The notes under the pieces were generated by a model. The model was not told the origin of the DNA and made no database searches. It saw only the letters and a program-made list of their open reading frames with translations. A DNA stretch of 27,547 nucleotides from a virus: positions 1 to 27,547 of the IMG/VR virus record IMGVR_UViG_3300024518_004362; one strand, written 5' to 3'. The translations under genes were made by a program, and so were the position numbers. Within the stretch, counting starts at the first letter, position 1, and each line of letters opens with the position of its first letter. This document shows positions 1-27,547 of this stretch, piece by piece.

Positions 1-45
1 AACACTTGATAAAAATAAACGCATAAAGTTCCAAAACAGAGAAGG

Positions 46-243
46 ATGGAAGAAATAACGATTTACGAATTTCAATTAAAAACGATAATAGAAGCGTTGA
101 GATTGACAAAGAATATTTATGTAAACAACAAAGATGGTGATGAAACTTGCTATGATAGACAGGTAAAACAAGCGTATTTGTTTGCCGAAAATGCATTAAA
201 AGGCGAGAAAGATAAGAAAGTTGATTATATGGGCAATAAGTAG
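46..243 (+). CDS. small protein of unknown function, 65 aa
   Basis: A 65-residue open frame starting ATG after an A/G-rich stretch (GAGAAGG just upstream, one of few leaders here that resembles a Shine-Dalgarno). The protein is acidic and lysine-rich, begins with a helical-looking segment (EEITIYEFQLKTIIEALRL) and has no membrane segment or recognisable domain. It ends just before a large hairpin (249-300). The size and surroundings fit a phage early accessory gene. I do not recognise the family; function unknown. Confidence 0.6.
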   Translation: MEEITIYEFQLKTIIEALRLTKNIYVNNKDGDETCYDRQVKQAYLFAENALKGEKDKKVDYMGNK

Positions 244-248
244 TTATT

Positions 249-300
249 ACTTACAACGCTTACTATATGGTTAGTAGCGTTGATTTAGCACGAAGTAAGT
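249..300 (+). other. two-tier hairpin between small genes
   Basis: An inner stem pairs 254-265 (CAACGCTTACTA) with 272-282 (TAGTAGCGTTG), with one bulged base. An outer stem pairs ACTTAC (249-254) with GTAAGT (295-300). There is no T-run after it, so it is not a typical intrinsic terminator. The rest of the gap up to 411 is A/T-rich with no open frame of note. Confidence 0.55.
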
Positions 301-411
301 AGAAATACACAAAGATTAAATTTAAAAATAAAAATTATAAACAAACAGAAAACTAAGCTATTAATTATATAGATTGTTAGCATTAGTTTTCGCTACAAAA
401 AACAACAAATT

Positions 412-663
412 ATGATTACAAAATTAAAAGTTAAAAGTGTTAGTTATAACGGACATCAAACAGGAAGTTTAGAAATGGGTCTTGACTTTGCTTGCGACTA
501 TGTGGAAGTTGGTAAAGCACAACACCGAACAAAAAGAATGGTAGTTCACATAAAAGAACATACACCTTCTAATGGATTAGAAAAACACTTTGTAGATATT
601 ATGTTTGAAGATGGAGGAATGACAAGAGTTTTTAACTTAACTGAGATTGAGTATTCAAATTAA
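412..663 (+). CDS. small protein of unknown function, 83 aa
   Basis: An 83-residue frame with a clear ATG after an A-rich leader (AACAACAAATTATG), the usual style of this window. The protein alternates hydrophobic and polar residues (ITKLKVKSVSYNG, KRMVVHIKEH, KHFVDIMFEDGG), which suggests a small all-beta or alpha/beta fold. It has no membrane segment or known motif. It is the last gene before the promoter at 683-714 and so probably belongs to a separate transcript from the modification cassette. Function unknown. Confidence 0.65.
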   Translation: MITKLKVKSVSYNGHQTGSLEMGLDFACDYVEVGKAQHRTKRMVVHIKEHTPSNGLEKHFVDIMFEDGGMTRVFNLTEIEYSN

Positions 664-682
664 TACTAACGAATAGTATATA

Positions 683-714
683 TTGCACGATTAATTAAAG
701 ATTGTTTACCTTTG
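683..714 (+). promoter_or_regulatory. Bacteroidetes-type promoter
   Basis: TACCTTTG at 707-714 matches the TAnnTTTG -7 box of Bacteroidetes sigma-ABfr promoters exactly. A TTG at 683-685 lies 21 bases before it, the expected place for the -33 box. Transcription would begin near 720, giving a short leader to the ATG at 731 and driving the modification cassette. Confidence 0.7.
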
Positions 715-730
715 CATTAAAATCAATATT

Positions 731-931
731 ATGAGAATAAATGACATAGTAAAAATTAAAAGCACTGGAAGAAAAGGACGGATAATCTCTATTGTTGAAG
801 GTACGGTTACCCATATAAAAGACATTGAAACGGGAGAAGTTCTAAATGTAGTAAACGAGATAGTTACCTTAGTGGGAATCATAAAAAGCATTATAAGATT
901 TGTATTTAGTATCTTCGGCAAAAAAAGATAA
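731..931 (+). CDS. small KOW/SH3-like basic protein, 66 aa
   Basis: This 66-residue protein starts 17 bases downstream of a good promoter box. Residues 4-25 (NDIVKIKSTGRKGRIISI) resemble a KOW-type or SH3-like beta strand pair, in which a Gly follows a basic turn. The C-terminal third (GIIKSIIRFVFSIFGKKR) is hydrophobic with a basic end and may form an amphipathic or membrane-associated helix. It is the first gene of the cassette and lies 3 bases before the ParB-like gene, so the two are probably co-transcribed. A nucleic-acid-binding role is possible but only inferred. Confidence 0.6.
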   Translation: MRINDIVKIKSTGRKGRIISIVEGTVTHIKDIETGEVLNVVNEIVTLVGIIKSIIRFVFSIFGKKR

Positions 932-934
932 CAA

Positions 935-1444
935 ATGGAATTAGCTAAAATCATAACAAAAGAAGATAATCCAAGATTTATAACAGATGAAAAATTAGAA
1001 AGTCTAAAAAGGTCCATTAAGTCGTTTGAAAAAATGATGGAATTAAGACCTATGGTAATAGATGAAAACAACATCTTGTTAGGTGGCAATATGCGTCATA
1101 GAGCCTTAACCGAACTTGGGTACAAAGATGTACCTCCCTCATGGATTAAGCAAGTCAAAGGGCTTACAGATGATGAAAAAAAAGAATTTATAATCAAGGA
1201 CAATGTAGGGTTTGGGGAATGGGATTGGGACATTCTGAATAATGACTGGGAAACCGTGTCTTTATTAGACTGGGGGTTAGATGTTGTTTCTTTTGTAGAC
1301 ACACCAAAAGAGGTTAGAGATTTGAGCCCACATTTGAATGTTGAGTATAAAATTATGATAACGGTAGATTCCGAATCCGACCAAGAGGAATTATATGATG
1401 AATTAATCAAAAGACAATACAGATGCCAAATTTCGACTTTGTAA
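935..1444 (+). CDS. ParB/Srx-like domain protein
   Basis: A 169-residue protein. Residues 1-70 look like a ParB/sulfiredoxin-fold domain: LAKIITKEDNPRFI at the N-terminus, then RPMVIDENNILLGGNMRHRA (residues 38-57), which holds the GG..RHRA nucleotide-binding motif. In ParB relatives this domain binds CTP or ATP and sometimes acts as a nuclease. Residues 85-115 (IKDNVGFGEWDWDIL, LLDWGLD) are typical of phage ParB-like proteins found with DNA methylases and modification enzymes. The C-terminus (VDSESDQEELYDELIKRQY) looks like a small alpha/beta add-on. No helix-turn-helix of plasmid-partition ParB is seen, so partition is unlikely. It overlaps the ATPase gene by 22 bases, so a shared function in DNA modification is inferred. 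Confidence 0.82.
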   Translation: MELAKIITKEDNPRFITDEKLESLKRSIKSFEKMMELRPMVIDENNILLGGNMRHRALTELGYKDVPPSWIKQVKGLTDDEKKEFIIKDNVGFGEWDWDILNNDWETVSLLDWGLDVVSFVDTPKEVRDLSPHLNVEYKIMITVDSESDQEELYDELIKRQYRCQISTL

Positions 1445-2124
1445 AATCAACCGACGTAAAAAACACCTTTAGAGTGAAATCCATAAAAGGAACTTTTGAT
1501 ATTGATAAGGATAAAGTAAGTCATGTATTTAAAGGGAATTTAGACATTGAAGATAAGGAATGGAACATAGGTGTAATTGTAGGGAGCTCGGGTACGGGAA
1601 AAACTTCTATAGCAAAGCAATGTTTTGGCGAATTTGACATCCATAAATATTCCAGTGGAGCAATAATTGATGATATGCCCAAGACCTCTTCGGTAAACGA
1701 TATTGCCAAGATGTTTAACAGTGTTGGTTTCGGTAGCCCCGTGTCTTGGTTGAAACCATATAATGTATTAAGTAATGGGGAAAAAATGCGAGTAGATTTG
1801 GCTCGGAGTTTAATGTCGGAAAAGGAGATTATTTTATTCGATGAATATACAAGCGTGGTGGATAGAGATGTAGCTAAGATTGGTTCTTATGCTACCCAAA
1901 AAGCGATCAGAAAAAAAGGAAAAAAGTTTATTGCCGTATCTTGTCATTTTGATATTGTCGAATGGTTAGAACCCGACTGGATTTATAACACCGACGAGGA
2001 ACGGTTTTTTTTTGTCCGAAAGAATACAAAAGACCAAAAATTGATTTACAGATATTCCACATTGTCAATAACTCAAGCGAGAAGCAAAGAATTTGGAATG
2101 CCCTTGGGAAATATCATTATTTAA
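1423..2124 (+). CDS. ABC-type ATPase, N-terminal part of ABC-GNAT protein
   Basis: This 233-residue frame encodes a complete soluble ABC ATPase domain: Walker A GSSGTGKT (54-61), signature LSNGE (116-120), Walker B IILFDE (136-141), D-loop SVVD (144-147) and switch His175. There are no membrane segments and no permease gene, so it is not a transporter. In phages and actinobacteria, as I recall, this ATPase type is often fused to a Mom-like GNAT domain. Here the GNAT lies directly after it in the -1 frame, and the switch can occur at nine T (2005-2013, codons F195-F197). After a -1 shift the product would be 368 aa. The unshifted tail, VRKNTKDQ to GNIII, looks non-homologous. The start overlaps the ParB-like gene. 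Confidence 0.85.
   Translation: MPNFDFVKSTDVKNTFRVKSIKGTFDIDKDKVSHVFKGNLDIEDKEWNIGVIVGSSGTGKTSIAKQCFGEFDIHKYSSGAIIDDMPKTSSVNDIAKMFNSVGFGSPVSWLKPYNVLSNGEKMRVDLARSLMSEKEIILFDEYTSVVDRDVAKIGSYATQKAIRKKGKKFIAVSCHFDIVEWLEPDWIYNTDEERFFFVRKNTKDQKLIYRYSTLSITQARSKEFGMPLGNIII
2005..2013 (+). other. nine-T slippery run joining ATPase and GNAT frames
   Basis: Nine T in a row cover three in-frame TTT codons of the ATPase. T TTT TTT is a perfect -1 slippery heptamer. A -1 shift (or one extra T in the RNA) leads into a frame open from 1989 to 2528 that encodes the rest of the GNAT. A homopolymer miscall (9 for 10) would look the same. Confidence 0.7.
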
Positions 2125-2156
2125 GTGATACTTTTAATAAGGCGGCAGGAATTTTT

Positions 2157-2528
2157 GTGATTTATGATGATAATGATATTCCGATTGCGATGTTTAGTTA
2201 TTTGCATTTTCCTCACCCGAAATCCAAGAATATAAAAATGGGACATAGGACGGTGATCAATCCTAATTATCAAGGGATCGGAATTGGGAATAGGTTAATT
2301 GAGTTTGGAGCAAAGGATTTACTGAAAAAAGGGTTCAGATATTTAGCCACTACCTCTAGCCCTTCGATAATAGCATATAGAAAGCAAAGTGATAAATGGA
2401 AATGCACCAGAAAGGGATATATTGGAAAGTTGGGAAAGACTTCAAAAATAGCAATGGCTAAATCCTCAAGTCGATACACAACCTCATGGGAATTTATAAA
2501 TAACAACAATGAAAACAAAGAAAGCTAA
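2157..2528 (+). CDS. Mom-like GNAT acetyltransferase (N-terminus lies upstream in same frame)
   Basis: The frame shows the GNAT acetyl-CoA loop: HRTVINPNYQGIGIGNRLIE fits motif A with Q-G-I-G-I-G. The end, SSRYTTSWEFI, resembles the C-terminus of the Mom-like family, whose Mu member converts adenine to a carbamoylmethyl (acetamido) form to block restriction. GTG 2157 is the first usable start, but the same frame is open back to 1989. It encodes RPKIDLQIF and then WNALGKYHYLSDTFNKAAG (about 2088-2144), a recognisable family N-terminus that includes HYLS. No ATG, GTG or TTG occurs between 1989 and 2157, so this part is made only by shifting from the ATPase frame at 2005-2013. A short stand-alone product from GTG would lack it. 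DNA modification is inferred from family and context. Confidence 0.75.
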   Translation: MIYDDNDIPIAMFSYLHFPHPKSKNIKMGHRTVINPNYQGIGIGNRLIEFGAKDLLKKGFRYLATTSSPSIIAYRKQSDKWKCTRKGYIGKLGKTSKIAMAKSSSRYTTSWEFINNNNENKES

Positions 2529-3180
2529 CAAGATAATTGGAGCCATAGATTCAGATAAATTCTATATAGTTACGGCAGATGATAAAATAAAGAACATCTT
2601 ACCTTTGCCTATAATAACTTTAAGTTCTGGAACTTGTCATATCAATCCAAAAAATGACATAATTGCAGCACATGGAATTAATGCATTGAGTGTAGCCGAA
2701 TATGTAATCGAAAATATACTCTTTTTATTAAAACAAAGAAAAGGGCATAACAGATCATTCAGTGGCTTTAATCTTAATGAGTACACGTTCTGTCTAATAG
2801 GGTACGGAAGTATCAACAGAAGGCTTGAAAACATACTTAAAGCGTTTGATTGCAGGGTGGTAGTAGTGCAAAAAGTTACAGATCAGAAATTTATGTTTGA
2901 AAAGAAGGATATTTTAATTCTTGGATGCGCTCTAAATAAAGACACAAAGGATTTCCATAAGCGAATAATAACCAACCCTCATATGGTTGTGAATATTTCA
3001 AGGGATGAAGTGTTTCCAATAATGGAATTGAGAAAAACGGGTTGCTTGATCATTAGTGATAATTCTAAATTTGTAAGCAAAACAAAAAAACAAGTTCTAA
3101 CCAATCATATTGCAGGGCGAACCAAGACAGTAAAAAAGCAATTAAAAAAACATGTTAAAAAAATTATTGAATCGGAATAA
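2509..3180 (+). CDS. D-2-hydroxyacid dehydrogenase-like Rossmann protein
   Basis: A 223-residue protein with the order of motifs of D-isomer-specific 2-hydroxyacid dehydrogenases. Residues 58-75 (NALSVAEYVIENILFLLK) match the helix before the NAD domain; 97-105 (IGYGSINRR) is the NAD-binding glycine loop; 134-142 (DILILGCAL) and 160-165 (VVNISR) match later strands; TNHIAG (198-203) carries the catalytic His. Catalytic Arg165 and His200 are present, but the usual acidic residue (a D..E.EP segment) between them is missing, and the protein is about 100 residues shorter than typical 310-330 aa enzymes. It may have altered chemistry, or bind NAD without classic dehydrogenase activity. It overlaps the GNAT gene by 20 bases, so it probably belongs to the modification cassette. 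Such a gene is unusual in a phage. Confidence 0.75.
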   Translation: MKTKKANKIIGAIDSDKFYIVTADDKIKNILPLPIITLSSGTCHINPKNDIIAAHGINALSVAEYVIENILFLLKQRKGHNRSFSGFNLNEYTFCLIGYGSINRRLENILKAFDCRVVVVQKVTDQKFMFEKKDILILGCALNKDTKDFHKRIITNPHMVVNISRDEVFPIMELRKTGCLIISDNSKFVSKTKKQVLTNHIAGRTKTVKKQLKKHVKKIIESE

Positions 3181-3538
3181 ATTCATATTTATAGATAAAA
3201 GGAAAAAAGAAAGTTGTGTGCTTATCTCGGCAGGGGCAGGAATAGGAATGGCATGCATGGATATATTAAATTACAATGTCTATTTTAATGAGTACAACAA
3301 CATCAAACAAAACAAAAAAGATATAGACATAATTACCAATACACATAAGACCATTTACATATTATGGTTATCGATCACTAAAGCAAGTGAGGTAATAGAA
3401 TTTTTGACAATAAAAAACGGCACCCCAAAAAATGCATTTGTTTATTTAAGAGGGAACGCGACAGAAGATGAAAAAAAAATAATTTCAGAGTTGGGATATA
3501 TTGTGGTATCTTCGCTTAAAGTATTAGAAAAGATATAA
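3152..3538 (+). CDS. unknown protein with glycine-rich loop, 128 aa
   Basis: The frame overlaps the end of the dehydrogenase-like gene by 29 bases and ends at a hairpin. The N-terminal half has a hydrophobic strand and glycine loop (CVLISAGAGIGMACMDIL) that looks like a nucleotide- or cofactor-binding turn. The second half alternates strands and helices (KTIYILWLSITKASEVIEFL, NAFVYLRG, ELGYIVVSS), consistent with a Rossmann-like alpha/beta fold. It is lysine-rich and A-rich at the DNA level, like its upstream neighbour. I do not recognise the family. Its position as last gene of the cassette suggests a role alongside the dehydrogenase-like protein. Confidence 0.6.
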   Translation: MLKKLLNRNKFIFIDKRKKESCVLISAGAGIGMACMDILNYNVYFNEYNNIKQNKKDIDIITNTHKTIYILWLSITKASEVIEFLTIKNGTPKNAFVYLRGNATEDEKKIISELGYIVVSSLKVLEKI

Positions 3539-3543
3539 GGAAC

Positions 3544-3616
3544 AAGGGGTAGGTTTTTGATCGGGTGATTTTTGTTGTTATTTGTTAATCGATTGATTTC
3601 CATTCCTACCCTTTTC
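3544..3616 (+). terminator. long-loop hairpin before terminase genes
   Basis: AAGGGGTAGG (3544-3553) pairs with CCTACCCTTTT (3605-3615), ten pairs with one G-T, followed by a T-rich tail. The loop of about 51 bases is T-rich. It lies between the modification cassette and the terminase genes and probably ends or attenuates the first transcript. Confidence 0.4.
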
Positions 3617-3635
3617 TTTTTAAAAAAAACATATA

Positions 3636-3998
3636 ATGTTAGATAAAGATTCTAAACGAACTGAACGGAATAAAAAAGCTATGTTGGAAGCCCTTGAGAG
3701 AACATTGGGGGTAGTTACGTCCGCAGCTAAAAGCATAGGAGTAGGAAGGACTCAATTTTACACTTGGATAAAAGAGGATGAAGAATTTGAGAAGGAAGTT
3801 CGGGATATTGAAAACATCGCTTTGGATTTTGCAGAAAGCCAATTACATAAACAGATCAAAGATGGTGGAACCGCTGCAACCATTTTCTATCTAAAAACCA
3901 AAGGAAAAAAGCGTGGTTATGTCGAGCGAACGGAAACAATAGTAGCGGCAAAAGTCAACCTAGATAATGCAGACCTTCCCGATTGGTTTAATGATTGA
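3636..3998 (+). CDS. terminase small subunit
   Basis: A 120-residue protein with a helix-turn-helix of the terminase small subunit type: VVTSAAKSIGVGRTQFYTWI (residues about 27-46), followed by the acidic helix KEDEEFEKEVRDIENIALDF and a second helix (AESQLHKQIKDGG, AATIFYLKTKGKKRGY). It would recognise the packaging site on the phage DNA and recruit the large subunit. It overlaps the large-subunit gene by 8 bases if that starts at 3991. The length is normal for the family. A T/A-rich leader precedes the ATG, after the hairpin at 3544-3616. Confidence 0.88.
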   Translation: MLDKDSKRTERNKKAMLEALERTLGVVTSAAKSIGVGRTQFYTWIKEDEEFEKEVRDIENIALDFAESQLHKQIKDGGTAATIFYLKTKGKKRGYVERTETIVAAKVNLDNADLPDWFND

Positions 3999-5157
3999 AT
4001 ATAAACATCCAAATTTTGAATTTCTCAAAGAAAATGTACCCAAACAAAGGGTCACATTATTGCAAGGTTCTACCCGATCAATGAAAACATGGGATACAAT
4101 CTACTATATCATATACTTATGCAAAAAGCACAAGGGAATGGAAATTGATATTGTTAGAGATACATACACCGCATTAAAGGCAACCGTATGGAAAGATTTC
4201 AAAGCGGTTCTTTTGGCTCATGGGTTATATGATGTAGACAATCACAACAAATCCGATCATATTTATTTATTAAATGATAACGTCATATCCTACTATGGTG
4301 CAGATGATCCCGATAAGATTCATGGGCGATCAAGGGATATACTTTGGTGCAATGAAGCCCATCAACTAAAAAAGGAAACTATTGATCAGTTATTTCCTAG
4401 AACCCGATCAAGAATAATAGGAGATTATAACCCTGCTTTGGGGCTTGATCACTGGCTAGACCCGTACATAGAAAAGTTTCCACCATTGATAACAACATAT
4501 TTAGATAATCCATATTTAACCAAATCTCAAGTAGAAGACATTGAAAGCAGAAAAGGAGATAAATATTGGTGGGCGGTATACGGTACGGGTCAGCGATCGG
4601 TAAGGGCAGGGGTAGTATTTCAGAACTGGGAGATAGGATCGTTTGATGAAGACATATTTACCGTTGGCTACGGGCAAGATTTTGGGTTCAATCCCGACCC
4701 AACTACATTAGTGAAGGTTGCAGTTGATAAACAGAATAAAAAAGTTTATATAGATGAACAATTCTATAATGCCAATGAACTAAAAACCGAAGAGATATAT
4801 CAAATGAATAAATCTCATATTGATAATCCAAATTCATTAATTGTTGCAGATTCAGCGGAGCCCAGATTGATCACTGAAGTAAATGAGAAAGGATTAAATA
4901 TCATAAGGGCTAAAAAGGGTGCAGGGTCAGTACTTTACGGAATAACAAAATTGAATGAATATCAAATGATCGTTACACCCGAATCCAAAAACACAATTAA
5001 GGAACTTTCTAAGTATGTTTGGAATAATAAGAAGGCAGGGATTCCCATCGATAAACATAACCATATAATTGATGCGATCAGATATATATTTACCAACTTG
5101 ATAGGGGAGGAAAATCAAATATTCCAATACGGTCATGGGCAGGATTATTTGATATAG
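3991..5157 (+). CDS. terL: terminase large subunit
   Basis: This is the ATP-driven DNA packaging motor and nuclease. The ATPase part has Walker A GSTRSMKT (residues 26-33, the GSTRS form frequent in Bacteroidetes phages) and Walker B DILWCNEAHQL (about 108-118), where Glu is the likely catalytic residue. The RNase-H-like nuclease part shows YGQDFGFNPDPT (first Asp), LIVADSAEPRL (second Asp) and DKHNHIIDAIRY (third acidic site). The length (388 aa) is slightly short but complete. I chose ATG 3991 because it overlaps the small-subunit stop by only 8 bases (ATGATTGA); an in-frame ATG at 3967 would add eight residues. Confidence 0.94.
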   Translation: MIEYKHPNFEFLKENVPKQRVTLLQGSTRSMKTWDTIYYIIYLCKKHKGMEIDIVRDTYTALKATVWKDFKAVLLAHGLYDVDNHNKSDHIYLLNDNVISYYGADDPDKIHGRSRDILWCNEAHQLKKETIDQLFPRTRSRIIGDYNPALGLDHWLDPYIEKFPPLITTYLDNPYLTKSQVEDIESRKGDKYWWAVYGTGQRSVRAGVVFQNWEIGSFDEDIFTVGYGQDFGFNPDPTTLVKVAVDKQNKKVYIDEQFYNANELKTEEIYQMNKSHIDNPNSLIVADSAEPRLITEVNEKGLNIIRAKKGAGSVLYGITKLNEYQMIVTPESKNTIKELSKYVWNNKKAGIPIDKHNHIIDAIRYIFTNLIGEENQIFQYGHGQDYLI

Positions 5158-5205
5158 TGAAATAAATGGTTAACTTTACATTGTCATAGATTGAAGATTG
5201 GTTCG

Positions 5206-5240
5206 GGGTGGGGTACGTTTCAAGTATTCCCACCCTTTTT
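5206..5240 (+). terminator. intrinsic terminator after terL
   Basis: GGGTGGG (5206-5212) pairs with CCCACCC (5229-5235), extended by TAC/GTA inside the loop and followed by five T. It lies 49 bases after the terL stop. It suggests a transcript end and makes a start at TTG 5191 for the next gene unlikely. Confidence 0.75.
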
Positions 5241-5265
5241 AGATTCAGAAATAAAACAACAAATA

Positions 5266-5565
5266 ATGATTATAACAATTTCCTTTCTGCTTGCTATATT
5301 ATTATTATCATTTGGAGTAATCATTTACTCCGCAGAAAACACGAATGGTGATGTGATTAATAATGGAATTGACCCCGTACAAATGGCATTAATTAGAAAT
5401 CAATTAAGGCAGGACGAATATCCCGAGATAAAAGAGGACCCGTGGCTTAAAATGTCATATACTGAAAGAATAAAGGAAATGGCTAAAATGAAACGAATAA
5501 TCAAAGGGCAAAATAGAGAAATCAGAAGGCGAATGATGGCTAACGTAATAAAGGAAATAAAATAA
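5266..5565 (+). CDS. small single-span membrane protein, 99 aa
   Basis: I start this gene at ATG 5266 because the upstream extension to TTG 5191 runs through the terminator hairpin. Residues 1-24 form one strongly hydrophobic membrane helix (MIITISFLLAILLLSFGVII). The rest is cytoplasmic-looking, acidic and then very basic (MAKMKRIIKGQNREIRRRMM), with many Met residues. It lies between terL and head-completion genes. The topology would suit a small membrane anchor or a lysis accessory, but no family is recognised and function is unknown. Confidence 0.65.
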   Translation: MIITISFLLAILLLSFGVIIYSAENTNGDVINNGIDPVQMALIRNQLRQDEYPEIKEDPWLKMSYTERIKEMAKMKRIIKGQNREIRRRMMANVIKEIK

Positions 5566-5608
5566 TATGTCAGTATTTACTTTCATTTGCTCACCAAATG
5601 CATCATAA
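5555..5608 (+). repeat. duplicated start region, left copy, with 13-codon mini-ORF
   Basis: The stretch AAATAAAATAATATGTCAG plus TATTTAC (5555-5580) nearly repeats 6020-6047, the leader and first codons of the gene at 6034. Here the reading frame gives only MSVFT plus FICSPNAS before a stop at 5606-5608, which abuts the ATG at 5609. It looks like a footprint left by insertion of the gene between the copies. Confidence 0.7.
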
Positions 5609-6010
5609 ATGTTTATATCAGAAGTAAAACACAACAAGAAAAAAAAGCGTACTTATGTGGCTATTGAGCTTGATGTTTTTCATTGTAGATTGAATTTACA
5701 TGTATTATCTAAGTTTAAAAACTTACCTAAGAAGCTGACAGATACAGTGGATTTAAACGCAATAAAACACGCTGGAGGATTTGTTGACAAAGAAATTAGG
5801 AATTTCGAGACAGAAATGGTCTTGAAGCCTGACATTGGCGCTGGAGATTTAGCTCACGAATGCAAACATTTTATGAATACTGTCTACATGCACATAGGGC
5901 ACAGAACAGATGCGGACAATGATGAGATTGAATGTTATTTGCTAGGACATTTTATTGACCTAGTTACTCAGAGTGTTAACGATCACAAAAAAAAGTTTAA
6001 AATTAAGTAA
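5609..6010 (+). CDS. HExxH metalloprotease-like phage protein
   Basis: A 133-residue protein with HECKH (83-87), a zinc-binding HExxH motif, and Glu108 in NDEIECYLLGHFIDL as a possible third ligand. The pattern (G..AHE..H, a gap, then an acidic E-x-x-x-Y-L-L helix) matches a small phage HExxH family of unknown role that I have seen annotated near head and terminase genes. It starts right after the stop of a 13-codon mini-ORF and is flanked by near-direct repeats of the next gene's start, so it is likely an inserted moron. It has no signal peptide, so it would act in the cytoplasm. Peptidase activity is inferred only. Confidence 0.7.
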   Translation: MFISEVKHNKKKKRTYVAIELDVFHCRLNLHVLSKFKNLPKKLTDTVDLNAIKHAGGFVDKEIRNFETEMVLKPDIGAGDLAHECKHFMNTVYMHIGHRTDADNDEIECYLLGHFIDLVTQSVNDHKKKFKIK

Positions 6011-6019
6011 GTTTATAAC

Positions 6020-6047
6020 CAATAAAAAATAACATGTCAGTATTCAC
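6020..6047 (+). repeat. duplicated start region, right copy
   Basis: The leader AATAAAAAATAAC and first codons ATGTCAGTATTCAC nearly match 5555-5580. This copy begins the functional gene at 6034. Confidence 0.7.
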
Positions 6048-6579
6048 AGATATGGTAAACAAATACTCAAAGATCGCAAAAGATTTGCCTGCCATTAGAT
6101 TGAAACTGGCTATTGATGCAGCGAATGATGGGTTAGCATTGGTTGTTGAGCGATTACAAGAACATGGAGAGGGTGCAGAAGGGCAGAAATTTGAACGATA
6201 TTCAGAAGCTATGATGCCATATTGGTTAATCAATCCAAACAACTACAAAGGGGCAGGAAAAGTAGCTAGGTTTAAGAAAAATGCAGCGGCTAAAAGAAAC
6301 AACGGATCGTATCGAGCATTAAGACAAGCCTATGGATTGCCGACTAACAAAAGAACCTTTACCTTTGAGGGCGATATGTTACTATCTTTGGAGGTATTTG
6401 TGGAATCGCATACCGAAGGAAAAACAACGGTTGTTACAAAATCAAGAAGCCGAGAGGAGCAAGATAAAATAAATTGGAATTCGGGCATGGTGGATTCTAA
6501 TATATTGAGTTACAACAAAGAGGAAATAGAATTCATTTCTCAAGCTAATTTAAAACGAGTACAAAAATTATTAGAATGA
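6034..6579 (+). CDS. probable head-tail completion protein (HK97 gp10-like)
   Basis: A 181-residue protein. The N-terminal helices (RLKLAIDAANDGLALVVERL) are followed by a basic middle part (KVARFKKNAAAKRNN), a strand segment FTFEGDMLLSLEVF and a C-terminal helix (EEIEFISQANLKRVQKLLE). The pattern G-D-M-L/W-x-S-L followed by strands is typical of HK97 gp10-like or virion-morphogenesis proteins that join the head and tail. The first codons MSVFT are duplicated upstream at 5567. It overlaps the next gene by 4 bases, and the neighbour may be a tail terminator, which supports a neck role. Family assignment is moderate because sequence identity is low. Confidence 0.6.
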   Translation: MSVFTDMVNKYSKIAKDLPAIRLKLAIDAANDGLALVVERLQEHGEGAEGQKFERYSEAMMPYWLINPNNYKGAGKVARFKKNAAAKRNNGSYRALRQAYGLPTNKRTFTFEGDMLLSLEVFVESHTEGKTTVVTKSRSREEQDKINWNSGMVDSNILSYNKEEIEFISQANLKRVQKLLE

Positions 6580-7001
6580 TCAAAAATCTAACGACCCTAA
6601 ACACGGCAATAGAAAATTCTTGTTTAATTGAAAATTGGGGGAAGGAATGTATTAACAAAACAGATCAAGAAATCCCCTATGGCATCGGTGTATCGGATGG
6701 GCAGGAAAACATATTTAGTTCAAACGATTCTTTCACCACTTCGGGATATATGTATTTGGATGATTTGCTAACCACAGACATCAATGGGCAGCTTGGATAT
6801 CAAAAGAATATAATCATAAATGTATTCCAAGCGAAATCTAACGAATTGATGGATAGTTATCAAACGGCAATTGATTTGCATCAATATTTGACACAAAGGA
6901 AATACGATGTACGCATAAGCCTAAATAAATCGGTCAAATGTGAATTTTGTTATTTTGCTTTTTTGACGGTTAATCTAAGAACCTTCCCAACATGTTTGTA
7001 A
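6576..7001 (+). CDS. possible tail terminator-like protein
   Basis: A 141-residue protein that overlaps the stop of the gp10-like gene by 4 bases (ATGA). Sequence features are mixed strands (YQKNIIINVFQAKS) followed by a long helix (ELMDSYQTAIDLHQYLTQRKY) and a strand-rich C-terminus (CEFCYFAFLTVNL). This order resembles gpU- or DUF3168-like tail terminators that cap the tail tube, and the gene position after a gp10-like protein is the classical place for one. No motif proves it. CEFC near the end is a possible metal or disulfide pair. The next gene overlaps by 10 bases. Confidence 0.45.
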   Translation: MIKNLTTLNTAIENSCLIENWGKECINKTDQEIPYGIGVSDGQENIFSSNDSFTTSGYMYLDDLLTTDINGQLGYQKNIIINVFQAKSNELMDSYQTAIDLHQYLTQRKYDVRISLNKSVKCEFCYFAFLTVNLRTFPTCL

Positions 7002-7225
7002 AAAAGAAAACTTTGGAAATTGTCTTAGCCACTCTAGTAAAGGAGATTGATATTTTGAAAGAAAAAATAAAGGTTCTCGAAGGGCAAAAGGCAACTCAAG
7101 ATACTAGAAGTGGAAGATGGCTTGAGTATCTTGATCAGCCATTGGATGTGGGCTTAGATGTGAAATCCTGCCCTTTTAATTGTAAATGTAAAACAGCAAA
7201 AGAATGTACTTTCAAATTGGGTTAA
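6992..7225 (+). CDS. small coiled-coil protein with Cys cluster, 77 aa
   Basis: The N-terminal half (LEIVLATLVKEIDILKEKIKVLEGQ) is a clear heptad-type coiled coil. The C-terminal part holds four Cys in CPFNCKCKTAKEC, a possible small metal-binding knob. It overlaps genes on both sides (10 and 22 bases), so translation is coupled. It could be a small structural or scaffold-type helper. No family is recognised. Confidence 0.55.
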   Translation: MFVKKKTLEIVLATLVKEIDILKEKIKVLEGQKATQDTRSGRWLEYLDQPLDVGLDVKSCPFNCKCKTAKECTFKLG

Positions 7226-7515
7226 TTTTATTTGCAATTTTGGTCCCATGCTTGATTGGGTTGTCTTGGCATATCTTGATCAGAAGGGGAGGGCTACTTC
7301 AATGGGTATCGCAGCGAATAAATACGAATATAAGAAACGAAACGATTAGAAAAGGGCTGCAATGTCCGTATTGTATATCTTTTCACATCTCGGTTCTAAC
7401 GGCTTTATATTTTGGATTGATGTATTCATGCGTACTATGGGCGGTAAGTCCTCTAGTATCGCTAAATATCGCTTATTTAGCATATTATCACCTATATGAC
7501 AACATCAACAAATGA
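7204..7515 (+). CDS. small membrane protein with CPYC..H motif
   Basis: A 103-residue protein with a strong N-terminal membrane helix (residues about 3-26, IGLILFAILVPCLIGLSWHI), a basic loop (RRGGLLQWVSQRINTN), then GLQCPYCISFHISVLTALYF at the start of a second membrane segment and a third hydrophobic stretch near the end. The C-P-Y-C-x-x-F-H placement at a membrane edge recalls small phage or bacterial membrane proteins of the DUF1360 kind, but this is a loose likeness. It could have a holin-like or host-membrane role. It overlaps the gene on each side. Confidence 0.6.
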   Translation: MYFQIGLILFAILVPCLIGLSWHILIRRGGLLQWVSQRINTNIRNETIRKGLQCPYCISFHISVLTALYFGLMYSCVLWAVSPLVSLNIAYLAYYHLYDNINK

Positions 7516-7646
7516 AAGATAAAAAAATACTGGATAATTTGATCGTAATAGCCAACCCGTGTAAATTAAATGGTGACGAAATAAAAGACTCAAAAAGATT
7601 GGTTTGGAAATTAGACGGTAAAGTCATTCTTAAAAATCCATCATAA
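7512..7646 (+). CDS. tiny protein, 44 aa
   Basis: ATG 7512 overlaps the preceding stop (ATGA), and the frame runs 44 codons to TAA 7644-7646. The protein reads MKDKKILDNLIVIANPCKLN and onward, ending LVWKLDGKVILKNPS. It is basic, with two strand-like segments. The tight overlap and the codon style match the neighbours and support real translation. Function unknown. Confidence 0.5.
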   Translation: MKDKKILDNLIVIANPCKLNGDEIKDSKRLVWKLDGKVILKNPS

Positions 7647-7660
7647 AAAAATAACATCAA

Positions 7661-8158
7661 ATGAAAAAATCAATAGTAGATTGGGAGAATAGAATGATAC
7701 ACGGTAAGAGTGGTAAAATATATCACATAGCCCCTGAAAAAATTGCATCAAAATTGTGGGCACAGTATCAAATTAGGGGATCACTTTTAGGACTCAATAC
7801 TTCATTGGAATCTATACTACTTAGAATCAAGGGCGCTATCGACCATTTAAGGACGGGAGAGGAGAACGCTCAAGGGAATGCATCCAACGCAATAATAGAA
7901 TTGGAGAGCATCAAAAAAGGATTTAAAGATTTCAAGGATAATGAGTACAATGCAGTATTGGAATTTCTATCTATATTTTGCAAGTCAGAAGGGGAGCCAA
8001 TGGATAAAAATGATGAATCTATAATCCGTAGAAAATATGAAGATTGGTCAGAAATTCCACAGGCAGACCTTTTTTTTTTATCTCAAATGTCAATACCATC
8101 GTACAGCAAGCACTTAAAGGAGCAAACGGCGAGCGAGAAGTTGATAAAAAGCGAGTAA
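7661..8158 (+). CDS. probable tail assembly chaperone, upstream (G-like) frame
   Basis: A 165-residue, mostly helical protein (residues 45-110 helical, DHLRTGEENAQGNASNAIIE, IKKGFKDFKDNEYNAVLEFL). Near its end, ten T at 8070-8079 followed by A form T TTT TTA, a classical -1 slippery heptamer, inside EIPQADLFFL. A -1 shift there enters a frame open to 8328. A G/GT-type tail assembly chaperone pair, in which a short G and a longer GT product are made by -1 shift, fits this arrangement in long-tailed phages. The unshifted form ends 25 residues after the slip. Identity is inferred from architecture; no sequence family is recognised. Confidence 0.55.
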   Translation: MKKSIVDWENRMIHGKSGKIYHIAPEKIASKLWAQYQIRGSLLGLNTSLESILLRIKGAIDHLRTGEENAQGNASNAIIELESIKKGFKDFKDNEYNAVLEFLSIFCKSEGEPMDKNDESIIRRKYEDWSEIPQADLFFLSQMSIPSYSKHLKEQTASEKLIKSE

Positions 8159-8328
8159 TTTACAAACCGTTAACCCATGAGGAATTGGAAGCGGAAAATG
8201 AAAAGATGTTGATGTATGCTAAAATACGATCACAATACAATATAGAGTACATAAATAAAATGCCTATCTTTGAGTTAATTCCCTTAATAAGAATGCTTAA
8301 AGAAATCAAACAAACAAGTAATGGCTAA
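8044..8328 (+). CDS. probable tail assembly chaperone extension (T-like) frame
   Basis: The -1 frame relative to the gene at 7661 stays open from before 8044 to 8328. The only starts are a TTG at 8044 and an ATG at 8206, the latter leaving 40 residues. If reached by slippage at 8070-8080, the shifted product is about 222 aa and adds ISNVNTIVQQALKGANGERE and onward, with a helical, charged C-terminal part (THEELEAENEKMLMYAKIRS, FELIPLIRMLKEIKQ). This is the usual style of a T domain. It overlaps the gene at 8321 by 8 bases. Confidence 0.5.
   Translation: MVRNSTGRPFFFISNVNTIVQQALKGANGEREVDKKRVIYKPLTHEELEAENEKMLMYAKIRSQYNIEYINKMPIFELIPLIRMLKEIKQTSNG
8070..8080 (+). other. ten-T slippery run, -1 frameshift signal
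   Basis: Ten T followed by A include T TTT TTA in the correct phase (TTT 8075-8077, TTA 8078-8080) for -1 slippage. The new frame continues ISNVNTIVQQALK and onward to 8328. No strong downstream stem was seen. Confidence 0.6.
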
Positions 8329-8554
8329 AGGATTTGATAGAGTGGCTAGATGTTCAATTTACACTCAAATATTTTACGGTTACGTTTTAGGTAGACAAGC
8401 AATTGACCCTAACGTGGCAATTTACAAAATGGCAAAGGAATTTATAAGAGATCACGATCTTGAAAACGTACTGGATGCAAAGGTAATTAATGTCAGTTTT
8501 ATAAAGTTTGCCTATCTATTAGGAACCACAGAAGGCAAGCATAAGAAAAACTAG
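8321..8554 (+). CDS. small protein of unknown function, 77 aa
   Basis: It overlaps the chaperone extension frame by 8 bases and ends before a strong hairpin (8585-8614). The protein is compact and helical (CSIYTQIFYGYVLGRQAI, ALYKMAKEFIRDH-like helix, FIKFAYLLGTTEG), with a basic end. It has no membrane segment. It is the last gene of its block; the promoter-like element at 8629-8671 starts the next. Function unknown. Confidence 0.6.
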   Translation: MAKGFDRVARCSIYTQIFYGYVLGRQAIDPNVAIYKMAKEFIRDHDLENVLDAKVINVSFIKFAYLLGTTEGKHKKN

Positions 8555-8584
8555 GTCGTGTTTAGGATTTCGCAATCATCGACC

Positions 8585-8614
8585 AACCCATCCTTCTTAA
8601 AAGAGGGGTGGGTT
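8585..8614 (+). terminator. strong 14-pair hairpin, possible terminator
   Basis: AACCCATCCTTCTT (8585-8598) pairs with AAGAGGGGTGGGTT (8601-8614) over 14 pairs with two G-T and a tiny loop. Only a weak T-run follows, so termination may be partial; it separates the chaperone block from the portal block. Confidence 0.5.
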
Positions 8615-8628
8615 AATTCGTTTATTTG

Positions 8629-8671
8629 AACTATAATAAATACCAACATTCCGCATTTATGTTAAATTTTG
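8629..8671 (+). promoter_or_regulatory. recurring promoter-like element before portal
   Basis: AACTATAATAAATACC followed by AACATT (8629-8650) also occurs intact at 19552-19573, and a near TAnnTTTG box (TAAATTTTG, 8663-8671) follows with the final G 21 bases after the element in both places. It lacks a TTG -33 box, so it may need a phage activator. Confidence 0.5.
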
Positions 8672-8690
8672 CAATATAATAAAAGATAAA

Positions 8691-10418
8691 ATGGATTATA
8701 TCGAATTTTTAGAAGCACAAATATTAAGGGATGGTGTTAACCCAAAATTGACTAAGGCGATAAGCGATGCTAGATTCCAAAAGGCGGTTTATACTGGGCT
8801 TAATCAAGATTATATTTTGGAGCAATATAGAGTATTGGAATCCGAGCCACAAAAGGCGCAAAGAAAGCGAATAACAACAACTAGAACAAAGCACACCATT
8901 CGACAAGCGGAAAACGTCATTTCTCAATTAGAGGTGATGGATAAACCTAGCATTAATGTAATTAATGAAAGTGAGAATATTGCGGAGGATTTGATGTCAT
9001 TCATAATTAAGGAAAACATCAATGATCTTGCCTTTGATTTTGTTTCCTATTACAATATGACAGATGCCAATGCCTTTGTTACTTGTGGAGAAAATGAATT
9101 TGAGGAAATCGAATATAAGGTGATTGGGGTAGAAAATTTATATGATTATCGAATAGTAAATAAACAATTGAAATTGGTGATATTTCAGCTACCAAGAAAG
9201 TTAGAAAGTGGACTTACTGTTAATGATTACAAAATGTACACAAAGGACTCGGTTGTTTCTTATGTTAATATTCAAGGAACGGAAATCGAAGGCAAACAAA
9301 CGGTAACCATAGAGGGAAACACATTTGTGGTAGATAAGATAGATACCCAAATGATGTACGCATTTAGACTGGGGTACATTGATGATATGTCAAACAATCA
9401 AGAAACATGCGTTTCCATTTTGGACGCGGCAAGCGAGTTATTGAGATCACTAATTTGGCAGGGTTCAGAGTTGGATGTGATCGATGGAACGCAAGGGGTG
9501 GTGAAGCAATTTGCCTATGCCAATAGATGCCAATACAGAATCAAAACGGATGAAGGAGTTAGTGCTTGCGTTGGTGGTGTGATGAACATACATGGCACCC
9601 CATCGGGCGGCATTTGTCCTAAGTGTTCAAACGGGTTACAAATCCATACATCTTCGCAAGATATTGTACACTTCCCTTTTCCTACTGGCGATGCGCCATT
9701 GCCCGACTTGTCAAAGTTGACCCATACGGTTTTTGTTCCTACTCACATATTGGATTATAAACGGGCTTATCTTAGAGAAATTAAGGATGATATTATCAAA
9801 ACTTTTTTCAATTCATCCATGGTTACAAAAGATGATCATAATGTCACGGCTACAGAAAAAAAGATTGATCTTCAGGGGATTTATGCCACATTGAATCAGA
9901 TCGGAAAACAAGTTAGTAAATGTTTCATATGGATGGTTAGATGTGCATCCTATATCCATCACAACAAAGATAGTGATGTAATACACGGGTACACTTTAAA
10001 TTTAACTTTGGAAGATGTATTTTCTTTATCAGAAAAAAGAAAGGCACTACTGGATTCAAATGCTCCAAATATTTTATTAAAAGCAATTGATATGGCAATG
10101 ATACAGAAACAAATGATGGGGAGTCCGGTCTATATTGCAAGATATGGAATATGGGAATCATTCAGACCATTTTCGGGGAAACCTCCGATGGAAATACAAC
10201 AAATTTTGGCAACTATACCCAACACATATAGAGACAAAATTCTGTATAACTTCTTTGATCAAATTAAGGCGACAATAGAAAGGGAGCAGGAAGATATATT
10301 TTACAAAGCGGATTCAAATGGGCAACTTAAAATAATAGATTCCGAGATTGAAAAAATAAGAGTTCAATTAAATTCCGAATTATCAAGCGCAGAAAGGGTG
10401 GATTTGAAAGATTTGTAA
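8691..10418 (+). CDS. phage portal protein with Cys cluster
   Basis: A 575-residue protein directly upstream of a Mu gpF-like minor head protein, the classical portal position. The middle carries ALPDLSKL, FVPTHILDYKRAYLREIKDD and then a long helical stem (TATEKKIDLQGIYATLNQIG), a portal-like wing and stem; the C-terminal half (PVYIARYGIWESFR) fits the clip and crown. It forms the dodecameric channel through which terminase packs DNA and to which the tail binds. An unusual Cys group, C280, C293, C309 and C312 (CPKC), lies in a Gly-rich insertion and suggests a zinc-binding knob. Sequence similarity to any named portal is not obvious, so I rest on position and architecture. Confidence 0.75.
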   Translation: MDYIEFLEAQILRDGVNPKLTKAISDARFQKAVYTGLNQDYILEQYRVLESEPQKAQRKRITTTRTKHTIRQAENVISQLEVMDKPSINVINESENIAEDLMSFIIKENINDLAFDFVSYYNMTDANAFVTCGENEFEEIEYKVIGVENLYDYRIVNKQLKLVIFQLPRKLESGLTVNDYKMYTKDSVVSYVNIQGTEIEGKQTVTIEGNTFVVDKIDTQMMYAFRLGYIDDMSNNQETCVSILDAASELLRSLIWQGSELDVIDGTQGVVKQFAYANRCQYRIKTDEGVSACVGGVMNIHGTPSGGICPKCSNGLQIHTSSQDIVHFPFPTGDAPLPDLSKLTHTVFVPTHILDYKRAYLREIKDDIIKTFFNSSMVTKDDHNVTATEKKIDLQGIYATLNQIGKQVSKCFIWMVRCASYIHHNKDSDVIHGYTLNLTLEDVFSLSEKRKALLDSNAPNILLKAIDMAMIQKQMMGSPVYIARYGIWESFRPFSGKPPMEIQQILATIPNTYRDKILYNFFDQIKATIEREQEDIFYKADSNGQLKIIDSEIEKIRVQLNSELSSAERVDLKDL

Positions 10419-10431
10419 AGTAAAAAAGTAG

Positions 10432-11247
10432 ATGGATAAGATAATTGATTTACTAATAAGAGGAACCCGATTGAAAACGGGTAGATTGCAAAAATTCCTA
10501 TTCGATTTCCTTTTGGATTACTTGGTTGACAATTTGTTTGTTGATGATAATGTAATTGAATATTCCGAATCAAACATAAAGGCGGTTGCAGGAATAGATA
10601 ATAGACTAAATAATAAGTTGAAAAAATCTATTGAAGAAATAGACAAAGGGATAAAAAAAGGAATCGAGGAAGTGATGAATGAAACGGTATCCGAAACGCT
10701 CGGAGAATCCAAATCTATCATTCCCGAAGCGATCACAAATAAAGTTTTGAGCCATGCTAATAAAACCGTGGATTCTAAGATCAGCCTAGAAGCGGCTTAC
10801 GTCGAAATAAAAGGCGCGATACTTAGCGAGTTATCAAGTTACGAAGGGACCTCGCTCAAGACTCTTAAAAGTGTACTAGCCGAGAAGATAAAGGGCAGGA
10901 ATCTAATAAATAAACACTTTGACAGATGGACGGGAGATATTTATTATCAATACCAACGGGCAACGGCAAACGAGGTTAGAAAAAAGCTAGGATATAGATT
11001 TGCTATATATCAAGGAGGATTAATTGCTACCTCCCGACATTGGTGTGGAGTTCACAATAATACCGTACTCCATGAGTCGGAAATTGAATCATGGTTTAAT
11101 GAGGAGTGGCAAGGGAAAAACGAAATAAATTACAATCCGTTTTATGATTGCGGTGGGTATAATTGTAGACATAGATGGCGATGGATTACCGACGAACTAG
11201 CATTTTTTAAAAACCCCAAATTGGAACAAAAATATGGATCGCCATAA
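10432..11247 (+). CDS. Mu gpF-like / SPP1 gp7-like minor head protein
   Basis: A 271-residue protein. The first two thirds are helical (IIDLLIRGTRLKTGRLQKFL, NKLKKSIEEIDKGIKKGIEE). The C-terminal domain has HWCGVHNNTVLHESEIESW and CGGYNCRHRWRWI (residues about 200-255), the Cys/His signature of the Mu F-like (SPP1 gp7-like) domain, also found in toxins. In phages this minor head protein sits by the portal and may follow DNA into the cell. It is 14 bases after the portal gene and overlaps the next gene by 14 bases, typical of a portal-gpF pair. Confidence 0.85.
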   Translation: MDKIIDLLIRGTRLKTGRLQKFLFDFLLDYLVDNLFVDDNVIEYSESNIKAVAGIDNRLNNKLKKSIEEIDKGIKKGIEEVMNETVSETLGESKSIIPEAITNKVLSHANKTVDSKISLEAAYVEIKGAILSELSSYEGTSLKTLKSVLAEKIKGRNLINKHFDRWTGDIYYQYQRATANEVRKKLGYRFAIYQGGLIATSRHWCGVHNNTVLHESEIESWFNEEWQGKNEINYNPFYDCGGYNCRHRWRWITDELAFFKNPKLEQKYGSP

Positions 11248-11431
11248 TTACACATTAACAAACGGCAGAATGATTTCTATAGCAACGGGAATCATATTAG
11301 AGTTTATGGAACATGATCAGTATACGGTAATAAAAACATCGATAGGCGAACATGAGGTCATGGAATTGTTTGATGAAGTGAAGGAAATTGTAAGGGCTTA
11401 CGATATTAGATTATGGGCTTTGGAAAACTAA
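11234..11431 (+). CDS. small protein of unknown function, 65 aa
   Basis: The ATG lies inside the end of the gpF-like gene. The protein starts MDRHNYTLTNGRMISIATGI and has strand-like stretches (QYTVIKTSIGEHEVMELF) followed by a helix (EVKEIVRAYDIRLWALEN). It is acidic overall. The next gene follows six bases later. No family is recognised; a small head-tail helper is possible from position alone. Confidence 0.6.
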   Translation: MDRHNYTLTNGRMISIATGIILEFMEHDQYTVIKTSIGEHEVMELFDEVKEIVRAYDIRLWALEN

Positions 11432-11437
11432 CATATA

Positions 11438-13138
11438 ATGAAATTAGACGTATCAAATATTGGGATTAATTATCTAGGTGAATTTAAGTTGACCAAGAGT
11501 ATCAAAAACAATTTTATTATTGAAAAGATGGAAAGTGATGTTTTGCTACTCAATTCTGATCATAAATATATGGTTGAGAAGGCGGTTCAAGGTGAAGACA
11601 AAGAAACGGGAACTATCCAAAAAGATTGCGGAGTTGGTTCTTTTGATAGGGATGTATTTATTAAGCATAATGAGGGTGGTTTTGAATTAAGAAAATGCGA
11701 AACAAATAAAACAATCTCAATAGTAAATGTCCTCGATTGTATTTCAAACAAAAATATTAACATATTTGATTATGTTGCTACAGATACAAATACGATACAA
11801 GGAACGGTGGAAAGAATCACCTTTCAATTTCCTGCACCACAACCCGCTGGTGATATAGTGGCTCAATTTTATAATGCCCCGTATACATTTGAAGATATTC
11901 TAGCCCTCTTGCCGATTTGGAATACGGCTTCAGTAGGGTACGTCTTAGAAAGTGGAGATATAAGTGCAGAGTTGGAATTATTTTTAGAGCCTCAAGGTCA
12001 AGTGGAAGAATATTTAGGGCATCGAATTACTGGGTATATCTCATTTGTAAGAATTACTTCACCAACAAAATTATCCGATGATTGGATTTATCACCCTGCC
12101 GCGGACAATTACTATCTAACATCACTAAAAGATTCGGTTTTCTCTTTAAAGGAAACGATACAAAGAATTAATCTTGATGGAGGGAATACCGATGATTATA
12201 TCGGTAAAAAATATACAGCAGGAAAGAGTGGGTTATATGACTCTTTATCCATAAGTAATACCATCCAATTGAATGCCGTACTGGAAGGCATTTTTATGTG
12301 TACTGGAAAAACATTAGTAAGTAACTTTTTGGGAATCAATGCAGATGCAACGGCACCGAATAATTCATATTATGAATATGGAACAAATAATTTACATTCA
12401 TTAAAGATTGTGCAGTCCTATGATATTATCAAAGCGGATGCAGAGCAAGATTCCTTCGATAAAAGTGGCGATATTTTGGTTAAAAAATTACTGGGGGATT
12501 TGTTTAAAGTTCTAAATATGATTTTAGTAGTGGACGGTTCTAATATTAGGATAGAACATAGAAGTTATTATTACAATGAAGGAATTGATTTGACCGGTAC
12601 AAGTTATCAGCTTTCTAAGTTGGAAATAAATAAAGACCGTATAGATTCAGAGACTTGGTCATTTGCTCAAGAAACACCTAATTTGGGATTTCATTCTTCC
12701 ACTATTGTTTATGATACTAATAATGTATACGAGGAACCAAACGAGGTTACATATTCTAGTACTCTTTTTATTACGGACGTTTTTGGATTACTAAATGAGG
12801 AAACTTTTATACAATCTCAATTTGAAAAATTATTCTTTTTGTTGTCTACGGATGGCTCAAATGTAATTGGATTAAATAGAGCGTTATCTATGTCCGAAAT
12901 TGTTCAGAATTTACACACTGTACAACGTCCAATGAAACGAGGATTAATAAATGATGTTATATTTGATTTTCAAAGTTATTCAATAGGGTTCACTGGGTCT
13001 ATAAAACTAGATAGTACTTTGCTATCATATGACATAATTAAGCCGCTTATGAGCGCAAAAACAGATCAAGGAACATTCTTAATTGAGGAGATAGAAATGA
13101 ATGAAAATAATGAAATGGTATTAAAAATAAAAAAATGA
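11438..13138 (+). CDS. large tail/baseplate structural protein, 566 aa
   Basis: This 566-residue protein is rich in beta strands and Asn/Thr/Ser. The N-terminal third (VSNIGINYLGEF and following) is followed by a segment (GTVERITFQFPAPQPAGDI) and a long region that alternates short strands with polar loops. The tail of the protein (PLMSAKTDQGTFLIEEIEMN) looks like a folded domain end. Position between head genes and fibre genes and tight overlap with the next gene (ATGA) point to a baseplate or distal tail protein of Bacteroidetes phages. No specific family can be named. No catalytic motif was seen. Confidence 0.65.
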   Translation: MKLDVSNIGINYLGEFKLTKSIKNNFIIEKMESDVLLLNSDHKYMVEKAVQGEDKETGTIQKDCGVGSFDRDVFIKHNEGGFELRKCETNKTISIVNVLDCISNKNINIFDYVATDTNTIQGTVERITFQFPAPQPAGDIVAQFYNAPYTFEDILALLPIWNTASVGYVLESGDISAELELFLEPQGQVEEYLGHRITGYISFVRITSPTKLSDDWIYHPAADNYYLTSLKDSVFSLKETIQRINLDGGNTDDYIGKKYTAGKSGLYDSLSISNTIQLNAVLEGIFMCTGKTLVSNFLGINADATAPNNSYYEYGTNNLHSLKIVQSYDIIKADAEQDSFDKSGDILVKKLLGDLFKVLNMILVVDGSNIRIEHRSYYYNEGIDLTGTSYQLSKLEINKDRIDSETWSFAQETPNLGFHSSTIVYDTNNVYEEPNEVTYSSTLFITDVFGLLNEETFIQSQFEKLFFLLSTDGSNVIGLNRALSMSEIVQNLHTVQRPMKRGLINDVIFDFQSYSIGFTGSIKLDSTLLSYDIIKPLMSAKTDQGTFLIEEIEMNENNEMVLKIKK

Positions 13139-14856
13139 TTGATTTAGGAATACATAGCCCGTTTGAATATGTCGAACAGAGAAAAGATGTTGATGGAAGT
13201 TTAGTTTATAAATTGGAGTCCATAAGCATAAAATTAACCGCACTTGCTACCGAGGTTTTGCTTATAAATGTAGACTCGGGAACGCAAAACGTAATGACCT
13301 TAAATAATTATACTCATACCATTGGGGATGATACGGTGAAATCTTGTTTAGTTACGGGAGTAATTCCTGCCACGGGTTCTTATTATTTGAAAATATCGGG
13401 AACTTCTAAGGGGGCAACAAGTGTGGTTTATTCAGATGGGATAATCCAAAAAAGCACCTGCAATTTAGAGATACAAAGTGCCAATAGTTGTTCAGATCAA
13501 TATTACGATTGGGACAGTAATTCGGCTACTTCAATTATTAAAGTAGCCCAATATTCAGATTTGGAAACATCTTACAAAGATGAAAAAACAACGGTCTATG
13601 GATCGAACGGTGCAAAAGACATAATACAACGACAAATAAAACGGATGGGGTTTGAATTTGTGGCTCCCACTGGATGGATTAATCAACTTAATGGAATAAA
13701 GGCAAATGATACAAATGCCATTAAAGATTTTAATGGTAATGTCATTTTAATAAAAAATATTGAAATCGAATTTGAGAAAATAGGAAATGGGAAATATTCT
13801 AAATTTATATTTACATACGAATATGATGATTACACTGAAGGAAGTACATGTTGTGAAATATTCAATATCGATACTTTAGCAAGCCCCGACTATGTAGGAG
13901 GTGGAACTTGTGGTTTGTTTGCAGTAACCATAGGAGAAGCCGCAGGGATTTTAACACCCACCCCAACAGATGCTCCCGTTGGAACCGTAACATATCGATG
14001 GTTTAAGAATGGAGCATTTATATCAAGTGCAGGAACTTTGGCAATTACGGATAGTGGTAATTATAAGGTAGAAGCAAAGGTTGATCAATGCGTGGTTAAT
14101 TCTACTTATTATTCTCCCGATGAATGTGCTTTATTTCTACTTCAAACAACGTTGGTTAATAATACGATTGATGCTGCGGTTTCTAATATTCCCGATGGTG
14201 AAAGTGTTACATATTCAGTAAAGAAAGATGGAACGGAAGTATCAACGACATTACCATACGTGGCTACGATCTCGGGAACATATTTTGTGGTAGCAACGGC
14301 AGGGAATTGTAATCAAACAAAAGGACAATATATTAACATTGTTGTACCAACCGCAGATTTCACAATTTCAATTACTCAAGCCGATGGAATATTAACAGCC
14401 GTAACAGATGCGGTCAGTCCAGTTTATCAATGGGAATTGGAGGTGTTTAATGCAGCGACGGGAACGACCTCGAGGTCAATAATAGGAACGGATGCTACTC
14501 AAGTACTATCGGGTTCGGGAATTTATCATTTGACAATAACTTCGGGTTTAGAATCCAAGATTGATCAATATTTATTCCAAACGGGATTGAATGTAAATGT
14601 TACAAATATAACCGACATATCAAATGCTAGTGGCTCAATTCAAACGATAACGGGAGTAACTGGGAATTCATTCGCTTTAGATTACGATTCTAGTAGATGG
14701 ATATTATTTAGAAATGGAATACAAATGACTTTTAAAGAGGGAATTGCCGCAGGTTCTTTAGATGTGAATGATTATGATGTGGTTGCAGGAAATTTAATAA
14801 CGAGCTCGGTTTTTCCATTAGTGGTTGCAGATATAATCGAAATCAAACCAGTATAA
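13135..14856 (+). CDS. tail structural protein with Ig-like repeats, 573 aa
   Basis: A 573-residue protein whose middle holds Ig-like domains, for example VGTVTYRWFKNGAFISSAGT and ITDSGNYKVEAKVDQC (residues about 280-325), the W-x-K-N-G and D-S-G-x-Y pattern of bacterial Ig-like folds. A second related stretch (SVTYSVKKDGTEVSTT, SGTYFVVATAGNC) and a third (VSPVYQWELEV, SGIYHLTITSG) follow, so there are about three repeats. Phage Ig-like domains commonly decorate tails or heads and bind surface sugars. The gene overlaps its upstream neighbour by 4 bases. It ends in the first copy of a four-copy 8-base repeat. Confidence 0.72.
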   Translation: MIDLGIHSPFEYVEQRKDVDGSLVYKLESISIKLTALATEVLLINVDSGTQNVMTLNNYTHTIGDDTVKSCLVTGVIPATGSYYLKISGTSKGATSVVYSDGIIQKSTCNLEIQSANSCSDQYYDWDSNSATSIIKVAQYSDLETSYKDEKTTVYGSNGAKDIIQRQIKRMGFEFVAPTGWINQLNGIKANDTNAIKDFNGNVILIKNIEIEFEKIGNGKYSKFIFTYEYDDYTEGSTCCEIFNIDTLASPDYVGGGTCGLFAVTIGEAAGILTPTPTDAPVGTVTYRWFKNGAFISSAGTLAITDSGNYKVEAKVDQCVVNSTYYSPDECALFLLQTTLVNNTIDAAVSNIPDGESVTYSVKKDGTEVSTTLPYVATISGTYFVVATAGNCNQTKGQYINIVVPTADFTISITQADGILTAVTDAVSPVYQWELEVFNAATGTTSRSIIGTDATQVLSGSGIYHLTITSGLESKIDQYLFQTGLNVNVTNITDISNASGSIQTITGVTGNSFALDYDSSRWILFRNGIQMTFKEGIAAGSLDVNDYDVVAGNLITSSVFPLVVADIIEIKPV

Positions 14857-14887
14857 CAAGTAAACAAGTAAACAAGTAAACAAGTAA
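14856..14887 (+). repeat. four copies of ACAAGTAA
   Basis: The 8-base unit ACAAGTAA is repeated four times exactly, beginning on the last base of the upstream stop codon and ending 4 bases before the fibre gene start at 14892. It forms the leader of the next gene. Unit length is not a multiple of three. Confidence 0.9.
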
Positions 14888-14891
14888 AAAT

Positions 14892-17042
14892 ATGAATATG
14901 AAAAGAATAATACCAATATTGATTTTAAGCATGGTAGCGACCTTTAATTCCTTTGGGCAAGTACTTAATCAAGTGAAACGATCAGAGGTGGTAAACGCTA
15001 TGCCAGTAGCTACAGAGCAAACAATTATAGGGTCAGATACAACCTACATGCAGAAGTATAGTTTTTTAGAAATTAGAAATGATAGTTTTTGTATCGTTAA
15101 TGGGGATTGTTTATTATCAATACCACAGCTAGATACAACATACATTTACAACGCTATAGATGCTAATTGTGTAGGGTTGGTTTATGACAAAGGAAGTCCA
15201 ATTGGTATTGGTAGTGAATGTGACACTATATTTTTAGATAAAAAAGAATATGGAGGTTTGTCGAATGTTTATAATATTGGTAATTTTGAATATGATGGAG
15301 ATACTATTTTATCTTCTGTTTTTATTGAATTAGGGGAAGGATTAGTATTTTTATTGGGTGACGGCAAAGAGTCATCCCCATTTGAGTTCGCGTTGGATTT
15401 AACATTAAATGATTCAGAAACAATAGATTTCACCCAACAACAAACAGCAATATTCACAGCAGAGGTAGATACCTCTATAATTGCAACACAAAATTATGTA
15501 GGCAGTAATGGCGACAATCTAGGAGACCACATAGCCACCGAAAACATTCAAATGAATGATAACTACCTAAGTAATGATGGTGGAGACGAAGGGATAAGAA
15601 TCAATGATAGCGGGAATGTAGGAATAAATACAACAAACCCAACAGCTAGGTTTTTTGTTAATGGAGAGATGGATACGGACTTCCCAGAAGACTCAGGACT
15701 CAGGAATGTATCTTGGGGGGATGGCAATTTGACAGCACAAACAACAGGTACAGAGGTCTTCGCATTTGGTAGTAACAATGGTTATACAGGGGTTAATAAC
15801 TTAAGGTCGTTTCTAGTAGGTACGGAAAATTTGCCAGTGGCTAGCCAATTCTCATATAGTTTTGCCGTGGGCTGGAAAAACAATAAATTCAATACATCTG
15901 GAAGTTTTTATAATTTCTTTTTGGGGCTACAAAATGCCGAGGATGCACAAGGTTTGGAATATTCTTTCTTTTCTGGAGCACTAAATGCACAACAAGCAAC
16001 GGCTGCAAGTTATACCACACTACTAGGAAGGGGACATTTTCAAAATACAGTGAATAATATTCCTTATAATTTCGCATCCGGAAGGGAGCATTTTATCAAC
16101 GCTACCGATGTTGATTATTCCTTTGTGACAGGATTTAGAAATGGGTACGGTGGCTCAGGGGCTAACTTAGATTATGCCGCAATAATTGGCTATCAAAACC
16201 TATACAATGCAAGTTCTACCGTTTCGTCGGTGACCTCAATAGGGTACCAGAACCTATACGCGTCTACAGGCAACTTAAATTATAATATTTCAATAGGTAG
16301 AGAAAATGGAAAGCTAACAACAACAGCGTTAAACAATTCTATATATCTAGGATATAGACAAGGGTACTCTATAGGAGTAGATGAGGCTGCACCGTACCGA
16401 CTAGCTATTGGAATGTATCAAAATAACCCTTTGATTTACGGAGAGTTTGACAATGCAATAGTGAAAATAAACGGAGACTTTGAAGGCACTGGGAAGGTGA
16501 CAGTAGGTGATAATGTAGAGGGGAACGCTGTTAATATAGCTGGCTATGATAGTGAGAACGATTTAACACGGGTTTCAATAGGAACGGGCTTAAGTTTAAC
16601 GACTGGCACATTGAATGCAACGGCTACCACAAGTGCCGCAAGAGTTCAAACGTTCAATTACACCTTATCAAGTGCCGATATACTATATGATAACCTATCA
16701 TTCTTAGCATTGACATGGGAGACTGGGGATGTAGATGCAGACGTATCACTTAATCGTATAACGGCAGACGTTACAGGGTACTATAGAGTAACTTTAAATG
16801 GTCAGGTATTTAACAATGCAGGAACACAGAATAGCGTTTATGTGAGACTAAAAAAGAACGCAACTAGTATGGCGGAATATGAGGCTCTTGTATCAATGGG
16901 AGTAGATGAATATTACCCAATTAATTTTACGGATGTTATATTATTGACGGCTGGGCAGTACATAACTTTAGAGGCGAGAAGGGGAGTATCTACGAAGTCA
17001 GTTTATATCGACGAGATGTATTTAACTATGGAAAAAATATAA
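14892..17042 (+). CDS. tail fibre/adhesin-like protein with signal peptide and C1q-like end
   Basis: A 716-residue protein. Residues 1-22 (MNMKRIIPILILSMVATFNS then FGQ) form a clear signal peptide with a likely cut after SFG, typical of Bacteroidetes secreted proteins. Residues about 286-505 are about nine repeats of 16-25 residues with a Y-x-x-x-x-G...N core (for example YSFAVGWKNN, YSFFSGALNA, YNFASGREHF, YAAIIGYQNL), like YadA-type head repeats. Residues about 583-716 form a C1q/TNF-like jelly roll (AARVQTFNYTLSS, VTGYYRVTLNGQ, FTDVILLTAGQYITLEARRG), common in phage receptor-binding tips and secreted adhesins. A phage fibre should not need a signal peptide, so it may be exported to the host surface or reused from a host adhesin. 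The preceding four-copy repeat may tune its translation. Confidence 0.72.
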   Translation: MNMKRIIPILILSMVATFNSFGQVLNQVKRSEVVNAMPVATEQTIIGSDTTYMQKYSFLEIRNDSFCIVNGDCLLSIPQLDTTYIYNAIDANCVGLVYDKGSPIGIGSECDTIFLDKKEYGGLSNVYNIGNFEYDGDTILSSVFIELGEGLVFLLGDGKESSPFEFALDLTLNDSETIDFTQQQTAIFTAEVDTSIIATQNYVGSNGDNLGDHIATENIQMNDNYLSNDGGDEGIRINDSGNVGINTTNPTARFFVNGEMDTDFPEDSGLRNVSWGDGNLTAQTTGTEVFAFGSNNGYTGVNNLRSFLVGTENLPVASQFSYSFAVGWKNNKFNTSGSFYNFFLGLQNAEDAQGLEYSFFSGALNAQQATAASYTTLLGRGHFQNTVNNIPYNFASGREHFINATDVDYSFVTGFRNGYGGSGANLDYAAIIGYQNLYNASSTVSSVTSIGYQNLYASTGNLNYNISIGRENGKLTTTALNNSIYLGYRQGYSIGVDEAAPYRLAIGMYQNNPLIYGEFDNAIVKINGDFEGTGKVTVGDNVEGNAVNIAGYDSENDLTRVSIGTGLSLTTGTLNATATTSAARVQTFNYTLSSADILYDNLSFLALTWETGDVDADVSLNRITADVTGYYRVTLNGQVFNNAGTQNSVYVRLKKNATSMAEYEALVSMGVDEYYPINFTDVILLTAGQYITLEARRGVSTKSVYIDEMYLTMEKI

Positions 17043-17054
17043 TGATATTAAATA

Positions 17055-17091
17055 CAATATAAATAGACATAAATAATACTAACCTATTTTG
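17055..17091 (+). promoter_or_regulatory. degenerate copy of the recurring promoter-like element
   Basis: AATATAAATAGACAT (17056-17070) is loosely like the ATAATAAATACCAACATT element at 8629 and 19552. It is followed by ACCTATTTTG (17082-17091), and its last G falls 21 bases after the element. This is close to the TAnnTTTG consensus and to ACCTATTTTTG before the gene at 19639. Confidence 0.4.
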
Positions 17092-17111
17092 TGAAAAATT
17101 AAAGATAAAAG

Positions 17112-17456
17112 ATGGCAGCAACGAAGTATAACTTTCCAAATCACATCAAGGGCGACACATTCCTTGCTCAATCTTTTATTTTTAAAAAAAATGCGGTAGC
17201 AATTGATCTAACGGGCGGTTCATTTAGAATGATGATTAAAAAGCACAAAAGAGATACTATTGCCGCAGTTTCACTAACCGATGGTTCGGGCATTACTGTT
17301 ACGGATGCAGTCAATGGAGTTTGGGAAATCGATGATCAAGTAATAGATATTGATGAAGGTAAATATTACTATGATGTAGAATATACCTACCCATCGGGGA
17401 TCATAGCAACCTATTTAAGTGGATTTATTGAAATCATTCAAGACATAACAAATTAA
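17112..17456 (+). CDS. BppU-like baseplate upper protein N-terminal domain, 114 aa
   Basis: A 114-residue protein that fits the N-terminal domain of lactococcal-type BppU/tail-attached proteins: FPNHIKGDTFLAQSFIFKKN, followed by AVAIDLTGGSFRMMIKKHK and a strand-rich remainder (VNGVWEIDDQVIDIDEGKY, YYDVEYTYPSG). The pattern G-D-T, then D-L-T-G, then D-x-G-x-Y-Y is typical. Such domains attach receptor-binding spikes to the baseplate; it lies just before the large spike-like gene at 17459, which fits. Start ATG 17112 follows an A-rich leader after the promoter-like element. Confidence 0.68.
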   Translation: MAATKYNFPNHIKGDTFLAQSFIFKKNAVAIDLTGGSFRMMIKKHKRDTIAAVSLTDGSGITVTDAVNGVWEIDDQVIDIDEGKYYYDVEYTYPSGIIATYLSGFIEIIQDITN

Positions 17457-17458
17457 AT

Positions 17459-18754
17459 ATGGCTGATACAATTTTAGTAGAGGTAACGGAATCGAATGAA
17501 GTCATTACGATAGAGATAGCCAGTGAAGATTTAGGTTTATATGCATTGAAAACAGAGGCAATACTGAATGAAAGGGTTTTTGTTACTCAAGCAAACCATG
17601 CCAAAACGTTAGGTGGAACAATAGATTCAAATAAGGAATACTTTTTAGATGGAATTATAGACATGGGAAGTACATCCATTGAAATACCTAGCGGTGGCAT
17701 TTACATCAAAGGCTATAACTTTGACATATCGGGGCTAGTTTCATCGGCAAATAATTATACATTATTCACTTCAGAAATTGGAGGTTCGGGCAATGTATTA
17801 TTTTCGGATTTTCATGTTGATATATCGGGTACCAATTCAAAGGTTTATGACATTGTTGGAGATTCGGGATTTGAAGCAATAGAAGTAAATAGACTAAATT
17901 TTAACAATTGTACATCTCTAGGAGAAATCAACACATATAGACAAGGTTTAGAAACTGGAACTGGACGGTTTGGCGGCACACCTAATTTGATATTGTCAGG
18001 AACGTGGTTAGGCGGTTACTTTATTGATACTTCTATTGTTAGAAGTTTAGTAGATGGCTCATATGCATTATTTGAGGAAGGTACTAGTTTTTTAATGTCA
18101 TCAAGATTTAGAACTAATATGAATGTTGATCTAAATTCAACAATTTCATTACTTGATTTTGTGGCGGCTAATTTTGTAAATCCTAATACATTACAATTAA
18201 CTGAATGTATCGTAACAAGGAACGGAATCGCAGATGCCTCAGATGCTACTTTAGTCCCTAATATAACACAAAAGGAATTACCCTCTAAGTGGGAAAAAAA
18301 TGTTGGATTGCCCAATACTTTTGTAGGTGGGTTATCATCATTAGGAGCAGAAATAGAAACGACAATAAATACCCAAAACGTTTATGAAAACATGCTAGGT
18401 ACTTTTGTCTTTTCTGATTTGCAGCATTTTGACAATCCTAGTCTTTCCCAAATTAGACATTTGGGAGATAACCCAATTGAGTTTACCGTTAATTTTAATT
18501 TTGTATTGGAAGGTACAAAAAATGAGGAATACGAAATAGCCCTTGTAAAAAATGATGGTTCAGATACCGTGATTTATGAATTGGTAAGAGTAATTAATTC
18601 GTTGCAGGGGAATAGAGATATTGCCTATTTTTCTGGACGGGCAAATGTAACGCTTAATCAGGATGAATATTTATTTTGGAAAGTAAGAAATACAACAGGC
18701 TCACAAAATTGCACATTAGAATTGGATAGCAATTGGGAGGTTACGAAAAGATAG
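17459..18754 (+). CDS. tail spike-like protein, beta-helix plus jelly-roll end
   Basis: A 431-residue protein. The first 20 residues (ADTILVEVTESNEVITIEIA) look like an attachment part. Residues about 40-260 have many short strand and turn repeats with G and N (SIEIPSGGIYIKGYNFDISG, GSGNVLFSDFHVDISG, EVNRLNFNNCTSLGEINTYR) of a right-handed beta-helix. Residues about 300-431 (NPIEFTVNFNFVLEGTKNEE, FSGRANVTLNQDEYLFWKVR) form a TNF/C1q-like jelly roll for receptor binding. It starts two bases after the BppU-like gene. No depolymerase catalytic residues can be named. It is probably the host-range spike. Confidence 0.68.
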   Translation: MADTILVEVTESNEVITIEIASEDLGLYALKTEAILNERVFVTQANHAKTLGGTIDSNKEYFLDGIIDMGSTSIEIPSGGIYIKGYNFDISGLVSSANNYTLFTSEIGGSGNVLFSDFHVDISGTNSKVYDIVGDSGFEAIEVNRLNFNNCTSLGEINTYRQGLETGTGRFGGTPNLILSGTWLGGYFIDTSIVRSLVDGSYALFEEGTSFLMSSRFRTNMNVDLNSTISLLDFVAANFVNPNTLQLTECIVTRNGIADASDATLVPNITQKELPSKWEKNVGLPNTFVGGLSSLGAEIETTINTQNVYENMLGTFVFSDLQHFDNPSLSQIRHLGDNPIEFTVNFNFVLEGTKNEEYEIALVKNDGSDTVIYELVRVINSLQGNRDIAYFSGRANVTLNQDEYLFWKVRNTTGSQNCTLELDSNWEVTKR

Positions 18755-18819
18755 ATGGGCTAATAAGATGTTTTTTAGTAAAACACCCTTTATTTATTAA
18801 AAATATCTCAAAAGAATTA

Positions 18820-19134
18820 ATGAACATGGAGGAATTAGGATTGCCCATTTGGGTTTTGGCGGCAGCTTTCTTGTTGAATGCCTTTAAAGGGTATTTGCCA
18901 TCAATTGTTGCAATGAAAAATGATAAATTAGGAATTGCGGCATGTAATAATAAATGTGATGAATTGGCGAAACAATTAGAGGAGTTAAAAACGGAATGCA
19001 TTTTAGTAAATGAGAAGTACCACGAAGTAAATAGCAAATATTATATGTTGCTAGGTTCAATGTCGGTAATCAAAACAAAATTAAAAGAAATTGGATTTGA
19101 TGATGTTACAAATATAATTGGAAATAATGAATAA
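18820..19134 (+). CDS. single-span membrane and coiled-coil protein, spanin-like topology
   Basis: I start at ATG 18820 (an earlier in-frame TTG at 18733 lies inside the spike gene). The 105-residue protein has an N-terminal membrane helix (residues about 7-28, GLPIWVLAAAFLLNAFKGYL) followed by a long coiled coil (KCDELAKQLEELKTECILVN and onward, with heptads). This N-in, coiled-coil layout fits an inner-membrane spanin (Rz-like), although phage holins and small tail proteins can look alike. The stop overlaps the next start (ATGAATAA). It would act late, at lysis. Confidence 0.55.
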   Translation: MNMEELGLPIWVLAAAFLLNAFKGYLPSIVAMKNDKLGIAACNNKCDELAKQLEELKTECILVNEKYHEVNSKYYMLLGSMSVIKTKLKEIGFDDVTNIIGNNE

Positions 19135-19546
19135 TGAAACGGATGTTTTGGTATGGGCACATAGACAAGTTGTTTTAATAGCAAAGAAGTTTTCCGCTAG
19201 GGGAGATAACGCTATTTATTTCAATGACTTTCAGCACATGGAAGTCGGAAAGGGTTATGCCATTCCCGAGCCTAAAAGTTCAACAGGTGGGGGGATTATG
19301 ACATTGATACAAAGAACAAAAAAAGAAATGGTTATTGATTACCAATTTGCTAAAGGATCGATTTTAGAAATTCATCATCATCCCGACTTTATCGAAAATT
19401 TTGAAATTCATAGCGGTTCTATGATCGATGAAGTCCATAATGTAATAAGATCAAAGGGAGATAGATTTGAAATACTTCCTTTTGTTCCCCATCAATGGAG
19501 GTGCTTAGAAGATTCAAAAATGGTGATTAGATGTTCAAGGATTTAG
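19127..19546 (+). CDS. cupin-fold protein
   Basis: This 139-residue protein has both cupin motifs. Motif 1 is GSILEIHHHPDFIENFEIHSG: G77, H83, H85, E90 and G97 exactly fit G(X)5HXH(X)4E(X)6G. Motif 2 lies at 111-122, GDRFEILPFVPH, with G111, P118 and H122. So a metal-binding (Fe, Mn or Zn) beta-barrel is predicted, with ligands H83, H85, E90 and H122. Cupins bind sugars or catalyse dioxygenase or isomerase reactions; the substrate cannot be told. The start at ATG 19127 overlaps the preceding stop. A cupin next to lysis and tail genes is unusual; it might modify surface sugars or small molecules in the host. The repeated promoter element begins 6 bases after its stop. Confidence 0.8.
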   Translation: MNNETDVLVWAHRQVVLIAKKFSARGDNAIYFNDFQHMEVGKGYAIPEPKSSTGGGIMTLIQRTKKEMVIDYQFAKGSILEIHHHPDFIENFEIHSGSMIDEVHNVIRSKGDRFEILPFVPHQWRCLEDSKMVIRCSRI

Positions 19547-19551
19547 ATTTT

Positions 19552-19594
19552 AACTATAATAAATACCAACATTAATTAAGCCGACCTATTTTTG
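19552..19594 (+). promoter_or_regulatory. recurring promoter-like element before tail tube gene
   Basis: The 22-base element at 19552-19573 is the same as at 8629-8650. It is followed by TATTTTTG (19587-19594), a perfect TAnnTTTG box. The -33 TTG is missing. This likely starts transcription of the tube, scaffold and capsid genes. Confidence 0.55.
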
Positions 19595-19638
19595 GGTTCA
19601 AAGGATAAGAAAATTTACATAAAAAAAATAAAAAGACT

Positions 19639-20262
19639 ATGGGATTTAACGATGAATATTCACCAACTTGCGCCACGGATTGCGATGATCAATTATTAGC
19701 ACCGGTTGGAAATACCCATTGCCCAACAGATGCAACGGTAGAACTGGCACAAATAAATGTCTTACATTTTGATGAAAAGGACACTTCAACCCCTGGCAGT
19801 CCAAAGAATCCAATTCTTACATATACGGCAGGAGGAGATAATTCTACAGTGATCACAACATGGAGGGGCACCCATGATAATACCACAGCATCGAAGATAA
19901 GAACCTATGTAGGAACGGGAGAAAAACCCGAACCAAACGAAACGGAAGTCGAATTGCATAAGGGTATCAAATATACAATAGGCTCAAGGCATGTTTTGGT
20001 ATATACAATTAACGTTATCGATGCAGCCACTTATACAGCCCTTAGAACCATGCAAGGGTGTAAAGGACAGTACCACATATGGTATGCCACTGACACCTAT
20101 TTATATGGTGCTGACAAGGGTATTCTCGTTGATGTAGAGAAGGTTGTTTTTCCAAAGTCGGGAGGTAGGACTGATATATCTAAGTGCATCGTTACATTGG
20201 CATGGAACGCAAAAACTGACCCGATTAGAGACGTATTACCTTACGATGTAGTAACGGCATAA
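19639..20262 (+). CDS. probable major tail (tube) protein
   Basis: A 207-residue protein of mixed strand and loop character (VELAQINVLHFDEK, PILTYTAGGDNSTVITTWRG, RTDISKCIVTLAWNAKTDPI). Length, Thr/Gly/Asp-rich composition, strand-rich pattern and its own strong promoter-like element all fit a highly made tube protein. It opens with several Cys (CATDC, THCP) and a short GFNDEY start. The family is not certain: it could be another tail or head decoration protein. ATG 19639 follows an A-rich leader. Confidence 0.55.
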   Translation: MGFNDEYSPTCATDCDDQLLAPVGNTHCPTDATVELAQINVLHFDEKDTSTPGSPKNPILTYTAGGDNSTVITTWRGTHDNTTASKIRTYVGTGEKPEPNETEVELHKGIKYTIGSRHVLVYTINVIDAATYTALRTMQGCKGQYHIWYATDTYLYGADKGILVDVEKVVFPKSGGRTDISKCIVTLAWNAKTDPIRDVLPYDVVTA

Positions 20263-20301
20263 TTCAAACATAATTCAAACATAATAAAACATAAAACACA
20301 T
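20258..20301 (+). repeat. A-rich short repeat with CAT every 9-11 bases
   Basis: CATAATTCAAA occurs twice in a row (20258-20268, 20269-20279), then CATAATAAAA and CATAAAACA follow, so CAT recurs at 20258, 20269, 20280, 20290 and 20299. It starts at the tail gene stop and runs into the next ATG. Confidence 0.7.
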
Positions 20302-20434
20302 GGAGCATTACATTCATATAAAAACAAAGAAAACCGTTAGTTTAACCAAATTAGGATTTAGTAGATTGTCTCCTAAGAATCAAAAACTTTTGAAGCCAAA
20401 AAGACAGCCAAAAAAGCCAAATGTTTTGAAGTAG
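20300..20434 (+). CDS. tiny basic protein, 44 aa
   Basis: ATG 20300 opens 44 codons to TAG 20432-20434. The protein is strongly basic (HIKTKKTVSLTKLGFSRLSP, then a Lys/Pro-rich end with PKRQPKKPNVLK). A basic tail might bind DNA or the capsid interior. It lies between the tail and the scaffold genes with a clean A-rich leader. Function unknown. Confidence 0.45.
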   Translation: MEHYIHIKTKKTVSLTKLGFSRLSPKNQKLLKPKRQPKKPNVLK

Positions 20435-20472
20435 AAGCAGTGGGAAATTGAAAAATTTAAAATAGAAAATAA

Positions 20473-20625
20473 ATGAAGGTTAAGAATTTAAAATTGGGTA
20501 CTGAAATGACAATGACCAAAATAGAATTTGATCAATGTAGAGAAAACGGTGTTGCCTTAATCAACCTTGATAAAAAAGAAATAAAAAAGCCATCAATATT
20601 GCAATCAAAGATGGATAAAGAATAA
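20473..20625 (+). CDS. tiny protein, 50 aa
   Basis: ATG 20473 opens 50 codons to TAA 20623-20625. The protein is MKVKNLKLGTEMTMTKIEFD followed by a short strand and a Lys-rich end. It lies 15 bases before the scaffold gene and is in the same orientation, with a clear A-rich leader. A small head-assembly helper is possible; no family is recognised. Confidence 0.45.
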   Translation: MKVKNLKLGTEMTMTKIEFDQCRENGVALINLDKKEIKKPSILQSKMDKE

Positions 20626-20640
20626 ACAAATTTTAAGCAG

Positions 20641-21426
20641 ATGAAATTGGAGTTATTAGCGGATATTCTCGAAACAACCGCCACGGAGTTAGCAAGTACT
20701 TTAAAACTTGAAGATGGGACGGAAGAAGTTTCGCCCGAAATCGCAGAACTAGAAATATATGAGCAATTAAGCGCCGCAAAGTTGAAAGCCAAGAGGACCT
20801 ATGTAAAAGAGGGCGAAGGGAAAGCGGAAAGATTATTCAAACAAAGTGCCGAAACTAAGTTTAGAGAGCTTGGAATTGAAGGTGAGAAATATGATGATTT
20901 TTTTGGCAACCTATCTACCGCTTTAGAAGCAAAACCAAATGGTGATGATAAGGAAACGATGCGAATTAATGCCGCATTAAAACAAGAATTGGAAGCATTG
21001 AAAACTTCGGTATCTGCTAGGGATGCCAAAGAGATTGAAGCAACGAAAGCAACCAAGACTAGAAATTTGGTTTTGAGTAGTATTTCTACGGTCATGGATG
21101 GATTTACATTTCCTTCTTTACGATCAAAGGAAATAGCCATTGATAATTTCATAAGTGAAAACAAATTTACCATTGATGGTACAGATGTTTACCTTGAGAA
21201 AAACGGCTCTCCAATTTCTAAGTTTAACAATGAAGCAAAGGAGCATTTTTCATTATTCGGAACAGTAAAAGAAGGCGAAAGAAAACCTAAAGTTCCCAAA
21301 GTGGGAACACCCGAATATAATGGAGATTTGAGCGAATTAAATAAACAATTTATTAATGCGCCTACCCTTGAAGCGAGAACAGCAATCAAGGCTAAAATCC
21401 AAGCCCACTTAGATTCTAAAAAGTAA
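20641..21426 (+). CDS. capsid scaffold protein
   Basis: A 261-residue, mostly helical, highly charged protein immediately before the capsid gene, as in many tailed phages. Residues 30-110 are Glu/Lys/Ala-rich helices (EIYEQLSAAKLKAKRTYVKE, KAERLFKQSAETKFRELGIE) and residues 100-135 form a coiled-coil-like stretch (NAALKQELEALKTSVSARDA). The C-terminus (EARTAIKAKIQAHLDSKK) is basic and helical, as in scaffolds that bind capsid subunits through a basic C-terminal helix. It guides shell assembly and is expelled or cut. No protease gene is seen beside it. Confidence 0.78.
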   Translation: MKLELLADILETTATELASTLKLEDGTEEVSPEIAELEIYEQLSAAKLKAKRTYVKEGEGKAERLFKQSAETKFRELGIEGEKYDDFFGNLSTALEAKPNGDDKETMRINAALKQELEALKTSVSARDAKEIEATKATKTRNLVLSSISTVMDGFTFPSLRSKEIAIDNFISENKFTIDGTDVYLEKNGSPISKFNNEAKEHFSLFGTVKEGERKPKVPKVGTPEYNGDLSELNKQFINAPTLEARTAIKAKIQAHLDSKK

Positions 21427-21476
21427 GCGATTTAGAGTATTAAATTATTTAAAAATCAGAAAAAAAATAGAGAATT

Positions 21477-22556
21477 ATGGCTTTTACAGCAGGAGTATTT
21501 ACACCAACGGCAATTGGTGCATCTTTAATAAGTGAAATGGATTTGCTTACCACGTCGAGGATGTCGGAAATGAAGCAAGAAATTATTGCAGGGCAAGCAA
21601 TATTACAACATCAAGACCCACAAATTTTGACTCAGGGATTTGGAGAATCTTGTATCAATGCAAAAGTTTTCGCCATGCGGAGTGCATCGCTTGAAGCGGC
21701 AGATACCACATTGGCATGTGCGGTTGCAACGGGACCAGAAGCAGGCTCGGAAACATTGACATTAACCAAGGCACTTTTAACTAAACCACAAAGGTTTACG
21801 ATCAAGGATATCCAATGTAAGAATGAAGCGGACTTTGGTACACAAAAAGGGTATCTTGGAATGAAAGCTAAGATCGGCTTAGAGGTTGCTTTATCTCAAG
21901 CAATGGTAGCATTGGCAGCTACGGGATTAGATGTTCCAATAGCCGCAGACTTTGAAACGACGGGAGTGGTGAATGGGTCTGTTTATGAAATCCAAGACCA
22001 AAATCTAACAAGTTCAGTACTTGCGGATTTGGAATGGGTAGGAAAGGCAAAGGATTTGAATGACCCGATTATCATAAATGGTAGAAACTTTTATAATGCC
22101 CAAATCTTGGAGCAGTATGCATCAACTGGATGCTGTACGAATGATGCCATTTTGAATAAAAACCAGACTTTCCAAGTGTATTGGGATGCTAAAAATGTTG
22201 ATAGCATTTTGGGTTCCGGCTCAACTTTGATGGTTGATAAAAATTCAATGATATTTTGGTCGCAACCAGCTTACTCTAACTTGGGTATGGATACGGCAAT
22301 GACATTAGGTAAGGAATCGGGAGATCGTTACCACTGGGTAGAAACATTACCTAGAATGCAATATTTCGCAAACGGTTCAATGCAGCCAATTTATGTTGAT
22401 GTTAGGGCGGAAAGAAGTTGTGTCAAGGATTCTCTTGGAGTATCAAGGGATCAATGGAAATTCGAGTATATGTTATTCGGAGCCAATACCTTGAATCTTG
22501 AAAACCAAGATGGTAACAATGGCATTTACAAGGTCTTGAAAGTAGCCAATGTTTAG
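21477..22556 (+). CDS. major capsid protein
   Basis: A 359-residue protein following the scaffold gene and closed by a strong terminator (22596-22625). Typical capsid pieces are the N-terminal arm (MAFTAGVFTPTAIGASLISE), an SRMSEMKQEIIAGQAILQHQ helix, a spine-helix-like segment (GMKAKIGLEVALSQAMVALA), and later FQVYWDAKNVDSILGSGSTL and PIYVDVRAERSCVKDSLG. It is likely an HK97-fold shell protein. Length and the position after a scaffold support it strongly; I do not recognise a named family. Cys pairs (CCTND, SCINAK) may stabilise the shell. Confidence 0.82.
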   Translation: MAFTAGVFTPTAIGASLISEMDLLTTSRMSEMKQEIIAGQAILQHQDPQILTQGFGESCINAKVFAMRSASLEAADTTLACAVATGPEAGSETLTLTKALLTKPQRFTIKDIQCKNEADFGTQKGYLGMKAKIGLEVALSQAMVALAATGLDVPIAADFETTGVVNGSVYEIQDQNLTSSVLADLEWVGKAKDLNDPIIINGRNFYNAQILEQYASTGCCTNDAILNKNQTFQVYWDAKNVDSILGSGSTLMVDKNSMIFWSQPAYSNLGMDTAMTLGKESGDRYHWVETLPRMQYFANGSMQPIYVDVRAERSCVKDSLGVSRDQWKFEYMLFGANTLNLENQDGNNGIYKVLKVANV

Positions 22557-22595
22557 AATGTAAAAAAGGGAGGTTACAAATATCTAATAATTAAG

Positions 22596-22625
22596 AAAGG
22601 GTGTGATAATATCATACCCTTTTTT
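22596..22625 (+). terminator. intrinsic terminator after capsid gene
   Basis: AAAGGGTGTGA (22596-22606) pairs with TCATACCCTTT (22612-22622), one G-T wobble, with a small TAATA loop and a run of six T (22620-22625). It is the best terminator here; it allows high expression of tail tube to capsid genes while the following gene is made less. Confidence 0.85.
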
Positions 22626-22640
22626 CATAAAAAAAACTAA

Positions 22641-23603
22641 ATGGATTGCTTACAAAACATTATTGGAATCATCGAGACCCCAACGGCAGAATTGCCCAAT
22701 ATAACAACTTCGGATAGTGGACTTTGGCTTGAAGACACAAGTACGGGAAGAGTGCCCGTTAAGGCGGCATTTTACAACGATTCGGCAAGGATAACATCAA
22801 TCATACCCGATGCAATAAAAGAGGCTTTAAAAGGGCTTATGATAAGTTCCGACAATGTAATGTCAAGGATTTATACTCAAAATCATTCCACTATTGGATT
22901 TATAAATGATTGGACGGGATATCTTACATCAAATGAAGGCTTTTATTATCAGTGGATTAATCCAAAGAATATCAAAGGGGGATTAATTACAATTAAAGAA
23001 ATTACCATTTATACTGATATGGGAACTCACATTGGACAAATTGATGTCTATAAGGGAACATCCGTTTTGTATACTGGATTACAAAGTTCATTTGTACCAA
23101 TAACTACCGATTTGAATGAACCTATTTTTATTGCTTACAAAGGCGATGCCCCAAGGGATTTTGCCCATACGGCATGTTGTGGAAGATTCCCTACTCATTC
23201 GGGTTATGTTTCAATAGGAGGCGGTACCGTTGATGCTTTAGTAAATCTTCCGACAAATGACCAAGATTTCCCAATAAGTAATTACTGTTATGGAATCGAG
23301 GTTAAATGTACTTTTGATTGCGATCCATGGTCTTTTTTGTGTGGGTTAGATTATACACGTACTTCTTTTGGAGTTGTGTTTTCCAAGTTAGTTCAGCAAA
23401 TAGCTAGAAAAAATATTATCTATTGGTTATTAACCAACAACAAACAAAATTCCTATTCCATTTGTAAGGAGGAGGATTTGAGGGGAATTCTAGTTTTCCT
23501 TACTCAAGATATAGAGGAAATGCTAGAATATTTACCCGAAAATTATGACCATTCAGATTGCTACAGATGTGAGGGTATTTATAAATCTGAAATTTATATA
23601 TAA
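22641..23603 (+). CDS. tail-associated structural protein, 320 aa
   Basis: A 320-residue protein placed between the capsid and tape-measure genes, with an N-terminal part of alternating strands (MDCLQNIIGIIETPTAELPN, DSGLWLEDTSTGRVPVKAAF) and several Cys (HTACCGRFPTHSG, CDPWSFLCGL, CYRCEGIY). The C-terminal third is more helical (VVFSKLVQQIARKNIIYWLL). The last base overlaps the tape-measure start (TAATG). Location suggests a tail or head-tail protein; no motif allows a more exact call. The Cys content is unusual for a tail protein and might bind metal. Confidence 0.55.
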   Translation: MDCLQNIIGIIETPTAELPNITTSDSGLWLEDTSTGRVPVKAAFYNDSARITSIIPDAIKEALKGLMISSDNVMSRIYTQNHSTIGFINDWTGYLTSNEGFYYQWINPKNIKGGLITIKEITIYTDMGTHIGQIDVYKGTSVLYTGLQSSFVPITTDLNEPIFIAYKGDAPRDFAHTACCGRFPTHSGYVSIGGGTVDALVNLPTNDQDFPISNYCYGIEVKCTFDCDPWSFLCGLDYTRTSFGVVFSKLVQQIARKNIIYWLLTNNKQNSYSICKEEDLRGILVFLTQDIEEMLEYLPENYDHSDCYRCEGIYKSEIYI

Positions 23604-26038
23604 TGGCTGATAATGTAGAAAAAATCATACTGGATGATAGTCAGATACTTGGCGCATTGGATAGAATCATCAAGCTAACAAAGGATGCGGAAGCCTCTTG
23701 GCAAAAATACAATGAAACGGTGTCCGATAGTGCAAGAGAATCCAGTAAAGGATTGCGGGCAAGTATTGAGGATGTTATCGAGAAACTGAACGACCAATCA
23801 GAGAACCAAAGGAAGAACATGAAAGCCACCGAGGACGGCATAAAAAGTTCAAATAAATGGGGGATTTCACTTGATGGGGTTTCCGACAAATTAACTGACT
23901 ACAAAAACAAATTAATTGAGGTAAAAAACAAAATGTCTATTTTTGGAAATAGTACATCCAACTCCGCAAAGGGATTGACTTCATTAACAAGAAATTTTGG
24001 TGGAGCAAAAAAGGCTATGGTTGGATTTGCTAGTGGCTTAAAACTTGTAGGTCGAGCAATCGCCTTAAGTGGTATTGGATTGTTGGTAATCGCATTGGCT
24101 GCGGTGGCTTATAATTTAAAACAAACGAAAGAGGGAACCGACTTAATAAAAAAGGGATTTATTGCAGTAGGCGCAACCATTAATGTATTACTGGAAAGAT
24201 TCAGTAATTTTGGGGGTGCTATGATTAAATTATTCAAAGGAGATTTCCAAGGGGCAGTGGATGGAATAAAAGAATCCGTAGCTGGAATCGGGGATGCTAT
24301 TAGTAAAGAAATTGATGTTCTAACCGACATAATGAAAAGAACAGAAGCCTTGATAGTATCTCAAAGAAAACTAACTAAGGAAATGATAGTTAGAAACAAT
24401 CAAATAAAAATATTAAGAGAGGAGGAAGAAAAATCGAATACCACATCAAAAAGACGAATTGAAATTTTAAAAGAAATAGCAAAAACGGAAAACGAATTAA
24501 ATAATTTGGCTACGGAAAATGCATCCGAGCAATTGCAATTGTTAGAAGATGGAAACAAGTCAATTGAGGAGAAAGCAAATGCGGAAAATGACTTAATAAA
24601 TATAGCATGGGAAGGGATTCAAACCCAACGACAAATAGCAAATGAGATACAAGAAATCCGAGATAACGACAGAAAGGAATTTTTAAAAAAGAAAGCGGAA
24701 GAAGAAAAGGAGAGACTGGAAGCGTTGGCTCAAGGAAAGAAACTTTGGAAGCAATTAGCAGAAATCGGAATCGCCAATAAAAGTATTTCCAAAGAGGGGG
24801 CTTTCCAGTTCACTACGGACAAACAAATCAAGGCACTCGATGAAATAATGGAAACTTTAATTACCATTCAGCGAATAACGGGCAAAGATATGTCTATTGG
24901 TTTTAAGTTGGCTCAAGATTCCATAGATAAATTGGAATTCAATCGAGAAAATAGAGCCTTAGATTTAGAGTTGGAAGCGAACCTTAAAATTGATGCTAAA
25001 AAGATTGATGTAGAATTAACGGATGATACCGATTTTGATCTAACGGAAGTAAAGTGGTTTGAGGGAGTAGATGATTTTGAGAAATTATTTCAAACAAGCC
25101 TCGATGAACTTTTCGGACAAAAGAACGGGAAGAAGGCAAGGGAATTTTTTAGCGGATTAGGTTCTTTACTTTCCGAATTCGGACAAATTGCCAATGAAGC
25201 AAATGCCATCCAAATTGATGCTATTGATAAACAATTAGACAGACTAGGAGAAAAGAGGGAGGAATTACAATCTGAATTGGATGGGGAATTGGAAGATCAA
25301 GCAAAAGGACTTGCTAACAATGTAGGTAATAAGCAAGAGGAAGTGGATAACATTTTAGCGGAGGAAGCTAGATTACAGCAAGAAAAGGATAAAATACAAG
25401 CGGAAGCCCAAAGGCGGCAATTATTATTTGATACAGCACAACAGACCCAAAGTTTTATAACAAGTGCAATCAATATAATAAAAGGATTTTCTAACATCCC
25501 AATATTTGGTTTACCTTTGGGTATTGCCGCAGTAGGAACCATGGCTGCATTTTTTGCGAAAACAAAAGTTGATGCATTCAAAGCAACAAAATTATCAAAA
25601 GGAGCTCAAAGGATAGATGATCATTTTGGATTTGGCGATAGACACGGAGACACGGATTTGGAAGGAAGGGGAGAAGGATATGAGTTAGTAAGTAGGCGAA
25701 CTGGAAAAAGAACCAATACTGTTATTAGTGGTAGGGAAATGCTATTGCCCGAGGATATTAGTTTATCAAATGAACAATTTTTTAATTCTATGAGAAATGG
25801 GCTATATAATGGAATCGATTTGAATGAGGCTGTAGCCTTTTATATGAACCAACCGAGTGCTAATACTAGACAAGGCTCAAGTATCGGCAGATCGAAAGTA
25901 AACCATATTGATCAAAGAAAAAATGGAGAATATAGACAGTATATTCCATTCACAGATAAAAAGGGAGTGCAAAAAGCCGTATTGGTAACAATCAAACCGA
26001 ATGATGCCAATGGGAATATTGTAATTTTTGAAGAATAA
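23603..26038 (+). CDS. tail tape measure protein
   Basis: An 811-residue protein, the second-longest product type in the window and the only one with tape-measure character. Residues 1-110 are charged helices (EKLNDQSENQRKNMKATEDG). Residues about 150-170 are a hydrophobic segment (LVGRAIALSGIGLLVIALAA), as tape measures insert into the host membrane. Long charged coiled coils follow (ALIVSQRKLTKEMIVRNNQI, KRRIEILKEIAKTENELNNL, and residues 520-600). Residues about 610-650 form a second hydrophobic stretch (NIPIFGLPLGIAAVGTMAAF) and the last 120 residues a folded end. It sets tail length, about 120 nm at 0.15 nm per residue. Its start overlaps the gene before by one base. Confidence 0.85.
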   Translation: MADNVEKIILDDSQILGALDRIIKLTKDAEASWQKYNETVSDSARESSKGLRASIEDVIEKLNDQSENQRKNMKATEDGIKSSNKWGISLDGVSDKLTDYKNKLIEVKNKMSIFGNSTSNSAKGLTSLTRNFGGAKKAMVGFASGLKLVGRAIALSGIGLLVIALAAVAYNLKQTKEGTDLIKKGFIAVGATINVLLERFSNFGGAMIKLFKGDFQGAVDGIKESVAGIGDAISKEIDVLTDIMKRTEALIVSQRKLTKEMIVRNNQIKILREEEEKSNTTSKRRIEILKEIAKTENELNNLATENASEQLQLLEDGNKSIEEKANAENDLINIAWEGIQTQRQIANEIQEIRDNDRKEFLKKKAEEEKERLEALAQGKKLWKQLAEIGIANKSISKEGAFQFTTDKQIKALDEIMETLITIQRITGKDMSIGFKLAQDSIDKLEFNRENRALDLELEANLKIDAKKIDVELTDDTDFDLTEVKWFEGVDDFEKLFQTSLDELFGQKNGKKAREFFSGLGSLLSEFGQIANEANAIQIDAIDKQLDRLGEKREELQSELDGELEDQAKGLANNVGNKQEEVDNILAEEARLQQEKDKIQAEAQRRQLLFDTAQQTQSFITSAINIIKGFSNIPIFGLPLGIAAVGTMAAFFAKTKVDAFKATKLSKGAQRIDDHFGFGDRHGDTDLEGRGEGYELVSRRTGKRTNTVISGREMLLPEDISLSNEQFFNSMRNGLYNGIDLNEAVAFYMNQPSANTRQGSSIGRSKVNHIDQRKNGEYRQYIPFTDKKGVQKAVLVTIKPNDANGNIVIFEE

Positions 26039-26053
26039 TTAAACAATTGAAGT

Positions 26054-26419
26054 ATGAGTAAATTAAGTAAATTTTTAATGTTGATTACGGTGATTCTAAT
26101 GACACCATTTTTGGTTGCGGCTCAGATAGAGGGAATACCAATAGTGGATTCCATTCTAAATGCTGAAAGTTGGACCGAAATTTTAGGGCTTTATGATGCA
26201 ATTATGATCGCCTTTACTTTATTGGTAACCCAGCTTGGGAAATACATCCCAATAATCAAAACCATTCCTAGTAAATGGAAGGCAATTGTCGTTACCGTTA
26301 TCGTGGTAATTGCAGGAATTTTATTGTTTGGGGTTCAGTCGTTAGTCAGTCCAATTGTAATATGGGCGGTCGCGACAATGTTATATGATAAATTTGTAAA
26401 GACCGAGGAAATTAAATAA
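26054..26419 (+). CDS. holin-like membrane protein, 121 aa
   Basis: A 121-residue protein with an N-terminal hydrophobic signal-like helix (KFLMLITVILMTPFLVAAQ), then a soluble linker and at least two more membrane segments (residues about 48-65, MIAFTLLVTQLGKYI region, and 79-110, AIVVTVIVVIAGILLFGVQS). The C-terminus is charged (DKFVKTEEIK). This size, three-helix layout and position after the tape measure and before a terminator suit a phage holin that opens the membrane for lysis. The AQ at residues 23-24 looks like a possible signal-peptidase cut, which would be unusual for a holin. No endolysin gene is visible in the window. Confidence 0.62.
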   Translation: MSKLSKFLMLITVILMTPFLVAAQIEGIPIVDSILNAESWTEILGLYDAIMIAFTLLVTQLGKYIPIIKTIPSKWKAIVVTVIVVIAGILLFGVQSLVSPIVIWAVATMLYDKFVKTEEIK

Positions 26420-26440
26420 AAAAGTTTCATTTGTTTTATG

Positions 26441-26472
26441 CCCTTATCGATTCATTTCGGTAGGGGTTTTTT
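26441..26472 (+). terminator. intrinsic terminator after holin-like gene
   Basis: CCCTTATCGA (26441-26450) pairs with TCGGTAGGG (26457-26465, one bulge), followed by six T. It closes the structural block and separates it from the small-gene region. Confidence 0.72.
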
Positions 26473-26490
26473 ATTTTATTTCATATTTCT

Positions 26491-26520
26491 TATCACAAAT
26501 TGAAACTATTTTTATCACAA
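26491..26520 (+). promoter_or_regulatory. paired TATCACAA sites before small genes
   Basis: TATCACAA occurs at 26491-26498 and 26513-26520, in the same orientation and 22 bases apart (about two helical turns). They lie upstream of the gene at 26570 and of a sequence (ACAACATTAATTAA, 26538-26551) shared in part with the element at 19552. Binding of a regulator is inferred from spacing only. Confidence 0.35.
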
Positions 26521-26569
26521 CTTAGTTATATAAGTATACAACATTAATTAACACATAAAAAAAAACAAA

Positions 26570-26800
26570 ATGGGAAACATGAGTCATTGTAGATTTGAGA
26601 ATACAGAAAGAGATTTGGAAGATTGTCTAAATGTAATACATGGAGGATGCGAGGAATTGAGTGAAATAGAATATGGTTCAGCATTAGAAATGATGAGATC
26701 AATATTAGAAATTGCAGATGAGTACAACGATATACATGGCGATTTAAGTGATGATGGAATTGAGGAATTCTTACAAAATAAAGGCATAACAAAAGAGTGA
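26570..26800 (+). CDS. small acidic protein of unknown function, 76 aa
   Basis: A 76-residue frame after an A-rich leader (ACACATAAAAAAAAACAAAATG). The protein is very acidic with Cys and His (HCRFENTERDLEDCLNVIHG, YGSALEMMRSILEIADEYND). The early H-C, C and H-G-G-C could bind a metal, but no family fits. It is preceded by the paired TATCACAA sites, so it may be regulated. An acidic small phage protein could be an anti-restriction or DNA-mimic protein; this is speculation. Confidence 0.55.
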   Translation: MGNMSHCRFENTERDLEDCLNVIHGGCEELSEIEYGSALEMMRSILEIADEYNDIHGDLSDDGIEEFLQNKGITKE

Positions 26801-26825
26801 TTTTTTAACCTATAAATAACAACAA

Positions 26826-27053
26826 ATGAAAATTTTATCAGAAATATGCCTATCAAGTTTTGATTTTTGGAGTGGAGCAAAAGACCACAACTTTACATAT
26901 AACGAATTGAAACGCATTACGAAAGTACATGAATCAAATGAAGTTGATGGTAGCCCAACAACAGAAAAACAAATAAATGATTTATTTTGGTTTGACGAGG
27001 AGTCTGTATGTGAAATGATCGGGCTTGATCATGATGAATATTTAGCAAGATAA
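26826..27053 (+). CDS. small acidic protein of unknown function, 75 aa
   Basis: A 75-residue frame after AACAACAAATG. It starts MKILSEICLSSFDFWSGAKD and contains an acidic C-terminal half (QINDLFWFDEESVCEMIGLD, EYLAR). There is no membrane segment. It is followed by a hairpin spacer at 27090-27124. The fold and function are unknown. The layout of small gene plus hairpin is like that at 46-300. Confidence 0.55.
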   Translation: MKILSEICLSSFDFWSGAKDHNFTYNELKRITKVHESNEVDGSPTTEKQINDLFWFDEESVCEMIGLDHDEYLAR

Positions 27054-27089
27054 AAAGCGAGTAAACCAATTACATATTTTTACGTTTGG

Positions 27090-27124
27090 CTATGTGCTGA
27101 ACGAGGAACGAGTATGGCATATAG
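27090..27124 (+). other. hairpin spacer between small genes
   Basis: CTATGTGC (27090-27097) pairs with GCATATAG (27117-27124) over 8 pairs with one G-T. No T-run follows. The rest of the gap to 27168 is AT-rich with no open frame. Confidence 0.4.
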
Positions 27125-27168
27125 GTAGTGTTATATGCTTTTTATTAACAGATTAAAATAAAATTAAA

Positions 27169-27402
27169 ATGAAACAATTATTTGTAAACGGAAATGCTAC
27201 TACTTTGTTTTTTAGCAAAGATTCTAGTTTTGATGATATATTTGAATGGGTACAAGAAAAAGCTATGTTTGATTCTCAGAATATATTTAATTTGAACGAG
27301 CAACACTCTTGTGGAGTTAGTAATTCGATAGGTGGAATGCGCATATGTGGTGATGAGGATTTGAAAGAAATAACAGTTGAAAATATAACACCAATACTGT
27401 AA
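27169..27402 (+). CDS. small protein of unknown function, 77 aa
   Basis: A 77-residue frame after an A-rich leader. The start, MKQLFVNGNATTLFFSKDSS, and a strand-rich pattern with FDDIFEWVQEKA and EQHSCGVSNSIGGMRICGDE suggest a small alpha/beta fold. Cys in SCGV and RICGD may be structural. It is followed by a short palindromic stem at 27418-27430. Function unknown. Confidence 0.5.
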   Translation: MKQLFVNGNATTLFFSKDSSFDDIFEWVQEKAMFDSQNIFNLNEQHSCGVSNSIGGMRICGDEDLKEITVENITPIL

Positions 27403-27417
27403 TTGCATATAACGGCT

Positions 27418-27430
27418 AACGCTATGCGTT
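27418..27430 (+). other. short palindromic stem
   Basis: AACGC (27418-27422), a TAT loop and GCGTT (27426-27430) form a small perfect stem in the spacer between two small genes, sharing GCGTTGATT with the hairpin at 249-300. Confidence 0.45.
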
Positions 27431-27459
27431 GATTATTTACGGATAAAAAGAACGAAATT

Positions 27460-27547
27460 ATGATAACAAAAAGTGATATTAAGATAGTAGAAGCTATCAA
27501 AAAAGACATTGATAAAAAAGCAATGACCAATGAAAAAAAAATATATT
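27460..27547 (+). CDS. start of a small gene cut by the window end
   Basis: ATG 27460 opens a frame still open at the window end (MITKSDIKIVEAIKKDIDKK and onward), lysine-rich and helical. The leader AACGAAATT is typical. It cannot be identified from 29 residues. Confidence 0.4.
   Translation, partial: MITKSDIKIVEAIKKDIDKKAMTNEKKIY

Follow-up and report, generated by a model that had tools for sequence, protein, structure and literature searches.

The ATPase-GNAT locus of an IMG/VR virus record appears to be a single recoded gene from which two proteins are made, both containing the same ABC-ATPase domain and only one carrying a GNAT acetyltransferase. On the comparative sequence evidence set out below we give this reading, in which production of both proteins is inferred, a probability of roughly 0.86. 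The two-frame layout of the gene is conserved across its family, and the second frame is under selection there. We use 'the window' for the whole stretch of DNA analysed, 27,547 bases, and not for the feature alone. The original prediction described a split gene at this one locus, which holds; the spread of the arrangement through a family and the variety of recoding signals found there went unseen in it.

Two reading frames encode one ATPase-GNAT protein

All features of the locus lie on the plus strand. A gene for a ParB-like (ParB/Srx N-terminal) protein occupies positions 935 to 1444 (PHROG 620/940/498 ParB-like, E about 1e-20), and its last 22 nucleotides overlap the start of the ATPase gene. 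The zero-frame ORF (1423 to 2124) encodes 233 amino acids, an ABC-type ATPase with P-loop and signature motif (Pfam ABC_tran, 7.9e-10) followed by an alternative C-terminal tail, and represents the predicted short product. Its ATG at 1423 sets the phase in which a run of nine T (T9, 2005 to 2013), flanked by GG on the 5' side and by G on the 3' side, is read as TTT TTT TTT. The run contains the heptamer T_TTT_TTT and is the candidate recoding site. Downstream of it, positions 2014 to 2124 form a dual-coded linker, which specifies the alternative tail in the zero frame and the start of the GNAT domain (RPKIDLQIF...W..L.KYHYL) in the -1 frame. The zero frame closes at a TAA (2122 to 2124) built from the L and S codons (TTA AGT) of the GNAT motif HYLS. 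The -1 frame, free of stops between 1989 and 2528, would be used from about 2013 and encodes the acetyltransferase half of the long product; its first ATG, GTG or TTG is a GTG at 2157, which lies 3' of the HYL motif (2115 to 2123). The frame boundaries given in the original prediction are thus correct. Standard decoding would give the ATPase with a tail of about 37 residues, and a shift at T9 would give an ATPase-GNAT protein of about 368 residues, the length computed from the window when a -1 shift joins the two frames.

The earlier claim that the ATPase and GNAT are one protein, interrupted by a -1 frame change at the nine-T run, is borne out by a profile that matches both halves and by relatives that share the switch. 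PHROG 11143 (357 positions) covers the two halves end to end, with positions 6-195 matching the ATPase frame (1e-63) and positions 197-355 matching the GNAT frame (4.9e-22); the latter, with its acetyl-CoA loop, also matches Acetyltransf_1 (5.7e-7). Because the profile aligns across both, the halves are a single protein in other phages, joined at the T run. The -1 sequence upstream of position 2157 is genuine GNAT sequence, as had been proposed, since the PHROG 11143 alignment includes it and a W..F..HYL block upstream of the stop is kept among relatives. In an AlphaFold model of L040, a relative with a single ORF (pLDDT 88), the linker forms a loop that connects the final strand of the ATPase (195-198) to the first of the GNAT (211-215), and hence a shift there would add or omit an entire domain.

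Searches of solved structures and by fold returned generic ABC ATPases only, the fold matches being ABC ATPase domains with nucleotide-bound dimers among them, and a PADLOC run gave weak ATPase matches only. The ATPase part of the window protein is equally near to the T9 and A10 groups of relatives (61-64%), whereas its GNAT part is nearer to the A10 group (up to 48% vs 32-35%), a pattern that exchange at the linker may have produced. The gene that follows the GNAT sequence (2509-3180, plus strand) resembles the NAD-binding half of 2-hydroxyacid dehydrogenases (PF02826, 7e-7) without the full enzyme.

The linker is dual-coded across the family and ends at a fixed stop

We collected 386 sequences from scans that listed at most 80 loci each, so that the locus counts given here are not estimates of prevalence. 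In 309 of these sequences the gene is a single ORF, in 62 it is split by -1 and in four by +1; one carries an in-frame stop and ten are incomplete. Linkers were delimited by two anchors, the W in PDW of the ATPase and the first H in HHYL of the GNAT, and 319 unique linkers were retained from the listed loci (264 from fused genes, 52 from -1 splits and three from +1 splits). The frame that we call GNAT +1 corresponds to the zero frame of the -1 split genes.

This frame has no stop across the linker in any of the 319 unique linkers, including those of the 264 fused genes, and in 317 of them it then meets a stop at an identical nucleotide position within the codons for L and S of HYLS. The remaining alternative frame is open in only 36 of the 319. 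As a null model, codons were swapped for synonyms according to each gene's own usage in 100 representatives of less than 60% identity. Synonymous shuffling predicted 59.2 linker stops in the GNAT +1 frame against none observed, and for the fused genes alone the figures were 46.2 expected and none observed. Elsewhere, six control windows placed in the ATPase and GNAT regions had stop counts near expectation. The fixed stop itself was present in 98 representatives against 45.9 expected, and linkers both open and stopped numbered 98 against 24.7 expected (19 against 25.3 in the -1 control frame). The codon choices around the stop are narrow: the Ser codon after HYL is AGY in 157 cases and TCN in one, and with two exceptions the codon at the L position has A or G as its last base. 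Furthermore, in genes with a Shine-Dalgarno-like stretch and a YTT codon (the SD+YTT class), +1 stops occur in 0 of 1380 codons downstream of the YTT and in 90 of 1860 upstream.

Collectively, the empty linkers, the fixed stop and the contrast on either side of the YTT show that the second frame is under selection from the linker onward. An alternative frame held open by selection and closed by a conserved stop is also the pattern of a dnaX-like gene with two products, and together with the shuffling deficit it suggests that the family makes two products. As originally predicted for the window, this layout has the coding capacity for an ATPase alone and for an ATPase-GNAT protein.

Two listed loci depart from the common pattern. 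In Tenacibaculum phage pT24 (L022, 2474-3649) the ATPase and GNAT share a frame that one TGA interrupts within the GNAT part (3236), which may represent decay, readthrough or error. Streptococcus phage Javan420 (L014, 3576-4063) has a second frame break inside the GNAT sequence, beyond the linker, and this prophage gene looks decayed.

Candidate recoding signals differ between lineages

Among the matches listed, T9 with the same -1 arrangement recurs at the linker of nine other unique contigs, at the window's position in seven of them. The first IMG/VR scan listed relatives with 57-71% identity in the ATPase part; six share the phase TTT TTT TTT and the -1 switch, with overlaps of 121-124 nt, although two of them look like copies of one phage. 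Phages of Lactococcus, Streptococcus, Oenococcus, Enterococcus and Thomasclavelia also have -1 splits, with overlaps of about 100-136 nt, and are mostly annotated as two genes, and isolate genomes of Chryseobacterium and Flavobacterium have A9 with a -1 split. In the listed loci as a whole, long runs at the linker of split genes comprise T9 (10 loci), A9 (18) and a few A10, and those of fused genes comprise A10 (62) and T10 (9); the +1 split genes have A11 and A8 runs. In 61 of the 62 fused A10 genes the -1 frame hits TAG or TAA immediately. Given A9, A10 and A11, and T9 and T10, among related genes, the frame in the DNA varies while both products stay encoded.

Relatives with seven-base runs have the heptamers T_TTT_TTT or A_AAA_AAG, and a GC-rich stem lies 5-8 nt downstream in all five T7 loci (mean z -2.4) and in most A7 loci. 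No notable downstream structure was found in the T9, T10, A9, A10 or SD classes, and the hairpin distinguishes T7 loci (5/5) from T9 loci (0/10; Fisher p = 0.0003).

Fused genes that lack a homopolymer carry an in-frame CTT (148) or GTT (26) in 174 of 191 cases, mostly with GGAGG or GGGGG (GGRGG) ending three nucleotides upstream; for comparison, CTT makes up 13.8% of Leu codons in these genes. These sites resemble the +1 site of prfB (release factor 2), with AGGGGG or GGAGG, a three-nucleotide spacer and CTT. The linker of L162 reads AGG GGG TAT CTT CGG CGA, the first four codons of which we take to be identical to the E. coli prfB site. The family differs from prfB in that the sites are found in relatives and not in the window, that CTT is followed by a sense codon (TGG, CGG, CAA) in the A site and not by UGA or another stop, and that the shifted product would be the short one. 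In L011 and some other relatives the sequence is CTT AGG C, as in the Ty1-type CUU_AGG_C +1 site of yeast (PMC5009743); the setting of these relatives is bacterial, with a Shine-Dalgarno stimulator, and the likeness is probably convergent. Three loci from Bacteroidales/Porphyromonas (L029, L130 and L133) keep the linker CTT without a Shine-Dalgarno-like stretch, which fits the weak use of such sequences in that phylum. A weaker site, GGTTTTTC, is present in some split genes from Gram-positive phages. About an eighth of the unique linkers (42 of 319) fit no strict signal pattern, and many of these still contain a CTT or some other candidate site.

The same pair of products would therefore be reached in other lineages through A9-A11 or T9-T10 runs, through T7 or A7 heptamers with hairpins, or through a prfB-like Shine-Dalgarno sequence with a CTT or GTT +1 site. 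In a tree of 117 representatives the well supported branches alone require at least 10 changes of the SD+YTT label, which implies that the mechanism turned over while the products stayed. We consider it likely that this large, host-diverse family has been under lasting selection for two products from one fixed point, with polymerase slippage, -1 heptamers with hairpins and prfB-like +1 sites with a sense A-site codon repeatedly exchanged. Since the machinery was exchanged and the two products remained constant, it would be their stoichiometry, and not the mechanism, that is conserved.

Probable frame switching at the T9 run of the window

In the window we tend to favour RNA polymerase slippage on T9 as the main route. 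The polymerase would yield mRNAs carrying one additional U, as happens in Thermus dnaX, and the same T9 would permit some ribosomal -1 slippage on U_UUU_UUU, which probably adds to the long product. Runs of nine A or T slip in vivo, and Thermus dnaX uses T9 (PMC5009743). The direction of shifting is kept in ribosomally shifted genes and may vary in genes that use slippage, so that mixed directions among orthologues mark transcriptional realignment (PMC3711429). The window has a run of the required length, and its relatives include A9, A10 and A11 as well as T9 and T10, with splits in both directions, although the loci nearest to the window in layout are all T9. The choice of slippage rests on the T9 class having no hairpin where the T7 class always has one, and on relatives tolerating runs of 9, 10 and 11.

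A purely ribosomal -1 shift at U_UUU_UUU, with no polymerase slippage, is a sub-case of the two-product explanation that we hold possible, though doubtful. The in-phase X_XXY_YYZ heptamer (T_TTT_TTT) is there, correctly phased in the T9 loci; the T7 relatives with their nearby hairpins resemble standard -1 sites, and the split is -1 in each of the ten T9 loci, in line with ribosomal shifting. Downstream stimulators of ribosomal -1 shifting are usual, not obligatory. Against this, the window has no downstream hairpin (z -0.4; T9 class mean z 0.25), nor do the other T9 loci, run lengths concentrate at 9-10, the reported threshold for slippage, and related genes carry runs of 9, 10 and 11 with different default frames. 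Of the three mechanisms originally offered, transcriptional slippage and ribosomal -1 slippage are both plausible.

The third, phase variation, in which slipped-strand mutation of the T run toggles the GNAT half between phage genomes, is disfavoured. Run length does vary by lineage (A8-A11, T9/T10). Nevertheless run length is uniform among the ten T9 loci, and the SD+CTT class, which contains no repeat, still shows the dual frame with its fixed stop; we therefore consider phase variation very unlikely.

Translational coupling of two separate proteins, with the ATPase ending inside HYL and the GNAT restarting there or downstream, is less likely still. The stop often overlaps TTG or CTG (TTGA/CTGA), and annotations of P335 and Oenococcus phages begin the GNAT gene at the stop. 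We ruled this out because the L codon is TTA or CTA, and hence no start codon, in 190 of 319 unique linkers, and because the GNAT strand and W..F..HY block are conserved upstream of the stop. Moreover, the first start codon in the window lies beyond HYL and most relatives are one ORF.

Lower again in probability is a sequencing or assembly error, whereby the real genome would have ten T and a simply fused gene. Homopolymers are prone to such errors and many relatives are single ORFs, but precisely T9 with the same switch occurs in the nine other contigs, the T7 relatives make the same frame change, the A9 splits come from isolate genomes and even fused relatives keep the open second frame with its fixed stop. 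The miscalled homopolymer raised originally as the rival explanation is thus refuted by T9 conservation in independent contigs and by family-wide selection on the second frame. Least probable of all is that the open frame is a functionless by-product of amino-acid and codon constraints, since, even though the stop sits in a motif of restricted codon choice, shuffling each gene's own codons predicts 59 linker stops where there are none and less than half of the fixed stops seen, with control windows fitting expectation.

Elsewhere in the window, ten T (8070-8079) lie in the overlap of two plus-strand ORFs, 7661-8158 and 8044-8328, whose frames differ by -1, and may be a second slippage site in the same phage. 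One IMG/VR scan found no relatives of the ORF at 7661-8158.

Relation to known systems and predicted function

The window protein is the same ATPase-GNAT, end to end, as that of PHROG 11143 and of the ABC ATPase-GNAT system for which Aravind and colleagues predicted an uncharacterised acyl modification of a DNA base (PMC7824862). The part of that article concerned with the system names Tenacibaculum phage pT24, which is also among our relatives, and presents ABC-GNAT as a coupled domain pair, with no mention there of recoding or of a second product. The closest parallel in organisation is bacterial dnaX (tau/gamma), where a single gene gives long and short forms of an ATPase; some of its lineages shift by -1 on the ribosome, others rely on transcriptional slippage at nine T, and which product is the default is reversible (PMC5009743). 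The proteins and the GNAT domain are unrelated to dnaX, and the ATPase-GNAT family differs further in adding prfB-like +1 sites and in a short product whose overlapping tail ends at a fixed stop.

The label 'Mom-like' originally given to the GNAT half is not established, and membership of the Mom family is not supported. The GNAT sequence of the window has no match to Pfam Mom (PF25680) at E 0.1, and the best relative scanned reached 12.7 bits where the cut-off is 27.1. When profiles were compared with seven Mom proteins, a weak match appeared around the HY motif (E 0.006, probability 6%). Mom shares the GNAT fold, with an HY motif early in the domain; its remaining motifs are unmatched in the window protein.

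A ParB-like ORF ends less than 80 nt from the ATPase start in 275 of the 355 listed loci with enough upstream sequence, most commonly with the 22-nt overlap seen in the window (171 loci). Recoding would likely serve to balance ATPase against ATPase-GNAT within an ABC dimer or complex, which, with its ParB-like partner, is predicted to acyl-modify DNA bases. In several phages (L019, L028, L029, L030) the ATPase-GNAT gene is followed by genes annotated as aspartate decarboxylase, phosphoribosylglycinamide formyltransferase or tRNA-methyltransferase. The products of such neighbours might supply or alter the transferred group.

Discussion

The recoding mechanisms considered here are themselves already known. 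In the literature searched we found no account of recoding in the ATPase-GNAT family, although the original ABC-GNAT prediction of 2013 (Iyer et al.) may hold a remark on frames, and no description of a dual-coded linker with a fixed stop or of repeated exchange of the mechanism. If our reading is right, the family would rank with the larger examples of programmed phage recoding that involve neither tail assembly nor transposons. Many ORFs annotated in phages as 'ABC transporters', or as a 'GNAT' on its own, would then be halves of one recoded gene. The family would also provide many native candidate +1 sites with sense codons in the A site. Furthermore, the family would constitute a natural experiment in which one gene with two products has been kept through many changes of mechanism, and would open to experiment the question of why an ATPase predicted to modify DNA needs a form that lacks the acetyltransferase.

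Follow-up and report, generated by a model that had tools for sequence, protein, structure and literature searches.

The analysis of a viral DNA stretch of 27,547 nucleotides (hereafter the window; positions 1 to 27,547 of IMG/VR record IMGVR_UViG_3300024518_004362) revealed that its conserved unit is composed of three genes, not five, encoding a ParB/Srx-like protein, an ABC ATPase and a GNAT. Instead of forming a free-standing gene from position 2157, the GNAT lies in the −1 frame relative to the ATPase and is predicted to be made as an ATPase-GNAT fusion after slippage on a run of nine T. In relatives, different frame-shifting signals appear to preserve this pair of proteins. Since the GNAT is apparently made by a frame shift, this would be an unexpected mode of expression for a modification system that had already been predicted.

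Locus organization

Five ORFs on the + strand (935-1444, 1423-2124, 2157-2528, 2509-3180 and 3152-3538) are located just upstream of two terminase ORFs (3636-3998 and 3967-5157), which start shortly 3' of them, as an earlier note made from the sequence alone had described. The first ORF (935-1444, + strand) codes for a ParB/Srx-like protein of 169 aa and has a 22-base overlap with the start of the ATPase gene. Its product matched PHROG_620 (6e-21) and PHROG_498 (ParB-DNA methyltransferase, 9e-21), and also PF02195 at a value (0.0004) under the curated cut-off. The second ORF (1423-2124, + strand) encodes a soluble ABC ATPase (PF00005, 7.9e-10; PHROG_11143, 1e-63), so that both identities proposed in the earlier note were retained. 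The ATPase consists of a soluble domain of approximately 200 aa without a membrane domain, and its Walker A, LSNGEK-type signature, Walker B and His loop were invariant columns among 16 sequences.

Viral loci were picked for their resemblance to the ATPase of the window, to its family or to two named phages, and 27 duplicates and two GNAT-less loci at contig ends (L106 and L155) were removed before counting 154 unique loci. The ATPase and GNAT were adjacent in all 81 loci of the first set, and in 147 of 153 loci the ATPase gene was directly preceded by a ParB-like gene. Isolates carrying the core include Lactococcus P335, Nonlabens P12024S and Leptospira biflexa phage LE4.

The GNAT domain and the T9 run

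In the window, homology to GNATs begins at approximately position 2022, in the −1 frame relative to the ATPase. No ATG, GTG or TTG codon was found in the GNAT frame before position 2157, which is 45 codons inside the GNAT homology. The −1 frame is open from 1989 to 2528 (+ strand) and carries the GNAT domain (PF00583, 5.2e-7). The 357-position profile PHROG_11143 spans both proteins, as its positions 6-195 matched the ATPase and its positions 197-355 matched the GNAT (6e-22). The GNAT named in the earlier note is thus present, but not as a separate gene starting at 2157.

A T9 run (2005-2013, + strand), read in the ATPase frame as CGG TTT TTT TTT GTC, is located at the ATPase/GNAT junction and includes the heptamer T_TTT_TTT (2007-2013), making it a predicted −1 slippage site. 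Unshifted reading gives an ATPase product of 233 aa, of which the last 36 residues, from base 2014, form a tail. Between 2014 and 2124 (+ strand), this ATPase-frame tail shares its bases with the first part of the GNAT, which is read in the −1 frame. A −1 slip would join the ATPase (1423-2013) to the GNAT in a predicted fusion of about 368 aa.

Frame classes and shift signals among relatives

The GNAT was in frame with the ATPase in 105 of the 154 unique loci, in the −1 frame in 46 and in the +1 frame in three, proportions that are not population estimates because the viral loci were picked by similarity. The −1 form was also found in named isolates (Alicyclobacillus sp. ALC3, Lactococcus P335, Oenococcus unk162 and Streptococcus phages). 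Switches between frame states occurred at least four times according to well-supported branches and 15 times by parsimony.

An X_XXY_YYZ heptamer was present at the junction of 40 of the 46 −1 loci, compared with 180 of 2,380 (7.6%) equal-length control windows from the same genes. Thirty-seven of these 40 heptamers were of the T_TTT_TTN or A_AAA_AAN type, and 22 of 26 clusters (70% ATPase identity) had one. The heptamer was absent from the remaining six loci and weaker in three more. A later count of 38 of 45 differs from 40 of 46 because three loci (L230, L232 and L254) were added and rows were dropped by another trimming rule. Codon usage at the junction was also biased: Lys-Lys pairs were written AAAAAA in 26 of 27 cases in the −1 class (28 of 60 elsewhere) and in 84 of 84 cases in the fused class (65 of 106 elsewhere). 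T9 was found in 11 −1 loci and T7 in eight, with T10 in a single locus (L041), which is in frame. In many relatives, run lengths of 9, 10 and 11 matched frames −1, 0 and +1.

In-frame fusions among the relatives carried at the junction either an A10 run or a +1 shift site resembling that of release factor 2 (RF2). The RF2-like pattern, AGGGGG-NNN-CTT, consists of a Shine-Dalgarno (SD)-like sequence, a 3-base spacer and a CTT or GTT shift codon, and the window has no such site. It was found in 59 of 78 run-less fused junctions (0.4 expected), being absent from the other 19, and in 31 of 42 clusters. In these 59 relatives, the shift codon was CTT_T in 25 and CTT_C in 20, while GTT replaced CTT in 13. 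Gordonia phage Mariokart is an example with an RF2-like site.

The frame +1 to the GNAT, in which the tail would be read, was open in 203 of 204 loci, while approximately 106 were expected under a synonymous null. In three groups, 81/81, 78/78 and 44/45 loci were open (38.8, 47.6 and 19.4 expected), as compared with 0, 18 and 3 for a control frame (0.4, 26.3 and 2.7 expected). Isoleucine codons of the A10 group were never ATA before A or G (0/74) but were ATA in 81 of 147 cases before C or T; the counts of this group are not independent since its 81 junctions collapse to only three clusters at 70% identity. Despite its open frame, the tail could be functionless.

Alternative routes to the GNAT

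The shift could also occur at transcription, with RNA polymerase slipping on T9 or A9 to A11 templates and yielding mRNAs one base longer or shorter. We give this account somewhat less than an even chance. The correspondence between run length and frame is in its favor, as is the fact that fused A10 genes would enter the tail frame only by a shift in the direction opposite to that of the −1 genes. The available text of PMC5009743 describes a precedent in Thermus dnaX. Downstream of the junction, no shared stimulatory hairpin was detected (mean z −0.32, 41 loci; −1.31 in the window), which counts against our main reading. The absence of structure behind long runs (mean z 0.09, n = 26) suits the polymerase. 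Runs of 6-7 T, on the other hand, tended toward a hairpin (mean z −1.30, p 0.021). These short runs, found in 11 −1 loci including one in a complete chromosome (L099), are short for such slippage, and the RF2-like class has no run whatever.

Much less probable is a separate GNAT in the −1 class, translated without fusion, either by reinitiation after termination or at a non-standard start codon within the overlap. Translational coupling is described as frequent in ABC transporter gene pairs in the accessible part of PMC3711429. An HYL motif was recognised in 41 −1 loci. In 24 of them at least one ATG, GTG or TTG lay upstream of the motif in the GNAT frame, many just five codons away, but the other 17, including the window, had none. 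Moreover, most relatives are fused, and coupling leaves unexplained the heptamers, the codon bias and the fact that fused genes, too, have an open alternative frame. Finally, a sequencing or assembly indel hiding an ordinary in-frame fusion is very improbable, for although the T9 run comes from one metagenomic contig and L041 has T10 in frame, this one T10 stands against 11 T9 and eight T7 −1 loci, the −1 form is also present in isolate phages and a complete chromosome, and the tail frame is open family-wide.

Predicted function of the core

An ABC ATPase paired with a GNAT has been presented as a predicted nucleobase acyl-modification system in the available text of PMC7824862, citing Iyer et al. 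(2013). DNA modification by the window cassette, as proposed in the earlier note, agrees with this published prediction, and the ParB-like gene that usually precedes the pair fits the same proposal. The likeness to Mom suggested in the earlier note was not recovered: comparison of 27 GNATs with Mu Mom using hhalign gave a probability of 0.8% (E 0.071), a kinship undetectable by this means. A defence library gave generic ATPase matches only.

GNATs act mostly on amines of proteins and small molecules, and the GNAT profile matched protein and amine acetyltransferases in the PDB. The cassette might accordingly acylate a host or phage protein, such as a defence component, rather than DNA. This target is rather unlikely, as ParB-like proteins of the partner's type are found fused to phage DNA methyltransferases (PHROG_498) and the prediction in the available portion of PMC7824862 concerns nucleobases.

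Genes following the core

The fourth ORF (2509-3180, + strand) encodes a protein of 223 aa that partially resembles D-2-hydroxyacid dehydrogenases. The match with the NAD-binding domain profile PF02826 (29.2 bits, cut-off 25.1) bears out the resemblance stated in the earlier note, but only for residues 77-151. The intact NAD-binding motif of these enzymes is GxGxxG; here it reads GYGSIN, the third Gly being missing, and the protein is short compared with the three best PDB chains (290-381 aa). The fifth ORF (ORF5, 3152-3538, + strand, 128 aa) belongs to no recognised family, with no match in Pfam or PHROG.

The earlier note had joined both genes with the core in a five-gene cassette. Each was found in only one of the 154 loci, the window itself, and neither accompanied the core in any of the 153 others, which contradicts a conserved cassette of five and is an outcome that the earlier note itself had named as a refutation. 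No relatives of the two genes were detected in viral contigs by close-relative scans, nor in 50,697 phage records by tblastn, and ORF5 had none in three bacterial genomes. The slot behind the core is occupied differently in other subfamilies: a formyltransferase-like gene comes next in 35 of 42 unique Mariokart-like loci, and 14 of 35 unique Jace-like loci have a CoA-transferase there (10 with PanD, four without). These two subfamilies lend support to the general idea of a modifying group supplied or finished by the gene behind the core. The two window proteins matched none of the formyltransferase, CoA-transferase and PanD profiles.

A single pathway of all five genes, with the dehydrogenase-like protein and ORF5 making a new modifying group, is unlikely. 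Their frames overlap on one strand and the slot carries likely donor enzymes elsewhere; against this, neither gene occurs in any of the 153 other loci, the dehydrogenase-like protein is short with an altered motif, and single-sequence structure models of both proteins were unusable (pLDDT 42.5 for ORF5 and 35.0 for the dehydrogenase-like protein). More tentatively than for the core itself, we can picture a modular DNA-acylation platform, in which three interchangeable recoding signals would set the mix of free and GNAT-armed ATPase, and the slot would pick the acyl group: a formyltransferase-dependent group in one subfamily, a beta-alanyl group (PanD and CoA-transferase) in another or, in the window, the product of the dehydrogenase-like protein and ORF5.

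Comparison with known systems and proposed mechanism

Tenacibaculum phage pT24, the example of the Iyer et al. (2013) system in PMC7824862, was recovered as a relative with ATPase and GNAT adjacent or fused, and the domain pair is common to both systems. What the available text of PMC7824862 says of this pair contains no mention of recoding, a tail product or swappable following genes. In dnaX (E. coli, 'reversed' forms and Thermus), one gene likewise gives two products with a common N-terminal ATPase through slippage at A_AAA_AAG-type sites, and both orientations as well as polymerase slippage are known, as far as the accessible text of PMC5009743 describes. The family studied here differs in that it is another gene, that a catalytic GNAT forms its alternative C-terminus, and that it uses three kinds of signal within one family. 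The release factor 2 site likewise has a GG_GGG or GG_AGG SD-like sequence, a 3-base spacer and a CTT shift codon, but the relatives have no in-frame stop after the shift codon and their in-frame product is the long one. Mu Mom is also a GNAT-fold acyltransferase that marks phage DNA; to our knowledge, it has neither an ATPase nor a ParB partner. Its synthesis is under translational control by Com (PMC6483171, available text), whereas the predicted control here is by reading frame, with no detectable sequence relation.

Taken as a whole, our reading is probable. In-frame translation of the ATPase gene would give the ATPase with its 36-residue tail, and a −1 slip at the T9 run would give the ATPase-GNAT fusion. 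Relatives would obtain these two products through a −1 shift at A9 or at short T runs or, where the fusion is in frame, through an A10 run or an RF2-like +1 site. The conserved core, the frame relation, the slippage sites and the dual coding are seen in the sequences, and we infer from them that the slippage itself takes place in some product ratio, leaving the GNAT arm on only some ATPase subunits. The ATPase and its ParB-like partner may load on or move along phage DNA, where the GNAT would acylate a nucleobase, a mark that would protect the phage DNA. The two genes after the core in the window are private additions to a slot that, in two other subfamilies, is occupied by likely donor enzymes.

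Earlier readings took the predicted ATPase-GNAT modification enzyme for a plain fusion or for a pair of genes. According to these sequence data, most family members would be recoded genes with two products, which would explain questionable annotations in Lactococcus, Streptococcus and Oenococcus phages. This is one gene family where −1 slippage, homopolymer slippage and RF2-like +1 shifting appear to replace one another. The recoding makes the predicted system testable through the product ratio and the partners in the ATPase dimer, and the donor-enzyme slot leads to predictions for new bases, such as a group bearing formyl in Mariokart and a mass gain of about +71.04 Da (beta-alanyl) in Jace-like phages.

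Gene Content of the Locus

The linear virus record of 27,547 bases carries five plus-strand ORFs just upstream of the terminase genes, as the earlier note had stated. Family searches identified a ParB/Srx-like ORF (935-1444), an ABC ATPase (1423-2124), a GNAT (2157-2528) and a partial D-2-hydroxyacid dehydrogenase domain (2509-3180), all on the plus strand, and assigned no family to the fifth plus-strand ORF, ORF5 (3152-3538), whose one NCBIfam match was far under its cut-off. The ParB/ATPase, GNAT/dehydrogenase-like and dehydrogenase-like/ORF5 pairs overlap, and the terminase small (3636-3998) and large (3967-5157) subunits lie downstream. These are the families that had been proposed, but the GNAT did not hold up as a gene of its own, having no early start and lying in the -1 frame. 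No near DNA relative of the window was found in the phage collection. Further along, five large ORFs (271-716 aa) between 8691 and 17042 had no PHROG match at 1e-4.

PHROG_11143 (357 positions) aligned with the window ATPase over positions 6-195 and with the GNAT over 197-355; because this family spans both, ATPase and GNAT are one protein in other phages. Homology to GNATs begins in the window at about base 2022, in the frame -1 to the ATPase. This frame is open from 1989 and holds no ATG, GTG or TTG until 2157, a first start that sits past the conserved KYHYLS motif. The junction reads CGG TTT TTT TTT GTC, with the T9 run at 2005-2013. A -1 slip on this run would produce an ATPase-GNAT fusion of about 368 aa, which falls within the 351-376 aa of relatives whose complete fusion is in frame. 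If no slip occurs, the ATPase would stop at 233 aa, carrying a 36-residue tail. The window GNAT is, on sequence grounds, predicted not to be an independent gene.

Relatives and Frame Classes

Gathering 80 viral loci by ATPase similarity gave, with the window, a first set of 81, all with a GNAT directly behind the ATPase (46 in frame, 35 in -1). Named phages, bacterial genome contigs and a second viral scan brought the total to 183, of which 154 unique loci with both domains were kept after removing 27 duplicates and two truncated loci. The GNAT was in frame in 105, in -1 in 46 and in +1 in three. The in-frame loci include Tenacibaculum phage pT24, in which one stop codon inside the GNAT (L087, 4736-4738) breaks the fusion, deposited as two ABC genes. 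Since the -1 form was also found in isolate phages and in the complete chromosome of Alicyclobacillus sp. ALC3 (junction CGT TTT TTT GGA), it is not merely a metagenome artefact. On an ATPase tree excluding the junction, the frame state switched 15 times by parsimony and at least four times by well-supported branches.

Other observations concern single loci. Streptococcus phage Javan420 has a second frame break in its GNAT (L094, 3240-3282) besides the -1 junction, and this copy may be decaying. A second GNAT immediately follows the fusion on a Treponema contig (L101, 4400-4876), and locus L192 has a second ATPase-GNAT copy close by (3561-4556). The ATPase matched 868 plasmid records in all; those of about 105-112 kb from enterobacteria (hits H44-H55) carry distant relatives (about 25% identity) and look like SSU5-type phage-plasmids. 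The deposited records of L082, L083, L090 and L094 annotate the ATPase as an oligopeptide or iron siderophore transporter, and three of the four label the ParB-like protein a DNA modification methylase.

Signals at the Junction

Within the short zone open in both frames, 40 of the 46 -1 loci hold an X_XXY_YYZ heptamer in the ATPase frame, against 180 of 2,380 same-length windows elsewhere in the same genes. It is T_TTT_TTN or A_AAA_AAN in 37 and of weaker type in L082, L104 and L107; it was absent from four Streptococcus/Lactococcus phages, Thomasclavelia TR-TP1 and L124. The T9 run of the window could act either through polymerase slippage or through a -1 shift by the ribosome. Ribosomal shifting is favored by runs of 6-7 in the -1 class, which a hairpin tends to follow (mean z -1.30, n = 11; p 0.021, post hoc and uncorrected for kinship); across all 41 loci, downstream structure gave no signal (mean z -0.32). 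Polymerase slippage would fit the absence of such structure at loci with runs of at least 8 (mean z 0.09, n = 26) and the frequent pairing of run lengths 9, 10 and 11 with frames -1, 0 and +1, although five -1 loci with an A10 run break this simple rule.

In-frame fusions also look recoded. The junction CAA AAA AAA AAT was present in 84 of 104 fused loci, and in 83 of these 84 a -1 slip would run straight into a stop. All 84 use the codons AAA AAA AAT, whereas 65 of the 106 other Lys-Lys pairs in these genes are written AAAAAA. The three +1 loci all have an A11 run. The A10-type group is closely related, its 81 unique long-run junctions forming three clusters at 70% ATPase identity. Two more subfamilies, gathered by similarity to the Gordonia phages Mariokart and Jace, are also part of the run-less fused set. 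Here, 59 of 78 unique junctions hold, in frame, a Shine-Dalgarno (SD)-like sequence (AGGGGG, GGGAGG, TGGAGG and similar), three bases and CTT or GTT; with seven occurrences in 13,728 codons of the ATPase parts, 0.4 would be expected. The pattern, found in 31 of 42 run-less clusters (70% identity), shares its layout with the +1 shift site of release factor 2 (PMC5009743).

Dual Coding of the Overlap

Loci of the -1 class read their tail in the frame +1 to the GNAT, and a release factor 2-like shift would lead into it too. With codons redrawn synonymously as the null and openness scored up to the conserved HYL motif, this frame was open in 81/81 A10-type (38.8 expected), 78/78 run-less (47.6 expected) and 44/45 -1 junctions (19.4 expected), or 3/3, 42/42 and 25/26 clusters at 70% identity. 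The remaining frame was near or below expectation, being open in 0, 18 and 3, respectively (0.4, 26.3 and 2.7 expected). In the A10 group, Ile was ATA in 0/74 cases before A or G versus 81/147 before C or T; in the -1 class, the count before A or G was 1/47. Because the frame is kept open and ATA avoided, the tail-frame product appears to be under selection even where the fusion reads in frame.

Conserved Core and the Slot Behind the GNAT

ParB directly precedes the ATPase in 147 of 153 loci, and the conserved core is ParB-ATPase-GNAT. The five-gene set suggested earlier as a unit did not extend beyond the window: among the 154 loci, only the window has the dehydrogenase-like gene and ORF5, and further searches returned no relatives of either. 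The commonest next-gene cluster is DUF5681-like (50/142 loci); our reading of the second (35/142) is terminase-small-subunit-like. In the slot, the gene position behind the GNAT, the 42 unique Mariokart-like loci have a Formyl_trans_N gene (35) or none (5), two being too short. The 35 unique Jace-like loci have PanD with CoA-transferase III (10), CoA-transferase alone (4), a formyltransferase (1) or none (18), with two too short. The slot PanD retains the conserved GS site at which the enzyme is processed. Neither the window dehydrogenase-like protein nor ORF5 showed a profile relation to these three kinds of enzyme. Since other subfamilies hold enzymes in this slot, which the two window genes also occupy, it may supply acyl donors. 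In L124, a radical SAM gene (5125-5964; NCBIfam rSAM_PA0069, 2e-15, below cut-off) begins right after the GNAT stop and is possibly another tailoring enzyme. ASCH-domain genes lie behind the GNAT in L021 (2259-2576), L082 (4151-4531) and L090 (3617-3985). ASCH domains are related to EVE-type domains, which bind modified bases. The EVE/DCD group is the subject of PMC7641849.

The GNAT had been called Mom-like, a kinship that was not detectable. By its match to PHROG_498, the window ParB-like protein is similar to phage DNA methyltransferases in their N-terminal part. According to PMC7824862, which names pT24, the pairing of an ABC ATPase and a GNAT is predicted to acylate a nucleobase in a way not yet characterised. 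DNA as the substrate rests on this published inference and on context. The ABC ATPase-GNAT pair is an already known predicted system and the ordinary part of the finding. Among the papers listed by full-text searches of the open-licence literature, none describes recoding of this gene in its title or abstract. Many ABC transporter gene pairs have been classed as translationally coupled (PMC3711429), and the available part of that source did not name the ATPase-GNAT family. From the junctions and reading frames, we conclude that nearly all family members would make two proteins, an ATPase with a short tail and an ATPase-GNAT. The unexpected part is this predicted family-wide recoding, with at least three kinds of signal and a two-frame overlap that appears selected.
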